From Candidatus Paceibacterota bacterium (lineage in GTDB: Bacteria; Actinomycetota; Actinomycetes; Nanopelagicales; Nanopelagicaceae), in the NCBI GenBank assembly GCA_035530615.1, contig DATKUL010000002.1, positions 434,001-498,000 on the forward strand: a DNA stretch of 64,000 nucleotides, read 5' to 3'. Positions 1 through 64,000 of the stretch are shown piece after piece (within the stretch, counting starts at the first letter, position 1; each line of letters opens with the position of its first letter). The notes under the pieces are model-generated. The model saw only the letters and a program-made list of their open reading frames with translations. It was not told the DNA's origin and made no database searches. A program made the position numbers and the translations under genes.

Positions 1-2
1 AT

Positions 3-1184
3 GCGTTGCCTCAATCGCCGCAATTGTTTAAGCAGTTGCTCATGGTTGCGGGAATGGAGAAGTATTATCAGATCGCGCGCTGTTTCCGTGACGAAGATTT
101 CCGAGCAGACCGCCAGCCAGAATTCACGCAGCTTGATATTGAGATGTCCTTCATCGACCAAGAGGACATTCTCGAAGTCGCGGAGAAGTTGCTTGTCAAA
201 GTCTGGAAAGAGGTAATTGATTTCGAGATTCCACTTCCAATTCGCCGAATGACTTATGCAGATGCGATGAAAGACTATGGTTCGGACAAGCCAGATCTTC
301 GCTTTGGGCAGCAGATTCGCGAACTCACATCCTTCTTTGCTGCAACGCAATTCCGCGTCTTTCAAGCGCCGTATGTGGGTGCGGTTGTCATGCCTGGGGG
401 AGCGAGTTCGCCGCGTCGAGAGCTGGATGCTTGGCAAGAGTGGGCAAAGACTCGTGGTGCAAAGGGTCTTGCTTACATATTGGTAAATGAAGATGGAACT
501 CTGGGGGGACCAGTCGCAAAGAATTTATCTGAAGAAGAGTTGGCCGGCGTTGCGCAATCTGCCGGTGCAAACCCTGGAGATGCAATATTTTTCGCAGCAG
601 GGGAAAAATCATCCTCGCAGAATTTACTAGGTGCGGTCCGTTTGGAAATCGGAAAACGTTGCGACCTGATACCTGAGGGAAAGTGGGAGTTTCTCTGGGT
701 CTTGGATGCGCCTATGTTTGAGCGGACCGATAATGGTGGTTGGACAGCGGTGCACCATCCTTTTACCGGACCGAAGCCGGAATTTGCCCAATCTTTTCTG
801 GAAAATCCGGGCCAGGCGTTGGCCTATGCCTATGACATTGTTCTGAATGGAACAGAACTGGGCGGCGGATCCATTCGTATTCACGACCGCGAGATGCAGA
901 AGAAGGTCTTTCAAGTAATCGGACTCAGCGATGAAGAGGCCAACAGCAAATTTGGATTCCTTCTTGAGGCATTCAACTATGGCCCGCCACCGCATGGTGG
1001 AATTGCTCTGGGTCTGGATCGCGTCTGCGCCTTGCTGACGAATTCGGACTCAATCCGTGAGGTAATCGCTTTTCCGAAAACCGCAAGCGGTGGTGACCCA
1101 CTTACCGGAGCACCTACGCCAATTACTCCTGCGCAGCGAAAAGAGAGCGGAATCGACGCGGACTCTGTGAAAAGAGTTAATTAA
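3..1184 (+). CDS. aspS: Aspartyl-tRNA synthetase, C-terminal part (5' end outside window)
   Basis: Charges tRNA-Asp (and possibly tRNA-Asn) with aspartate. The reading frame is open from the left edge and begins inside the class II catalytic core, at [11 protein letters not shown] followed by RCFRDED (class II motif 2). It continues through the bacterial GAD insertion domain to motif 3 (GIALGLDRV) and the usual AspRS tail ([16 protein letters not shown]). About 393 residues are present; the anticodon-binding domain and the start of the core lie upstream of the window. No start codon should be assigned here. It is followed by a 95-bp gap before the next gene. Confidence 0.97.
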
Positions 1185-1279
1185 TCGTTCTTTTCTCCTT
1201 TTTGAGCCCTATTTAGTTCTTGCGGATTGACTTCCCCCTTGCATAGGTCTTCACTGGCAGAGACCTCAGGAGGTTCCAC

Positions 1280-1651
1280 ATGATCGTTATTATCGGTCTA
1301 GTTATTCTTTCTATATCGGCATTACTCGCGGCAATGGGGTTTATCGTCAACACCAATCACCCGTTTGAGGGAGATTTCGCGCTTTTTGGTCAGCATCTGA
1401 CGGGATTGACCACCGGTCGACTCTTCCTCTTCGGCGTGATAGTCGGTTTGGTTATCGCACTGGGGTTGTCCATTTTGCGGGGAGCCTTCTCTAGGAGAGT
1501 TGCCTCGCGGGAACTGCAACGTGAATTGAAGAAGTCTCAAGCCGAAACCGCATCGGTTCGGGCAGATTTCGAGCGACTGAGCGGAGAACTTGCAAGCGAA
1601 CGCGCCAAGAGCCAAGTAATAGAAATTCCATCACCTGGCGCATTGATTTAG
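1280..1651 (+). CDS. Small membrane protein with two helices and a coiled-coil tail (DUF1049/LapA-like layout)
   Basis: Function unknown. The 123-residue product has an N-terminal hydrophobic helix (about residues 1-23), a second one (about 45-65), a basic loop (FSRRVASREL), then a charged heptad-like segment up to about residue 112. This resembles the layout of actinobacterial LapA/DUF1049-type membrane proteins. Start chosen for a strong Shine-Dalgarno (AGGAGG, 1268-1273). A small hairpin (1245-1250 with 1261-1266, loop 10 nt) lies just upstream of that site. It heads a run of three small membrane-protein genes before alaS. Confidence 0.7.
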   Translation: MIVIIGLVILSISALLAAMGFIVNTNHPFEGDFALFGQHLTGLTTGRLFLFGVIVGLVIALGLSILRGAFSRRVASRELQRELKKSQAETASVRADFERLSGELASERAKSQVIEIPSPGALI

Positions 1652-1677
1652 TTCCCTCTAAAAAATAAGGAGTTTTG

Positions 1678-1833
1678 ATGATTACCCTCGGAATAGTACT
1701 GATCGTCCTTAGTATTTTTGCCCATATTGGAGCACTCCAAAGTCTTGGGGTTCTATTAATCGTGATCGGCGTGGTTCTTGCCCTACTCGGTGGCGTAGGC
1801 CGGCCAATTGGCGGGCGCCGTCACTACTGGTAA
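1678..1833 (+). CDS. 51-residue hydrophobic protein, DUF6131-like
   Basis: Short gene with an ATG preceded by AAGGAG at good spacing. The product is almost wholly hydrophobic (two short helices) and ends in GGRRHYW. Small actinobacterial proteins annotated DUF6131 have the same size, hydrophobicity and GRRHYW-type end; that match is from memory. It lies 26 bp downstream of the preceding membrane-protein gene and is probably co-transcribed with it. Function unknown; such proteins are sometimes linked to envelope stress, but nothing in this sequence shows that. Confidence 0.65.
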   Translation: MITLGIVLIVLSIFAHIGALQSLGVLLIVIGVVLALLGGVGRPIGGRRHYW

Positions 1834-1917
1834 GCCTTAATCCCTCCTACATCAGTGCGCAATTCGGGTAGAGTTTCCTTATCGCGTAACTGAGCGAATG
1901 ATTGGGAGGATATTGAG

Positions 1918-2277
1918 ATGGGCCCTGGAGGTATTGCAACAATCATCGCCGCTTGCTCGCTCTTGGTTATTGCCGTGGCAATTAGTTACGCAGTAGTTCG
2001 TATTGGTCGTCTGATTGATGAAGCGAAAATCTCGTTGAAGACCATCACGGATGAAACCAAGCCACTGATTGAGGAAGTGACAACCACGGTCCAGCTGGTG
2101 AATGGCCCCCTTGAGAGTGTCAATCGGATCACTAAGAATGTCGAAGAGGTAAGTAGCAAGCTGACCGAGACTGCCTCGTCTTTCTTGGTGAAGGGCGGCC
2201 CGGCTGTGAAGGCACTTGGGTTGCTCGTAAGCGCAGCACAAATGAAGAAGTCACGTAGCTACAAGAAAAAAGGCTGA
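1918..2277 (+). CDS. DUF948 family membrane-anchored protein
   Basis: The 119-residue product has one N-terminal transmembrane helix (about residues 5-27), then a long amphipathic, probably coiled-coil region and a very basic end (KKSRSYKKKG). This is the DUF948 pattern, and DUF948 genes sit immediately before alaS in many actinobacteria, as here. Start chosen for a GGGAGG Shine-Dalgarno upstream of ATG 1918. The gene ends 13 bp before alaS. Molecular function is not established. Confidence 0.8.
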   Translation: MGPGGIATIIAACSLLVIAVAISYAVVRIGRLIDEAKISLKTITDETKPLIEEVTTTVQLVNGPLESVNRITKNVEEVSSKLTETASSFLVKGGPAVKALGLLVSAAQMKKSRSYKKKG

Positions 2278-2290
2278 GTGATCTCGGACT

Positions 2291-4966
2291 GTGGAATCTG
2301 CGGAAATACGTTCTCGATGGTTGCGTTTTTTTGAGTCGGAGAACCGACAAGGCTTAACTCATACCGTCGTACCTTCAGCCTCTCTCATTGCCGATGATCC
2401 AAATTTGCTCTTAGTCAATGCCGGCATGGTTCCCTTCAAACCATACTTTCTTGGAGAAGTCACACCGCCCTTCAAGCGAGCGACATCCGTTCAAAAATGT
2501 GTGCGTACATTGGATATCGACGAAGTCGGCAAGACCACGCGGCATGCTTCTTTTTTCCAGATGTGTGGAAATTTTTCCTTCGGCGATTACTTCAAGGAGG
2601 GTGCGATTGCTCTGGCTTGGGAACTTCTCACCAAGCCGATAAGTGATGGTGGCTATGGGTTTGCGGAGGAGCGCCTTTGGGTCACCGTTTATCTCAATGA
2701 CGATGAAGCCGCAGATATTTGGCATAATAAAATTGGAATTCCCAAAGAACGAATTCAGCGACGCGGCATGGCTGATAATTTCTGGTCTATGGGCGTTCCT
2801 GGACCTTGCGGTCCGTGCTCGGAGATTTATTACGACCGAGGTCCCGCCTACGGGAAAGAAGGCGGTCCGATCGCCGATGAAGAGCGGTATATGGAAGTCT
2901 GGAACCTCGTCTTTATGCAGAACGAGCGTGGCGCGGGTGGCGGGAAAGACGACTTCCCGATCGTGGGCGAGCTACCCGCCAAAAGCATTGATACCGGTTT
3001 AGGTCTTGAGCGCATGGCGGCACTTCTGCAAGGTGTTGAGAATATTTACGAGATTGACACGACTAAGCAGATTCTCGATGTGGCCTCACGTCTGACTGGT
3101 GTTTCCTATGGGAAAGATACTAGATCTGATGTTTTGCTCCGTGTTATCGCTGACCATGCAAGAACATCTGCGATGCTGATCGGAGACGGAGTCACGCCCG
3201 GCAACGAAGGAAGAGGATATGTCCTGCGCCGAATGATGCGACGCGCGATTCGTAATATGCGACTCCTTGGCTCCCATGATCCAGTGATGTCCGAGCTCAT
3301 TACGGCATCCATCGTGGCAATGAGTCCGCAGTATCCAGAATTGAGTGTTGAAGGTAAGCGAATCCTCAGTGTCTGCGTCTCCGAAGAAGAGACCTTCTTG
3401 CAAACACTCAAGAGTGGCACGCAAATTTTCGATGTGTCGAGTGCCGCATTGAGGAAGTCAAAAGGAACAGTTCTTTCAGGAGACGCAGTCTTTAAATTGC
3501 ATGACACTTACGGCTTCCCTTTTGATCTCACCTTGGAGATGGCGCAAGAACAGGGTCTCAAAGTCGATGAAGAAGGCTTCCGCCGCTTGATGAAAGAACA
3601 ACGAGAACGAGCAAAGACCGATGCGCGGATCAAGAAGAGTGGGCATACCGACCTGACCGAATATCGGAAGATCGCGGATTCGACTGGACGTACGGATTTT
3701 GTTGGATACACCCACGTTGAATCAGAATCGAAAATCGCCGCGATTTTGATAGATGGAATAGCGGTGAGTTCGGCGAACGTTGATGACGATGTAGAGATTG
3801 TCCTGACACGCACCCCCTTCTACGCGGAAGGCGGTGGTCAACTCGCCGATGGCGGTTTCATCGTTCTCGAGAACGGCACGCGCGTAGAGATTGATGATGT
3901 CCAAACGCCTGTCCCGGGACTTTCGGTCCACCGCGGCAGGGTTATCGTGGGTTCGATAGAAGTGGGCGTGAACGCATTAGCTCAAATTGATATGGAGCGT
4001 AGAGATGCGATCTCGCGTGCGCACACGGCGACTCACATGGTTCACAAAGCATTTCGAGAGATTCTTGGCGAGACAGCTACTCAGGCGGGATCGGAAAACT
4101 CACCCGGAAGATTCCGTTTTGATTTCCCTTCCACCGGAGCAGTGCCTAAGAGTGTTCTAAATGATGTCGAAGCCCGAGTAAATTCGTTGCTGCTGGAGAA
4201 TTGGGAAGTAACTGCGCAAACAATGTCTCAAGAGGAGGCGAAAAAAACTGGCGCAATGGCCCTTTTTGGCGAAAAGTACGGCGATGTCGTCCGAGTTGTC
4301 AGTGTTGGAGACTGGGCGCGCGAGCTCTGTGGCGGTACGCACGTCAGTCGCGCAGGCGAACTTGGAGTTGTCAAACTTCTTAGTGAATCTTCGATAGGTG
4401 CTGGAGTTAGGCGAGTTGAAGCACTTGTCGGTGCGGATGCGTATCGCTTCTTAGCACGCGAACACCTACTCATTGATTCCCTGACGGACATTATTAAGGG
4501 CGCCCGCCCGGAGGAATTGCCCGAGCGTGTTTCTGATCTTCTCAACAAATTGCGAGATGTGGAGAAAGAACTTGCCAGCTTGCGATCCGCTCAAGCGCTA
4601 AGTCAGGTATTGGCAATTGCTGCAAGTGCGAAGGACGTCAATGGCTGTTCCGTGATTGCCTCGAAACTCTCGGATGGTATTTCCGGAGATGACCTGCGCA
4701 AGATCGCCCTTGACCTTAAAAACCGGACTTCAAACTCTGTGATTGCCCTCATCAGTATCGTTGATGGAAAACCAGTTCTCGTAGTCGCCGTGAGCGACCA
4801 GGCCCGTGCTTCTGGCATAAAAGCAGGCGCGTTGGTAAAGATCGGATCCAAGATTCTCGGTGGCGGTGGCGGTGGAAAGGACGATTTCGCCCAAGGCGGA
4901 GGAGTGGACGGATTGAAGGTAGATGAGGCACTCGTTGCCATTGTGCACGCTCTTGCGGGTGAATAA
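2291..4966 (+). CDS. alaS: Alanyl-tRNA synthetase
   Basis: Charges tRNA-Ala and edits mischarged Ser/Gly. The 891-residue, full-length protein begins with the class II catalytic domain, continues to the editing domain with the Zn-binding set HTATH (H578, H582) and CGGTH (C680, H684), and ends in the C-Ala domain with a glycine-rich stretch near residues 857-875. GTG start chosen because the product then opens like the family ([13 protein letters not shown]) and runs straight into VVPSASL. It is followed after 2 bp by ruvX. Confidence 0.97.
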
Positions 4967-4968
4967 CG

Positions 4969-5412
4969 GTGGAGAGAGGTAGAAGAATCGCTTTTGATTT
5001 TGGGGATGCCCGAATTGGCGTGGCCGTGAGCGATCCCGACTCCATTCTGGCGACACCGGTGGCCACACTTGAAACCAAGTCCCAAGATCTGTGGGATCAA
5101 ATATTTCAATTATTTTCTGATTATGAGCCAGTCGAAGTCTTTGTCGGAAGACCGATTCACCTCGCGGGCCACGAGAGTGATTCAACCGCAAAATCAGAAT
5201 TATTCGCCAAAGAAATTCATGAGCGTTTTGGTTTAGATGTTTCCCTCGTTGACGAAAGACTCTCGACCGTTTCAGCTCAACGGCAATTGAAAGATGCAGG
5301 TCTATCAACGCGCGAAACAAAGAGCGCCATTGATCAAGCCGCCGCGGTTGGAATTTTGGAGTTAGCCCTGGAGACCGCTAAAGGGCGAGAGAAACGCAAA
5401 AATAATGAGTAG
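4969..5412 (+). CDS. ruvX: Holliday junction resolvase-like RNase H-fold protein YqgF/RuvX
   Basis: The 147-residue protein has the RNase H fold. FDFGDARIGVAVSD gives the first catalytic Asp, and VDERLST plus a late DQAAAVGIL supply the other acidic residues of the family. RuvX acts in pre-16S rRNA 5' end maturation in E. coli; a resolvase role is also proposed. GTG start 2 bp after alaS; the end overlaps mltG by 8 bp, so alaS-ruvX-mltG-aroE is almost certainly one transcription unit. Confidence 0.93.
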   Translation: MERGRRIAFDFGDARIGVAVSDPDSILATPVATLETKSQDLWDQIFQLFSDYEPVEVFVGRPIHLAGHESDSTAKSELFAKEIHERFGLDVSLVDERLSTVSAQRQLKDAGLSTRETKSAIDQAAAVGILELALETAKGREKRKNNE

Positions 5413-6430
5413 GAAGTCTCTCTATTTCTTGGTTGGCGTATCCGCCTTCTTGATTCTCGTCGGTTCGGGTCTTTACCTACTCCGACCCGGGGTGCCAACG
5501 AACCCAGACTTCCCAAAAGGAACAGCCTCGATCGAAGTACTTATTGATGTTCCCGTTGGCGCTAGTGGGTCGGAAATCGCAAAAATTCTGGTGGCCAAGA
5601 AGGTTGTGGAGTCATTTGGCGCGTTCTTCGGCATTGCCGTTGGGGATATGCGGTCATCTTCAATTGCACCGGGAATGCATCGCCTTCATACCCACATCCC
5701 GGCAAGTCAGGCTCTCGACGAATTACTCGATCCAGCCCGCATACCGAACCTCATCAAGGTGGCAGAGGGTGCCTGGACCGATGAAGTAATTATTCAACTT
5801 ATCGAGAGAGGATTTAAAAGAACGGAACTAAAAGATGCATTTAAGAATTTGATTCGACCAGCAGGAATCACTGGCAACGAAGGGATTCTTTTCCCAGCTC
5901 AATATAGTTTTGGTTCAGATGTAACCGCAGTAGGCGCATTGCAAGCCATGGTTGACCGATTCACCTCCGAAGCGGCGGCATCGGGCCTGCTGGCTGGCAC
6001 TTCAGGTTTTAATCCTATGCAATTACTAACGATCGCTTCGTTGATCCAAGCCGAGGGAGATTTGCAGGACTTTGGGAAAATATCCCAAGTGGTTCGGAAT
6101 CGACTTAGCATTGGGATGCCACTTCAGTTTGACACTACAGTCCATTACATTACTCATACGCGCGGTCAGGTATTCCTTAGTACGGACGAAACGAAAACTG
6201 TCTCTCCATACAACACCTATTTGCATTACGGACTGCCGCCGGGTCCAATTGGCAACCCGGGTCGGGCAGCAATGGATGCCGCACTTCATCCGGTGGCGGG
6301 AGATTGGCTCTTCTTCATCACCGTGGCGCCAGGGGATACTCGTTTCACTAAATCACATAACGAATTCCTTACCTGGAAATCAGAATATGAAAAGAACTTG
6401 AAAGACGGCGCGTTTGGTAAAAAGCAGTGA
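5405..6430 (+). CDS. mltG: Endolytic murein transglycosylase MltG
   Basis: Membrane-anchored lytic transglycosylase thought to terminate glycan strands. It has an N-terminal transmembrane anchor (about residues 5-27), a LysM-like region (SGSEIAKILVAKKVV), then the YceG/MltG core: EGILFPAQYSF, IASLIQAEG with the catalytic Glu, and SPYNTYLHYGLPPGPIGNPG. At 341 residues it is of usual size for this order. Its start lies inside the end of ruvX (ATGAGTAG), and its TGA overlaps the GTG of aroE. Confidence 0.95.
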   Translation: MSRKSLYFLVGVSAFLILVGSGLYLLRPGVPTNPDFPKGTASIEVLIDVPVGASGSEIAKILVAKKVVESFGAFFGIAVGDMRSSSIAPGMHRLHTHIPASQALDELLDPARIPNLIKVAEGAWTDEVIIQLIERGFKRTELKDAFKNLIRPAGITGNEGILFPAQYSFGSDVTAVGALQAMVDRFTSEAAASGLLAGTSGFNPMQLLTIASLIQAEGDLQDFGKISQVVRNRLSIGMPLQFDTTVHYITHTRGQVFLSTDETKTVSPYNTYLHYGLPPGPIGNPGRAAMDAALHPVAGDWLFFITVAPGDTRFTKSHNEFLTWKSEYEKNLKDGAFGKKQ

Positions 6431-7233
6431 TCCGCGCCGCCGTACTTGGCTCGCCGATTTCCCATTCGCTTTCTCCTGCGCTCCATGGTGCCGCATACGA
6501 ATTCCTTGGAATTGAGGGGGAGTACACGGCGGTGGAAGTGAAAGCGGATGAACTCCAGAAATTTCTCTTTTCGTGTGACAACTCTTGGACAGGGTTCTCT
6601 CTAACTATGCCGTTAAAGGAAGAAGTACTCTCACTTGCCGACGAGGTGGATGACTTAGCCCGACGAATCCAATCTGCAAACACTTTAGTCAGGGCAAAGA
6701 GCGGTTGGCGAGCATTGACGACGGATGTGCAAGGCTTTCAGGATGCTCTCCATGCGCATGAGGTGAGTGATTTTCACACCGTCTTGATTATCGGTTCAGG
6801 TGCTACAGCGAGAGCGGCTGCATCAGCCTGTGATGAGAAAGATCGGGTGATTAAAGTTCTGCACCGCAGCCCTCTGCGTCAATCAGCGATGTCAAAGGCT
6901 GCACCTAATTCTTCTATCGAATTTCTCTCCTGGGAAACTCCTCTTCCTGCCGTAGATCTCATGATCAATACCACCCCTTCGGGAGTAGCCGACCATTTCG
7001 TTTCTCAGATCAAATCGAGGCCATCGGGAGTGTATTTTGAAGCCCTATACAACCCTTGGCCCACCAAATTATTGGCTCATTGGCGAAGCGTGGAAGGAGA
7101 GGCAATAGACGGGTTGGATCTACTGGTTTATCAAGCTATTGAACAGGTAGCGCTCATGACCCAAAAAGCAGTGGATCCAATGGTGTTAGCGCCCATACTT
7201 CGAGACACGGGGCTGAAGGCACTTCTGCGATAA
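6427..7233 (+). CDS. aroE: Shikimate 5-dehydrogenase
   Basis: NADPH-dependent reduction of 3-dehydroshikimate to shikimate. The substrate-binding domain shows GSPISHSLSPALHGAAY and TMPLKEEV with the catalytic Lys; the nucleotide-binding domain shows a slightly divergent GSGATARAA loop, then INTTPSGV and a C-terminal DGLDLLVYQA. The 268-residue length is normal. GTG start overlaps the mltG stop. It is the first of five shikimate-pathway genes in a row (aroE, aroC, aroK, aroB, aroQ). Confidence 0.94.
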   Translation: MIRAAVLGSPISHSLSPALHGAAYEFLGIEGEYTAVEVKADELQKFLFSCDNSWTGFSLTMPLKEEVLSLADEVDDLARRIQSANTLVRAKSGWRALTTDVQGFQDALHAHEVSDFHTVLIIGSGATARAAASACDEKDRVIKVLHRSPLRQSAMSKAAPNSSIEFLSWETPLPAVDLMINTTPSGVADHFVSQIKSRPSGVYFEALYNPWPTKLLAHWRSVEGEAIDGLDLLVYQAIEQVALMTQKAVDPMVLAPILRDTGLKALLR

Positions 7234-7296
7234 TTGTTGCGCGCCGTGCAACTAAATGAATTCCGCGGGAAATGAATTCTCTGCCACAATACGTCT

Positions 7297-8478
7297 ATGC
7301 GTTGGTTAACTGCTGGAGAATCACACGGTCAAGCACTCTCTGCAATTGTTGAAGGTATTCCTGCGGGAGTTGAGATCACGACTGATGAGATTGATCTTCA
7401 ATTGAGTCGACGCCGGTTGGGTTTTGGGCGAGGAGCACGACAGAATTTTGAAACAGATAAAGTCACAATTCTGGGCGGTGTGAGATTGGGATTGACACAA
7501 GGTGGTCCCATCGCCATTCAAGTAGGCAATTCCGAATGGCCCAAGTGGGAGAAGGTCATGTCGGCTGATCCATTGGACTCTGGCGAAATTGAGGGATTGG
7601 GTCGAAATGCACCGCTCACCAGACCTCGGCCAGGACATGCAGATTTAGCTGGTATGCAGAAGTACGATTTTGATGACGCACGACCGGTTCTTGAACGAGC
7701 AAGCGCACGCGAAACTGCAGCACGCGTCGCCCTAGGTGCGGTCGCACGAAGATTCTTGGAACAGAGCGTCGGCGTGACGCTGATTAGTCACGTTCTTTCG
7801 ATTGGCACAGTTGAAGTTCCCGATTCGCGACCGTTGCCCACGTACGCAGATCTGTCACGGATTGATGCTGACCTGGTTCGATGCGCTGATCCGGAGACGA
7901 GTGCGGCAATGATTGCAGAAATCGAGGCGGCAAGAGTTGAGGCAGACACTCTCGGCGGGGTTGTTGAAGTTCTAGCGTTCAACCTTCCACCTGGTTTGGG
8001 TTCTTATGTCCACTGGGACCGTCGCTTGGATGCTCGTCTTGCGGCTGCCGTGATGGGGATTCAAGCCATAAAAGGCGTCGAAATTGGCGATGGTTTCACC
8101 TCCGCAAGACGTAGAGGTTCGGTCGCGCACGATGAAATTGAAAAAGATGTAAACGGTCTTTTACGACGGCGCACAGATCGAGCGGGCGGGACTGAAGGTG
8201 GAATGTCCAACGGGGAAATATTGCGAGTGCGAGCGGCGATGAAACCAATCTCTACGGTGCCTAAGGCTTTAGATACCGTGGATGTTTCAACTGGCGAAAG
8301 CGCCAGGGCGATAAATCAACGATCTGATGTTTGCGCGGTTCCAGCGGCGGGAATAGTCGCCGAAGCGATGGTCGCACTTGTCCTAGCCGAGGCTGTTCTG
8401 GAGAAATTTGGTGGCGATAGCGTCGCGGAGACTCGACGTAACTTTGATTCATACATGTCCAATTTGCGCTACAAGTAA
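7297..8478 (+). CDS. aroC: Chorismate synthase
   Basis: Converts EPSP to chorismate with reduced FMN. Family signatures include [10 protein letters not shown] at the N-terminus, RPGHADLAG, and [15 protein letters not shown], then a C-terminal GGMSNGE and [16 protein letters not shown]. The 393-residue length is typical of actinobacterial AroC. A weak -10-like CACAAT (7285-7290) ends 6 nt before ATG 7297, so this gene may have its own leaderless transcript after the 63-bp gap behind aroE. EPSP synthase (aroA) is not in the window. Confidence 0.97.
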
Positions 8479-8482
8479 TCAG

Positions 8483-8992
8483 ATGACACCGCGAATAATC
8501 CTTATCGGGCCTCCCGGAGCCGGGAAAACCAGCATTGGTCGCTCCCTCGCCCGATCACTCCACATCGCCTTTGCCGACACCGATAGTCTCATTGAAGCGG
8601 ATCAAAGCAAACCTATTTCGCAAATGTTTATCGATGATGGAGAGCCGGCATTTCGTCAGATCGAGGAGCGGATCTGCCTGGATGCCCTACTTAATGAAAG
8701 CGGTGTTCTATCTTTAGGCGGTGGGGCCGTACTCACAAAGAGCGTGCATGACGCGATACAAAATTGTGGCGCTGAGGTAATTTTCCTGGATGTTTCACTC
8801 AAAGTCGCGGCGCCTCGAATTGGCTTTAACCGAGATCGACCCTTACTTCTCAACAACCCTCGACAACAATGGCAGATTCTTATGGATGCTCGACGTCCAG
8901 TCTATGAGGGCCTGGCAACGTTGATTTTTGATGTTGGAGATCAAACGGTCAATCAAATAGTTAAGGAACTTCTCCCAAAGGTGTCGGCGTGA
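8483..8992 (+). CDS. aroK: Shikimate kinase
   Basis: ATP-dependent phosphorylation of shikimate. P-loop GPPGAGKTS near the N-terminus, then FADTDSLIE (shikimate/Mg site), FRQIEE, LGGGAV and the lid Arg in NRDRPLL. Start set at ATG 8483, 5 bp after the aroC stop; a longer frame from 8408 would add about 25 unrelated residues inside aroC. The 169-residue length is normal. The 3' end overlaps the aroB start by 4 bp. Confidence 0.95.
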   Translation: MTPRIILIGPPGAGKTSIGRSLARSLHIAFADTDSLIEADQSKPISQMFIDDGEPAFRQIEERICLDALLNESGVLSLGGGAVLTKSVHDAIQNCGAEVIFLDVSLKVAAPRIGFNRDRPLLLNNPRQQWQILMDARRPVYEGLATLIFDVGDQTVNQIVKELLPKVSA

Positions 8993-10044
8993 AAACGATC
9001 AAGGTCAGCGCCGATCGAGCTTACGAGGTCACCATCGGGTGTGATTGGCGTGCAGCTCTGCTTCCATTTCTCGAGGAACGCTCACGCGTCGCCATTGTGA
9101 TTTCATCAGAAATGCTTATTCATTTCGGAGCAATTGCGCTTCCGGGAGTTTCTATACAGGTCTTCGAGATCGCTGATGGTGAAAACGGAAAGAGCGCTCA
9201 AACTCTTGAATCCCTCTGGGAGAGATTGGGCAGGGCCGGATTTACTCGGAGTGACCTCATAATTGCCATCGGCGGGGGAGCGACAACAGATATTGCAGGA
9301 TTCGCCGCGGCTACGTGGCTGCGGGGAATTGATTGGATCGCAATTCCCACCACCCTGGCAGGAATGGTCGACGCCTCTGTAGGTGGCAAGACTGGCATGA
9401 ACAGTGAATTTGGAAAGAATCTCATCGGTGCTTTCCACTCACCTACTGCGGTCTTGGTGGACTTAAGTTGGCTGTCAACTCTTACTGATCGAGATTTTGC
9501 GGCGGGTTTAGCGGAAGTCGTTAAAACTGGCTTTATTGCTGATGAGGAAATTCTCGAAAAACTCGCGGGCAAGACTGTTGCGCAAGTCAGGGATTCGGTC
9601 GAACTCACCGAAGAATTGATAGCCCGTTCGCTTCAAGTGAAAGCGAAGGTTGTTGGCGAAGACTTCAAAGAGAGTTTTGCTCGGGAAATACTCAATTACG
9701 GGCACACCATGGGCCACGCGGTTGAATTGCACAGTAAATATGAATTACGCCACGGCGAAGCCGTGGCCATTGGGATGATTTTTATTGCTGAACTCTCGGT
9801 TCTACGAGGCATCATGCCTGCGAAATTGTTGGAGCTGCACAGAAAATTGCTCTCGGACTTAGGTCTACCAACATCCTATCCAAAGAATGCATGGTCTGAA
9901 CTTTTTGTGCTGCTGGCCCTCGACAAGAAGTCGCGCGGCAAGTCCCTGCGATTTGTAGCGATATCGGAAGTCGGCAAGTCCCTGCGACTGGAGGATGTCG
10001 ATAGAGAGGATTTAGAGATGGCGTATGAGAGGCTAAGTTCATGA
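8989..10044 (+). CDS. aroB: 3-Dehydroquinate synthase
   Basis: NAD- and Zn-dependent cyclisation of DAHP to 3-dehydroquinate. Signatures: GENGKS, the NAD-binding AIGGGATTDIAGFAAATWLRG, PTTLAGMVDASVGGKTGMN and NYGHTMGHAVE with metal-ligand histidines. 351 residues, GTG start overlapping aroK. The end overlaps aroQ by 4 bp, so aroK-aroB-aroQ are translationally linked. Confidence 0.97.
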   Translation: MKTIKVSADRAYEVTIGCDWRAALLPFLEERSRVAIVISSEMLIHFGAIALPGVSIQVFEIADGENGKSAQTLESLWERLGRAGFTRSDLIIAIGGGATTDIAGFAAATWLRGIDWIAIPTTLAGMVDASVGGKTGMNSEFGKNLIGAFHSPTAVLVDLSWLSTLTDRDFAAGLAEVVKTGFIADEEILEKLAGKTVAQVRDSVELTEELIARSLQVKAKVVGEDFKESFAREILNYGHTMGHAVELHSKYELRHGEAVAIGMIFIAELSVLRGIMPAKLLELHRKLLSDLGLPTSYPKNAWSELFVLLALDKKSRGKSLRFVAISEVGKSLRLEDVDREDLEMAYERLSS

Positions 10045-10475
10045 AAATTATGGTCTTGAACGGTCCGAATCTGGCACGCTTAGATATTCGAGATTCTTCC
10101 ATTTACGGAGACATAACCTACGCAAAGTTGGTTTCCTTCATTGAAGAGGGCGCACAAAAACTTGGTTTTGAAGCTGACGTTCGTCAGAGCAATGAGGAGT
10201 CCCAAATCATTGAGTGGCTTCACGAAGCGGCCGATTTGAAAATGCCAGTCATTCTCAATCCTGCTGCCTTTACCCATTACTCATATGCAATTCGAGACGC
10301 AGCAGAAATGCTCAAAGCTCCTCTCATCGAAGTGCACCTCTCGAATCCACTTTCACGGGAGGAATTTCGCCACACTTCGGTGATATCAGGGATTGCACAG
10401 GGAACAATTGCGGGTTTTGGTCCGAATTCGTACCGACTTGCGCTTGAGGCCATGGCGAATCTGGTGCAAAAGTAA
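10041..10475 (+). CDS. aroQ: 3-Dehydroquinate dehydratase, type II
   Basis: Dodecameric type II dehydroquinase forming 3-dehydroshikimate. The N-terminal VLNGPNL, the YG of the flexible loop (catalytic Tyr), QSNEES, and EVHLSN with the catalytic His are all present. The usual NLNLLG is replaced by NLARLD and NPGAYTH by NPAAFTH, both conservative. 144 residues, overlapping aroB by 4 bp. Confidence 0.94.
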   Translation: MKIMVLNGPNLARLDIRDSSIYGDITYAKLVSFIEEGAQKLGFEADVRQSNEESQIIEWLHEAADLKMPVILNPAAFTHYSYAIRDAAEMLKAPLIEVHLSNPLSREEFRHTSVISGIAQGTIAGFGPNSYRLALEAMANLVQK

Positions 10476-10538
10476 CCTCTTGTTAGCGGGTATCCTTCTC
10501 CTTTGACGTGAAATACGCGTTCAGGGATGGGATGGATT

Positions 10539-11099
10539 GTGGCATCAACTAACGACCTAAAAAACGGTATGACGCTCGATATCGACGGACAACTCTGGAA
10601 TGTCGTCGAATTTCAGCATGTTAAGCCGGGTAAGGGTCCAGCGTTCGTGCGGACCAAATTGAAATCCGTCATGAGTGGCAAGGTCATAGACAGAACCTTT
10701 AATGCTGGCGTAAAGATTGAAATTGCGATCTTGGAGAAGCGCGAAATGCAGTACTTGTACCGCGACGGCGATGACTTCGTATTTATGGACACAAAGACTT
10801 ACGATCAAACCTCAATACCGGCCAAGACCGTGGGGGATGCAGCGAACTACATGCTGGAAAATACCGATGCCATTGTCGCCGTACATGAGGGCAACCCGCT
10901 TTATATTGAACTGGCTGCCTCTGTGCCTTTGATGATTACATACACAGAACCAGGTCTACAAGGCGATCGCTCATCCGGTGGGACGAAGCCTGCGACCCTC
11001 GAGACCGGAATTGAGATTCAAGTTCCCCTATTTATAAAGCAAGATGAGAAAGTCCTCGTGGATACTCGTGACGGATCATATTTGGGGCGCGCAAACTAG
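10539..11099 (+). CDS. efp: Translation elongation factor P
   Basis: Relieves ribosome stalling at polyproline. Family start [10 protein letters not shown] follows GTG 10539, so I prefer that start; an in-frame ATG at 10527 would add MGWI. The tip loop is [12 protein letters not shown] with the functional Lys, and the C-terminal OB domain ends [16 protein letters not shown]. About 186 residues. Its stop overlaps the nusB start by 1 bp, the conserved actinobacterial efp-nusB pair. Confidence 0.95.
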
Positions 11100-11521
11100 T
11101 GACCGCCCGTGGTAAGGCTCGAAAACAGGCATTAGACATTCTCTTCGAAAGCGACATACGCAACTCTTCACCCGTCGAACTCCTTTCGACAAGGCTGGCC
11201 GATCTCGCAGGTCCTGACGCGCGCCCCGTGCGAGAGTACGCCCAGGAGTTGGTGAACGGCGTCGTTGAGCATCAAAGGAAGATTGATGAGTTGATTTCAA
11301 CGTACGCGCAAGGTTGGGATATGGATCGCCTACCCGCAGTGGATCGCAACGTACTTCGAATTGCGATCTACGAACTTCTTTGGCGCGAAGATATTCCCGA
11401 TGCCGTAGCCATTGATGAAGCACTCACGTTGGCTAAACTTTTATCTACCGACGAGTCTGCCGGATATATTCATGGAGTCTTGGGCAGAATTTCAAGTATC
11501 AAGACTGACTTGGCCCTGTAA
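11099..11521 (+). CDS. nusB: Transcription antitermination factor NusB
   Basis: All-helical NusB/RsmB-type RNA-binding protein that acts with NusE in rRNA antitermination. Signatures: N-terminal ARGKARKQALDILFESD, DRLPAVDRNVLRIAIYELLW and AIDEALTLAKL. 140 residues. GTG start overlaps the efp stop (TAGTG). It converges with bldD, and the two 3' ends overlap by 23 bp, so no separate terminator fits between them. Confidence 0.95.
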   Translation: MTARGKARKQALDILFESDIRNSSPVELLSTRLADLAGPDARPVREYAQELVNGVVEHQRKIDELISTYAQGWDMDRLPAVDRNVLRIAIYELLWREDIPDAVAIDEALTLAKLLSTDESAGYIHGVLGRISSIKTDLAL

Positions 11522-11987
11522 AGAGAAAATTCTCTGCTTTTAACCAATCTTCCACTTCGACTTGGCTCGAGAAAAGAAGTAGCCCGAGAAGTGAGAGATC
11601 ACCCTCGCGCAGACTCATCACCTCTCCGTTCCAATCGTTTCTCTGCTGTGAAATCCAGGCAACGAAAGTTGAAAGTAGGCGAGTTTTCTCGTTGCTGCCT
11701 ACCCTTGAGTTCAGGCGACGCAGATCAAGAATGAGCGGATTTCTTCGGACCATGATGGGGATTTGTTCTTCTTGCACTAGGTAATGAAGGGGAACTCCAT
11801 AGAGATTGGCCAAGTCAATGGCACGCTTGATACTCATGGTTCTATCCCCGCGTTCGTAGGAACCGAGGACTACGGCTTTAAATTTGCCCTTCGAACGTTT
11901 TTCAACATCGGCAAGACTCCACCCGCGGTCTTTGCGGATCTTTCGGATTCGAACTGCGATGCTCTCCTGCGTGGGTCGTATAGTCAT
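11499..11987 (-). CDS. bldD: BldD-type XRE transcription regulator with intact c-di-GMP motif
   Basis: DNA-binding HTH protein, 162 residues from ATG 11987. HTH_3 domain (about residues 9-71: VRIRKIRKDRGWSL then VVLGSYERGDRTMSI) and the BldD C-terminal domain. Position between nusB and pyrR is the same as for bldD in Streptomyces. The C-terminal domain carries R116-x-D118, an 8-residue spacer and R127-x-x-D130, the RXD-X8-RXXD c-di-GMP signature known from Streptomyces BldD. An upstream extension to 12035 has no family support. A TACACT -10 (11998-11993) ends 5 nt before the ATG. Confidence 0.88.
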   Translation of the reverse strand: MTIRPTQESIAVRIRKIRKDRGWSLADVEKRSKGKFKAVVLGSYERGDRTMSIKRAIDLANLYGVPLHYLVQEEQIPIMVRRNPLILDLRRLNSRVGSNEKTRLLSTFVAWISQQRNDWNGEVMSLREGDLSLLGLLLFSSQVEVEDWLKAENFLFTGPSQS

Positions 11988-11992
11988 GAGAG

Positions 11993-11998
11993 AGTGTA
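11993..11998 (-). promoter_or_regulatory. -10 hexamer of bldD (TACACT)
   Basis: Good -10 match ending 5 nt before the bldD ATG at 11987, which implies a leaderless or nearly leaderless mRNA. No convincing -35 was seen. Confidence 0.5.
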
Positions 11999-12090
11999 GA
12001 AAATCTGGAGAAACGCCCACGACCCCTCTCCACAACTTCCCACAGGTACTCTGTTTATTGCCGTGGTAGGCTCAGCCCCGCAGATCCTTT

Positions 12091-12120
12091 AACGACCCGT
12101 CCTGCGAGGCGGGGAAGGAG
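12091..12120 (+). promoter_or_regulatory. Probable PyrR-binding hairpin in the pyr leader
   Basis: A 6-bp stem pairs 12096-12101 with 12108-12113 around a 6-nt loop (CTGCGA). The right arm runs directly into the pyrR Shine-Dalgarno (GGGGAAGGAG). Actinobacterial pyr operons carry a similar PyrR-binding element over the pyrR ribosome binding site, giving UMP-dependent translational repression. The hairpin is visible; the regulation is inferred from that family. Confidence 0.6.
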
Positions 12121-12125
12121 CGTCT

Positions 12126-12662
12126 ATGAGCGTTGCTATGCCCGCGGTGGATATAACCCGCGTTCTTACTCGTATTTCTCACGAGATTCTCGAACGAAAC
12201 AACGGTTCAGAGTCCATCGTGCTGATGGGAATCCCGACACGTGGCGCATTTCTAGCCCAACGTCTGGCGAAAATGATTTCTGCCATAGAAGGCAAGGATG
12301 CCTCCGTTGGAACCGTTGATATCACCCTGCATCGCGATGATTTGAGGATGCGTCCTCTCAGAGCGTTAGTGCCGACCATGACTCCCATGGGTGGGGTCGA
12401 GGGAAAAGACGTGATTTTAGTCGACGACGTTCTCTTTTCTGGTCGCACGATCAGGGCGGCCCTGGATGCCCTCGGTGAAATCGGTCGCCCGCATACTGTG
12501 CAATTGGCGGTACTTGTGGATCGCGGTCATCGTGAACTTCCGATCAGGGCGGATTTTGTCGGCAAAAATCTACCGACTTCACGCCAGCAAGCAGTAAAAG
12601 TGCACTTGAGTGAAATCGACGGGATCGACGAAGTTCTGCTTGAGAATATGGAGACAAACTAA
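12126..12662 (+). CDS. pyrR: PyrR, pyr operon regulator / uracil phosphoribosyltransferase
   Basis: PRTase-fold RNA-binding regulator that senses UMP/UTP. The PRPP loop is [20 protein letters not shown], with IPTRGAFLA earlier and [19 protein letters not shown] after it. 178 residues. Strong GGAAGGAG Shine-Dalgarno, directly adjoining the hairpin described separately. It begins an eight-gene UMP-synthesis run in which almost every junction overlaps or touches. Confidence 0.95.
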
Positions 12663-13612
12663 TGCGCCATCTTCTTTCTGCCTCCGACCTCTCTTACATC
12701 CAAACTCTCTCCATTCTCGACACAGCGCAGGAAATGGCGCGGGTTTCCGAAGGACCGGTCAAGAAACTTCCCACGTTGCGTGGCAGAACCATCGTTAACC
12801 TTTTTTATGAAGATTCAACTCGAACCAGAATTTCCTTCGAAGCCGCGGCCAAGAGATTGTCAGCAGATGTCATCAATTTCTCTGCCAAGGGTTCAAGTAT
12901 TAGCAAAGGTGAGTCGCTGAAAGATACAGCCTTGACGCTCCAAGCAATGGGGGCGGATGCCGTCGTCCTTAGGCACCCAGCCTCTGGCGCCGCTCATCGA
13001 TTGGCCGAATCCCAATGGACGAGTGGAAGCGTGATCAATGCCGGGGATGGAACACATGAACATCCAACACAAGGACTTCTTGACGCATTCACAATCCGCA
13101 AGCATTTAAGAGCAGGAGTTGGAGATCTGCGGGGTCTCACAATTGCAATTGTGGGAGATATTCTTCATTCTCGGGTAGCTCGCTCCAATGTTATTTTGCT
13201 TTCAACTCTCGGCGCACACGTCATTCTCGTAGCCCCTCCCACGCTGCTTCCGCTCGGTGTCGAAACATGGCCAGCGCAAGTTTCATACGATCTTGACGCG
13301 ACCTTGCCACTTGTCGACGCGGTTATGATGCTTCGAATTCAGCGAGAACGGATGGATGATTTATTTTTCCCCACTGCTCGAGAATATTCCCATTACTACG
13401 GACTCAACAACAATCGCCTTAAACTCATGAAGAGTTCTTCGATCATCATGCACCCAGGTCCAATGAACCGTGGTTTAGAAATTACTGCGGAATCCGCAGA
13501 TAGCGCACGCTCCGTCATTGTGGAACAAGTTGCTAATGGCGTGAGCGTTCGCATGGCGGTTCTCTATTTGCTTCTCGCTGGTTCTCCCGACGAAGATGGG
13601 GTTGTGATTTAA
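12662..13612 (+). CDS. pyrB: Aspartate carbamoyltransferase catalytic subunit
   Basis: Joins carbamoyl phosphate and aspartate. Carbamoyl-phosphate site [13 protein letters not shown], then [22 protein letters not shown] and, near the end, [11 protein letters not shown]. 316 residues, no regulatory chain needed. Its ATG overlaps the pyrR stop by 1 bp and its stop overlaps the pyrC ATG by 1 bp. Confidence 0.97.
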
Positions 13613-14931
13613 TGACAAGTTATATCCTGGAAGGTGGCACGCTTCCAAATGGAGAGAGATCGGATATCTATATTGCGGATGGAGTGATCGTCCAAGTTGC
13701 GGCGTCAATTACCGACTCGGGCGCAGCGTCGGCGAAGCAAATAAATGTCGCCGGGTGCATCGTGCTTCCGGGACTTGTTGATCTCCATACCCACTTGCGT
13801 GAGCCCGGTCGAGAAGAGTCTGAGACTGTTGCATCGGGTACCAGAGCAGCGTCCAAGGGCGGCTTCACCGCAGTTTCGGCCATGGCAAACACATTTCCGG
13901 TTGCAGATACTGCAGGAGTAGTAGAGCAGGTTTATCGACTGGGGCAGGAGAGTGGCTACTGCGATGTCTTTCCTATCGGTGCTGTTACGCAAGGATTAGC
14001 CGGCAAAGCTCTCGCCGAACTCGGTGCGATGGCGGACTCGGAAGCGCGCGTTCGTGTATTTAGCGATGATGGCAACTGTGTTTTTGATCCGATTGTTATG
14101 CGGAGAGCACTTGAATATGTTAAGAAATTTAACGGAATAATTGCGCAACATGCACAAGATCCGCAGATGACCAAAGATTCTCAGATGAATGAAGGCGTGG
14201 TTTCCTCGCGGTTAGGACTCAAAGGATGGCCGGCTGTCGCAGAAGAGGCGATTATTGCCCGCGACATTCTTTTGGCCGATCATGTGAAATCGCGCCTACA
14301 TGTCTGTCACGTCACAACTGCGGGCGGTGTGGAAATCATCCGATGGGCCAAGGCGCGCGGTATCCAGGTCACGGCAGAAGTAACTCCGCATCACTTGCTT
14401 CTAACAGATGACTACGCCACTTCATACGACCCAATCTTTAAAGTCAATCCACCGCTAAGAACCAAGAGCGATGTTATGGCCCTGCGGGAAGGACTCGCTG
14501 ACGGGACGATAGATGTTGTTGCAACCGATCACGCTCCTCATCCGGCGGAGAGCAAGGAGTGCGAGTGGCAAGTCGCCTCATTTGGCATGATCGGTCTGGA
14601 AAGCGCGCTGTCCATTGTGCAAGCCACGATGGTGGAGACTTCTCTTATGAGTTGGAACGACCTGGCCGATCGAATGTCTTACGCGCCAGCTCGAATCGCA
14701 GGTTACGCCGGGCACGGCCAAGAGTTGCTTGCCGGTTCAAATGCGCACCTAGCGGTTATCAACCCGACGCTGTCATGGAAAGTGGATCGAGATCTCGTGG
14801 TCTCCCGTAGTCGCAACACTCCCTTTCATGGAATGGAGTTTCCCGGATCAGTTGTGGCCACTTTTTTTCGGGGCCAACCAACTGTGCTCAATTCCCAACT
14901 CGTAACAAGTAAGGCCAAGAATGACGTCTAA
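13612..14931 (+). CDS. pyrC: Dihydroorotase
   Basis: Zn-dependent cyclisation of carbamoyl aspartate. Class I dihydroorotase: metal motif [10 protein letters not shown], histidines in IAQHAQD and [19 protein letters not shown], and the catalytic Asp in VATDHAPH. 439 residues. The 3' end overlaps carA by 11 bp. No extra gene lies between pyrC and carA, where many actinobacteria have a small membrane-protein gene. Confidence 0.96.
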
Positions 14932-16042
14932 GGCATTTCTTGTCCTCGATGATGGGCGTATTTTTGAAGGAAAGTCCTGGGGCTCTACCGGAAAAACTTT
15001 TGGTGAGGCGGTTTTCGCCACGGGTATGACTGGGTATCAGGAAACATTGACCGATCCTTCCTACCACAAGCAGATAGTTGTCATGACTGCGCCCCACATC
15101 GGTAACACAGGTGTCAATACCGAGGACAATGAATCTCAAAAGATTTGGGTCGCTGGGTTCGCAGTTCGAAACCCTTCAACCATACGAAGTAACTGGCGCA
15201 GTCATGGAAATTTAGAAGATGAATTAGTCACACAAGGTGTCGTCTGCATTCAAGGGATTGATACGCGGGCTATTACTCGACACCTGCGCGATCGTGGAGC
15301 AATGCGGGTTGGAATCTTCTCAGACCTGAATTTGAGTCGCGAAGAAATGGTTATTGAAGTTCGTAAAAGTGCCTCCATGATGGGTGCACATCTCACCGGT
15401 GATGTTTCGACCAAGAAACCATATGTAATACCGGCTCAAGGTGAAAAGCGGTTTACCGTTGCCGCAATCGATCTTGGAATTAAGTCATCTACCCCTCGAC
15501 TTCTCGCGGAGCGCGGTGTTGAAGTTCATGTATTGCCACACGACACAACATTCGCGCAGATTCAATTAATGGCTCCCGATGGCGTCTTTCTTTCGAATGG
15601 ACCGGGCGATCCTGCAACCATGAACGATGTCGTCGAAACTGTCCGTTTGATCTTGAATGCAGAGATTCCCCTTTTTGGAATCTGTTTCGGTCACCAAATC
15701 CTCGGACGTGCCTTGGGTTTTAGTACCTACAAACTTCAATTTGGGCATCGTGGTATCAACCAACCAGTCATGGACAAGACGACAAGTAAAGTTGAAATCA
15801 CTGCCCATAATCACGGCTTCGCTCTACAGGCGCCAACAGATGACATTTTTACGACCGTATACGGACCGGGCGAAGTGAGTCACATAAGTTTGAATGATGG
15901 AGTTGTTGAGGGTATTCGCATGTTGGAATCGCCGGCATTTAGTGTTCAGTACCACCCCGAGGCGGCAGCAGGGCCACATGATGCGGCTTATCTCTTCGAT
16001 CGCTTTATTGAAATGATGTCTACGAAACGAGCCGGTGCCTGA
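14921..16042 (+). CDS. carA: Carbamoyl-phosphate synthase small (glutaminase) subunit
   Basis: Releases ammonia from glutamine and channels it to CarB. N-terminal CPSase small domain ([21 protein letters not shown]) and a C-terminal class I glutamine amidotransferase with LSNGPGDP, nucleophile in [11 protein letters not shown], and His-Glu in [13 protein letters not shown]. 373 residues. Its stop overlaps the carB ATG by 1 bp. Confidence 0.97.
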
Positions 16043-19000
16043 TGCCATTAGATATATCCATCAAAAGTGTTCTAGTGATCGGCAGTGGTCCCATAGTCAT
16101 CGGCCAGGCGTGCGAGTTTGATTATTCCGGAACTCAAGCGTGTCGAGTATTGCAAGCTGAGGGAATACGAGTCATTCTCGTGAACTCCAATCCGGCAACC
16201 ATCATGACTGACCCGGAATTTGCCGATGCGACGTATATTGAGCCAATCACTCCGGAGTACCTCGAACGAATAATCGAGAAGGAAGCACCTGACGCTCTTC
16301 TTGCGACCTTAGGGGGACAGACGGCCCTCAATGCAGCGATGGCGCTTCACGAGCGGGGGACTCTCGCGAAGTTTGGTGTCAGACTAATTGGCGCGGACGT
16401 TGATGCAATTCAACGTGGAGAAAATCGCGAACTTTTCCGAGATATCGTTGAGAAGGTTGGTGGAGAGTCTTCGCAATCGATAATCTGTCACACGTTAGAA
16501 GATGCTTTCACGGCAGCTGATTTGCTTAACTATCCCGTAGTCGTCCGACCGTCCTTTACCATGGGCGGTTTAGGTTCAGGAATTGCCTTCGATGCAACGG
16601 AGTTAGAACGCATCGTGGGCGCAGGTTTGCGACACAGTCCGACAACAGAAGTTTTGCTCGAGGAATCAATTCTCGGATGGAAAGAGTACGAACTTGAGGT
16701 TATGCGTGATCGCAACGACAACGTGGTGATCGTCTGCAGTATTGAAAATCTCGATCCTATGGGTGTACATACAGGAGATTCGATAACCGTAGCACCGCCT
16801 ATGACATTAACCGATGTCGAATTCCAGAAGCTCCGTGACCTATCTTTAAGAATTATTCGTGAAGTGGGAGTGGACACTGGAGGGTGCAACATTCAATTTG
16901 CTGTCAATCCGGATACCGGGCGAATTATCGTGATCGAAATGAATCCTCGAGTCTCTCGCTCGAGTGCCTTGGCATCGAAAGCAACGGGGTTTCCAATCGC
17001 GAAAATCGCGACTAAGTTGGCTATCGGTTACACCCTCGATGAGATCGAAAATGACATCACAAAAGTTACCCCGGCATCTTTCGAACCAACCCTGGATTAT
17101 GTTGTAGTCAAAGTTCCGCGCTTCGCGTTTGAGAAATTTCCGGATGCAGACCCACGTCTCACCACAACCATGAAGAGCGTCGGGGAGGCCATGGCGATTG
17201 GTCGATCCTTCCCAGAAGCACTGCAAAAGGCCCTGCGTTCCTTAGAGCGAAAAGAGGCGCCTTTTGCGTGGCCGGTTGAGCGACCTGAGAGTGCGAAATC
17301 AGCTCTTTTATCCTCGATGCAAGTGCCCACTGAATACCGACTCAAGGAAGTCCAACAGGCACTCTGGTTTGGGGCAACTATTGACGAGGTGTACGCAGCC
17401 ACCAAGATCGACAGGTGGTATCTGACTGAAATTGAACTCATTAATTGGCAGGCTTCTGAGATCGCTGCTCCAGGTGAGCTCACCTCAGATCTTTTGCGCA
17501 CGGCCAAGCAAATGGGCTTCTCTGATTTACAAATTGCACAGTTGCGCGGCGCTCCGGAAGAAGATATCCGCCGTCAGAGACAACACCTCAATATAAGACC
17601 GGTGTACAAGACAGTTGATACTTGTGCCGCCGAGTTCGAGGCATTTACTCCCTACCATTATTCCAGCTATGAGGAAGAGACCGAGGTTCGCTCACGAACC
17701 AGGCCGGCGGTGATTATTCTCGGCAGCGGGCCAAACCGGATTGGTCAAGGAATCGAATTCGATTACTCCTGTGTTCATGCCTCATTCGAACTGGGTAAAC
17801 AGGATTACGAGACGATTATGATCAACTGCAATCCGGAGACGGTCTCGACAGATTACGACACGAGTGATCGACTCTACTTCGAGCCGCTCACCCTGGAAGA
17901 TGTTTTGGAGATTGTTTATGCTGAGACACAAGCTGGACCTGTTCTGGGCGTCATTACCCAATTAGGTGGGCAGACGCCGCTTGGGTTGGCTGCCGCTCTC
18001 AAAAATGCCGGAGTTCAAATTCTTGGCACAAGCCCGGAAGCCATTAATCTGGCTGAAGAGCGTGGGGCATTTGGTGCCCTGCTCCATGAGCAAGGTCTGA
18101 CGGCCCCACAATTTGGCATGGCCTCCTCTCACCAAGAGGCGCTGGAAATTGCACACCGGATCGAATATCCCGTGCTGGTTCGTCCTTCTTTTGTCCTGGG
18201 AGGGCGCGGAATGGAGATCGTCTATGACGATATTTCTCTGGGTGGATTCATCTCGCGGGCAACTGACATTACTCCCGACCATCCAGTGCTAGTCGACCGC
18301 TTCTTGGATTCGGCGATAGAGATTGATGTTGATGCGCTCTTTGATGGAGACGAACTCTTTCTCGGCGGAGTGATGGAACATATCGAAGAGGCCGGCATTC
18401 ACTCAGGTGATAGCGCATGCGTAATCCCCGCGATGACTGTGACGGCGGCTCAACATGACGAGATCCGCATTGCGACCGAAAAAATCGCCCGCGGTGTAGG
18501 TGTGCTTGGTCTAATCAATATTCAATTCGCGTTGGCTAGCGAGGTCCTTTATGTCCTGGAAGCAAATCCACGTGCATCTCGCACAGTTCCTTTCGTGAGC
18601 AAAGCGACACGAGTACCTCTAGCGAAAGCAGCAGCTCGCATCGCACTTGGCGCTTCGATTCAAACACTTCGGGACGAAGGACTACTGCCTACTCAAGGTG
18701 ATGGAGAGGCACGCGGCATCTCTGTCAAAGAAGCCGTCCTGCCTTGGAACCGCTTTAGAAGGAGCGACGGGCGAGGTGTAGACGCCGTCCTGGGTCCCGA
18801 GATGCGTTCAACGGGCGAAGTAATGGGAATTTCTGATTCATTTGGTGAAAGCTATTCAAAGAGCCAGATAAGTTCTTTTGGACCACTTCCAAAATCGGGC
18901 AAGGTATTCATTTCCCTCGCTGATAAAGACAAACCGGAAGGATTGATGCCAGCCCGAGCACTATCGGAGATGGGATTTGCTCTCATTGCTACGGACGGCA

Positions 19001-19305
19001 CCGCAAAATTCTTCGCCGATAATGGCATCACCACCTCAACTGTCCGGAAGAATTCTGAAGGTCCTGGACTATTTGGCGAAAGAACGGCGGTTGATCTCAT
19101 TGCCTCCGGAACGATTGATCTAGTCATCAACACTCCGGTGGGACGAGGGACCAGGCAAGATGGATGGCTCATCAGGACCGCAGCGGTTCAGAACTCGATT
19201 CCCTGCATAACAACAACAGCAGGATTTAGTGCAGCAGTAGCGGGCATACAATCCCTTCAACAAGGCGAGTTCAGCATCCGCTCCCTGCAAGAGTGGTTGG
19301 CTTAG
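16042..19305 (+). CDS. carB: Carbamoyl-phosphate synthase large subunit
   Basis: Makes carbamoyl phosphate from bicarbonate, ammonia and two ATP for both UMP and arginine. 1087 residues with two ATP-grasp halves: [18 protein letters not shown] opens the first (about residues 1-400) and [20 protein letters not shown] the second (from about 557), followed by a C-terminal MGS-like allosteric domain ([12 protein letters not shown] onward). The metal-site segments [19 protein letters not shown] and [19 protein letters not shown] are intact. pyrK begins 3 bp later. Confidence 0.98.
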
Positions 19306-19307
19306 CT

Positions 19308-20147
19308 ATGAGTCGCATAAATAGGCATGCAAAGGCAGTTAATGCCACTGTTATGGGCAATAAACGGATTGGGCAGTACCACCAAATCCTGCTCAATGTC
19401 GGGGAGTTAGTCACACACTGCCGACCCGGCAATTTTGTCGCCATCGCAGTGGGCGGAGAAAACTCAGGACTGATTCTGCGCAGAGCATTTGCAATATCCC
19501 GAATATCTCATAGGGGAGACTACGGCGGAACAATGGAATTAATCATTGCCCCTCGTGGCGCGGGAAGTCGTTGGCTCTGCGAACAGACCGAAGGTGTCGA
19601 ATTGGAAATTATCGCGCCGTTGGGAAGCGCATTTGGTATCCCAACCGAGCCGGTTCAAGCCTTACTCATTGGGGGAGGCTACGGATCAGCCCCCCTTTTC
19701 GGATTGGCCGAAGTACTGAAATCTCGTGGCTGCCGCGTTGATATGATTTTAGGTGCGAGTTCGGCGGCCAAGATTTATGCGCCCACCGAGGGAAAACGTT
19801 CGGTAAATTCACTCAAGATATATACAGAAGATGGAAGTGCCGGGATTCTCGGCAAAGTAACCGACCCACTTGAGAATTTGATTAATGAAGGTGTAGTCGA
19901 CGTTATATATTCTTGCGGTCCAATGGGAATGCTCTCGGCTATTTCAGGGATTGCCGCAAACTCAGATGTCGTTCATCAGTGCGCCGTCGAGGAGTCCATG
20001 GCCTGCGGAATCGGAGTGTGCATGACCTGCGTGCTTCCCATCGAAAATAGTGATGAGAGTATTTCGATGCTCAGATCATGTATTGATGGTCCGGTCATGG
20101 ATGGCGCAGCGGTTCGTTGGGATTTAGTCGGGAAGGTGACCAACTAA
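19308..20147 (+). CDS. pyrK: Dihydroorotate dehydrogenase electron transfer subunit PyrK
   Basis: FAD/[2Fe-2S] subunit that passes electrons from class 1B PyrD to NAD+. FAD-binding region (LILRRAFAISR), NAD domain start LLIGGGYGSAPLF, SCGPMGML, and the iron-sulfur cysteines in CAVEESMACGIGVCMTC plus a later Cys in MLRSC. ATG 19308 follows the carB stop; an in-frame GTG at 19293 inside carB is less likely. Its end touches the pyrD ATG. Confidence 0.92.
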   Translation: MSRINRHAKAVNATVMGNKRIGQYHQILLNVGELVTHCRPGNFVAIAVGGENSGLILRRAFAISRISHRGDYGGTMELIIAPRGAGSRWLCEQTEGVELEIIAPLGSAFGIPTEPVQALLIGGGYGSAPLFGLAEVLKSRGCRVDMILGASSAAKIYAPTEGKRSVNSLKIYTEDGSAGILGKVTDPLENLINEGVVDVIYSCGPMGMLSAISGIAANSDVVHQCAVEESMACGIGVCMTCVLPIENSDESISMLRSCIDGPVMDGAAVRWDLVGKVTN

Positions 20148-21080
20148 ATGTCTACTGAATTTGATTTTTCAACCACACTTGGTCCTGCATGGTTTCCCAC
20201 GCCGCTCTTTACTGCCAGCGGATGCGCAAGTTCTGGGCGCGAATTGGCGCAATTCTTTCCATTGCGTGAGATTGGAGCAGTCGTCACCAAGTCGATCATG
20301 CTCAAGGCGCGCCCCGGACGACCCACACCGCGAATGGCCGAAACCCCCAGCGGAATGCTTAACTCGATCGGATTGCAGGGTCCTGGCATTGACGCATTTC
20401 TCGAAAACGATGTGCCTTGGCTTATCTCGCAGAATGCACGAATCATCATTTCGATTGCCGGAGAGAACGTTGAAGAGTATTCAATCCTGGCTCGCCGACT
20501 TCGCTCTGTTCCCGGAATAGCAGCCGTTGAAGTAAATATTTCTTGTCCGAACGTGGAAAATCGTGGGCTGGTTTTTGCTTGTGATCCAGAAGCTTCGCGA
20601 GCAGTCGTCGATGGAGTACGACGTACCCTTGGCGGAGAATTGCCCATCATCGTGAAACTTTCGCCCGACGTTACAGACATTACCGAGATAGCTCGAGGGG
20701 TGGTGAGCGCAGGTGCAGATGCACTCTCACTTATCAACACATTGTTGGGCATGGTCATCAATACAGAAACTATGCGCCCGCACCTAGCCGGAAAGACCGG
20801 GGGATTATCCGGGCCAGCTATTCGTCCTGTCGCAGTTCGTGCAATCTATCAAGTTCATCAAGCACTTCCCAAAATTCCAATTCTTGGAATGGGAGGAGTG
20901 CGATCAGGACGAGATGCACTCGAGTTCATATTGGCGGGAGCCAGTGGGGTCAGCGTTGGCACCGCCACATTCTCTAATCCAAGGGCCGTCATCAATGTAC
21001 AGAATGAATTGCGTGGCTTACTCATGAACAAAGGCTTTGCCTCATTACGTGAGGCAATTGGTTATGCACAGCGAGAATAG
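20148..21080 (+). CDS. pyrD: Dihydroorotate dehydrogenase, class 1B (PyrD)
   Basis: FMN enzyme oxidising dihydroorotate. The catalytic base is Cys in VEVNISCPNVENRG, which marks class 1; the adjoining pyrK marks class 1B. Other motifs: NSIGLQGPG, LSLINTLLGMVI, GGLSGPAIRPVA, LGMGGVRSGRDALEFILAGA. 310 residues, cytosolic, no N-terminal helix. Well-known actinobacteria such as Mycobacterium and Streptomyces use the class 2 quinone-linked enzyme, so this pair is a lineage marker. Confidence 0.94.
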   Translation: MSTEFDFSTTLGPAWFPTPLFTASGCASSGRELAQFFPLREIGAVVTKSIMLKARPGRPTPRMAETPSGMLNSIGLQGPGIDAFLENDVPWLISQNARIIISIAGENVEEYSILARRLRSVPGIAAVEVNISCPNVENRGLVFACDPEASRAVVDGVRRTLGGELPIIVKLSPDVTDITEIARGVVSAGADALSLINTLLGMVINTETMRPHLAGKTGGLSGPAIRPVAVRAIYQVHQALPKIPILGMGGVRSGRDALEFILAGASGVSVGTATFSNPRAVINVQNELRGLLMNKGFASLREAIGYAQRE

Positions 21081-21128
21081 AAACGCAATGGGCAACTCAA
21101 AGCGGACTTGGACAAGGGAGAAGAAGAG

Positions 21129-21848
21129 ATGACTACGCAAGCACCAATCATCCTTGCAATTGACACCCCCGATTTGGATATTGCCAAGTCATGGATCGAA
21201 GTTTCACATGGCTATGTCTCAGGTTACAAATTGGGGCTTGAGTTCTTCACGAAATTCGGCAAAGAAGGTGTCCGCACATTGCAGGATGCGACCGATGCCG
21301 AACTTTTTCTCGACTTAAAATTTCATGACATTCCCAATACAGTTGCTTCGGCGACGAAGCAGATCGTGGATCTCAATCCGCGTTTTCTTACAATCCATGC
21401 ATCGGGTGGTCGAGCGATGATCGCGGCGGCAGTTGCAGCCGCGCCAAATATCGAGATAACGGCAGTCACAATCCTCACCTCCTTAGGGAGTGAGGATTTG
21501 AAGGAAATCGGCTTCAAGGAAGATCCAGTCGTGAGTGCGGTCCGACTTGCGAAACTTGCAAAGGAAGCAGGAGCCACGGCAATCGTCTGCTCTCCGCAGG
21601 AGATTTCCGCGATACGTGCGGCAATCGGTCCACATATGACGATTATTACGCCAGGGGTACGTCTAGCTACTGAGACTCGCGACGACCAACAGCGAACCAT
21701 GGATCCTAAGAGCGCCATAGTGGCCGGAGCTAGTTATTTGGTTATCGGGCGACCCATCACTCAATACTGGTCTCAGGGTTTTCAGGCCATGCGCGAGCGA
21801 ACCGCGGCTTTAGCGAACGAACTCAGTGAATTCATACGGACAAGGTAG
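21129..21848 (+). CDS. pyrF: Orotidine 5'-phosphate decarboxylase
   Basis: Decarboxylates OMP to UMP. The catalytic segment is LFLDLKFHDIPNT, with TIHASGGRAM, ITPGVR and YLVIGRPIT later. ATG 21129 chosen for the purine-rich GGGAGAAGAAGAG upstream; an in-frame ATG at 21108 would add MDKGEEE. 239 residues. Its TAG stop is also the first half of a -10 hexamer for the next gene. Confidence 0.95.
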   Translation: MTTQAPIILAIDTPDLDIAKSWIEVSHGYVSGYKLGLEFFTKFGKEGVRTLQDATDAELFLDLKFHDIPNTVASATKQIVDLNPRFLTIHASGGRAMIAAAVAAAPNIEITAVTILTSLGSEDLKEIGFKEDPVVSAVRLAKLAKEAGATAIVCSPQEISAIRAAIGPHMTIITPGVRLATETRDDQQRTMDPKSAIVAGASYLVIGRPITQYWSQGFQAMRERTAALANELSEFIRTR

Positions 21849-21851
21849 ATT
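21846..21851 (+). promoter_or_regulatory. -10 hexamer (TAGATT) of the mIHF-gmk gene, built on the pyrF stop codon
   Basis: TAGATT starts with the pyrF stop TAG and ends 6 nt before ATG 21858. The spacing implies a leaderless mRNA. No clear -35 seen. Confidence 0.55.
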
Positions 21852-21857
21852 TCCAGC

Positions 21858-22736
21858 ATGCCGGTTCCACCAATTTTGACGCCGGAGCAGCGAGCCACTG
21901 CCTTATTAAAGGCAACTGCCGCCCGCCGTTCCCGAGCTGCCATAAAGTTAAAGGTAAAGAACGGTGAGTTGAGTGTTGGAGACGTCTTAAATTTTGCAAA
22001 AGACGATCAAGCTGTAGGGAAAATGCGTGTAAGTGAGTTGTTGGAATCTCTACCCGGGGTGGGGAAGATCCGCGCCAAGTTGATTATGGAACGACTGACC
22101 ATTTCTCCAACCAGGCGAATACAAGGATTAGGCAAACATCAGAGACAGGACCTGTTGGATGAATTTCATCCGTCAGAACCAGGGCTTGCCAGCCAGAGAG
22201 GTCGGTTAATCGTTCTCTCGGGTCCTGGAGGGGTCGGGAAAAGTACTGTCGCCATGCGGCTCCGAGAAGTATCAGATTTCTGGGTAAGCGTCTCTGCAAC
22301 AACTCGCGCCTCCAGAATCTCCGAAGAGAACGGTGTGGATTATTTCTTTCTCACCGAGGAAGAATTCGATCGAGAGGTCTCCAACGATAAATTTCTCGAG
22401 TGGGCAGAGTTTGCGGGCGCACGATATGGGACCCCTCGGGAGGGTGTCGAAAGGGCCCTTGCACAGGGACGCAATGTCCTGCTCGAGATTGAAATTGAGG
22501 GTGCGCGCCAAGTGCGGGCTCATAGCAAGGAGGCAATTCTGGTCTTCCTCGAACCTCCGAGCTGGGAGCACCTGGTGGCCAGACTAGTGGGACGCGGCTC
22601 TGATTCACCTGAGAGACGGGCTCATCGCCTCGAACTGGCGCAGTACGAACTGGCCCTATCTAAGGAATTCGACGTTGTGATCGTAAATGACCAGGTCGAG
22701 AAAGTAGTCGAGGCACTGGTAGCCTTAGCCTCCTAA
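21858..22736 (+). CDS. gmk: Fused integration host factor (mIHF) - guanylate kinase
   Basis: 292 residues in one frame. Residues 1 to about 105 match actinobacterial mIHF: PPILTPEQRATALLKATAARR, then LLESLPGVGKIRAKLIMERL with the helix-turn-helix-like DNA-contact loop, and RRIQGLGKHQ. Residues from about 114 are guanylate kinase: P-loop VLSGPGGVGKSTV, SATTR, GVDYFFL, EWAEFAGARYGTP, ILVFLEPP. Other actinobacteria have separate adjacent mihF and gmk genes. No stop, and no good internal start, lies between the two domains. GMK phosphorylates GMP to GDP; mIHF binds and bends DNA. Confidence 0.92.
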   Translation: MPVPPILTPEQRATALLKATAARRSRAAIKLKVKNGELSVGDVLNFAKDDQAVGKMRVSELLESLPGVGKIRAKLIMERLTISPTRRIQGLGKHQRQDLLDEFHPSEPGLASQRGRLIVLSGPGGVGKSTVAMRLREVSDFWVSVSATTRASRISEENGVDYFFLTEEEFDREVSNDKFLEWAEFAGARYGTPREGVERALAQGRNVLLEIEIEGARQVRAHSKEAILVFLEPPSWEHLVARLVGRGSDSPERRAHRLELAQYELALSKEFDVVIVNDQVEKVVEALVALAS

Positions 22737-22813
22737 CCACGATTCACATTTAGGTTTACTACCTTTGGAGTGCCCGCACGGGTTGTCGAAGGTCTAGCGT
22801 AAAAGGGGCTTGC

Positions 22814-23062
22814 ATGGACGGCATTACAAATCCACCGATTGACGAACTTCTGGATAAGAGTGGCTCGAAGTACAGCCTGGTGCTCTATGCAGCAAAACGC
22901 GCCCGCCAGATCAACGCTTATTACTCTCAGTTGGGCGAAGGCCTGCTTGAATATGTTGGTCCGCTGGTTGAGACACACGTTCATGAAAAGCCTCTCTCCA
23001 TTGCTCTGCGCGAGATCAACGAAGGTCTTTTGACGATCGAGAATCTCGAACCAACCGCTTAG
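22814..23062 (+). CDS. rpoZ: RNA polymerase omega subunit
   Basis: Small RNA polymerase assembly subunit, 82 residues. [38 protein letters not shown] and the C-terminal [17 protein letters not shown] match actinobacterial omega. ATG with AAAGGGG upstream; a TAGCGT hexamer at 22794-22799 could be the -10. It follows gmk as usual in bacteria. Confidence 0.95.
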
Positions 23063-23079
23063 TCTTTGATAGAACGCAC

Positions 23080-24279
23080 ATGTCATCGTCTGGCCGAGAG
23101 GTTATTCTCGGAGTTGGCGGTGGCATTGCTGCGTATAAGGCGTGTGATCTTGTGCGACGGCTACAAGACCATGGCTTTCTCGTTACGGTAGTGCCCACCC
23201 CCGCCTCCTTAAATTTCGTCGGGACTGCGACATGGGAAGCTCTTTCCGGCAGACCTGTGCAAACGCAAGTGTGGGAAGACGTGCCGGGAGTCGCCCATAT
23301 TGCGTTGGCCCATAATGCAGATTTCATTCTGATTGCCCCAGCAACCGCAGATTTAATTGCTCGCGTTGCACAGGGTCGAGCAGATGATCTCCTCACCAAT
23401 GTTCTTCTCGCATCGAGTGCGCCAAAGATGATTGTTCCCGCCATGCATCCCGATATGTGGCTCAATGCCTCGACCGTGGAGAATGTTTCGATACTTCGCT
23501 CACGGGGTTATATCGTCATTGATCCAGACGTTGGACGCCTTACGGGTTCAGAGATCGGACCAGGTCGTTTTCCCGAAACAGGGCGAATCCTCGACGAATT
23601 CCATCAAATGGTCGGAGAGAACGCGGATTTCCTGGGCCGCAAAGTTTTGGTCACTGCCGGTGGCACCCGCGAACCGATCGACCCAGTCCGATATATCGGC
23701 AACCGTTCTTCTGGAAAGCAAGGTTATGCAATTGCACAGGCCGCGGCGGCACGTGGAGCAAAAGTTCATTTGATTGCCGCTAACTGTGATCTTCCAGATA
23801 TTGCAGGAGTTGCAATCACCCGAGTTGAGACTGCATCCGAACTTGAAGCCGCTATTGATGAACATTTCGATTGGTGCGATGTTCTCGTCATGTGCGCCGC
23901 GGTGGCAGATGCGAGACCCGTGCATCGAGACAATGAGAAGATCAAGAAAGGAGCGCTTACCTCAATTGAATTAGAAACCACCCCGGACCTTCTCGCCAAG
24001 GCAACGAGTAAACGCAGACCTGGTCAAGTAATTGTCGGGTTTGCAGCCGAGACGCAGGACCACTTGGCAAGTGCTGCGAAAAAATTGCGGGAAAAGGGTG
24101 TCGATTTACTGTACGTGAATGACGTCTCAGGCGGCGCTATTTTCGGAAGCGACCACACAAGAGGCACGGTCATATCAAAGGATGGGACCGTCATAACAGT
24201 ATCTGAAGGGCGTAAGGAGACACTGGCCCACGTATTACTCGACCAGGTGCAAAATCGGCTAAGTTTGCCCAATGTCTAA
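23080..24279 (+). CDS. coaBC: Bifunctional phosphopantothenoylcysteine decarboxylase / synthetase
   Basis: Two steps of coenzyme A synthesis. N-terminal CoaC flavoprotein: [19 protein letters not shown], active-site His in [18 protein letters not shown] and PAMHPDMW. C-terminal Coa[37 protein letters not shown] with the conserved Lys, and VGFAAET. 399 residues. The 3' end overlaps metK by 8 bp. Confidence 0.96.
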
Positions 24280-25462
24280 GCGCTTATTTACCTCCGAATC
24301 CGTAACCGAAGGCCACCCCGACAAGATTGCCGATCAAATTTCTGATGCCATTTTAGATTCACTACTCGGGCAGGACAAAAAGAGTCGGGTTGCCGTGGAA
24401 ACACTCATCACGACTGGACAAGTCCACGTTGCGGGAGAAGTCACCACAGATGGATACGCCGATGTGATGGGCATCGTCCGCGATACCGTACTTGGGATTG
24501 GGTATGACTCTTCCGACAAGGGGTTCGATGGAAATACTTGCGGTGTTTCCATCTCTATTGGTCAACAGTCACAAGACATTGCCCAAGGCGTGGATGACGC
24601 ATACGAGAATCGCGTCTCCTCTTCCGTAGATCCTTTAGATCTACAAGGAGCAGGGGATCAAGGTCTGATGTTCGGCTATGCATGTGATGACACCCCTGAA
24701 TTTATGCCTCTTCCGATCTCCCTAGCGCACAGATTGGCTCAACAATTATCACGTGTGCGAAAGAGCGGCGAACTTAGCTACTTGCGCCCGGACGGAAAAA
24801 CTCAAGTAACAATTGAGTACGAAGGTAATAAAGCAGTAGCGCTAAACACCATCGTAATTTCCAGTCAGCATTCACCTGATGTTGACCTTCTCAAGACCAT
24901 GACTCCTGATGTCATCAAGAGTGTCATCGACCCAATTCTCGCGGGTGTAGAGCTTTCGCGTAAGGACCTGCGCATTCTTATCAATCCCACGGGACGATTC
25001 GTTATCGGTGGCCCCATGGGCGATGCCGGGCTTACTGGACGCAAAATTATCGTTGACACGTATGGAGGCATGGCCCGACATGGGGGAGGCGCCTTCAGCG
25101 GAAAAGACCCTTCAAAAGTTGATCGTTCAGCGGCTTATGCCATGCGTTGGGTGGCAAAGAATGTCGTGGCAGCCGGTCTGGCCCGGCGCTGTGAAGTGCA
25201 GGTGGCATATGCAATCGGGAAGGCACAGCCCGTAGGATTTTTCATCGAAACCTTCGGAACCGAAAATGTTTCGGTCTCAAAAATTCAAGATGCCGTTCTC
25301 GCTACTTTTGATTTACGCCCCGCAGCGATTATCAGAGACCTGCAGTTATTGCGTCCGATTTACTCTTTAACGAGCGCATACGGTCATTTTGGCCGCGAGT
25401 TGCCGGAATTCACATGGGAAGCGACTGATCGCGTAGCGGCATTACGCGCTGCCGCACAGTAG
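24272..25462 (+). CDS. metK: S-adenosylmethionine synthetase
   Basis: Makes AdoMet from methionine and ATP. Diagnostic segments: [52 protein letters not shown] and [16 protein letters not shown]. 396 residues. Translationally coupled to coaBC by an 8-bp overlap. No SAM riboswitch is possible in this arrangement. Confidence 0.98.
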
Positions 25463-25471
25463 CTGATCATC

Positions 25472-27400
25472 GTGGTTGCACCTCGACCACTCCGTCTGAA
25501 ATCCCAAGTGGGTACCTCAGGTAAACCCACGGTCGCGATTAAACTTCCGGTCGCTCGGGTCTGGGTTGATAGTGGCGTCTTCCATTTGGATTCGCCCTTC
25601 GATTACTGGGTACCCGAGACTCTTTCGAGCGTTGCTCTGCCGGGAGTTCGAGTCCAGGTCGAATTTGGAAACTCAATCCATGAAGCAATCATTGTGGAGA
25701 GAATCGAGAGTTCGCCAAGCGCGGGCAATCTAAAAGCATTATTGAAAGTTCTTTCTCCGCACCCGGTCGCTACGTCGGATTCCCTATCGCTGATCTCACT
25801 AGTCGCTCGTCGCTGGGCTGGTATGCCATATGACGTAGTACGAAGTGCTATTCCGCCCAGAGTCGCCTCCGTAGATAAAGAACCGATTTCTTTACCGCAA
25901 GAATTTGCATTGCCAGCGGTCGAGCGAGGCGATATCCCGCTTGAACTCTTCGCGAAAGAGGTAAGGGCCTTCTGGTCGCTTCCCCCTTCTCTCAATGTTT
26001 CCCAATTGCTTTCACGGCTGATAGTCAACCGAGTTGCGCACGGACAAGTACTTGTCGTTGCCCCGGATGAGCGCCAGCTCATCCGAATTGAAGTCGACCT
26101 ACTTCTTCTTTTGCCAAGAGAGTCGGTGGTCCGCCTTGATGGTCACCTTTCACGAGCTGATCGCTACCGCAACTATTTGAAAGTAGTGAGCGGAAGTTCG
26201 AGAGTCGCACTCGGACTGCGCGGCTCGATATTCGCACCTTTACAACCGGGCTCGACAATTATTGTCTTAGGGGAGACGTCGGAACTCCTCTATGAACCAC
26301 GAACTCCTGGTTGGAACGTGCGCGATGTAGCACTCATGCGGGCAAACGAGAGCAAGGAGAGCCTGATTTTTCTGGGCTTTTCGCCGTCGCTCGAACTGGC
26401 AAGGCTCATTGAAACTGGATGGATCACGCATATCTCTTCAAAGCGGCGCCGCGCGGTAACCGCAGCATCCCAAACGCATGGTGAACTTCTTCCCAGCAAA
26501 GTTTTCCCGATAGTTCGAAACGCACTTATATCGGGACCAGTACTTTTTCTGGTTCCGCGAAAAGGTTATGGGAATGCGGTTCTGTGTAATAAGTGCCGCA
26601 ATATCTCACTCTGCGAGTGTGGCGGACGACTTGAACAGAAGGCCGCCGGACGGGATCCTCAATGTGTTCTCTGTCAGAAACAGTTCCCATCCTGGCACTG
26701 TGCATGGTGCCAGGACACTTTGATATATATCGCCTCCCGCGGGATAGATAGATTCGCCGAAGAGATCGGGACCGCTTTCCCGAATAATCAGATTATCAAT
26801 TCCTCTGGTGATCACATTGTGGATCACATCCCTCATCAACCCGCGCTTGTCGTTGCGACACCCGGGTCGCAACCTTCCACACCGGCAGGCTATTCAGCGG
26901 TGGCCCTGTTGGAGGGCACAAGATTTCTCGGTCATACGGATCTTCGATCCGCAGAAACTGCACGGGAGCATTTTTTTGAAACCGCGAGTCTAGTTTCAGA
27001 GTCTGGAATCATCTTTCTCGCCCTTGATCAAGGACATCCGATGGTTGCCTCTCTGACCCGTTGGGATGCAACCGCCATGGTTCGCAAAGAGTTACAAGAT
27101 CGCGAGGAATTGAAATTCCCTCCCTACTACCGATACATAAGCCTCGAAACAAATTCCCGGGAGGCCACTTCGCTCTTGGCGGGTCTTGAAACGGCCCGTC
27201 GCGAAGAACGAATTCCTTCGCAGACTGAGCTCTCGGGCCCACACGCACGAGAGAATGAAAGATCCCGAATCTTAATATCAGCACCCTTCTCTCTGGCACC
27301 GACAGTCGTGGGCTTTCTCCATGAATTGCAGCGCCGCCGTTCAATTTCCCATAAGCCCCTCTTCACGATGAGAGTCGATCCATATTCTTTGACCCATTAG
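25472..27400 (+). CDS. priA: Primosomal protein N' (PriA), actinobacterial form without helicase motifs
   Basis: Replication-restart protein. An N-terminal 3'-DNA-end-binding domain is recognisable (VARVWVDSGVFHLDSPFDYWVP), and the Zn-binding region at about residues 370-415 has the paired cysteines (LCNKCRNISLCECGG, CVLCQKQF, CAWC). The central region lacks Walker A and DEAH motifs, as in mycobacterial PriA, so it is probably not an active helicase. 642 residues. GTG start 25472 is the most upstream; an internal start is possible. Its TAG stop is part of the def -10. Confidence 0.88.
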   Translation: MVAPRPLRLKSQVGTSGKPTVAIKLPVARVWVDSGVFHLDSPFDYWVPETLSSVALPGVRVQVEFGNSIHEAIIVERIESSPSAGNLKALLKVLSPHPVATSDSLSLISLVARRWAGMPYDVVRSAIPPRVASVDKEPISLPQEFALPAVERGDIPLELFAKEVRAFWSLPPSLNVSQLLSRLIVNRVAHGQVLVVAPDERQLIRIEVDLLLLLPRESVVRLDGHLSRADRYRNYLKVVSGSSRVALGLRGSIFAPLQPGSTIIVLGETSELLYEPRTPGWNVRDVALMRANESKESLIFLGFSPSLELARLIETGWITHISSKRRRAVTAASQTHGELLPSKVFPIVRNALISGPVLFLVPRKGYGNAVLCNKCRNISLCECGGRLEQKAAGRDPQCVLCQKQFPSWHCAWCQDTLIYIASRGIDRFAEEIGTAFPNNQIINSSGDHIVDHIPHQPALVVATPGSQPSTPAGYSAVALLEGTRFLGHTDLRSAETAREHFFETASLVSESGIIFLALDQGHPMVASLTRWDATAMVRKELQDREELKFPPYYRYISLETNSREATSLLAGLETARREERIPSQTELSGPHARENERSRILISAPFSLAPTVVGFLHELQRRRSISHKPLFTMRVDPYSLTH

Positions 27401-27403
27401 ACT
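27398..27403 (+). promoter_or_regulatory. -10 hexamer (TAGACT) of def, built on the priA stop codon
   Basis: TAGACT begins with the priA stop TAG and ends 6 nt before the def ATG at 27410, implying a leaderless def-fmt mRNA. Confidence 0.55.
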
Positions 27404-27409
27404 CCCACT

Positions 27410-27970
27410 ATGTCCATCCAACCCATCCGCTTATTTGGCGATCCGGTTCTGGTAACTCCGTCGGCACCAGTGGTTGATTTCGACAAAGAGTTGCGGGTAC
27501 TTGTCGCGGACCTCACCGACACAATGATGGATGCTCCGGGCGCTGGATTAGCCGCTCCGCAAATTGGAGTGCCGCTACGGGTCTTCGTCTGGGACATTGA
27601 TGAAGCCCTCGGTCATCTCATTAACCCGACTTTGGATTTAAGCGAAGACCTGCAAGAGGGGGAAGAGGGTTGCCTTTCTTTTCCAGAACTCCGATACAAC
27701 ACCCCGCGTGCATTCCGAGTTGTCGCTAAGGGATGGAATATGTACGGCGAACCAATTTCGGTTGAGGGAAGTGAATTACTTGCGCGCGCACTCCAACATG
27801 AGACGGATCACCTTGACGGGGTTCTCTTTATTGATCGCCTTTCTAAAGAGGATCGGAAAAACGCAATGAAAGAGATTCGCGAGTCCGAATGGTTTGGGTT
27901 GTCGCAAGAAACTGGAGCGAATCCCCAGGTTAAAGTTTCGCCACATTACACCTACGGCAAAGGTCTTTAG
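27410..27970 (+). CDS. def: Peptide deformylase
   Basis: Removes formyl from nascent N-termini. All three motifs are present: GAGLAAPQIG, EGCLSFP (metal Cys) and QHETDHLDG (HExxH). 186 residues. Its stop overlaps the fmt GTG start by 1 bp (TAGTG); def-fmt pairs the removal and the addition of the formyl group. Confidence 0.97.
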   Translation: MSIQPIRLFGDPVLVTPSAPVVDFDKELRVLVADLTDTMMDAPGAGLAAPQIGVPLRVFVWDIDEALGHLINPTLDLSEDLQEGEEGCLSFPELRYNTPRAFRVVAKGWNMYGEPISVEGSELLARALQHETDHLDGVLFIDRLSKEDRKNAMKEIRESEWFGLSQETGANPQVKVSPHYTYGKGL

Positions 27971-28884
27971 TGCGCATTGCTGTTGCGGCGACTCCATACG
28001 TGGCAATTCCGACTTTGGATTGGCTGCATGGGTCCAAGCATGATCTACGTCTGGTAATCACCCAACCTGATCGGCCGGCCGGTCGCGGACGAAACTTAAG
28101 GCCTTCGCAAGTGGCATCGTGGGCCGCAGCCCACCATGTCCTGACCGTCAAGGCGGAGACGTCAGACGAACTAGTAGAACCACTAGCCAATGTGGACCTC
28201 GTCGTCGCCATCGGGTACGGCGTGATTTTGCCAGAGAGAATTTTGAAAGTACCCCGACATGGTTTTATTAATCTTCACTTTTCTCTCTTACCTCGCTGGC
28301 GAGGTGCAGCCCCAGTACAGCGGGCAATACTCAATGGAGATGACGAGTTGGGCTTAACCGTCTTTGCACTTGATGCCGGTATGGATACTGGTCCCATTTA
28401 TGTACAATGTTCGATTCCCAATGATCCATATGAGAATTCGGGGCAGTGCCTTCAACGAATGGCAACCATCGGCTCGGAACTTGTCGCGAAAACTATTGAT
28501 TTAATCGAGGCCGGAGCTCTCCCAGTCAAGCAAGCGGATAGCGGGGTGAGTTATGCGCCCAAGATCACGAAAGAGGAGGCCCGGATCAAGTGGAGCCAGA
28601 ACGCGGTGAAGTTGAATCGCCAGGTACGCGCTTTCACGCCAGAGCCGGGAGCATGGACCACCTGGAGAGATACGCCTATGCGCATCACCCGCGCACGCCC
28701 ATATTCAATGGAGCACTCGTTGAAAGGCGGAGAAGTAACTCTGCATGATGGAAATGTGGTGGTGGGTTGCGGTGAGGCAAGCGCCCTAGTCATTGAGGAA
28801 ATGACGCCTGCCGGCAAAACTGTCATGTCAGCAAAGAGTTGGATTAATGGCGCGCGTGCACTTGTCGGTGAATCTTTTGTCTAA
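27970..28884 (+). CDS. fmt: Methionyl-tRNA formyltransferase
   Basis: Formylates initiator Met-tRNA using 10-formyl-THF. N-terminal formyltransferase domain with AIGYGVILP, INLHFSLLPRWRGAAPVQRAI and DAGMDTGPI; C-terminal domain with KITKEEARIKW and VRAFTPEPGAWT. 304 residues, GTG start. The 3' end overlaps the longest rsmB frame by 38 bp. Confidence 0.96.
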   Translation: MRIAVAATPYVAIPTLDWLHGSKHDLRLVITQPDRPAGRGRNLRPSQVASWAAAHHVLTVKAETSDELVEPLANVDLVVAIGYGVILPERILKVPRHGFINLHFSLLPRWRGAAPVQRAILNGDDELGLTVFALDAGMDTGPIYVQCSIPNDPYENSGQCLQRMATIGSELVAKTIDLIEAGALPVKQADSGVSYAPKITKEEARIKWSQNAVKLNRQVRAFTPEPGAWTTWRDTPMRITRARPYSMEHSLKGGEVTLHDGNVVVGCGEASALVIEEMTPAGKTVMSAKSWINGARALVGESFV

Positions 28885-30229
28885 TACGCCCAACAAATTC
28901 CGTAAACCTCGCCCAGATGCCGCAAGAGTCCTGGCCTTTGAGGTTCTAGAGCTGGTGAATCGAAGTGATGCTTATGCGAATTTACTTCTTCCGAAAGCGC
29001 TCAGTGAGAGCGCACTAGAACTGCGAGATAGGGCTTTTGTGACGGAGCTGGTCTACGGAACCCTTCGTATGCAAGGTCGACATGACTGGATGCTTTCTCA
29101 AGTGAGTGATCGAGCGTGGGATGCAGTAGACCCAGGAATTGTTGATATTTCTCGTTTGGGCGTACACCAACTAATGGAGATGAGAGTTCCTGCACACGCC
29201 GCTGTTTCCGCCACGGTAGAACTTGCTCGCAAGGTTTTGGGGGAGTCGCGCGCAACTTATGTCAACGCCCTCTTGCGCCGAGTCAGTAAATGGACCCTGG
29301 ACGAATGGTTTGCTTCCATCTCCTCGGTAGAAGATCGCAATGAAAGGTTGTCGATCAAGTACTCTCACCCCGAATGGATTGTCTCCGCGTATTTTGATCT
29401 CCTTCGTGAAGAAGAGGAGGTCATCGCGGCGTTATCAGCTAACAATGTGCCCGCATCCCCGACCCTGGTTTCATGGCCAGGGCGTTCTACCCAAGCTGAT
29501 CTTCTGGCCCTTGGTGGTGAGCCAACGAAATATTCTCCGTACGGCGCAACCTCTGTTTCAATCCCAGGGGAGATTGATCTGATCCGAGCGCGCCGAGCGG
29601 GGATACAGGATGAAGGTTCCCAACTTGTTGGATCAGTTTTTGCAGACGCCGCCAAAGAGAAGGACGATTGGCTGGATTTGTGCGCAGGTCCTGGCGGGAA
29701 AGCCGCACTAGTTTCCAGTCTGGCGCAAGCTCTAGGTAAGCAATTCGTTGCAAATGAAATTTCCCCTGCGCGTGCAAACCTCGTCCAGCAAGTCATTGCG
29801 GGGGGAGAAGTTTGGGTAGGGGATGGGCGTGAAATATCAGAACATGGACGCAGATTCGGCGCAGTACTGGCTGATGTGCCGTGTACTGGAATTGGAGCGT
29901 TACGTCGTCGCCCGGAAATCCGCTGGCGAAGAAAACCATCTGATCTTGCCGGGCTCTCCCAATTGCAGAGAGAACTTCTCGATAGTGCAATTGATGTGGC
30001 AGAAGTAGGGGGAATCATCGGATACGCAACGTGTTCGCCCCACTTAGCCGAAACTAAAGTTCAGATATCTAGTGCATTGAAACGTCGCTCTGACATCCGA
30101 CAAATATCAATCGAACCCTATCTGCCGATGAATCTAGAGAATGCGGTAGTCAATGGTTCTATGCAGTTGTGGACCCATCGTCACGGCACTGATGCCATGT
30201 TCTTGACGCTATTCGAGCGAATCTCATAG
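28847..30229 (+). CDS. rsmB: 16S rRNA m5C967 methyltransferase RsmB
   Basis: Two domains: an N-terminal NusB-like RNA-binding domain (RVLAFEVLELVNRSDAYANL to about residue 155) and a C-terminal SAM-dependent methyltransferase with DLCAGPGGKAALVSSLA, LADVPCTGIGALRRRPEIRW (PC motif) and GYATCSPHLAET (catalytic Cys). ATG 28847 gives 460 residues; GTG 28856 or 28868, closer to the fmt stop, could be the true start. The last 11 codons are duplicated downstream (see separate entry). Confidence 0.92.
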   Translation: MARVHLSVNLLSNTPNKFRKPRPDAARVLAFEVLELVNRSDAYANLLLPKALSESALELRDRAFVTELVYGTLRMQGRHDWMLSQVSDRAWDAVDPGIVDISRLGVHQLMEMRVPAHAAVSATVELARKVLGESRATYVNALLRRVSKWTLDEWFASISSVEDRNERLSIKYSHPEWIVSAYFDLLREEEEVIAALSANNVPASPTLVSWPGRSTQADLLALGGEPTKYSPYGATSVSIPGEIDLIRARRAGIQDEGSQLVGSVFADAAKEKDDWLDLCAGPGGKAALVSSLAQALGKQFVANEISPARANLVQQVIAGGEVWVGDGREISEHGRRFGAVLADVPCTGIGALRRRPEIRWRRKPSDLAGLSQLQRELLDSAIDVAEVGGIIGYATCSPHLAETKVQISSALKRRSDIRQISIEPYLPMNLENAVVNGSMQLWTHRHGTDAMFLTLFERIS

Positions 30230-30264
30230 CGGTGTTCATCACGCTTTTTGAGAGAATCTCTTAG
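30197..30264 (+). repeat. Tandem duplication of the rsmB 3' end
   Basis: Copy 1 (30197-30229) is the last 10 codons and stop of rsmB (MFLTLFERIS, TAG). Copy 2 (30232-30264) reads VFITLFERIS, TAG. The copies match at 26 of 33 bases and five of the eight later codon changes or fewer alter the protein: only M/V and L/I differ. Copy 2 lies between rsmB and rpe. Confidence 0.85.
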
Positions 30265-30277
30265 GCTCAGGTACGAT
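30248..30277 (+). promoter_or_regulatory. rpe promoter: -35 TTGAGA, -10 TACGAT
   Basis: TTGAGA (30248-30253), an 18-bp spacer and TACGAT (30272-30277), which ends 6 nt before ATG 30284. Implies a leaderless rpe mRNA. The -35 lies inside the second copy of the duplicated rsmB tail. Confidence 0.65.
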
Positions 30278-30283
30278 TCGAGA

Positions 30284-30949
30284 ATGTCGCGAGAGATTAG
30301 AATTACCCCAAGTATCCTCAATGCAAATTTTGACGATCTGTCAGCTGAGATTGGCCGTATTGCTGAAGTATCAGATCTTCTGCATTTGGATGTGATGGAC
30401 AACCTCTTCGTCCCCAACTTCACTTTCGACTTTGAATCTGCCTCAAAGATTATTCGCGAGAGCATCCTTCCAGTCGATGCACACTTGATGGTCCTAGATG
30501 CAGATCGAATTGCACCGCAATATGCGGAGGTGGGTTGCATGAGCGTCACTTTGCACGTTGAAGCGACTGAAGACATCGCCGGAGCACTCAAGGCAATTCG
30601 ACGCGAAGGCGCTCGTGCCGGACTTGCCGTAAAGCCTGGTACTGAAATCACTGACTATGCGGAATTTTCAGACCTTGTCGATATGTATTTGATCATGACG
30701 GTCGAGCCTGGTTTTGGTGGCCAGAGTTTTATGCACGATATGGTGCCGAAGATTCAAAGGGCCAAAAAAATGATCGGTACTCGTCCGATCTGGCTTCAAG
30801 TCGATGGTGGGATCTCAGAAGAGACAATTGAAATAGCCACCGCAGCTGGAGCAGATACGTTTGTAGCAGGCAGCGCGGTCTTCAAAGCCCCAGATCCAGC
30901 GCAGATGATCACCAAATTGCGCGCATTGGCGCAGTCTGTGCCAGAATAG
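30284..30949 (+). CDS. rpe: Ribulose-phosphate 3-epimerase
   Basis: Interconverts ribulose 5-phosphate and xylulose 5-phosphate in the pentose phosphate pathway. TIM-barrel signatures: ITPSILNANF, LHLDVMDNLFVPN, DAHLMV, VKPGTEI, IMTVEPGFGGQSF, VDGGIS and GADTFVAGSAVF. ATG 30284 matches the family start and the leaderless promoter; the upstream ATG at 30248 would translate the duplicated rsmB tail in another frame. 221 residues. Confidence 0.95.
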   Translation: MSREIRITPSILNANFDDLSAEIGRIAEVSDLLHLDVMDNLFVPNFTFDFESASKIIRESILPVDAHLMVLDADRIAPQYAEVGCMSVTLHVEATEDIAGALKAIRREGARAGLAVKPGTEITDYAEFSDLVDMYLIMTVEPGFGGQSFMHDMVPKIQRAKKMIGTRPIWLQVDGGISEETIEIATAAGADTFVAGSAVFKAPDPAQMITKLRALAQSVPE

Positions 30950-30958
30950 AGCCACGTT

Positions 30959-31079
30959 GTTCCGGGGGTCGGTGTAAATCCGAACCGGCGGTGAAAGTCC
31001 GCGACCCGACCACATCCAGTGGTCGGTTGACTTGGCGAAATTCCAAGACCGACAGTTAGAGTCTGGATAAAGGGATGCG
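30959..31079 (+). ncRNA. FMN riboswitch (RFN element)
   Basis: Matches the RFN core: GGGGTCGGTGTAAATCCGAA, ACCGGCGGTGAAAGTCCGCG, CCCGACCAC with a GTGGTCGG arm, TTGACTTGGCGAAATTCCAA, GACCGACAGTTAGAGTC and a 3' closing GGATAAAGGGATG. It lies in the leader of the rib genes. Downstream, CCCC at 31121-31125 can pair with the ribD Shine-Dalgarno AAGGGGAAG (31135-31143), so control is probably translational. Confidence 0.93.
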
Positions 31080-31145
31080 TATCGAACTAGCGCGGTTGCG
31101 TTAGGTCTATGTGCTTTTTGCCCCCGGTAATTTTAAGGGGAAGAC

Positions 31146-32165
31146 ATGGACGATCAACTTCACATGACTCGCGCCATCAACCTTTCCCGTTTGGGTCTTG
31201 GAAAAACTTTCCCTAATCCCATTGTCGGGGCAGTCCTTGTCTCCTCGTTGGGTCAAGTCATCGGTGAAGGTTTTCATGCAGGTGAAGAACATGCAGAAGT
31301 ACGCGCCTTGATGGATTGTTCTACGCGACATAACGATCCAAAAGGCGCCACAATGTATGTGACCTTAGAGCCGTGTAATCATTTCGGCAGAACTCCACCA
31401 TGTACCCAGGCGTTGATAGATTCCGGGATTTCCCGCCTGGTTTTTGCGCTGCAGGATCCAAATCCCATTGCCCAAGGTGGTGCAATGAATTTGCGGGAGG
31501 CTGGAATCGAAGTCACGTCGTCTCTAATGGAAGGCGAAGCGAGAGAGTCGAATCGATCATGGCTACACAAGATTGAAACTGGCAGACCACTCCTCATTTG
31601 GAAGATAGCCAGCACTCTGGACGGTTATTCGGCGGCGTTGGATGGCACGTCAAAGTGGATTACCTCAAAGGAATCCAGAGCGTCTGTACAAGTATTGCGG
31701 GCAGAGTCCGACGTGATACTCATAGGCACAGGCACCGCGTTAGCCGACAATCCTTCGTTAATCCCCCGAGGCGACGAGCGCCGTCCAATTCGAATGGTTG
31801 TTGGTACTCGATCAATTCCTGATGATTCCAATCTTAAGGACGCACAAGCGCGATCGATTTTTCTTAAAACAAGAGACTTGAATGTAGTAATCGCTGCCTT
31901 GGTGGATCTTGAAGTGAATCAAGTTCTTATCGAATCGGGAGCGGAGTTAGGGACGTCTCTATTGAAAGAGAATCTCGTTGACGAAATCCACTGGTATCAA
32001 GCTCCAACCATATTGGGAGCAGGTATGAAGACGATCGGCGACCTTAATGTTACGACTCTTTCGCAACGCTTTGATTTCAACATTATGAAGGTCGAGAGAA
32101 GCGGACCTGATGCACTGACGGTACTCCGGCCGAAAGTTAGAGAGGAAGCAGAGGTGAACTCCTGA
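31146..32165 (+). CDS. ribD: Bifunctional riboflavin deaminase / reductase RibD
   Basis: Second and third steps of riboflavin synthesis. The N-terminal Zn deaminase has GEEHAEVRAL and VTLEPCNHFGRTPPC. The C-terminal reductase has KIASTLDGYSAALDG and WITSKESRASVQVLRAESDVILIGTGT in pieces, and LIESGAELGTSLL. 339 residues. ATG with AAGGGGAAG, downstream of the FMN riboswitch. Its stop overlaps ribE by 1 bp. Confidence 0.96.
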   Translation: MDDQLHMTRAINLSRLGLGKTFPNPIVGAVLVSSLGQVIGEGFHAGEEHAEVRALMDCSTRHNDPKGATMYVTLEPCNHFGRTPPCTQALIDSGISRLVFALQDPNPIAQGGAMNLREAGIEVTSSLMEGEARESNRSWLHKIETGRPLLIWKIASTLDGYSAALDGTSKWITSKESRASVQVLRAESDVILIGTGTALADNPSLIPRGDERRPIRMVVGTRSIPDDSNLKDAQARSIFLKTRDLNVVIAALVDLEVNQVLIESGAELGTSLLKENLVDEIHWYQAPTILGAGMKTIGDLNVTTLSQRFDFNIMKVERSGPDALTVLRPKVREEAEVNS

Positions 32166-32767
32166 TGTTTACTGGTCTGATTCAAGAAATGGGAACAGTC
32201 GAGAAATTGATTGAACACGAAAGTTCGATTGAGGTCTTTTTTGACGCCGGGCGATTGGCTAGCCAAATCAAGTTAGGTGATTCAATTAGTGTAAATGGTG
32301 TTTGTTTGACTGCCACAGAGAATGAAGATGCAGTAAAAGTGGATGTCATGATTCAAACCTTGCGACTTTCGAGTTTGAGCGAACTTCGTCCGGGAAGTAA
32401 AATCAATTTGGAATTAGCAGTATTGCCGATCGAGCGTCTTGGTGGCCACCTGGTTCAAGGTCATGTTGACGGGGTCGGTCGAGTAATAGCACGCGAGCCC
32501 GGTGAACGATGGGAACGGCTTCTGGTTTCGATCCCAAAGAACCTAATGAAATACGTTGTTGCCCAGGGCTCTATTGCCATTGATGGTGTATCACTCACGG
32601 TTGGCAATATTGATGACGTTGCCTCCCAAATCGAAATCTGGTTGATACCTGAGACCCTGTCCAAGACAATTCTTGGACTCCTAAAAGTAGGAGATCGTGT
32701 CAACATTGAAGTGGATGTTCTGGCTAAATATGTTGAAAGATTGCTGAACACGGGGGGAAGTTTATGA
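32165..32767 (+). CDS. ribE: Riboflavin synthase alpha chain
   Basis: Dismutates lumazine to riboflavin. Duplicated lumazine-binding domains: [14 protein letters not shown] opens the first, [14 protein letters not shown] closes its active part; [14 protein letters not shown] opens the second, with [12 protein letters not shown]. 200 residues. Overlaps ribD by 1 bp and ribBA by 4 bp. Confidence 0.96.
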
Positions 32768-33999
32768 TCCAGGACGCATTGAGCGCATTTAGAAATGGCT
32801 CCCTTATTATCGTTACGGATGATTTCGATCGGGAGAACGAAGGAGACTTAATTGGCCCAGCCAGTTTCATGGATACCGCGAAGATGGCCTTTATGGTTAG
32901 GCATACCTCTGGAGTCGTGTGTGTCGCCATGGACTCTGAACGAGCGAGGGCGCTAGCGCTTCCTCCTATGGTCTCGCGCAATGAAGATAGTAAAGGAACT
33001 GCCTTTACAATTACCGTAGACGTAAAAGAGGGAATAACCACCGGAATTTCGGCCCAAGAGCGCGCAAATACGGCTCGCGCATTGGCAGATGCGTCTTCCG
33101 TGGCATCTGATTTCGTCCGTCCCGGACATATTTTTCCACTGATTGCTCATCCTGATGGACTAGCGGGTCGAAGGGGGCATACCGAAGCTGGCGTTGCTCT
33201 GTGCCAATTAACGGGCCTGCCACGGACGGCTGTTTTATCAGAACTGGTCAATGATGACGGATCGATGATGCGTGGAATTCAATTGCGAGAGTTTGCTCAA
33301 CAATGGAGTATCCCTACAATTTCTATCGCAGAACTAGCGGAGTTGAATGCTTCAAACCCCATTGTTACTACTCATGCAGATATTGCCGCCCAGTCGTTGC
33401 TACCCCGACCGGGCGCTAATTGGAAAATAATGGTTGTAAAGGGAGCAGAAGGCGACGAAAACGTGGTACTTACTCTCGGCTCCGCCGACTTCAATGATGA
33501 TTCGGATGGACCCTTAGTGAGAATACATTCTGAGTGCTTCACTGGCGAGGTGCTGGGTTCTACTCGATGCGAGTGTGGTCCGCAATTGCAGAGTTCGCTA
33601 TCTCTCATTGAAGATGAGGGAAGGGGAGTTTTGATCTATTTGCGGGGACATGAGGGTCGCGGAATTGGGTTGATTGAAAAGGTTCGTGCCTATGCTCTCC
33701 AAGACAATGGGCTAGATACTGTCGACGCGAATCTAGCGCTGGGCCATGAAATAGACGAACGAAAGTGGCACGATGCCATTGAACTACTTGAGTTATTGCA
33801 GGTGCGAAAGATTCGCTTGTTGACCAATAATCCGGAGAAGGTGGCGGCCCTAAAAGGCGCCGGGATAGATGTCGAAATTGTTCCACTTGTGGTCGGACAA
33901 AATGAATCGAACGCTCGTTATTTGGCTAGCAAAAGGGACAGAATGGGTCACCTAATCCCCAGTGATCTCGACCTCTTCGGAAAGGAATCAATTAGATGA
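32764..33999 (+). CDS. ribBA: Bifunctional DHBP synthase / GTP cyclohydrolase II
   Basis: Supplies both branches of riboflavin synthesis. The N-terminal RibB part (about 1-205) has [38 protein letters not shown] and [11 protein letters not shown]. The C-terminal RibA part has [13 protein letters not shown] followed by [10 protein letters not shown] (three Zn cysteines), [11 protein letters not shown] and LTNNPEK. 411 residues. Both halves keep their catalytic residues. Overlaps ribH by 4 bp. Confidence 0.97.
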
Positions 34000-34472
34000 G
34001 TGGTGAAGGCGCACCTGCAATTTCGATACCTAAAGTTCCCGGGGCGAGGGTTGCAATCGTCAGTTCGCAGTGGCACATGGAAATATGCCAAGCACTTGTT
34101 TCAGGCGCGCAACGAGCCTGTGTGGAAGGGGAGGTAGGTGATTTGAGAGTCGATTGGGTTCCAGGATCCTTCGAACTCCCACTCGCTGCGGCCATGATTC
34201 TCGATAGTGGTTATGACGCGGCGATTGTCTTGGGGTTGGTGCTTAGAGGTGAAACCCCCCATTTTGATTTTGTATGCGAGGGCGTAACACTCGGCATCAT
34301 GAATCTCACTCTAGAATCCAGAAAGGCAATCGGATTTGGCGTACTCATGTGCGACACCTTAGATCAGGCGGTGGCTCGCGCAGGATTACCTGGAAGTGGC
34401 GAAGATAAAGGCTTTGAGGCCGCTACTGCCGCTCTGCAAATGCTCCATCTGCAACGTTCGCTTGTACAGTAA
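33996..34472 (+). CDS. ribH: 6,7-Dimethyl-8-ribityllumazine synthase
   Basis: Forms lumazine, the substrate of RibE. Motifs: [43 protein letters not shown] (catalytic His) and [15 protein letters not shown]. 158 residues, capsid-forming family. It closes the FMN-controlled cluster; its TAA stop is the first half of the hisE -10. Confidence 0.96.
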
Positions 34473-34475
34473 AGT
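34470..34475 (+). promoter_or_regulatory. -10 hexamer (TAAAGT) of hisE, built on the ribH stop codon
   Basis: TAAAGT begins with the ribH stop TAA and ends 6 nt before ATG 34482. It would give hisE-hisG a leaderless mRNA independent of the FMN riboswitch. Confidence 0.5.
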
Positions 34476-34481
34476 TCTGCA

Positions 34482-34745
34482 ATGAAGTCATTCGAAAGTT
34501 TGTGGACTGAACTCCAGCAAAAAGCGCTTGAGCGCCCTGCTGATTCAGGCACGGTGCAAGCCCTCGATGCGGGCGTGCATTTCATCGGCAAGAAAGTTCT
34601 AGAAGAGGCCGGAGAGGTCTGGCTCGCAGCCGAGTATGAAAGTGACGAAAAATTAGCGGAGGAAATTAGCCAACTGCTATACCACCTGCAAACTTTGATG
34701 TTGGCGCGAGGAATCTCCCTCGCTGATGTTTACCGATATCTTTAA
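34482..34745 (+). CDS. hisE: Phosphoribosyl-ATP pyrophosphohydrolase
   Basis: Second step of histidine synthesis. MazG-like fold: [20 protein letters not shown] and [20 protein letters not shown] carry the acidic metal ligands. 87 residues. It sits 8 bp before hisG; hisE-hisG split from the rest of the his genes and following ribH is a common actinobacterial arrangement. Confidence 0.94.
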
Positions 34746-34753
34746 GGAGTCTC

Positions 34754-35599
34754 GTGCTAAGAATCGCTGTCCCTAATAAAGGTTCCCTCTCCGAGTCAGC
34801 ATCTGAAGTGCTGCGCGAAGCAGGTTACCGCCAACGCACTGACATGCGCGATCTGGTTCTCTCGGACCCCGATAACGGCGTTGAGTTCTATTACCTACGG
34901 CCAAGAGATATTGCAGTTTATGTAGGCTCTGGCGAACTTGAAGCGGGTATCACTGGAAGAGATCTTCTAATTGACTCTGCAGCTCCTGCCCAAGAAGTTT
35001 TGGAATTGGACTTTGGTACATCGACTTTCCGTTTTGCGGCGAGTATCGAACACAATTGGACTTTGCAGGATGTCGAGGGAAAGCGGGTAGCCACTGCGTA
35101 TCCGGGACTTGTTTCAGACTATCTTTCGAAAGCGAAAATCTCCGCCACTGTCGTCAGACTCGATGGTGCTGTTGAAAGTAGCGTCCGCCTTGGGGTTGCC
35201 GACGTAATTGCCGATGTTGTCAGTACTGGCAACACGCTTCGTCAAGCGGGTTTGAAAATTTTCGGTGATCCGATTTTGAAGAGTGAAGCGGTGCTCATCC
35301 AACGGACCGGATCAGAAATTCGCCCTGAATTGGAAATTCTTATCCGTCGTCTACAAGGCGTCATTATTGCGCGACGTTACGTCCTGCTTGATTACGACGT
35401 GCCACTTACCCTGGTTCAACAAGCCTGCGCAATCACACCCGGGTTAGAGTCGCCAACAATTTCACCGCTCCAAAAGGGGGATTGGGTTGCCGTACGTGCA
35501 ATGGTCCTTCGTAAAGAAACCAATCATGTGATGGACGCCCTTTGGGCCTTAGGCGCGCGCGGAATTCTTGTGACAGACATTCACGCCTGTCGACTCTGA
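34754..35599 (+). CDS. hisG: ATP phosphoribosyltransferase (long form)
   Basis: First step of histidine synthesis. 281 residues, so the long form with a C-terminal ACT-like regulatory domain (about 205-281) for histidine feedback. [47 protein letters not shown] and [11 protein letters not shown] are family segments. GTG start with AAGGAG overlapping the hisE stop. Converges with serB, overlapping it by 19 bp. Confidence 0.95.
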
Positions 35600-36786
35600 T
35601 CATCGGCTGCTTCGACATCCTCGCGGGCAATTCCCATGAGGTATAGGACGCTGTCCAAGTAGGGCTGGGTCAGCGAGCTATCAGCCGCTGCACGAACGGC
35701 CGGTTTCGCATTAAAAGCAATGCCAAGCCCAGCCGCGGCAATCATGTCGAGGTCGTTGGCACCATCGCCGATCGCAATTGTCTGATCTAGTCCGACCCCA
35801 GAGAGTTCGGCAAATTCACGCAATGCCAAAGCCTTGGCAGCCCGATCAATCACAGGTCCTTGGGTTCTTCCGGTCAACCTGCCGCCGATTACCTGCAGGC
35901 TATTGGCGCGGTATAGCTCAATGCCAAGATCTTTAAGAAGGGGTTCGATGACCTCAATGAACCCTCCGGAGACAACGGCCACCGTATGACCTAGTCGTTG
36001 AAGTGTGCGGATCAGAGTCCGAGCTCCGGGGGTGAGGGTAATTTCGCCGCGTACCTCTGCGATCACAGAAGCAGGTAAGCCCTCCAGGAGACTGACCCGT
36101 GCCTGCAAAGACTGTTCAAAATCAATCTCGCCCCGCATAGCCGAATCCGTGATCTTCTTAACGGCCTCCTCGACCCCAGCCTTTGCGCCGAGTAATTCAA
36201 TGACTTCCTGGCCAATCAGGGTGGAATCCACATCTATCAGGACGAGTCGCTTTGCCCAGCGCATAAGACCGCCCTGCTGCACGGCAATATCGACTCCATG
36301 TTCACGTGAAACTCCAGCCAGAGCGGCACGGAGTTCCTGTCGAGATGCGCCTGACACGACAAATTCAAAGGCTGTGATTGGGTAGGAAGCAGTCCGATGG
36401 ATGCGCTCAATGTTAGTTTGATGGTTGGCCAATTCCCTCGCAATTGCCGCGATGGCCGAGGGGCGAAGAGGTTGGCCCAAAAGAGTCACATGCAGCAGCC
36501 CAGTTTTGACGCCAATTGAATCGGAGGCCAGGTGGGAGAAGGAAACGGCGATATCGACGCTCAAATCCGCACTACAGGCGGCTAAATCCGCCTCAACGGC
36601 TGGAGCATGGGCTGAGTCAAGACCGATTAGCACTGTCAATATGAGCCGGTCGCGGATGACCATCTGTTCGATATCTAGGATGGAGATCGAAAAGGGTGCC
36701 AGGGCTGAGAAGAGGGCCTCGGTAATCCCCGGAGCGTCGATGCCCGAGAGAAGGATCAATCCAGTGAAAGGTTGGGTTTCCTGCAT
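35581..36786 (-). CDS. serB: Phosphoserine phosphatase SerB with N-terminal ACT domains
   Basis: Last step of serine synthesis. The N-terminal half has two ACT-type segments ([15 protein letters not shown] and [16 protein letters not shown]); the C-terminal half is a HAD phosphatase with [25 protein letters not shown], and [18 protein letters not shown]. 401 residues, like mycobacterial SerB2. A TAACCT hexamer ends 6 nt before its ATG. Confidence 0.95.
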
Positions 36787-36792
36787 AGGGCG

Positions 36793-36798
36793 AGGTTA
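36793..36798 (-). promoter_or_regulatory. -10 hexamer (TAACCT) of serB
   Basis: TAACCT on the minus strand ends 6 nt before the serB ATG (36786), implying a leaderless mRNA in the 74-bp divergent gap shared with the ABC ATPase gene. Confidence 0.55.
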
Positions 36799-36860
36799 CC
36801 GTGATTTAGGGAGGGGGCGTGGCGAGAATGTAGGTCCATTGCCACTATCTTTCTCTCTAT

Positions 36861-37649
36861 ATGAGTCAACGAACTGTCCTCTCACTTTCCGATGTCAGCG
36901 TCCGCCGCGGCGAGCGTGTCATCCTCGGCCCCGTTAATTTCTCCGTCACCGAAGGGGAGCATTGGGTAATTCTTGGACCCAACGGCGCTGGCAAGTCGAC
37001 CCTTCTCAAACTCTTGTCAGCTATGAGTTTCCCAACTTTCGGAACCGTAGAAATCCTCGGAGAGCTTCTGGGCAAAGTGGATGTTTTTGAACTCCGGCCG
37101 CGCCTTGGTTTTTGCAGTTCATTGTTGGCGGAAAATATTCCAGGCGATGAATTGGTAAGAGATGTGGTTCTCACTGCCGCCTACGCGATCATCGGTCGAT
37201 GGAATGAGCGATACGACCTTTGGGATGAATCCAGGGCAATCGCACTCCTCACCACATTTGGCGTGCGCGAATTGGGCGACCGACCTTTTGGGACATTGAG
37301 TGAGGGGGAGCGGAAAAGGGTGCAAATTTGCCGTGCATTGATGGCGAATCCCGAAATCCTCCTCCTTGACGAACCTGCGGCTGGTCTGGATCTGGGAGGA
37401 CGCGAGGATCTTCTCCAGCGATTTGCTAAATTCTCCAGCGACCCGCACGCTCCGGTAACAATTCTAGTTACCCACCACATCGAAGAAATTCCAGTTGGCA
37501 CCACACATGCGTTGCTCCTAAAAGATGGCGCGATTGCTGTCTCAGGGCCGATCGACCAAGTCATCACATCGCAACATGTTTCCGCTGTTTTTGGACTTCC
37601 AATCCAGGTACAGAGAGAAGGAGCACGATTTTTCGCTAAGGCACAATGA
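36861..37649 (+). CDS. ABC transporter-type ATPase (YlmA-like)
   Basis: Single ATP-binding subunit of 262 residues. Walker A GPNGAGKSTLL, signature LSEGERKRVQICRAL, Walker B ILLLDEPAAGLDL, and the switch His in VTHHIEE. No permease gene is adjacent, so it may work with a distant membrane partner or act as a soluble ABC-F-like protein, although it has only one ATPase domain. It overlaps udg by 4 bp and diverges from serB. A TATCTT (36846-36851) ends 9 nt before the ATG. Substrate unknown. Confidence 0.88.
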   Translation: MSQRTVLSLSDVSVRRGERVILGPVNFSVTEGEHWVILGPNGAGKSTLLKLLSAMSFPTFGTVEILGELLGKVDVFELRPRLGFCSSLLAENIPGDELVRDVVLTAAYAIIGRWNERYDLWDESRAIALLTTFGVRELGDRPFGTLSEGERKRVQICRALMANPEILLLDEPAAGLDLGGREDLLQRFAKFSSDPHAPVTILVTHHIEEIPVGTTHALLLKDGAIAVSGPIDQVITSQHVSAVFGLPIQVQREGARFFAKAQ

Positions 37650-38305
37650 CTTTCTCGAGTGAGTTCATGCAGGATATCCATCCTGATTGGCGCATGGTCA
37701 TCAAGGATGTCGTACCGAAGATTGAAGAGATTGAGAACTCGCTAAGAGGGACTTCCTTCAACCCGGCGCCCGAGAATGTCTTTCGAGCACTTCGAAATCC
37801 ACTGCACCAAACTCGCGTCGTGATATTTGGGCAGGATCCTTATCCAAATCGCGAGCATGCAATGGGATTGGCATTTTCAGTTCCTGGATCCATCAGCCCT
37901 ATTCCAAGGACCCTTGCCAATATCTTCCGAGAATTGCACGAAGATGTCGGTGTAGAGATTCCACCAAGCGGAGATCTCTCAGCGTGGAGTTCGCGGGGCG
38001 TACTTCTACTGAATCGAATTCTCACCGCCCCACAGGGTAGGAGTGCAGGTCACGCAAATCTAGGGTGGGAGCGTGTGACCAATGAAATTGCTCGAGTGCT
38101 TGGAGAACGCAAGGTAGTTGCCATTTTTTGGGGTAATTATGCGAAGCAACTGCAAGGCTATTTTTCGCCTCGACTTTCAATTCAATCCGTGCACCCGAGC
38201 CCGTTATCTGCAAGCCGTGGATTTTTTGGTTCGAAACCTTTTAGTAAGACCAATCAATTACTTGCCGAGCAGTCCCAGCAAGTAATTGATTGGTCTTTAA
38301 CTTAG
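37646..38305 (+). CDS. ung: Uracil-DNA glycosylase, family 1
   Basis: Removes uracil from DNA. GQDPYPNREHAMGLAFSV holds the catalytic Asp (the usual His after PY is Pro, as in other actinobacteria), then GVLLLNRIL, FWGNYAKQ and VHPSPLSASRGFFGSKPFS with the catalytic His. 219 residues. The last 17 codons include a 19-bp perfect inverted repeat (38246-38297). Overlaps the ABC ATPase gene by 4 bp. Confidence 0.96.
   Translation: MTFSSEFMQDIHPDWRMVIKDVVPKIEEIENSLRGTSFNPAPENVFRALRNPLHQTRVVIFGQDPYPNREHAMGLAFSVPGSISPIPRTLANIFRELHEDVGVEIPPSGDLSAWSSRGVLLLNRILTAPQGRSAGHANLGWERVTNEIARVLGERKVVAIFWGNYAKQLQGYFSPRLSIQSVHPSPLSASRGFFGSKPFSKTNQLLAEQSQQVIDWSLT
38246..38297. terminator. Long inverted repeat in the udg 3' end, probable bidirectional terminator
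   Basis: Arms 38246-38264 and 38279-38297 are perfect 19-bp complements with a 14-nt loop. It lies within the udg coding sequence, 21 bp before the end of the convergent permease gene at 38319. The arms are AT-rich and no long T-tract follows, so its terminator role is inferred from position. Confidence 0.6.
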
Positions 38306-38318
38306 GTTCTTATCTAGC

Positions 38319-39752
38319 CTAGCCAATCCAAGTGTTAATTGGTGAAGTTAAGAAGTAGACGATGAAGAGAGCCGAAACCACCAATAGCAGTGGGTGTAGT
38401 TCTTTTCTGCGTCCTTGGATTAACCGGATGGCGACGTGAGATACGAAACCAGCTCCGATACCTACCGTGATGCTGTAGGTAAAGGGCATCAAGATGATCG
38501 TAAGGAATGCAGGGATCGCGATGCCAAGATCTTCCCAGTCAACGTGCTTGATCTGCGTCATCATCAGGAACCCAACAATCACTAACGCTGGCGTCGCGGC
38601 TTCGTAAGGAATTACCGCAACCAGCGGTGCAAGGAACGTTGTGAGTAGAAAGCAGATACCAGTAACAACTGAAGCCAGGCCAGTACGCGCTCCTTCGCCC
38701 ACCCCTGCTGCGGATTCGATGTAGGAAGTATTGGAAGAAATTCCGGCAGCGCCACCAGCGGCTGCGGCTATGGAGTCAACTACGAGAATACGGTTGGCAT
38801 TTACAACCGTTCCATCGCGATCCACCAGCCCTGCTTCGTGTCCAATCGCGGTCATGGTGCCCATGGTGTCAAAAAAATCAGCCAAAAGAAGCGTGAACAC
38901 CAGCAAGATGGCCGAGATGGCCGTGATGCGGCCGAATGAACCAAAGAGACTGAAGTGACCGAGAAGCCCGAAATCAGGTGTATCTACAATCTTGGAGGGG
39001 ATTGCAGGAACATTGAGTCCCCAGCCCTTTGGATTGATTTCGGTGGGCGAGATGAATGATGGCCCGATTTTAAATGCGGACTCAACCAGAATGGCGGCAA
39101 CCGTGGCAAGACCGATTCCAATGAGGAGCGCGCCCTTGATTTTTTTAACCATCAACGCGATCATCAGAAAAAGACCGAAAACGAAGATAAGAACGGGCCA
39201 GCCAACCAGAGTTCCGTTATCACCTAAAATCACTGGAACCGGTCCGCTGCTTGTGCGACGCACGAATCCCGCATCTACTAGACCGATCAGAGCGATAAAG
39301 AGGCCAATACCCACTGAGATCGCGATCTTAAGTTGAGTAGGAACCGCATGGAAAACCGCTGTACGGAAGCCAGTAAGAACCAGGGCAGTGATAATAAGGC
39401 CTTCCAGGACAACTAGACCCATCGCATCGGCCCAGGTCATCTTCGACGCAATGCCTACGGCAACGAAGGTGTTAAGACCCAGACCGGTTGCTAGTGCAAG
39501 TGGAAAATTGGCTACCACACCCATCAATATTGTGAGAATCCCTGCAACTAACGCAGTTGCCGCCGCAATTAACGCCAAGTTTGGTGCATCACCGCCGCCG
39601 AGATATTTTCCATCACCATCTTTGGTAAGACCAATGATCAGTGGATTGAGCGCGACTATATAGGCCATTGTGAAGAATGTGACGATGCCGCCACGAACTT
39701 CGCGACCTAGCGTCGAGCCACGTTGGGATATTTTGAAGTAACTATCAAGCAC
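38319..39752 (-). CDS. NCS2/AzgA-type purine permease
   Basis: Multi-pass membrane importer for hypoxanthine, guanine or adenine by family. 477 residues with about 12 hydrophobic segments; VTFFTMAYIVALNPLII, LATGLGLNTFVAVGIAS and SNTSYIESAAGVGEGARTG are AzgA/PbuG hallmarks. GTG start 39752 chosen because AAGGAG lies 6 nt upstream; the longer frame to 39815 has a non-conserved polar tail. apt, encoded nearby, would salvage imported adenine. Confidence 0.9.
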   Translation of the reverse strand: MLDSYFKISQRGSTLGREVRGGIVTFFTMAYIVALNPLIIGLTKDGDGKYLGGGDAPNLALIAAATALVAGILTILMGVVANFPLALATGLGLNTFVAVGIASKMTWADAMGLVVLEGLIITALVLTGFRTAVFHAVPTQLKIAISVGIGLFIALIGLVDAGFVRRTSSGPVPVILGDNGTLVGWPVLIFVFGLFLMIALMVKKIKGALLIGIGLATVAAILVESAFKIGPSFISPTEINPKGWGLNVPAIPSKIVDTPDFGLLGHFSLFGSFGRITAISAILLVFTLLLADFFDTMGTMTAIGHEAGLVDRDGTVVNANRILVVDSIAAAAGGAAGISSNTSYIESAAGVGEGARTGLASVVTGICFLLTTFLAPLVAVIPYEAATPALVIVGFLMMTQIKHVDWEDLGIAIPAFLTIILMPFTYSITVGIGAGFVSHVAIRLIQGRRKELHPLLLVVSALFIVYFLTSPINTWIG

Positions 39753-39847
39753 GACCCACTCCTTACTGTTTTGGTATCGGGGGTGTTTGCGACCCCGTGT
39801 GGTTTCACGACCCACAAGCCGAAGGAAGATAAACGAACGCTAGTACC

Positions 39848-40558
39848 TCACGGTTGTTTTCGGTGAGTAACACGCGCCAAAATACCGAAGGAGATGGCGA
39901 TTGATTGGCCGATGAAAAAAGCGAAAAGGGCGGTTCCTATGCCAACCCGTCCACCCAACAGGTAGCCACTCAACAGTACGACAGACTCAATTCCGAGTCG
40001 CACCCGACCCACGCGAATTCCGGTCTTATGATGAATTCCGGTCATCCAGCCATCTCGCGGACCGGGTCCCAACCCGCAGGAGATATAGAAGGCCGAGGCA
40101 ATTCCCACCAGGAGTATCCCCAGGATTGAAAAAATCAGACCAGAAGCAAACTCGTGTTGCGCCGGGATGATGTCGACTCCAACTTGGAGTGCCCAGGCAA
40201 TGACGATGATATTGAGCAAGGTGCCGATTCCGAGTTTTTCATTTAGCGGGATCCAGAGAAGAAGGACGATGCAGCTAATTCCGAAGGTAGCCCAACCAAG
40301 ATTAATTCCAGTTCGATTGGAAACACCTTGCGAGAGGACTACCCAAGGAGAGTTTCCCAAGTTGGACTGCACAAGCAGCGACTCGCCTATTCCGAAAAGA
40401 AAAAGGGCAGATAGGAGTGTCGTCAAACTCGCGGGGGAGAGAGTCCAACGAGTTTTGGCTCTCCATGGGGTAATCGGAATGGTGCGGTGCGGACGAAACC
40501 ATTCGACAATTCGTTGCCTGAAATTCCTCGACTCTGAAGATCCACCCTCATAAGACAT
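39848..40558 (-). CDS. YczE-family integral membrane protein
   Basis: 236 residues: a basic cytoplasmic N-terminus, then about five transmembrane helices. GIGESLLVQSNLGNSPWVV, GILLVGIASAFYISCGLGPG and GPRDGWMTG match the YczE/YyaS/YitT-like group, whose function is uncertain (YczE affects bacillaene/surfactin production in Bacillus). Own leaderless -10 upstream. Transcribed in the same direction as the permease, 95 bp before it. Confidence 0.8.
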   Translation of the reverse strand: MSYEGGSSESRNFRQRIVEWFRPHRTIPITPWRAKTRWTLSPASLTTLLSALFLFGIGESLLVQSNLGNSPWVVLSQGVSNRTGINLGWATFGISCIVLLLWIPLNEKLGIGTLLNIIVIAWALQVGVDIIPAQHEFASGLIFSILGILLVGIASAFYISCGLGPGPRDGWMTGIHHKTGIRVGRVRLGIESVVLLSGYLLGGRVGIGTALFAFFIGQSIAISFGILARVTHRKQP

Positions 40559-40564
40559 GCGCGC

Positions 40565-40570
40565 AGGCTA
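40565..40570 (-). promoter_or_regulatory. -10 hexamer (TAGCCT) of the YczE-family gene
   Basis: TAGCCT on the minus strand ends 6 nt before the ATG at 40558, implying a leaderless mRNA. Confidence 0.5.
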
Positions 40571-40640
40571 TCCCATCCACTTCTGTTCATGAGACTCGAT
40601 TGCCTCAGATAGCATTCTCACCACCATGGATCGAATATAG

Positions 40641-41378
40641 ATGTTTCCGGGCGTAGGTACCGTAATAAATGTCGCTGCCATCATTATTGGCGCGTCTTTG
40701 GGAGTCCTCTTTGGCTCAAAGATCCCGGAGAGAACACGAACACTCATTACCGATGTGCTTGGACTTACGGTCCTTCTTGCGGCCGCCAGCGCTCTCGTAA
40801 ATCTGTGGTCCCATCGTTTTATATCCTCAGTCCCAACTGGCTGGACTCTATTAACAATTCTTGGATCACTTCTTCTGGGTGGGCTCTTAGGATCATGGTG
40901 GCGATTGGAAGATAGGTTGGATGGTCTGGGAGAGAAACTAAGAAGAAGGTTCAGTGGAAAGGGCGAGAGCACTTTTGTGGAAGGCTTTGTTTCGGCCTCT
41001 CTGCTCTTTGTTATTGGACCTTTGTCGATCCTGGGAAGTGTCAGTGATGGCATGTCGACCGGCATCGATCAACTTATGTTAAAGAGTTCTCTCGATTTTT
41101 TTGCCGCTATGGCTTTCGCCGCAACCTTGGGGTGGGGAGTCGCTTTCTCGGCCATACCGGTAGGTATCTATCAAGGGGTGTGGACCGTCGTCGGAGTTGT
41201 ACTCGGTAGCGTGCTTTCCGGTTATCAGGTAGATGCAATGACGGCAGTCGGTGGAGTCTTGCTTCTCTCTATCGGACTGAAATTGCTCAAAATCAGGGAC
41301 GTAGCAGTGGGAAATCTTTTGCCCGCTCTCGCCATCGCACCGTTGATGGCCGGCGCTCTACATCTGCTGATCTCCTAG
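40641..41378 (+). CDS. DUF554 family membrane protein
   Basis: 245 residues with about seven transmembrane helices. GTVINVAAIIIGASLGVLFG, LLGGLLGSWWRLEDRLDGLG and FVEGFVSASLLFVIGPLSILG are typical of DUF554 (YdfK/YqgA). Role unknown. ATG 40641 is directly preceded by TAG, which closes a four-codon frame starting at ATG 40626, so a tiny upstream frame abuts this gene. It converges with the alcohol dehydrogenase gene. Confidence 0.87.
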   Translation: MFPGVGTVINVAAIIIGASLGVLFGSKIPERTRTLITDVLGLTVLLAAASALVNLWSHRFISSVPTGWTLLTILGSLLLGGLLGSWWRLEDRLDGLGEKLRRRFSGKGESTFVEGFVSASLLFVIGPLSILGSVSDGMSTGIDQLMLKSSLDFFAAMAFAATLGWGVAFSAIPVGIYQGVWTVVGVVLGSVLSGYQVDAMTAVGGVLLLSIGLKLLKIRDVAVGNLLPALAIAPLMAGALHLLIS

Positions 41379-41402
41379 AGTGGTTTCCCTGCCCCAAGGA
41401 AA

Positions 41403-42443
41403 TTAAAAGGTTTTCGCGTCAATGACGAATCTGTATTTAACATCGCTGGCAATAGTTCGCTCGTAAGCAGTGTTTACGTAGTCAGCCGCAATGACTTCGA
41501 CATCACTGACGATGTTGTGCTCTCCACAGAAATTAAGCATTTCTTGAGTCTCCGCAATGCCACCGATTTGAGAACCACCCAAAGAGCGCCTAGCTCCTAT
41601 CAAAACGCCGGCATGAACCGAATACGGTTTCCCAGGCAGTCCGATCGCAACCAGTGTGCCATCGACAGTAAGTAAATTGAGATAGGCATTGATATCCAAT
41701 TCCGCCGAGACGGTATTGAGAATGAGGTCAAACTGCTTCGAATACTGTTTGAGATTTGATATATCTTTGGTGAGGACAAAGCGATCTGCCCCCATACCTA
41801 AAGCATCATCCTCTTTACCTGGCGAGTGTGAAAAAACCGTAACATGGGCACCTAAAGCTTTGGCGAGTTTGAGGCCCATATGTCCAAGACCGCCCAAGCC
41901 AATCACACCCACTCGCGTGCCGGCTTGAGCGCCCCAATGCTTGAGGGGAGAGTAGAGGGTAATTCCGGCACAGAGCAAAGGGGCAACTCCCGCTAGATCT
42001 AGATTCTCGGGGACATGCACCGCGTAGTCGGCATCGACCACAAAGTTATTCGAGTACCCCCCCATGGTTAAAGTGACACCATCGCGCTCGTACGAATTGT
42101 AAGTGGCCGTCATATCATTCTCGCAATATTGCTCGAGACCACGAAGGCAGTTATTACAAGTACGACAGGAATCCACAAAAACTCCTACGCCAATTCTCTG
42201 CCCAATCGTGAATTTTGAAACACTAGATCCAACTTCCCGAACGATTCCTACGATTTCATGGCCCGGAACCATTGGGTAGAGAGATGGACCCCACTCTTCC
42301 CTCGCTTGGTGGATATCAGAATGGCAGATGCCGGCAAAAGAAATGTCAAAAGCCACATCATTGGCGCGCAAAGCGCGTCTTTCAAAAATAAATGGTGCCA
42401 GTGGGGTCTTGCTATTCAGAGCCGCCATGCCACGTGATTTCAT
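41403..42443 (-). CDS. Zn-dependent NAD(P) alcohol dehydrogenase (YahK/cinnamyl-ADH type)
   Basis: 346-residue medium-chain dehydrogenase/reductase. Catalytic Zn ligands: ICHSDIHQ and PGHEIVGIV plus a later LCAGIT; structural Zn: the four cysteines of CRTCNNCLRGLEQYC. Nucleotide loop VGVIGLGGLGHMGLKLAK. The best match is the NADPH-preferring aldehyde reductase group that reduces aldehydes to alcohols; true substrate unknown. Preceded by GAGAGG as Shine-Dalgarno. It stands alone functionally. Confidence 0.88.
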   Translation of the reverse strand: MKSRGMAALNSKTPLAPFIFERRALRANDVAFDISFAGICHSDIHQAREEWGPSLYPMVPGHEIVGIVREVGSSVSKFTIGQRIGVGVFVDSCRTCNNCLRGLEQYCENDMTATYNSYERDGVTLTMGGYSNNFVVDADYAVHVPENLDLAGVAPLLCAGITLYSPLKHWGAQAGTRVGVIGLGGLGHMGLKLAKALGAHVTVFSHSPGKEDDALGMGADRFVLTKDISNLKQYSKQFDLILNTVSAELDINAYLNLLTVDGTLVAIGLPGKPYSVHAGVLIGARRSLGGSQIGGIAETQEMLNFCGEHNIVSDVEVIAADYVNTAYERTIASDVKYRFVIDAKTF

Positions 42444-42473
42444 TATTGCCTCTCTTTGGATGGAATTGGTAGA

Positions 42474-43118
42474 TCAAATTTTGAAGGGGAGTGTCTCGGT
42501 TGATGTGTGACCCGCCCCAGAGGCACGGGCGGTGACTTGGCGCATGTGATGTCGCCTGCAGAGGACTTCATAACTTACTTCTTCGCCTGGGTTTACATCA
42601 CCGATGACAACCTGCTCGCCTTCTGTGATCATGACACCGCCTTGGGTGCGGGCATTGTGAGTTGCCCGCGCGCCACACCAACAGAGTGCTTCGACTTGCA
42701 GGGTGTTGACCCGATCAGCCAATTCAACCAGTCTGGCAGAACCGGGGAAAAGTGAGGTGCGGAAATCCGTCAGGATCCCAAAGGCGTAGACGTCGATCCC
42801 GAGGCCATCAACTATCTTGGCTAATTGTTCAATTTGCTCACGTTGGTAAAACTGAGCTTCATCGCAGATGACGAAATCAATCCGAACGCCCATGGAAAGT
42901 TGTTCGACTACAAATCTATGCAAATCAATCTCTGGATCTACCTCAATTGCTTGGCGTTGAAGTCCGAGCCTTGAAGAAATCAATCCCGCTCCTGCACGAT
43001 CTTTACTTGTGAAGATCACACCAGTGCGACCACGGCTTTGATGATTGTGCGCAGTTTGGAGCGCCAGGGTCGACTTACCGCTGTCCATCGTTCCGCAGTA
43101 GTAAATCAACTCAGCCAC
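42474..43118 (-). CDS. tdk: Thymidine kinase (type II)
   Basis: Phosphorylates thymidine for dTMP salvage. P-loop YCGTMDSGKSTLALQ, ICDEAQFY, and two Cys pairs of the lasso Zn site (CWCGARATHNAR, and CRRHH). GTG 43118 gives MAELIYYCG, the family start, and a CAGGAT hexamer ends 7 nt upstream; ATG 43127, with no Shine-Dalgarno, would add three residues. About 214 residues. Confidence 0.9.
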   Translation of the reverse strand: MAELIYYCGTMDSGKSTLALQTAHNHQSRGRTGVIFTSKDRAGAGLISSRLGLQRQAIEVDPEIDLHRFVVEQLSMGVRIDFVICDEAQFYQREQIEQLAKIVDGLGIDVYAFGILTDFRTSLFPGSARLVELADRVNTLQVEALCWCGARATHNARTQGGVMITEGEQVVIGDVNPGEEVSYEVLCRRHHMRQVTARASGAGHTSTETLPFKI

Positions 43119-43160
43119 ATTGACCATCCTGCCACAGAGTCGAGCGACACGCTTTTCGCA

Positions 43161-43694
43161 TTAAATGGAAAAAATTGAATGGACTGGAATGGTTGGATAG
43201 ATTTCGTGGATTCGGGCGCGTCCGCCAAGTGAATCAATCTCCAATACCGTGCCAACGCCGGTCACAATTCCGCCCACCCTTTCCACCAGCCGAATTCCCG
43301 CGAGAACTGTACCGCCCGTGGCTAGAACGTCGTCGATGATCAAAACTTTCGTCCCAGGCGCTATCGCATCTTGGTGAATTTCCACAATGGCGTTGCCATA
43401 CTCAAGTCCGTAACTCTCCTCATGCGTAAGGGATGGCAATTTCCCTTTCTTTCGAATTGGGATAAAACCAAGAGCGAGCGAATGAGCCAGTGCACCTGCA
43501 AAAATGAAACCCCGAGCCTCCAGACCCGCAATCGCATCTGACTGACTTGCCAGCGGAGCAAATTCCGAAACTATCGCGTGGAAGGAGGGGCCATGCCCCA
43601 AAAGGGGAGTGAGATCTTGAAAGAGAATTCCGGGGAGTGGAAAGTCGGGAATTTCACGAATGAGGGAACGCGCTTCTTCCAAGGACCCTTTCAC
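43161..43694 (-). CDS. apt: Adenine phosphoribosyltransferase
   Basis: Salvages adenine to AMP. IPDFPLPGILFQDLTPLL, GLEARGFIFAG, IRKKGKLP and the PRPP loop VLIIDDVLATGGTVLAG are present. GTG 43694 gives 177 residues, the normal size, and a TATAAT hexamer ends exactly 6 nt upstream; the longer frame to 43868 would add about 58 unconserved residues and reach past this promoter. Confidence 0.93.
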   Translation of the reverse strand: MKGSLEEARSLIREIPDFPLPGILFQDLTPLLGHGPSFHAIVSEFAPLASQSDAIAGLEARGFIFAGALAHSLALGFIPIRKKGKLPSLTHEESYGLEYGNAIVEIHQDAIAPGTKVLIIDDVLATGGTVLAGIRLVERVGGIVTGVGTVLEIDSLGGRARIHEIYPTIPVHSIFSI

Positions 43695-43700
43695 TTTTTC

Positions 43701-43706
43701 ATTATA
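43701..43706 (-). promoter_or_regulatory. -10 hexamer (TATAAT, consensus) of apt
   Basis: Perfect -10 on the minus strand ending 6 nt before GTG 43694. It fixes the apt start and implies a leaderless mRNA. Confidence 0.65.
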
Positions 43707-43861
43707 GAGAATTAGCGCAGAAATACTGGAAAGACGCAACGAGGAGCATAAATCTCCCATATCCGCATGATTTCGGGTCGATTTACGCAGAGATTCCACA
43801 GAGAGACCGTCCAGTCTTGCAATGTAGAGCAAATCGGCTTTGCATATGCAAGGAGATTGAA

Positions 43862-44689
43862 ATGACAACGAAGAAGCTCATTACAGCCACACTGTTAAGT
43901 GCTGGCCTGATCCTGGGGTCCACGAGCGCAGCATTCGCGACTGACCCAACACCTACTTCTGTAACTGTGGTCACCTCAGCCACATACAGTGCTCAGCTAG
44001 TCGCCTATAAAACGGCACTAGTTGCTTATGATACTGCCACGGTCACTTTTAGAACTCAGGTAATTGCATTTCAGAGTGCTCAAGTGGCCTACAAAAATGC
44101 CTATGACAACGCTCGTCAGACTTATCAGGCAGTTGTCAGCGCGCATTCGCCAGCTACCACTCCTGCAGAGTACGCAATTTTATTGGCTGCCTACAACACG
44201 GCCAACGCTGCCTATAACGTTGCCACAGTTACCTTTAAGGCTCAACTGAGCATCTATATGACTGCAGCGCAAAATTACAAACTGGCGTATGAAACTGCTT
44301 TTCAAAGTTACAAGACAACTTCGGCCATGCGTGAAGACTTGCGTAAGGCGATTCAGGTAGCTTTTGAGAATGCAATTCACACTGCTAACGCAACCTTCGC
44401 AACTGCGATTGCAGTTGCAACAACTGCCGAGCAGAAACTTGCCGCTACCACGGCACTTCAAACTGCTAAAGTCACAGCGGTTGCTGTCCGTAAAGCTGCC
44501 CTAGATGCAGTGGGTGATAGGCCGATTAGACCTACCATGCGAATGAAGCTAGATGGTCACCAAGACATGTACAAATCTGATCGTCCAGCCAAGCCTGTAA
44601 AACCAGCTAAATCAGAAAAGTCACACAAATCAAATAAGTCAGAAAAATCAAATAAGTCAGAAAAATCAAACAAATCAAATAAGGACTAA
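43862..44689 (+). CDS. Secreted Ala/Tyr/Thr-rich protein with Lys-Ser repeat tail
   Basis: Not recognised. 275 residues from ATG 43862, which has AAGGAG at 43850-43855. A Sec signal peptide covers residues 1-26 (basic start, hydrophobic core, cleavage near AAFA-TDP). The mature part (about 27-215) is helical, with repeated AYxxA and TATVTF units, e.g. YDTATVTFRTQ and YNVATVTFKAQ. Residues 236-275 are a basic tail of alternating KS, KSE and KSN units built from an 18-bp tandem repeat (about 44610-44686). Likely exported and surface or nucleic-acid binding, but that is inference. Followed by a strong palindrome. Confidence 0.8.
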   Translation: MTTKKLITATLLSAGLILGSTSAAFATDPTPTSVTVVTSATYSAQLVAYKTALVAYDTATVTFRTQVIAFQSAQVAYKNAYDNARQTYQAVVSAHSPATTPAEYAILLAAYNTANAAYNVATVTFKAQLSIYMTAAQNYKLAYETAFQSYKTTSAMREDLRKAIQVAFENAIHTANATFATAIAVATTAEQKLAATTALQTAKVTAVAVRKAALDAVGDRPIRPTMRMKLDGHQDMYKSDRPAKPVKPAKSEKSHKSNKSEKSNKSEKSNKSNKD

Positions 44690-44701
44690 TTCCGTAAATA
44701 T

Positions 44702-44749
44702 TTAAAAGGAGAACCTCGGGCCCACGTGGGCCCGAGGTTCTCCTTTTAA
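44702..44749. terminator. Perfect 48-bp palindrome, probable bidirectional terminator
   Basis: The two 24-bp arms (44702-44725 and 44726-44749) are exact reverse complements with no loop base. The stem is GC-rich at its centre (CGGGCCCACGTGGGCCCG) and flanked by AAAA on the left and TTTT on the right, so it can form a Rho-independent terminator in both directions. It closes the secreted-protein gene and abuts the truncated iron-sulfur gene. Confidence 0.8.
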
Positions 44750-44771
44750 GGTTTGTCACCAATTTCGATAA

Positions 44772-45176
44772 TACTCAGAGGACGGTCCGCTGTTATGGGT
44801 CCTACGCAATCACCTGCAACTAACTGGAACACGGTTTGGCTGTGGCAGCGGATTATGTGGCGCTTGCACTGTACTGATTAATGGAACGCCCGTGCATTCA
44901 TGCGATACACCAATATGGTCAGTGGGTGCCAAGTTAATTCAAACAATTGAAAATGAAGTGAACCCAACGCTAACTAGGGTAAAAGCTGGTATTTCCTCTG
45001 CCCAAGCGGGTCAATGCGGTTTTTGCTTATCCGGAATAATGATGCGCGCCAGCGCGTTGATCGATTCAGGAGTTGAATTGACTCGGGACTCAGTCTCTGA
45101 AAACCTGGATGGACACCTGTGTCGATGTGGTGCCCATAATCGAATTATTGATGCTGTCCTGCAAGCAGGATCGTAG
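44772..45176 (+). pseudogene. Molybdenum hydroxylase [2Fe-2S] subunit, N-terminally truncated
   Basis: The frame opens right after TAA (44769-44771) and reads without a plausible start codon. Both clusters' cysteines remain: CGSGLCGACTV with VHSC, and CGFCLSG with HLCRCG. Only the first 18 or so residues of the plant-ferredoxin-like domain are missing, cut 22 bp from the palindrome. An ATG at 44892 would leave out the first cluster. It is followed after 2 bp by the large-subunit remnant. The small subunit of a xanthine dehydrogenase/isoquinoline oxidoreductase-type enzyme; non-functional as it stands. Confidence 0.8.
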
Positions 45177-45178
45177 TT

Positions 45179-46606
45179 ATGCCAACACCTGCTTCCCTTA
45201 CCAACTCACCCAAAGTTTCTGACTGGTTAGATTTCACGCGCGACGGATACGTTGCAATTAAGACGGGGAAAGTAGAATTCGGCCAAGGCATTCTGACGGC
45301 GCTGCTACAAATTGTTGCCGAAGAGCTTAATGTCCCTCTTGAAAAATGTTATCCTGTAGCCGCTTCAACAGCCCTAAGTCCCAATGAGGGTTTCACCGCG
45401 GGGAGTCTGTCGGTTCAAGATTCTGGATCCGCGCTTCGATTAGCAAGTGCGATTGCTCGCGTACGCGCTGGTTCAGAAAGTTACTGGGTTATCGCCGCAA
45501 CATTGGGATGGGATATTCCTATTGATGTCAATGTAATCGTGAAGAGACCGGAAGAATATTCCTTAGTTGGACGCAGCACCCAACGCATTGATTTAGATAG
45601 CAAGGTGCAGGGTAAACCGTCCTATATCCACGATCTGCGATTTGAAAACCTGTTATTTGCCAGGGTCTTGCGCCCACCTGCAGACTCTCAAGTTGTGCAC
45701 GAGCGCGGGGTGGTTGGTCCTGGCGATCTTTCTTCTAAGGCTTCATACTCCAGGCCGTACTTGTCTCATGGGTCTATTGGAACAGTAACTGCAGTTGCTC
45801 AATGGGTTGATGACTTCCTTCACGTCTGGTCACAAACCCAAGGTGTTTATCCACTTCGCGCTGATATAGCACGGGCTTTTGGCCTCGATATCGATCACAT
45901 CACCGTTACACATATGGAAGGTGCTGGGTGTTATGGACACAACGGAGCAGACGATGTCGCTTTCGATGCAGCACTGGTAGCAAGACATGTTTCAGGTAAA
46001 CCCATCTTGCTCTCATGGTCTCGTGAAGATGAATTAAGTTGGGCGCCTTTTGGGCCAGCAATGAGGTGGCGTCACTTGTCAGACCCGCGAGGTCGAGATG
46101 TCATCACCAAAGTTGCCGAGATCTCTGGATGGGGCCAAGAACTTCCTGATGGGTGTGGGAAGGGGATTGGTTTTGCACGCTACAAGAACAAGGGAGCGTG
46201 GTGCGCGGTGGTTGCTCAAGTAGAAGCCGAGACTCATGTGAAGGTGACGAATCTTTGAATTGCAGTTGATGTTGGTCTGGTGATTAACCCTGACGGCGTA
46301 ATTAATCAAATTGAAGGCGGAGCGCTCCAATCCACGAGTTGGACAACGAAAGAACAGGTACGTATTTCCAAAGGGAGAGTGATTTCCAATAATTGGGAGG
46401 ACTACTCAATTCTGAAATTTTCGGATGTGCCGTTAATCCAAACCGAGATCATTTCTCGACCAACTCTGCCCAGTCTTGGCGCAGGTGAAGCATCAATTGG
46501 GCCCACAGGTGCTGCCATTGCCAACGCACTGGCAAGTGCCATTGGTGTACGAGTTCGCAATATGCCTCTCACACCGGAGAACATCATTGCCAGTATGAAA
46601 TCGTAG
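45179..46606 (+). pseudogene. Molybdenum hydroxylase molybdopterin subunit, internally deleted and split by an in-frame TGA
   Basis: Family segments run in order: GKVEFGQGILTALLQIVAEEL, SPNEGFTAGSLSVQDSGSALR, YIHDLRFENLLFARVLRPPA, YSRPYLSHGSIG, GAGCYGHNGADD, then, after a TGA at 46256-46258, the same frame resumes with VDVGLVINPDGVINQIEGGA and LPSLGAGEASIGPTGAAI. The total is about 475 codons, whereas intact relatives have 700-760. Joints near residues 97, 168-185 and 296 lack expected blocks, all without frameshift. Probably a decaying relative of nicotinate/xanthine dehydrogenase-type enzymes. Confidence 0.82.
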
Positions 46607-46633
46607 AGAGCGTGACGGACCAACTACCCAGTC

Positions 46634-46650
46634 GTGTCCGAACGGGGAGT
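46634..46650 (-). repeat. 17-bp copy of the tRNA-Leu(GAG) 3' end, att-like
   Basis: Identical to 48095-48111, which covers the last 16 bases of the tRNA-Leu gene plus one flanking base. The two copies are in the same orientation, 1461 bp apart, bracketing the WG-repeat gene. Integrases that target tRNA 3' ends leave exactly such a duplication. No integrase gene is present. Confidence 0.6.
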
Positions 46651-46886
46651 CGCACACCCATCCGTGGGTAGATACCCGCTTATGTCGTGGGCTTCCATAA
46701 ACTCGACTCTACCGCCCGTTGGTCGCTTGGCAAGGCCGCTCGATGTCCCTGCCGGACATGATCCGCGCCGTCCTTCGGACGAACCGATCCCATATAGCTC
46801 GCTTTAGTTCGAGGCAGTCGCGATTTTCCATGTTGGCAGGACATAAGTTTTCAGACCACATCGTCCGAGAAATGCACATCGATCAG

Positions 46887-46892
46887 TAAGGT
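46887..46892 (+). promoter_or_regulatory. -10 hexamer (TAAGGT) of the WG-repeat gene
   Basis: TAAGGT ends 6 nt before ATG 46899, implying a leaderless mRNA from a promoter inside the islet. Confidence 0.5.
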
Positions 46893-46898
46893 TGGCAA

Positions 46899-48026
46899 AT
46901 GCGAATGCGATACAGGTCTCTTCTGTTTTTTCCGCTTATTGCAGTTGTAATTACTTCGTGTGGTTCGTCTCTCTCAACAAGTCAGAAACCTTTTCATCCC
47001 ACTGGAAAGTTCGCCATCACCCCTCAATTTGACCAAGCGAACGACTTCGTCGATGGGTTGGCCGCGGCACAAATCGGAAAAAAGTATGGCTACATCGATA
47101 AGACCGGGAAGTTCGCCATCACCCCTCAATTCGATGTCGTCTCCAGTTTCGTCGATGGGCTCGCTCTCGTACATAGTGGAACAAAGAACGGCTGGAGCTA
47201 TATCGATAAAACCGGGAAGATCGTCATCACGCCTCAATTCGATGTCGCCTTCGATTTCGTCAATGGGTTGGCCGTTGTAGGAGTTGGAAATAAATACGGC
47301 TACATCGACAAGACAGGGAAGGATGTTATCCCACTTCAATTCGATGCCGCCTACGGTTTCGTCGATGGGTTGGCACCGGTACGAATTGGGGAGGAGTGGG
47401 GCTACATCGACAAGACCGGAATGTTTGTGATCAAGCCTCAGTTTGACTTAACATCCGGTTTCGTCGATGGGTTGGCTCTCGTACAAATCGGGAAGAAGTG
47501 GGGCTATATCGATAAGACTGGGAAGTACGTCAGTACCGCACTATTCGATGACGCCTACGATTTCCAGAATGGAATGGCCGTTGTAGGAGTTGGAAATAGA
47601 TACGGCTACATCGACAAGACCGGGAAGGATGTTGTCCCACTTCAATTCGATTACGCCCGCGGTTTCGTCGATGGGTTAGCCGCAGTACAAATCGGGAAGA
47701 AGTGGGGCTATATCGATAAGACTGGGAAGTACGTCATCAGTCCTCAATTCGACGTAGCGGTTAATTTCGTCAATGGGTTGGCCGTTGTAGGAGTTGAAAA
47801 TAAATACGGCTACATCGATAAGACTGGGAAGTACGTCATCAGTCCTCAATTCGACGGAGTGGGTGATTTCGTCAATGGGTTGGCCACAGTACAAATCGGG
47901 AAAAAAGTCGGCTACATCGATAAGACTGGGAAGTACGTCATCACCCCTCGATTCGATAACGCGCGTAATTTCGTCAATGGGTTGGCCGCAGTACAAATCG
48001 GGAAGAAGTGGGGCTACATCTCCTAG
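46899..48026 (+). CDS. WG-repeat lipoprotein, ten repeats
   Basis: 375 residues. The signal peptide ends in a lipobox (VITSC, Cys at residue 21), so it is probably a membrane-anchored lipoprotein. The rest is ten tandem repeats of about 34 residues (102 bp), each of the form TGK-x-VITPQFD-x5-FVNGLAVVQIGKKWGYIDK in broken pieces: the WG repeat family (KWG Leptospira type). Two repeat types differ in their ends, GVGNKYGYIDK and QIGKKWGYIDK. WG repeats occur in surface and interaction proteins; partner unknown. Strand-opposite open frames within it are shadows. Confidence 0.9.
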   Translation: MRMRYRSLLFFPLIAVVITSCGSSLSTSQKPFHPTGKFAITPQFDQANDFVDGLAAAQIGKKYGYIDKTGKFAITPQFDVVSSFVDGLALVHSGTKNGWSYIDKTGKIVITPQFDVAFDFVNGLAVVGVGNKYGYIDKTGKDVIPLQFDAAYGFVDGLAPVRIGEEWGYIDKTGMFVIKPQFDLTSGFVDGLALVQIGKKWGYIDKTGKYVSTALFDDAYDFQNGMAVVGVGNRYGYIDKTGKDVVPLQFDYARGFVDGLAAVQIGKKWGYIDKTGKYVISPQFDVAVNFVNGLAVVGVENKYGYIDKTGKYVISPQFDGVGDFVNGLATVQIGKKVGYIDKTGKYVITPRFDNARNFVNGLAAVQIGKKWGYIS

Positions 48027-48071
48027 TCTCTAACTTGCCATATTTTGTACGACGTTTGGTTCTCCGCGACT

Positions 48072-48089
48072 CGTGGGTATCTGCCCACG
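48072..48089. terminator. Hairpin after the WG-repeat gene
   Basis: CGTGGG and CCCACG form a 6-bp stem with a 6-nt loop between the WG gene and the tRNA. No T-tract, so terminator status is uncertain. Its reverse complement matches 46663-46679 at 15 of 17 bases. Confidence 0.4.
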
Positions 48090-48095
48090 TATGAG

Positions 48096-48179
48096 TGTCC
48101 GAACGGGGAGTTGAACCCCGAAGCCCTTTCGGGCACTAGCACCTCAAGCTAGCGCGTCTGCCAATTCCGCCACCCGGAC
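48096..48179 (-). tRNA. tRNA-Leu (anticodon GAG)
   Basis: 84-nt class II tRNA. On the minus strand the 5' GTCCGGG pairs with TTCGGAC, discriminator A; the anticodon stem CTAGC/GCTAG encloses loop TTGAGGT, giving GAG. A long variable arm (TGCCCGAAAGGGCT) and the T-loop GGTTCAACTCC are present. No CCA is encoded. The 3' end matches the 46634-46650 fragment. Confidence 0.95.
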
Positions 48180-48251
48180 GAGTGAGACGCAACGATATCA
48201 ATGTGGGCGACAGGACACAAAATAACCCCGGGTTTAGGGGAGAATGGCGCC

Positions 48252-49589
48252 ATGACATCTCAGAGTAGCCAAGATTCATCGAATTCCCAGAGTTCAGAGC
48301 TGGAAGAGGATGCAATCACTTTATGCCAAGAAATGATCCGAATTCCTAGCGTCAATTACGGCGACGGGAAAGGTGACGAGAGAGCGATGGCTGATTACGT
48401 TGTCGCTAAATTACTTGAAGTAGGAATCCAGTCCAAGGTTTACGAATCCGCACCGGGGCGTTGCAATGTGGTTGCAACCATTCCTGGCGTGAATACACAT
48501 CGTCCGGGTTTAGTTGTACATGGACACCTGGATGTTGTTCCCGCCAATGCAGAGGATTGGTCCGTCGATCCGTTCGCCGGAGAAATTCGGGACGGAATGA
48601 TCTGGGGTCGTGGCGCTCTGGATATGAAAAATATGGATGCGATGATGCTGGCGATTGTTCGCAAGTGGGCACGTTCTGGATTTAAGCCCCCGAGAAATAT
48701 TCTTCTTGTCTTCTTTGCAGATGAAGAGGCGGGAAGCATTTACGGTTCGCGATGGATGGTAAAAGAACATCCTGAACTCTTTAAGGGGTACAGCGAGGCG
48801 ATTTCAGAGGTAGGTGGTTTCTCCGTCACTGTCGGAGATGGGAAGAGGCTCTACCTGGTTGAGGCGGCACAAAAGGGAATTTACTGGATGAAGGTCACTG
48901 CCGAAGGTCGTGCGGGACACGGTTCAATGATGAATGACGAGAATGCAATCACCATTCTTGCGCAAGCCGTCGAGAAGATTGGCAATCACGCCTGGCCACA
49001 GCGATATACCAAGACGGTGAAGGTCTTCTTTGCGCAATTGGCAAAGGCTACAAACCAGCCTTACGACGAGACAGATCTTCGCCCACTTCTCAAAGAACTT
49101 GGGTCAACTGCTCGAATGATTGGAGCAACACTTCAAAATACCGCGAACCCGACGATGCTTGATGCGGGATACAAAGCAAATGTCATCCCACAGAGTGCTT
49201 CGGCCGTTATAGACGGGCGCTTCCTTCCTGGCTACGAAGAAGAGTTGAAAGCCACCATTAGAGAACTTGTCGGACCTGATATCAAAGTCGAGACGATCAC
49301 TCGTGACATCGCTCTAGAAGTAGATTTTGAAGGCGACCTCGTGGAGGCAATGCGAAATGCAATTCTGTCGCAAGATCCTGCTGGCATCCCAGTTCCGTAC
49401 ACGATGAGCGGAGGAACCGACAATAAAGCACTCTCAGAGATTGGAATTATTGGTTACGGATTTTCTCCATTGAAACTTCCAGCCGATCTCGACTTTATGT
49501 CGCTCTTCCATGGAGTGGATGAGCGAGTTCCGCTCGATGGAATTATCTTTGGGGTAAGAGTCTTGGAGAACTTCCTGGAAAACTGTTAA
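48252..49589 (+). CDS. M20 family metallopeptidase
   Basis: Zn-dependent exopeptidase/deacylase, probably a dipeptidase or amidohydrolase. Metal and catalytic residues: VVHGHLDVVP, RGALDMKN and FFADEEAGSIYG; the dimerisation domain has GRAGHGSMMNDENA; the last ligand lies near SLFHGVDERV. ATG 48252 gives 445 residues; GGGGAG is 9 nt upstream. The 4-bp overlap with the convergent aldo/keto reductase gene leaves no room for a terminator. Substrate unknown. Confidence 0.9.
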   Translation: MTSQSSQDSSNSQSSELEEDAITLCQEMIRIPSVNYGDGKGDERAMADYVVAKLLEVGIQSKVYESAPGRCNVVATIPGVNTHRPGLVVHGHLDVVPANAEDWSVDPFAGEIRDGMIWGRGALDMKNMDAMMLAIVRKWARSGFKPPRNILLVFFADEEAGSIYGSRWMVKEHPELFKGYSEAISEVGGFSVTVGDGKRLYLVEAAQKGIYWMKVTAEGRAGHGSMMNDENAITILAQAVEKIGNHAWPQRYTKTVKVFFAQLAKATNQPYDETDLRPLLKELGSTARMIGATLQNTANPTMLDAGYKANVIPQSASAVIDGRFLPGYEEELKATIRELVGPDIKVETITRDIALEVDFEGDLVEAMRNAILSQDPAGIPVPYTMSGGTDNKALSEIGIIGYGFSPLKLPADLDFMSLFHGVDERVPLDGIIFGVRVLENFLENC

Positions 49590-50533
49590 ACGTCCGAAGC
49601 GTCATCTAACGCGCTTCGAACTATATGCGGTAGGAAAATTTCTTCTGAAGTAAGGATTCCGCGCAGTTGCGCGCCAGTACGGGCGCCAACAATTGCGCTG
49701 GTCACACCCGGACGATCTCGCACCCATGCAAGTGCCACTTCCAAAGGTGAGTAACCTAAACCGTCAGCGGCGACATTCACTGCTTCGACAATTCGAATTC
49801 CTCGCTCGTCAAGATATGGCTCCACAAAACCCGCGAAATGTGGACTAGCCCCACGTGAGTCACTTGGGGTGCCTAATCGGTATTTTCCCGTCAATACTCC
49901 TCGACCCAGGGGAGACCACGCCAAAATACCGACATCCAGATCGAGTGCGCAGGGGAGGACTTCCTTTTCAATTCCCCGGTTGAGCAAGGAGTATTCGTTC
50001 TGAAGAGATGCAATAGGTGCCTTCGTCGGAGAAGCTTCTTGAAGAGAAATAGCGCGCGCACTTTGCCATCCAGAGTAATTCGAAAGACCAACATAACGCG
50101 CACGTCCACTGGAGTATGCGTAGTCCAATGCGGAGAGCGTGTCTTCTAGCGGGGTCATCGGATCCCATACATGTACCTGCCAAAGATCTACAAAATCCGT
50201 ATTGAGACGGCTGAGAGAACGATCTAACTCTGCAATGAGTGAGTGCCGTGAGGCGTTAACGACTCTTTCTCCAGATTCAAAGGAAATTCCTGCCTTCGTT
50301 CCAATATGGACTTCATCTCGCTTAAAAAGTGTTCCGATGAAGCCGCCGATAAGTCTTTCGCTATCGCCATCCCCATATAGCGCCGCGGTATCAAGAAAAT
50401 TACCACCCGCATCAAGATAAGCGCGGCATTGGTCGGCGGCTTCGTGCTCGTCGGTATCCCGGCCCCAAGTCATCGTGCCCAGACCCAGACGAGAAAGAAG
50501 CAATCCACTCCTTCCCGCTCTGCGCATTTCCAT
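49586..50533 (-). CDS. Aldo/keto reductase
   Basis: NADPH-dependent carbonyl reductase of 315 residues. Catalytic tetrad: FLDTAALYGDGDSE (Asp, Tyr), IGTKAGI (Lys), QVHVWDP (His). NADPH-binding YSLLNRGIE, ILAWSPLGRGVLTGKY and AIVGARTGAQL. The substrate is not predictable. It occupies the usual actinobacterial place between the M20 peptidase and the MSMEG_4193-type phosphatase. Confidence 0.92.
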   Translation of the reverse strand: MEMRRAGRSGLLLSRLGLGTMTWGRDTDEHEAADQCRAYLDAGGNFLDTAALYGDGDSERLIGGFIGTLFKRDEVHIGTKAGISFESGERVVNASRHSLIAELDRSLSRLNTDFVDLWQVHVWDPMTPLEDTLSALDYAYSSGRARYVGLSNYSGWQSARAISLQEASPTKAPIASLQNEYSLLNRGIEKEVLPCALDLDVGILAWSPLGRGVLTGKYRLGTPSDSRGASPHFAGFVEPYLDERGIRIVEAVNVAADGLGYSPLEVALAWVRDRPGVTSAIVGARTGAQLRGILTSEEIFLPHIVRSALDDASDV

Positions 50534-50539
50534 GACGCG

Positions 50540-50545
50540 ACCCTA
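50540..50545 (-). promoter_or_regulatory. -10 hexamer (TAGGGT) of the aldo/keto reductase gene
   Basis: TAGGGT on the minus strand ends 6 nt before ATG 50533, implying a leaderless mRNA. Confidence 0.5.
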
Positions 50546-50615
50546 GCAAGGCGAAGAGCGGAAATCCCCGATAACCTAGTGCTGAGTTTAGAAATTTTGC
50601 AGCAAAGGGGGAGAC

Positions 50616-51320
50616 ATGACACTTGTCATACTTGTTCGCCATGCTCACTCCACTGCCAATGGCTCTGGAATATTGGCGGGTAGAATCGAAGGCGTCCACC
50701 TTTCACCCCTTGGCAAAGTGCAAGCGCGGAAACTTTCATCCCGACTGGGAGAGATACCTTTAAAATCCCTCCGCTCGAGCCCACTAGAGCGGTGCGCCGA
50801 GACGATTGGTCCATGGTTGAACCGGCGTGAGTTGTCAGATTCTCCTTTGATGCCAGAACTCACGATTGATCACGATTTAGCAGAAGTCGATTACGGATCA
50901 TGGAGCGGCAGGAAGCTTCGAACACTTTCGCGTGATCCGCTCTGGAAAACCGTGCAAGAGCGTCCTTCCAAAGTCATCTTCCCGCAAGGCGAGAGTTTGC
51001 TAGGCATGCAAAGACGTGCAATGAGGTCGGTCATTGCAGGACTATCCCAGCGCGGCAAGGGTCATGTTCTGCTTATCTCCCACGGAGATATAGTGAAATC
51101 AATCATTGCTTCTGCATTGGGGATGCACCTGGATGAGTTTCAGCGCATCGTTATTGACCCGGCGTCAGTTTCAATCCTGGATTATTCGGGAAGCAAACCC
51201 AGAGTCCTCTTGCTCAATGATTCACGATCTAAACTTGATTCAGATATTTTCGCGCAACGAGGGAAGAAGACTCTTCTCGGCGGAGGTCCTGGGGTAGCGC
51301 GGAAGAGAGGGGTCTCCTAA
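50616..51320 (+). CDS. Histidine phosphatase family protein (MSMEG_4193 type)
   Basis: 234-residue phosphoglycerate mutase-like phosphatase. Phospho-His motif LVRHAHSTANGSG, SSPLERCAET, and the second His in LLISHGDIVKSII. GGGGGAG Shine-Dalgarno. Directly followed by the DUF3090 gene (stop touches start). This trio (phosphatase, DUF3090, SCO1664-like) precedes mshC in most mycothiol producers; the phosphatase's role there is not known to me. Confidence 0.9.
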   Translation: MTLVILVRHAHSTANGSGILAGRIEGVHLSPLGKVQARKLSSRLGEIPLKSLRSSPLERCAETIGPWLNRRELSDSPLMPELTIDHDLAEVDYGSWSGRKLRTLSRDPLWKTVQERPSKVIFPQGESLLGMQRRAMRSVIAGLSQRGKGHVLLISHGDIVKSIIASALGMHLDEFQRIVIDPASVSILDYSGSKPRVLLLNDSRSKLDSDIFAQRGKKTLLGGGPGVARKRGVS

Positions 51321-51869
51321 ATGGCAGGGTTAGTAATCACCTACGACCCCGTCGAAAGATTCGTAGTGGGGACTGTTGGAGAACCAGGGGAGAGGACCTT
51401 CTTTTTGCAAGCGCGACATGGGAGTCGCCTCACCTCCGTACTGCTCGAGAAGGCACAAGTGGCTGCGATCGTGGAGCGTTTAGATCTTCTACTACGCGAA
51501 CTAAGACGCCTTGATCCCAAATTCACTATCACCTCGCTTCCACGTGACGATGAACCCCTTGAACAACCGATAATTGAAGAGTTTCGGGTGGGTCTAATTT
51601 CTCTATCTTGGCTAAGTGATCGCGAACTAGTCTCCATCGAATTACAGGCAACTTCTGATCAAGACGCAAACGAAGAAGATCTCTTTATCGAAAGTCCCGT
51701 GGATGCACCTGACGTGTTGCAGGTAATTCTCACGTCGGCTCAAACAGAGGCATTTATAAAACGAGCCACGAGTGTGGTCAACGCGGGACGACCGCCTTGT
51801 CCGTTCTGTGGATTGCCGCTAGACCTGCGCGGTCATGTATGCCCCAGGGCAAATGGCTATCGTCGCTAA
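51321..51869 (+). CDS. DUF3090 family protein
   Basis: 182 residues. AGLVITYDPVERFVVGTVGE, TFFLQARHGSRLTSVLLEK and the C-terminal Zn-ribbon-like CPFCGLPLDLRGHVCPR are typical of DUF3090 (TIGR03847-type). Function unknown; always next to the two neighbours here. ATG directly follows the phosphatase stop, and the 3' end overlaps the next gene. Confidence 0.88.
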   Translation: MAGLVITYDPVERFVVGTVGEPGERTFFLQARHGSRLTSVLLEKAQVAAIVERLDLLLRELRRLDPKFTITSLPRDDEPLEQPIIEEFRVGLISLSWLSDRELVSIELQATSDQDANEEDLFIESPVDAPDVLQVILTSAQTEAFIKRATSVVNAGRPPCPFCGLPLDLRGHVCPRANGYRR

Positions 51870-52581
51870 ACCCGAACTCACTCCAACTGAGATCGCCCTC
51901 TCCCGGGGCGAGATGAGGATCACGGGGCGATTGGTCGATGCTACTAATGCAACTTTGCAAGCGAGCGTTTATGCAGATGAGAATGAAATCGTATGTATTT
52001 ACAAACCTATTTCCGGAGAAAGGCCGCTTTGGGATTTTGCAACGGGCACCTTGGCTCACCGGGAATATGCTGCCTATCTCGTAAGTTCTCTAGGCAACTT
52101 TGATGTGGTTCCGTTGACAATACTGCGGGACGGTCCGTATGGAGAAGGAATGGTCCAACAATGGATCAACATTGATAAAAACTTGGATATGTGGGAATTC
52201 TTTCGAAAGGATGACCCGGCTTTACGTAATATCGCTCTTTTCGACGCAGTCATCAACAATACTGATAGGAAGATCGGACATCTTCTTCCTGATCTACATG
52301 GCAAAGTCTATGGATGCGACCACGGGGTAACTTTCCATACGCAGAACAAACTTCGAACTGTCCTCTGGCAGTGGGCGGGTCACCCGCTCTCAGAGTCCGA
52401 ACTCTTGCAAATCCAAGAGTTGCGGAACTCGCTTACGCTTTCGTTGGGGGAATTGCTCCTTCCGCTCTTATCAACGGCAGAATTGGCCGCCTTGGACGCG
52501 AGACTAGGGAGACTCCTGTCGTCACAGACATTTCCAGTCCCCTCTGATGAATGGCCGGCGGTGCCATGGCCTCCGTTCTAA
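51853..52581 (+). CDS. SCO1664-family protein (PI3/PI4-kinase-like fold)
   Basis: About 242 residues from ATG 51853; an in-frame ATG at 51835 is possible, both inside the DUF3090 3' end. EIVCIYKPISGERPLWDF resembles a nucleotide-Lys site, and ALFDAVINNTDRKIGHLL with KVYGCDHGVTFH resemble the catalytic and metal loops of atypical kinases. Substrate unknown. Constant companion of mshC, so a role in thiol or cell-wall physiology is plausible but only inferred. Confidence 0.85.
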   Translation: MAIVAKPELTPTEIALSRGEMRITGRLVDATNATLQASVYADENEIVCIYKPISGERPLWDFATGTLAHREYAAYLVSSLGNFDVVPLTILRDGPYGEGMVQQWINIDKNLDMWEFFRKDDPALRNIALFDAVINNTDRKIGHLLPDLHGKVYGCDHGVTFHTQNKLRTVLWQWAGHPLSESELLQIQELRNSLTLSLGELLLPLLSTAELAALDARLGRLLSSQTFPVPSDEWPAVPWPPF

Positions 52582-52588
52582 ACTCCCT

Positions 52589-52594
52589 TAGGAT
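52589..52594 (+). promoter_or_regulatory. -10 hexamer (TAGGAT) of mshC
   Basis: TAGGAT ends 6 nt before GTG 52601, implying a leaderless mshC mRNA. Confidence 0.55.
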
Positions 52595-52600
52595 GAGTCC

Positions 52601-53842
52601 GTGAAATCTTGGGCAAGTCTCTATCTACCTCCGATAGCCAAAAGGTTCAATTTCCCTCCATTGCGGCTTCACAATTCAGTTACGGGAACGTTAGAAAGTT
52701 TGCCCGTTAAATCTGAGTACAGCATGTACGTCTGCGGCATCACCCCATACGACGCCACCCACCTAGGACATGCAGCCACCTACATCACTTTTGATCTGAT
52801 TAACCGCTACCTCAGAGCAATGGGCAAGAACGTCCACTTCGTAGAAAACATCACCGATGTCGATGATCCGTTGCTAGAAAGAGCGACTCGCGACAACGTT
52901 GATTGGTCGGTGCTGGCACACTCTCAGATTGAACTCTTCCGTGGAGACATGAGCGATCTCCATATTCTTCCGCCAGAGCATTACATCGGTGCAGTTGAAG
53001 CTATTCCACTGATCGTAAAAATGATTGAGGCGCTGAAATCCAAGGGTGCCGTGTACTTGGTGGATGACGATCTCTACTTCTCAGTCCACATGGATAAAGA
53101 TTTTGGCACTCGCTCGAATTTGTCACAAGAAAGTATGTTGGAGCTTTTTGGTCAGCGCGGGGGAGACCCAGACCGCGTCGGCAAACATGACAAACTCGAT
53201 GCGCTTTTATGGATGCGTCAGCGACCGAACGAACCTGGTTGGGCTTCTTCCTTCGGAAAGGGCCGACCTGGATGGCACGTTGAATGTTGCGCCATTGCTC
53301 TGAACTACTTGCCAATTAATTCGGACGATAAATTTCTTATCGATATTCAAGGAGGCGGTTCGGACCTTCTCTTCCCTCATCACGAAATGGGAGCATCTCA
53401 GGCGGCAGTCGTTCAAGGCAGGGAATTTGCCCGGTTTTATGTTCACACCGGGATGATCGGCCTTGATGGAGAGAAAATGAGCAAGAGCCTTGGCAATCTT
53501 GTCTTCCTCTCCGAACTGGTGAATGCCGGTGAAGATCCCATGGCAATTCGACTGGCTCTCATCAGGGCGCCCTACGCTGCGGATCGAATGTGGAGTGACG
53601 AAAAATTGATATCAGCGACCGCCTTTTTGACTCGATTACGTTTGCTCTTATCGCGACCTGAAGTCGCTCCAACAGATCCCACAATTGAATCGATCATTGC
53701 AGCCTTATCCAACAATCTCGATACGCAGGCTGCCCTCAATGCGATTGAAAAATGGTGCGATGAGACCGAATCAGGGGCCGTAGGTGGATCTGCTGGCGAG
53801 TTGTCACGCGCTATCGACTTACTGCTTGGAATTGCGATCTAA
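52601..53842 (+). CDS. mshC: L-cysteine:GlcN-Ins ligase MshC (mycothiol synthesis)
   Basis: ATP-dependent ligation of cysteine to glucosaminyl-inositol, the committed mycothiol step. Class I synthetase fold: MYVCGITPYDATHLGHAATY with the Zn Cys45, WHVECCAIAL with a further Zn Cys, FPHHEMGASQA, and KMSKSLGN. It resembles CysRS but is shorter (413 residues) and lacks the anticodon-binding tail. It marks the host as a mycothiol producer. Confidence 0.95.
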   Translation: MKSWASLYLPPIAKRFNFPPLRLHNSVTGTLESLPVKSEYSMYVCGITPYDATHLGHAATYITFDLINRYLRAMGKNVHFVENITDVDDPLLERATRDNVDWSVLAHSQIELFRGDMSDLHILPPEHYIGAVEAIPLIVKMIEALKSKGAVYLVDDDLYFSVHMDKDFGTRSNLSQESMLELFGQRGGDPDRVGKHDKLDALLWMRQRPNEPGWASSFGKGRPGWHVECCAIALNYLPINSDDKFLIDIQGGGSDLLFPHHEMGASQAAVVQGREFARFYVHTGMIGLDGEKMSKSLGNLVFLSELVNAGEDPMAIRLALIRAPYAADRMWSDEKLISATAFLTRLRLLLSRPEVAPTDPTIESIIAALSNNLDTQAALNAIEKWCDETESGAVGGSAGELSRAIDLLLGIAI

Positions 53843-54685
53843 CTATTCGTTGTTTCGACGCCTTAAATATCGCTCGAATTCGCGAGCAATAGAATCTCCA
53901 GTTGCTTCCGGTAGTTCTGATTCATCTCGCGCGGTTTCCAACTGACGAACATATTCAGAGATTTCGCTGTCTTCTGCGGCCATCTCATCGACGCTCTTCT
54001 CCCATGCTTGAGATTGCTCTGGAAGATCACCAGGGGGTAAGGATATGTTGAGAAAATCCTCGAGTGCATTTATTAATGCAAGTGTTGCTTTAGGTGATGG
54101 GGGAGCCGCGGCGTAATGGGGTATAGCCGCCCAAAGTGAAACCGCATCTATCCCTCGTCTCTGGGCAGCTTCTTGAATCACGCCGAGAATGCCCGTTGGG
54201 CCCTCGTATCTACTTACTTCGACACCCAATCTCTCAGCAATGTCAGGGTGGGTGCCGCTTCCGCTTACTGATATAGGTCGAGAGTGAGGTGTATCTGCGA
54301 GCAAAGAGCCAAGAGTCAGGATCATGGTTACATCCAAGTCGTCCGCCAAATCGAGGATATTCGCTGCGAACGTCTTCCATTTCATCGATGGCTCAATGCC
54401 CTTAACTACTACAAGATCAAAGTCGTATTGAGGTGTTGCAATTCCAAAAACTTCAGTCGTGGGCCACGTCAATGTCCTAAATTTTGAATCGTCCACCGAA
54501 ACCATCGGACGATTCACTTGAAAATCGTAGAAATCTTCCGGATCGACCTGTGCGATGAGGGATGCCGTCCACGTGTTCAATAAGTGAGATGCTGCTCCGG
54601 TTGCGGCCTCGCCAGCATCGTTCCAACCACCAAATGCAAGGATCATGACAGGCGATCTCAGCGCAGGGATGTGGAGAATTTCCAT
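53843..54685 (-). CDS. PAC2 family protein
   Basis: 280 residues, PAC2 superfamily (proteasome assembly chaperone 2-like fold): VMILAFGGWNDAGEAATGA, VVVKGIEPSMKWKTFAANI, LGSLLADTPHSRPISVSGSG and SLWAAIPHYAAAPPSPKATLALI. The role in bacteria is unknown; the gene is a fixed neighbour of metH and mshC in actinobacteria. Its stop is directly next to that of mshC. An Asp/Glu-rich tail ends the protein. Confidence 0.9.
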   Translation of the reverse strand: MEILHIPALRSPVMILAFGGWNDAGEAATGAASHLLNTWTASLIAQVDPEDFYDFQVNRPMVSVDDSKFRTLTWPTTEVFGIATPQYDFDLVVVKGIEPSMKWKTFAANILDLADDLDVTMILTLGSLLADTPHSRPISVSGSGTHPDIAERLGVEVSRYEGPTGILGVIQEAAQRRGIDAVSLWAAIPHYAAAPPSPKATLALINALEDFLNISLPPGDLPEQSQAWEKSVDEMAAEDSEISEYVRQLETARDESELPEATGDSIAREFERYLRRRNNE

Positions 54686-54691
54686 AACTCC

Positions 54692-54697
54692 ACCTTA
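54692..54697 (-). promoter_or_regulatory. -10 hexamer (TAAGGT) of the PAC2 gene
   Basis: TAAGGT on the minus strand ends 6 nt before ATG 54685. Faces the metH -10 within a 28-bp gap. Confidence 0.55.
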
Positions 54698-54700
54698 CGG

Positions 54701-54706
54701 TAACCT
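54701..54706 (+). promoter_or_regulatory. -10 hexamer (TAACCT) of metH
   Basis: TAACCT ends 7 nt before GTG 54714, implying a leaderless mRNA. Confidence 0.5.
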
Positions 54707-54713
54707 TTGACAA

Positions 54714-57700
54714 GTGACGACCTCAATCCAGACCTTGCGCCAAGCTCTCGCAGAGCGAACGGTTATTGTTGACGGCGCAATGGGAACGATGCTCCAGGCC
54801 GCAAACCCCACTATGGAAGATTTCCAAGGTCATGAGGGCTGCAACGAGATCCTCAACGTTAGCCGGCCAGATATCGTGCGTAGCGTTCATGAGGAGTATT
54901 TATCCGTTGGTGTGGATGCCATTGAGACAAACACTTTCGGTGCCAACTGGGCGAATTTAGCCGAGTATGGAATCGAGGATCGTATCTACGAACTCGCATT
55001 TACAGGGGGAGTGCTAGCACGACAAAGTGCAGATAAATTTAGTACACCCGACCAACCGAGGTATGTCTTGGGCTCACTCGGTCCAGGAACCAAATTGCCA
55101 AGCTTGGGACATACGACCTATCAAAAATTAAAAGATGCCTACTACCTCGCGTCTAAAGGGCTGGTCGATGCAGGTGTAGATGGCCTTCTCATTGAAACTG
55201 CCCAAGATTTGTTACAGGCCAAAGCAGCGATAAATGGTGCGCGCGTGGCGATGGAAGAAAGTGGCCGCGACGTCATCTTAATTACCCAAGTAACCGTTGA
55301 GACCACTGGCACAATGCTGTTAGGTTCCGAAATCGGAGCGGCGTTGAATGCGCTCGAACCCCTGGGTATTGATCTCATTGGACTTAACTGCGCTACTGGA
55401 CCCGCTGAAATGTCCGAGCATTTGAGGTATCTGAGCAAGTCTGCGCACGTCGGAATTTCTGTCATGCCAAATGCCGGGCTTCCCATTCTCGGTCCAGATG
55501 GCGCAACGTATCCACTGACACCCAAGGAATTGGCCGCGGCTCTTAGCGTCTTCGTAAAGGAGTATGGCGTTTCATTAGTGGGTGGATGTTGCGGCACAAC
55601 TCCGGCGCATTTAGTGGAAGTTGTTAGCGCGCTCAAGGGGAGCATCCCGGCGAAAAGAGAGCCGCACGTTGAACCGGGGGCTTCCTCGCTTTATCAGTAC
55701 GTACCGTTTAGGCAAGATCTCGCTTACATGGCAATCGGAGAGCGAACAAATTCGAATGGTTCGCGTGCATTTAGAGATGCTCTTCTGGCGGAGGACTGGC
55801 AGTCCTGCGTCGAGATCGCACGTGATCAGATTCGCGACGGCGCGCACATGCTGGATCTTTCTGTCGATTATGTTGGTCGCGACGGAGTAAAAGACATGCA
55901 AGAAATCTCTAGTCGATTTGCAACATCATCGACTCTTCCTATCATGCTCGACTCCACTGAGCCACCTGTGATTAAGGCTGGGCTAGAACAACTCGGTGGA
56001 CGTTGCGTAATCAACTCGGTGAATTTTGAAGACGGAGATGGCCCAAGTTCCCGCTTCGCCCGGGTTATGCCTCTGGTTAAGGAGCACGGAGCGGCCGTAG
56101 TTGCCCTCACCATTGATGAAACCGGACAAGCACGAGATGCCGAATGGAAAGTGCGGGTGGCGAAAAGACTAATCGAGGAATTAACTGGAAAATGGGGTCT
56201 AGCCACTGGCGATATTTTGATCGACTGCCTCACCTTTCCAATTGCCACAGGTCAGGAAGAAACCCGCCGCGACGGAATTGAGACCATCAACGCCATTCGA
56301 CAGATCAAGATTGATTTTCCGCAAGTGCAAACTACGTTGGGTGTTAGCAACGTTTCGTTCGGACTTAATCCGGCTGCACGCATTGTTCTTAACTCCGTAT
56401 TTCTTCATGAGGCGGCGCTTGCAGGTTTGGACTCGGCGATTGTCCACCCTTCAAAAATCACCCCAATGGCTCGTATAGATGAGCGAGCGAAAGCGGTCGC
56501 CCTTGATCTCATCTACGACCGTCGACGGTACGAAGACAGTCAATGCGTCTATGACCCGCTGACTGAATTTCTCAATCTTTTCGAAGGCGTTGAAGTTGCT
56601 TCCTCGAAACTCACCAGGGCGGCGGAATTGGCTGCCCTACCGCTCACTGAGCGTCTTACCAGGCGAATCATCGACGGAGAGAAAGTCGGTCTTGAAGCTG
56701 ACCTCCAAGAAGCCCTAGATCAAGGAATCGTGCCGCTAGAAATCATTAATACATTTCTCCTGGAAGGCATGAAGGAGGTCGGCGAGCTCTTTGGACGAGG
56801 TGAGATGCAACTTCCGTTTGTGCTGCAAAGTGCCGAAGTAATGAAGACCGCGGTGGCTTACCTCGAACCGTTTATGGAGAAAACCGGAGAGGACGGCAGG
56901 GGTGTCATTGTCCTTGCCACGGTACGAGGTGATGTTCACGATATTGGGAAGAATTTGGTTGACATCATTCTTTCCAATAATGGATACCGCACTGTCAACA
57001 TCGGTATTAAGCAGACGATCAACCAGATAATTGACGCCGCGACGGAATCAAATGCGGATGCCATCGGGATGAGCGGTCTTTTAGTTAAATCGACAGTGAT
57101 CATGAAAGAAAATCTTGAAGAGATCACATCCCGAGGTTTGGACCAGAAATGGCCCATCGTTCTTGGGGGAGCGGCACTCACGCGAGCATATGTTGAGCAA
57201 GATCTGGCCGGAAGATTCCCGGGGGAAGTTCGATATGCACGAGATGCTTTCGAAGGTCTGCGTCTTATGGACACCATCATGGCAATCAAACGTGGCGAGC
57301 CCGGTGCCGTATTGCCGCCATTGCGTGAACGTCGTGTCCGCGCAAGTTCACCCGTGGAAGAAGATCAGGTTGTTGACACAAGCCGGAGCGACGTTGCCAC
57401 AGACGTCGATATTCCAAACCCTCCTTTTTGGGGGAGTCGAATCATTAAAGGAGTGCCGTTAGCTGAATATTCGGGCATGCTGGATGAGCGCGCGCTTTTT
57501 GTTGGGCAGTGGGGGCTTAAAGGCGCCCGCGGAGAATACGAAATGATGGCGGAGACCGAGGGGCGTCCACAACTTCGCAAACTTCTTAATGACGCATTGT
57601 CGCAAGGTTGGCTCAATGCCGCGGTCGTCTATGGATATTTTCCGTGTGTTAGCGAAGGAAATGATCTCATCATTTTGCACCACGAAGGGGCTCTCAAAGG

Positions 57701-58205
57701 GCAAGAGCGAGTGAGGTTCACCTTCCCACGACAGCGCAGGGATCGACGTCTCTGTCTGGCCGATTTCTTCGCTGCAAAAGATTCTGGAAAAACGGACGTC
57801 GTTGCATTCCAGATTGTCACGATGGGAAGCGCCGTCAGCGAGGCAACTGGCAAACTTTTCGCTGCTAATGCCTATCGCGATTATCTTGAACTGCACGGAC
57901 TTTCAGTGCAACTCACCGAAGCACTAGCCGAACATTGGCATGCACGTGTACGAGAAGAGATGCACGTAAAGGACCAGGATTCCTCTGAACTCCAAGGAAT
58001 TCTAGATCAAGGTTATCGAGGTTCGAGATATTCCTTCGGCTATCCAGCGTGCCCCGACCTAGAGCAACAAGTTCAGTTATGTGCTCTTCTCGAACCTGAG
58101 CGAATCGGAGTGGAACTTTCCGAAGGGTTCCAGTTACACCCGGAACAATCGACTTCAGCAATCATCGTTCATCATCCGGAAGCGAAGTACTTCAATGCAA
58201 ATTAA
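54714..58205 (+). CDS. metH: Cobalamin-dependent methionine synthase
   Basis: Moves a methyl group from 5-methyl-THF to homocysteine through cobalamin. 1163 residues, four modules: homocysteine-binding with Zn cysteines C226, C292 and C293 (GLNCATG, GGCCGTTP); pterin-binding from about 335 (AIGERTNSNGSRAFRDAL); cobalamin cap and binding with D740-V-H742-D-I-G (base-off His) and GMSGLLVKS; and a C-terminal AdoMet activation domain ending ELSEGFQLHPEQSTSA. GTG start with a TAACCT 7 nt upstream. No cobalamin riboswitch fits in the 28-bp upstream gap. Confidence 0.97.
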   Translation: MTTSIQTLRQALAERTVIVDGAMGTMLQAANPTMEDFQGHEGCNEILNVSRPDIVRSVHEEYLSVGVDAIETNTFGANWANLAEYGIEDRIYELAFTGGVLARQSADKFSTPDQPRYVLGSLGPGTKLPSLGHTTYQKLKDAYYLASKGLVDAGVDGLLIETAQDLLQAKAAINGARVAMEESGRDVILITQVTVETTGTMLLGSEIGAALNALEPLGIDLIGLNCATGPAEMSEHLRYLSKSAHVGISVMPNAGLPILGPDGATYPLTPKELAAALSVFVKEYGVSLVGGCCGTTPAHLVEVVSALKGSIPAKREPHVEPGASSLYQYVPFRQDLAYMAIGERTNSNGSRAFRDALLAEDWQSCVEIARDQIRDGAHMLDLSVDYVGRDGVKDMQEISSRFATSSTLPIMLDSTEPPVIKAGLEQLGGRCVINSVNFEDGDGPSSRFARVMPLVKEHGAAVVALTIDETGQARDAEWKVRVAKRLIEELTGKWGLATGDILIDCLTFPIATGQEETRRDGIETINAIRQIKIDFPQVQTTLGVSNVSFGLNPAARIVLNSVFLHEAALAGLDSAIVHPSKITPMARIDERAKAVALDLIYDRRRYEDSQCVYDPLTEFLNLFEGVEVASSKLTRAAELAALPLTERLTRRIIDGEKVGLEADLQEALDQGIVPLEIINTFLLEGMKEVGELFGRGEMQLPFVLQSAEVMKTAVAYLEPFMEKTGEDGRGVIVLATVRGDVHDIGKNLVDIILSNNGYRTVNIGIKQTINQIIDAATESNADAIGMSGLLVKSTVIMKENLEEITSRGLDQKWPIVLGGAALTRAYVEQDLAGRFPGEVRYARDAFEGLRLMDTIMAIKRGEPGAVLPPLRERRVRASSPVEEDQVVDTSRSDVATDVDIPNPPFWGSRIIKGVPLAEYSGMLDERALFVGQWGLKGARGEYEMMAETEGRPQLRKLLNDALSQGWLNAAVVYGYFPCVSEGNDLIILHHEGALKGQERVRFTFPRQRRDRRLCLADFFAAKDSGKTDVVAFQIVTMGSAVSEATGKLFAANAYRDYLELHGLSVQLTEALAEHWHARVREEMHVKDQDSSELQGILDQGYRGSRYSFGYPACPDLEQQVQLCALLEPERIGVELSEGFQLHPEQSTSAIIVHHPEAKYFNAN

Positions 58206-58238
58206 TGGGCCAATTAATGGGCTTGCAAGAGAGCGAGT

Positions 58239-58922
58239 ATGAATCCACACGACGGAACATTTTTTAGTGCAATCCTCTTCGACATGGATGGAACCCTCGT
58301 CGACACCGAGCCACTCTGGCTCGTGAGCGAAACTGAGCTTATGGATGAATATGACTATGCATGGACATCCCAAGATCAGGCGAACTGTTTAGGTGGCCCA
58401 TTGGATCGCGTTGGTGAATATATGCATGACTTAGCAGGCAAAGTCGAGAGTCCCGAGTTTTTCCGAGATTCTCTCATTGCCCGTATGGCCGAGAAGTTGC
58501 ATAGGGGCGCCGTATTGATGGATGGTGCTGCTGAATTACTCCAAGTATGTGCAGAATTTGAAATTCCGGTGGCGCTGGTGTCGGCAAGTCCAAGAATCCT
58601 GGTGGATGCGGTTTTGGAGAACTTACCTTCTCACCGATTTCAAGTATCGGTTTCCAGTGATGACGTAGTAAATACAAAGCCAGATCCCGAGGGGTATCTG
58701 AAATCAGTAGACATGCTAGGCGTGGATATCGCCACATGTCTCATTCTGGAAGATTCACTTACTGGGGTCGAAGCCGCTCGGGCAAGCGGTGGTTTCGTGG
58801 TTGCTATTCCACATCTCGTTCCGATAGACGAAAGTGCCCGTGTCAGAGTGGTGAGCACGGTACGGGAATTAGATCGAGAAAGATTGATCTCCTTGTTCAA
58901 AGAACTGAACGGTCACCAGTAA
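58239..58922 (+). CDS. HAD family phosphatase
   Basis: 227 residues, beta-phosphoglucomutase-like HAD hydrolase. LFDMDGTLVDTEPLW gives the nucleophile and acid, VALVSASPRILV the Ser, NTKPDPEGYL the Lys, and LILEDSLTGVEAARAS the metal-binding Asp pair. The small cap domain suggests a sugar-phosphate or nucleotide substrate; not predictable. A 12-bp tandem duplication (AATTAATGGGCC, about 58199-58222) lies between metH and this gene. The 3' end overlaps the recB-like gene by 26 bp. Confidence 0.9.
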   Translation: MNPHDGTFFSAILFDMDGTLVDTEPLWLVSETELMDEYDYAWTSQDQANCLGGPLDRVGEYMHDLAGKVESPEFFRDSLIARMAEKLHRGAVLMDGAAELLQVCAEFEIPVALVSASPRILVDAVLENLPSHRFQVSVSSDDVVNTKPDPEGYLKSVDMLGVDIATCLILEDSLTGVEAARASGGFVVAIPHLVPIDESARVRVVSTVRELDRERLISLFKELNGHQ

Positions 58923-59667
58923 AAGCTGGGCAGATACTCTTAAAAGAACACCAATCACATAGTCGAGATGGCTTGGGTCGCCAGACTTCTGATTGGATCG
59001 CCGCAATAATTTCACCCGCAATTGCAAAGAGTTTCTTCTCTGTATTTTCAAGTTGTGACAGAGTGGGGGTGCTTCGAATCAATTGACCGTCCCCTAGATA
59101 GATCAACTGGAGGAGTCGGGGGAGTACGCCATGATTTCGCCAGTAGATCAAAGCGTAAATTCGGAGTTGAAATAGAACTTTCTCTTCCCAGCCGGGCTTT
59201 GGTGCCTTTCCAGTTTTGTAATCGACTATCCGCACTTCACCGGTGACAGCGATATCTAATCGGTCGATATAACCATGCAGATAAATTTCCTCAGAAAGAT
59301 CCATTTCCAGATGCAACTCACGAGAGGTGGGTTCAAAAGCAGCGGGGGATTCCAACGTGAAATAGGTCGTGAGGAGCGAGGAAGCGCGATCGAACCACTC
59401 CTTTAAGTCGACAACGCTCTCTTGGAGTGCTGGTTTTGCCGCAACTTGCTCTAGCCAACTCCCCGGGAGTATCTCGAGTGCGGTTTCGAGGGTCCGCATG
59501 AGCGCGGGAGAATCAAACAACTTTTCCAAGACGGTGTGCACCAGCGTGCCACGTTCGGCATCCAGACTGATTGGCTCTGGCAATTGATCAATTGCCCGAA
59601 ATTTGTACAACTGCGGGCAGTTGGAAAAATCGCTCACTCGACTGGGCGAGAGGCGGATTTTGCTCAT
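58897..59667 (-). CDS. RecB-family PD-(D/E)XK exonuclease with Fe-S cysteines
   Basis: 256 residues from ATG 59667. LSPSRVSDFSNCPQLYKF, GTLVHTVLEKLF, EVRIVDYKTGK (catalytic Asp and Lys) and the C-terminal cysteines CDWCSFKSIC form the PDDEXK_1/AddB-like fold, with four cysteines for an iron-sulfur cluster. Not the full RecB helicase; role in DNA repair inferred. A frame extension to 59760 would run through the trmI promoter. In actinobacteria this gene borders the trmI-proteasome locus. Confidence 0.9.
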   Translation of the reverse strand: MSKIRLSPSRVSDFSNCPQLYKFRAIDQLPEPISLDAERGTLVHTVLEKLFDSPALMRTLETALEILPGSWLEQVAAKPALQESVVDLKEWFDRASSLLTTYFTLESPAAFEPTSRELHLEMDLSEEIYLHGYIDRLDIAVTGEVRIVDYKTGKAPKPGWEEKVLFQLRIYALIYWRNHGVLPRLLQLIYLGDGQLIRSTPTLSQLENTEKKLFAIAGEIIAAIQSEVWRPKPSRLCDWCSFKSICPAFTGDRSVL

Positions 59668-59674
59668 GCAGGCG

Positions 59675-59680
59675 AAGATA
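59675..59680 (-). promoter_or_regulatory. -10 hexamer (TATCTT) of the recB-like gene
   Basis: TATCTT on the minus strand ends 7 nt before ATG 59667. Confidence 0.5.
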
Positions 59681-59706
59681 CACTCCAAAGGCAGCTCGTT
59701 CGCCCA

Positions 59707-59712
59707 TAGGAT
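59707..59712 (+). promoter_or_regulatory. -10 hexamer (TAGGAT) of trmI
   Basis: TAGGAT ends 6 nt before GTG 59719; same hexamer and spacing as mshC. Confidence 0.55.
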
Positions 59713-59718
59713 GCTCCC

Positions 59719-60573
59719 GTGTCTATTCCTGGAATTTTCGGCGCTGGCGATCGCGTCCAATTAACTGACGCCAAAGGCAAGCTCTATAGCTTTACCATTA
59801 CCCCTGGGAAAGAGTGGCACACGCACAAAGGTTGGATTGTCCACGATGAATTGATTGGCGTTCCCGAAGGCTCTGTCGTCGAGACTAGCGCCGGCCTTAA
59901 GTTCACTGCTTTCAAGCCACTTCTGGCTGATTACGTACTCTCTATGCCGCGTGGAGCAACAATCGTCTATCCCAAGGACGCTGCGCTCATCCTGGGATTT
60001 GCAGATATTTACCCTGGTGCCCGCGTCCTGGAAGCGGGGGTCGGAAGTGGCGCACTCACCATCTCACTCCTACGCGCTGTTGGAATCGAAGGTCACGTAC
60101 ATTCCGTGGAGCGAAGAGATGAATTTGCAGCAAATGCAACTTCCAATGTCACTAATTATTTTGGGCAACGTCCAAACAATTGGTCTTTGTCGATAGGCTC
60201 GCTCCAGGACCAAGAATTCAATGAGAGTTTCGATCGAGTTATTCTGGACATGCTGGCACCCTGGGAGTGCATCGCTCTTGCATCTCAAGTGCTTCGACCA
60301 GGTGGCGTTTTTCTTGCCTACGTCGCGACCACAACTCAACTCTCCGAAACCGCAGAGGCACTCAAAAATGACGGCTCTTTTACTGAACCCGAAAGTTCAG
60401 AGTCCTTGATCCGAGGATGGCATCACGAAGGATTGGCAGTGCGTCCGCAACATCGCATGATTGGTCACACCGGCTTCTTGATCCAATCACGACGAATGGC
60501 ACCCGGGGTTCAGGTCCTAGCCAGGCGGCGACGTCCATCCAAGGGAAGTTACGATGGCATCGCGCAAGAGTGA
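59719..60573 (+). CDS. trmI: tRNA (adenine-58-N1) methyltransferase TrmI
   Basis: Methylates A58 in the T-loop of tRNAs. N-terminal beta-barrel (FGAGDRVQLTDAKGKLYSF), then the SAM-binding VLEAGVGSGALTISLLRAVG, HSVERRDEFAANA, VILDMLAPWE and QVLRPGGVFLAYVATTTQ. 284 residues. The next gene, pafB, overlaps it by 20 bp, where actinobacteria usually have the mpa-dop-pup-prcBA-pafA locus. Confidence 0.95.
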   Translation: MSIPGIFGAGDRVQLTDAKGKLYSFTITPGKEWHTHKGWIVHDELIGVPEGSVVETSAGLKFTAFKPLLADYVLSMPRGATIVYPKDAALILGFADIYPGARVLEAGVGSGALTISLLRAVGIEGHVHSVERRDEFAANATSNVTNYFGQRPNNWSLSIGSLQDQEFNESFDRVILDMLAPWECIALASQVLRPGGVFLAYVATTTQLSETAEALKNDGSFTEPESSESLIRGWHHEGLAVRPQHRMIGHTGFLIQSRRMAPGVQVLARRRRPSKGSYDGIAQE

Positions 60574-61504
60574 GAGACTGATCAATCTCACCATCGCGCT
60601 CCTAGCCACTCGTCGTTATCTGACGAAATCTGAAATCTTCCGCAGCATAGAGGGTTACGAAGGCGACCCATCTGCAAAGGAGCGGATGTTCGAACGCGAT
60701 AAGGACGACCTACGCAACCTTGGCATCGTTATAGATGTTCGAGGCGTCGATCCTGGATTTGAAGATGAACCTGGATATCGAATTCATCCAGAGAGTTATT
60801 CTCTCAATTTAGGAGAGTTAACCGGGACCGAGGTCGCCCTTCTCTCCTTGGCTGCCGAAGCGTGGCGCGGTGCAGCACTTGGTGAATCCGCACATTCTGC
60901 CCTTATCAAGTTACGTTCGCTCGGGATCGCATCCGATTTTGATGCACTTCCAAATCTCTCACCCAAGATCAAAATAAGTTCGAGAGCTTTCGTGCCACTT
61001 ACTCAGGCAATTGGTGATCGCACCACAGTAACTTTCAAATACCGATCGGCCCAACTTAATGATGAAACACGTGTGTTAAACCCTTACGGATTGGGGAGTC
61101 GAAAGGGCAACTGGTATCTCGTAGGTCAGGATCATGATCGAAAAGCCCTGCGCACTTTCCGCCTAGATCGTATTGTTGGAGATGTAGAAACACTTTCGAA
61201 ACCAGGTGCCTTCGAAACGGATCCCGACTTCCACGTTCTCTCATTTCTTGATTCTCATCTTTTCGAACCTCGCGACATCGCTCAACTTCGCATTCGCAGG
61301 GGGCGTGGACATGCCCTGCGCGCAGAGGCGATCACCCTCTCATCGGATGAACAGTTCGACCTATGCGAATTGCCCTATTCAGATGATGAGAGATTCGTTG
61401 ATTCAATTCTCTGGCATGGCGATGACGTCATAGTTCTTAATCCACTAACCCTTCGCGAAAAGGTAATTTCTAGACTACGAAGTCTGGTGGAAACGCATGG
61501 CTGA
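60554..61504 (+). CDS. pafB: PafB, WYL-domain transcription regulator subunit
   Basis: With PafC forms the DNA-damage transcription activator PafBC. 316 residues: N-terminal winged helix (RLINLTIALLATRRYLTKSE), then DLRNLGIVIDVRG, a middle helical part and a WYL domain (VTFKYRSAQLN, NPYGLGSRKGNWYLVGQDHD, RTFRLDRIVG). Overlaps trmI by 20 bp and pafC by 8 bp. Confidence 0.94.
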   Translation: MASRKSERLINLTIALLATRRYLTKSEIFRSIEGYEGDPSAKERMFERDKDDLRNLGIVIDVRGVDPGFEDEPGYRIHPESYSLNLGELTGTEVALLSLAAEAWRGAALGESAHSALIKLRSLGIASDFDALPNLSPKIKISSRAFVPLTQAIGDRTTVTFKYRSAQLNDETRVLNPYGLGSRKGNWYLVGQDHDRKALRTFRLDRIVGDVETLSKPGAFETDPDFHVLSFLDSHLFEPRDIAQLRIRRGRGHALRAEAITLSSDEQFDLCELPYSDDERFVDSILWHGDDVIVLNPLTLREKVISRLRSLVETHG

Positions 61505-62465
61505 AAAGAAGGCAAAGAGGTCGACTAGGAAGGATGCGAACCCAGCTTTGGATCGGACGGCCCGCCTACTCGATCTAGTTCCTTACCTGGCGACCCATCA
61601 AGGAATTTCGATCGAGGACTTGGCCAAGGAGTTCTCAATCACCACTGCTGAGGTGATTGATGACCTGACAACTCTGTGGATGTGCGGCCTTCCCGGCTAT
61701 ACGGCACTCGAGTTAATGGATCTTTCCTTCGAATCAGGTTTCGTGACAATTTCCAACGCCGAAACGTTGGCTCGTCCGCGAACCCTCGATCGAAACGAAG
61801 TCCTCACCCTCATGCTGGGGCTAGAGACGATGCTAGAAAGCGAGTCATCACAGAAGAATTCGCTTTCCGAACAGATAAGTTCGTTGATTGACAAGTTGTC
61901 GCAATTTCTGGATATTTCTCACCTGATTCAGGCAGGCACTGCGTCATCTTCTGTCATTCGCGGTGAAATAGATGCTTCCATCAACTCTCGCGTCCCAATT
62001 CAAATTGAGTATCACTCTCTTACGCGTGACGAAGTGAACACTCGAGTTATACACCCTTTGGAATTCACTTCGCTTACGGCCTCGAACCCTCACGAGTACC
62101 TATATGCATTCTGCGAACTCTCCAAGGGTTATCGCACATTCCGAGTTGATCGAATCCTAAAAACCCATAAGGCCAACAGCGTTGAGATGAATCCAAGTCG
62201 TGAGATGGACACCTCCGAACCGGAAGTTCAAAGAATGGTCGTTGCCATTGCCTCACGTGAACGCGACGTTGCCGAGCGATTTAATCTTTCCCTTCAAAAT
62301 CTCAGGGAAGACTCACGGAAGGAAGTCACAGTGGAGACCTTTACGCCGGACTGGGCTATCCGGGAGATCATGAGCTTCGGGGGAGAAGTTACCCTTAAAT
62401 CTCCTCAGTATCTGCGGGAATCGCTCCGCGAACGCTCTCTGCGGGCGCTGGGCGGATATATTTAA
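61497..62465 (+). CDS. pafC: PafC, WYL-domain transcription regulator subunit
   Basis: Partner of PafB. 322 residues with a basic N-terminal tail, HTH (LVPYLATHQGISIEDLAKEF), ALELMDLSFESGFVTISN, and a C-terminal WYL domain (IEYHSLTRDEVNTRVIHPLE, RTFRVDRIL). In mycobacteria PafBC activates LexA-independent repair genes. Overlaps pafB by 8 bp; its order pafB-pafC-tatA-tatC is conserved. Confidence 0.94.
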   Translation: MAEKKAKRSTRKDANPALDRTARLLDLVPYLATHQGISIEDLAKEFSITTAEVIDDLTTLWMCGLPGYTALELMDLSFESGFVTISNAETLARPRTLDRNEVLTLMLGLETMLESESSQKNSLSEQISSLIDKLSQFLDISHLIQAGTASSSVIRGEIDASINSRVPIQIEYHSLTRDEVNTRVIHPLEFTSLTASNPHEYLYAFCELSKGYRTFRVDRILKTHKANSVEMNPSREMDTSEPEVQRMVVAIASRERDVAERFNLSLQNLREDSRKEVTVETFTPDWAIREIMSFGGEVTLKSPQYLRESLRERSLRALGGYI

Positions 62466-62536
62466 AGTTCTGAGGTAGCGTTAGCCCGTATTACCCCGTA
62501 TTTATGTGCCAGCCCATGAAGTAGGAGATTATTGCG

Positions 62537-62722
62537 ATGTTCCTGAGAGAACCTAGTCACATACTCATTCTTTTGCTTGTTCTTGTTCTCCTCTTTGGAG
62601 CCAAACGTCTGCCAGATTCTGCTCGCTCGCTCGCTCGCTCTTTGCGAATCTTTAAGAGTGAAATAAAGGAAATCAACGAGGATGAGAAGAAGAAAGATGG
62701 CGAAGGCCAAACGGAGAAGTAA
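62537..62722 (+). CDS. tatA: Twin-arginine translocase subunit TatA
   Basis: 61 residues: one transmembrane helix ([15 protein letters not shown]) followed by an amphipathic helix beginning [15 protein letters not shown] and a charged tail, the TatA/E pattern. TAGGAG as Shine-Dalgarno. The codons for the amphipathic helix include GCTC repeated five times (62621-62640). tatC follows after 2 bp. Confidence 0.93.
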
Positions 62723-62724
62723 TC

Positions 62725-63510
62725 TTGGAGGCGGCCACCACCGGCGGTCGAATGCCGCTACTCGAGCACTTGCGAGAGTTCCGACGTCGTGCAGTCCGCT
62801 CTTCCATCATTATTGTCTTGGCTTCGATTGCAGGTTGGTATTTCTATAACCCGATTATCACTCGTTTGGCTCGGCCAGTCTGTGATTTGGCAAAAGCCCA
62901 AGCGGTCAATGCGACTCATTGCGGGTCCCTCTACATCAACGGTGTCCTGGGTCCGCTTAATCTTCAGATCAAAGTAGCCCTCCTCACAGGAGTGATCCTT
63001 TCTGCACCTCTCTGGCTTTATCAAGTATGGGCCTTTGTCGCACCTGGGCTCCATCGGAAAGAGAAGCGAAATTCGATCCTCTTCATACTCAGCGCCACGC
63101 CTTTCTTTGCAGCGGGAGCGACACTCGGCTACCTGATTCTTCCAGTAGCGATCCGCGTGCTTTTTGGCTTCACGCCGCAGTCACTAGCCAACTTGGTCAA
63201 GTTCGACGATTATTTGGATTTTGTTCTAAGAATAATCCTCTTGTTCGGGCTAGCCTTCGAACTCCCGATCTTTCTCGTTGCGCTCAATCTCATTGGCTTT
63301 ATTTCCGGCAAGGCGATTCTTCGCCCCTGGAGGATCTGGCTTTTCGGAATCACCCTTTTCACTGCCGCCTTCACTCCAACGGGTGACCCAATGACGATGG
63401 CCCTGCTCGCTGTGCCTCTCTGCATTTTTTACTTTATGGCCGGCGGTATCGCGCTTCTGGTTGATCGACGGCGCGGGAAACGAATGCTCACTGAAGACGG
63501 TGCCGCCTGA
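62725..63510 (+). CDS. tatC: Twin-arginine translocase subunit TatC
   Basis: 261-residue receptor subunit with six transmembrane helices. MPLLEHLREFRRRAVRSS, GVILSAPLWLYQVWAFVAPG, ATLGYLILPVAIRVL, FGLAFELPIFLVAL and TPTGDPMTMALLAVPL are TatC hallmarks, including the Glu of LREFRRR. TTG start 2 bp after tatA, with GGAGAAG upstream. Its TGA overlaps the next gene's ATG. Confidence 0.95.
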   Translation: MEAATTGGRMPLLEHLREFRRRAVRSSIIIVLASIAGWYFYNPIITRLARPVCDLAKAQAVNATHCGSLYINGVLGPLNLQIKVALLTGVILSAPLWLYQVWAFVAPGLHRKEKRNSILFILSATPFFAAGATLGYLILPVAIRVLFGFTPQSLANLVKFDDYLDFVLRIILLFGLAFELPIFLVALNLIGFISGKAILRPWRIWLFGITLFTAAFTPTGDPMTMALLAVPLCIFYFMAGGIALLVDRRRGKRMLTEDGAA

Positions 63511-64000
63511 TGTGGGCAGTCGTCATCAACCCAATTTCTGGGCAGGGGAAAGGTGCCGTCTTCGGTACTCGGGTAATAACATTCTTCAATTTGAGAGGAA
63601 TCGACTATCGAATAATTACCGGCGCTACTGCGAACCTCACCAGTAAGAATCTCGCAACTTTCCTCTCACGCGAACAAAATTGTGATGGAGTGGTTGCGGT
63701 TGGCGGAGACGGCCTTGTTCACTTAGTTATCCAACAAATAGCGCAGACCAATATCCCGCTTGCGGTTATTCCAGCTGGCACGGGCAATGACACATGTCGG
63801 AGCCTGGGATGGCCACTCGACAACTTGGAATTGATACTCGAGAGTGTCTTGACTCAGGAACCTGAATACATTGACCTTGGAATAGTTGATGGCGAGTGGT
63901 TTTCGGCCATTCTTTCCACCGGCTTCGATTCAGTAGTGAATGAGCGGGCCAATACTTTCAAGTGGCCAAAAGGGCCGACGAAATACAATGCTGCCATCGC
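63510..64000 (+). CDS. Diacylglycerol/lipid kinase, N-terminal part (3' end outside window)
   Basis: ATG overlaps the tatC stop (TGATG). The frame stays open to the right edge (163 codons). Start MWAVVINPISGQGKG, then the nucleotide loop VVAVGGDGLVHLVIQ and VIPAGTGNDTCRSLGW, the DAGK/YegS-type lipid kinase signature. It is the usual neighbour after tatC in actinobacteria. The C-terminal domain lies outside the window. Confidence 0.9.
   Translation, partial: MWAVVINPISGQGKGAVFGTRVITFFNLRGIDYRIITGATANLTSKNLATFLSREQNCDGVVAVGGDGLVHLVIQQIAQTNIPLAVIPAGTGNDTCRSLGWPLDNLELILESVLTQEPEYIDLGIVDGEWFSAILSTGFDSVVNERANTFKWPKGPTKYNAAI

Follow-up and report, generated by a model that had tools for sequence, protein, structure and literature searches.

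Within the window, the 64,000-nucleotide stretch of Nanopelagicaceae DNA analysed here, an open reading frame of 292 amino acids occupies positions 21858-22736 of the forward strand, from an ATG at 21858 to a TAA that ends at 22736, and is open throughout. Profile searches identified two near-complete domains in its product, an actinobacterial integration host factor (mIHF) at residues 5-103 and a guanylate kinase (Gmk) at residues 115-290. The Pfam matches were H2TH_5 at residues 33-103 (3e-28) and Guanylate_kin at residues 115-287 (4e-44). Against the NCBIfam model NF041260 (actino_IHF), residues 5-103 scored 130.9 bits (2e-38; cut-off 60) and covered model positions 3-101 of 102. Residues 115-290 scored 211.8 bits (6e-63; cut-off 160.45) against TIGR03263 (guanyl_kin), covering model positions 1-177 of 180. 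A preliminary description of this DNA had placed an mIHF joined in frame to a complete guanylate kinase at this locus. The list of open reading frames, Pfam and NCBIfam agree with its coordinates, frame and domain content. Both domains score well above the curated cut-offs, and the join is a true in-frame fusion. The mIHF part contains the N-terminal helix and an S13-like H2TH fold with the motifs LPGVGK and RRIQGLG. The kinase part carries the P-loop SGPGGVGKST, the GMP-binding residues TTR..R..E..G..Y and the lid RGSDSPERR. About 10 loosely conserved residues lie between them.

Features of the mIHF-gmk locus, in window coordinates
Feature	Position	Strand	Basis or remark
pyrF	21108..21848	+	ORF list; upstream neighbour, stop 9 bases ahead of the fusion start
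mIHF domain, residues 1-103	21858..22166	+	Pfam H2TH_5, NCBIfam actino_IHF, alignment to 4itq/6tob, structure model
In-frame TTG, the sole possible internal start ahead of the kinase fold	22155..22157	+	Not conserved among relatives
Linker, residues 104-113 (HPSEPGLASQ)	22167..22196	+	Variable (codon divergence), disordered (pLDDT)
Guanylate kinase domain, residues 114-292	22197..22733	+	TIGR03263 above cut-off, site residues invariant
rpoZ (RNA polymerase omega)	22814..23062	+	ORF list; downstream neighbour, order as in M. tuberculosis mihF-gmk-rpoZ (PMC6155035)

The genes around the fusion, named from their sequence and from established gene order, run carA, carB, pyrK, pyrD, pyrF, mIHF-gmk, rpoZ, coaBC, metK, priA, def and fmt, which is the usual actinobacterial setting. 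pyrF lies upstream in Microbacterium and Collinsella records as well, so that the operon order is conserved. The genome itself comprises 2.16 Mb in three contigs and is rated 100% complete. A second mihF or gmk, for which a search had been proposed, was not found in it by profile searches; the single copy of each is the fusion locus. Besides these, the genome has one HU gene and two RelA/SpoT-domain genes of the (p)ppGpp synthetase type (frames of 726 and 339 amino acids), and Lsr2 was not detected in it. It thus combines a small set of nucleoid proteins with an alarmone system. Since HU is present once and Lsr2 went undetected, this organism may have only two classical nucleoid proteins, of which the fused mIHF would be one.

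In order to determine how widespread the fusion is, we used a sample of 296 Nanopelagicaceae genomes, a family that corresponds to the freshwater acI bacteria and includes Ca. Planktophila. The same full-length open frame was present in all 20 sampled congeners. One representative was read for each of the 17 genera, and four genomes for g17. Eleven genera had the fused gene (g1, g2, g3, g4, g6, g7, g8, g11, g13, g15 and g16) and six had separate genes (g5, g9, g10, g12, g14 and g17). The join is therefore conserved among relatives and is not peculiar; it is the state of most genera of the family. A frameshift in the assembly had been named as the observation that would dispose of the fusion. 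We give almost no credence to an assembly or sequencing error that joined two genes, because the same open frame is shared by independent assemblies, from the 20 congeners and from over 80 further relatives, among them the closed genomes of Ca. Planktophila lacus and Ca. P. versatilis. Some of the metagenome-assembled genomes with the fused gene are titled 'Bifidobacterium breve' and 'Streptomycetaceae bacterium' (L049, L062, L072, L075; L056, L058, L066, L068). These names are probably wrong, since the genomes carry fusions of the Nanopelagicaceae type.

The fusion was also sought in 395 genomes sampled across the class. Most other actinobacterial families have mihF and gmk as separate, adjacent genes, as the preliminary description had stated, but that statement fails for two groups. 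In family f36 a full-length fused frame was present in 19 of 20 genomes, and the remaining one (G451) has a contig-end fragment that spans both domains. A 298-residue fused protein from Microbacterium sp. NIBRBAC000506063 (WP_223172673.1) is 74% identical to members of f36, which identifies this family as the Microbacteriaceae; a named metagenome-assembled genome (L084) clusters with the Microbacteriaceae fusions in the tree. The third lineage is genus g103 of family f34 (G475 and G506). Outside the class, no stop-free fusion was found among the matches listed for 145 genomes of the phylum. Several first matches that appeared full-length, for instance in family f4 and in most phylum-level cases, contained an internal stop and were discarded as separate in-frame neighbours.

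A tree of 92 sequences requires four or more changes between the separate and the fused state, and a tree with all fusions in a single clade was rejected (p = 2e-7). Because the one-clade tree is rejected and nearly all other families have separate genes, there were at least three gains; the fusion thus arose independently in at least two actinobacterial lineages besides Nanopelagicaceae. The fusion was perhaps lost in genera g10 and g17: the quick tree favours such a reversal, but a tree that keeps the fused members together is not rejected (p = 0.20). Where the genes are separate, the distance from the mihF stop to the Gmk domain has a median of 8 bases in Nanopelagicaceae and 28 in others. 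The Collinsella genes are 0 bases apart, and the neighbourhood is conserved beyond the class. Separate mihF and gmk keep this order, and gaps of 0-50 bases are common, so the loss of one stop codon or a minor indel would be enough to fuse them.

A few loci depart from this arrangement in other ways. In L145, L148, L150, L160, L161, L163, L164, L168, L144 and L147 gmk was present and mIHF was not detected in the surrounding bases. These come from small-genome actinobacteria (genera g67 and g114 of f34, family f5 and one f33 genome), in which mIHF may have been lost or relocated. Two records labelled as plasmids carry the core operon, as pyrF-gmk-rpoZ-metK in Microbacterium (L194, NZ_CP072877.1) and as pyrF-mihF-gmk-omega subunit in Collinsella (L195, NZ_OY725717.1), and are probably pieces of chromosome. 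The annotation of the Microbacterium record splits pyrF into two frames and shows a pair of Fic-type genes between gmk and rpoZ.

The position-specific divergence between the window and 12 congeners was used as a measure of selection, since dN/dS (YN00) was unusable for most pairs, presumably owing to saturation. Divergence at codon positions 1/2/3 was 0.36/0.20/0.66 in the mIHF domain and 0.25/0.11/0.60 in the Gmk domain, compared with 0.59/0.56/0.71 in the linker. This pattern indicates purifying selection on both domains and a linker that is free to vary. Among 32 relatives, the P-loop SGPGGVGKS and the GMP-site residues TTR, R153, E156 and Y162 are invariant. As the sole Gmk of a genome rated complete, the kinase domain is predicted to convert GMP and ATP to GDP and ADP. 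The solved structures of sIHF (4itq) and mIHF (6tob) align with the mIHF part over its entire length, and the net charge of the domain has a median of +8 in fused proteins versus +7 to +9 in separate ones. Its sequence, net charge and fold all fit the predicted function of binding and bending DNA. In the Microbacteriaceae (f36 loci L121-L132, L139 and L140) the mIHF domain is far more diverged than the kinase domain, with a median score of 65 bits versus 142 in Nanopelagicaceae, from which the model was mainly built. This divergence is a possible sign of altered DNA binding, and mIHF activity is less certain in that family.

The structure model (mean pLDDT 88, pTM 0.62) shows both domains with confidence, with pLDDT of about 78-95 in the mIHF helices and below 50 at residues 105-111, which are predicted to be disordered. 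It fits two modules whose mutual orientation is not fixed, joined by a flexible linker. A short, variable and disordered linker would also suit a protease that cuts the complete chain there and so restores the two ancestral proteins. We consider this very unlikely, since 32 relatives have no conserved motif in the linker and since a fusion undone in this way would change nothing, which sits badly with its retention in many genera.

Two products could alternatively arise by initiation within the gene, so that the full-length fusion and a free Gmk coexist. The preliminary description had found no candidate start between the domains other than a weak TTG, and the sequence agrees: the codon lies within the last mIHF helix, eight bases downstream of a weak AGGA. 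Because this TTG and its weak ribosome-binding site are near the junction, some free Gmk could be made. The same region, 23 codons from -30 to -8 before the P-loop, was scanned in 81 distinct fused relatives from Nanopelagicaceae. An ATG or GTG occurs in 37 of them, 10 have no start at all, and no start position is common to all 81. A start 16 codons ahead of the P-loop, mostly ATG, is found in 26 of the 81, mainly in one Planktophila subclade, and may be left over from the former gmk start. Only one of these Planktophila codons has a Shine-Dalgarno-like match upstream. With neither position nor codon conserved across the family, a conserved internal start was dismissed and internal initiation, at this TTG or at other codons in the relatives, seems to us unlikely, although the AGGA and the retention of one start in part of the family speak for it. 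A single chain is the simplest reading of starts that are unconserved and in some relatives absent.

We therefore believe that the gene probably encodes one bifunctional chain of about 32 kDa, in which a short flexible linker connects an mIHF domain to a working guanylate kinase. Its ancestors would have been head-to-tail neighbours, often 0-50 bases apart, of which mihF lost its stop or underwent a small indel. The mIHF domain would bind and bend DNA while tethered to a working Gmk, and both essential activities would be kept, as neither has a second copy. In the likeliest mode the domains would act as two independent modules on one chain at a fixed 1:1 ratio, and part of the cell's Gmk would be held on the nucleoid. 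In M. tuberculosis, mIHF is essential and ranks in the top ten proteins by abundance (PMC6155035); given that abundance, it is surprising that the cell would make one enzyme domain for every mIHF domain. Deletion of mihF in M. tuberculosis has polar effects on gmk and rpoZ (PMC6155035). In M. smegmatis, mIHF remains functional when fused to EGFP, mNeonGreen, PAmCherry or HaloTag (PMC10028186), which shows that a large partner on mIHF is tolerated. Together, the polarity and this tolerance argue that the natural fusion is viable.

The coupling itself might have been selected, in that DNA-bound mIHF regulates or places Gmk, or that nucleotides alter the binding of mIHF to DNA, linking GTP supply to the state of the nucleoid. 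Such a role is suggested by at least three independent fusions that joined the two genes in identical order, by a neighbourhood conserved as far as Collinsella and by the (p)ppGpp synthetase-type genes of this genome. Against it, closely spaced genes fuse easily by accident, the two genes are separate in several genera of Nanopelagicaceae (perhaps with a single reversal, p = 0.20), in some lineages no mIHF was detected beside gmk, and the flexible linker of the model gives no sign of a fixed domain arrangement. On balance we hold selected coupling to be improbable. (p)ppGpp acts as an inhibitor of GMK in several phyla (PMC6783271), while regulation of the M. tuberculosis enzyme is reported, in work cited in PMC6892785, to be unlike that in other Gram-positives; the tie to (p)ppGpp metabolism drawn in the preliminary description is a weak inference. 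We are doubtful of two more specific proposals: that mIHF puts GDP and GTP production on the chromosome by making Gmk a nucleoid-bound enzyme, or that, should the Gmk domains form dimers as they do in other bacteria, the protein is a bivalent DNA bridger that follows guanine nucleotide or alarmone levels.

On this preferred reading, chromosome architecture and guanine nucleotide synthesis, two essential functions that are normally separate, are combined on a single polypeptide in Microbacteriaceae and in freshwater bacteria that rank among the most abundant. That the fusion arose repeatedly and independently suggests that the two functions do not have to be kept apart. It also hints at a functional connection, a question directly testable in cultured Microbacteriaceae. 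Databases record the fused proteins only as 'guanylate kinase', and actino_IHF is a domain-type family at NCBI. Surveys of nucleoid proteins may wrongly score mIHF as absent from these organisms, because that label hides the only mIHF they have. We found no description of an mIHF-Gmk fusion in the literature, subscription journals aside.

Both domains are already known, and the fused architecture is present in databases under the name guanylate kinase. The mIHF and sIHF proteins (6tob, 4itq) match residues 3-103 over the whole family length, with the same motifs and basic charge, but they are normally free proteins of 105-107 amino acids, whereas the window protein bears a C-terminal enzyme. 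Bacterial Gmk (TIGR03263; M. tuberculosis 1znw, S. aureus 4qrh) has the same complete domain with its P-loop, GMP-binding and lid residues; it normally stands alone, at about 190-230 amino acids, and is not preceded by a DNA-binding domain. The M. tuberculosis mihF-gmk-rpoZ operon (Rv1388 and its neighbours) has the same gene order with separate proteins. The Microbacteriaceae fusion (e.g. WP_223172673.1) shares the domains, their order, a short linker and annotation as guanylate kinase only, but differs in its independent origin and its more diverged mIHF domain.
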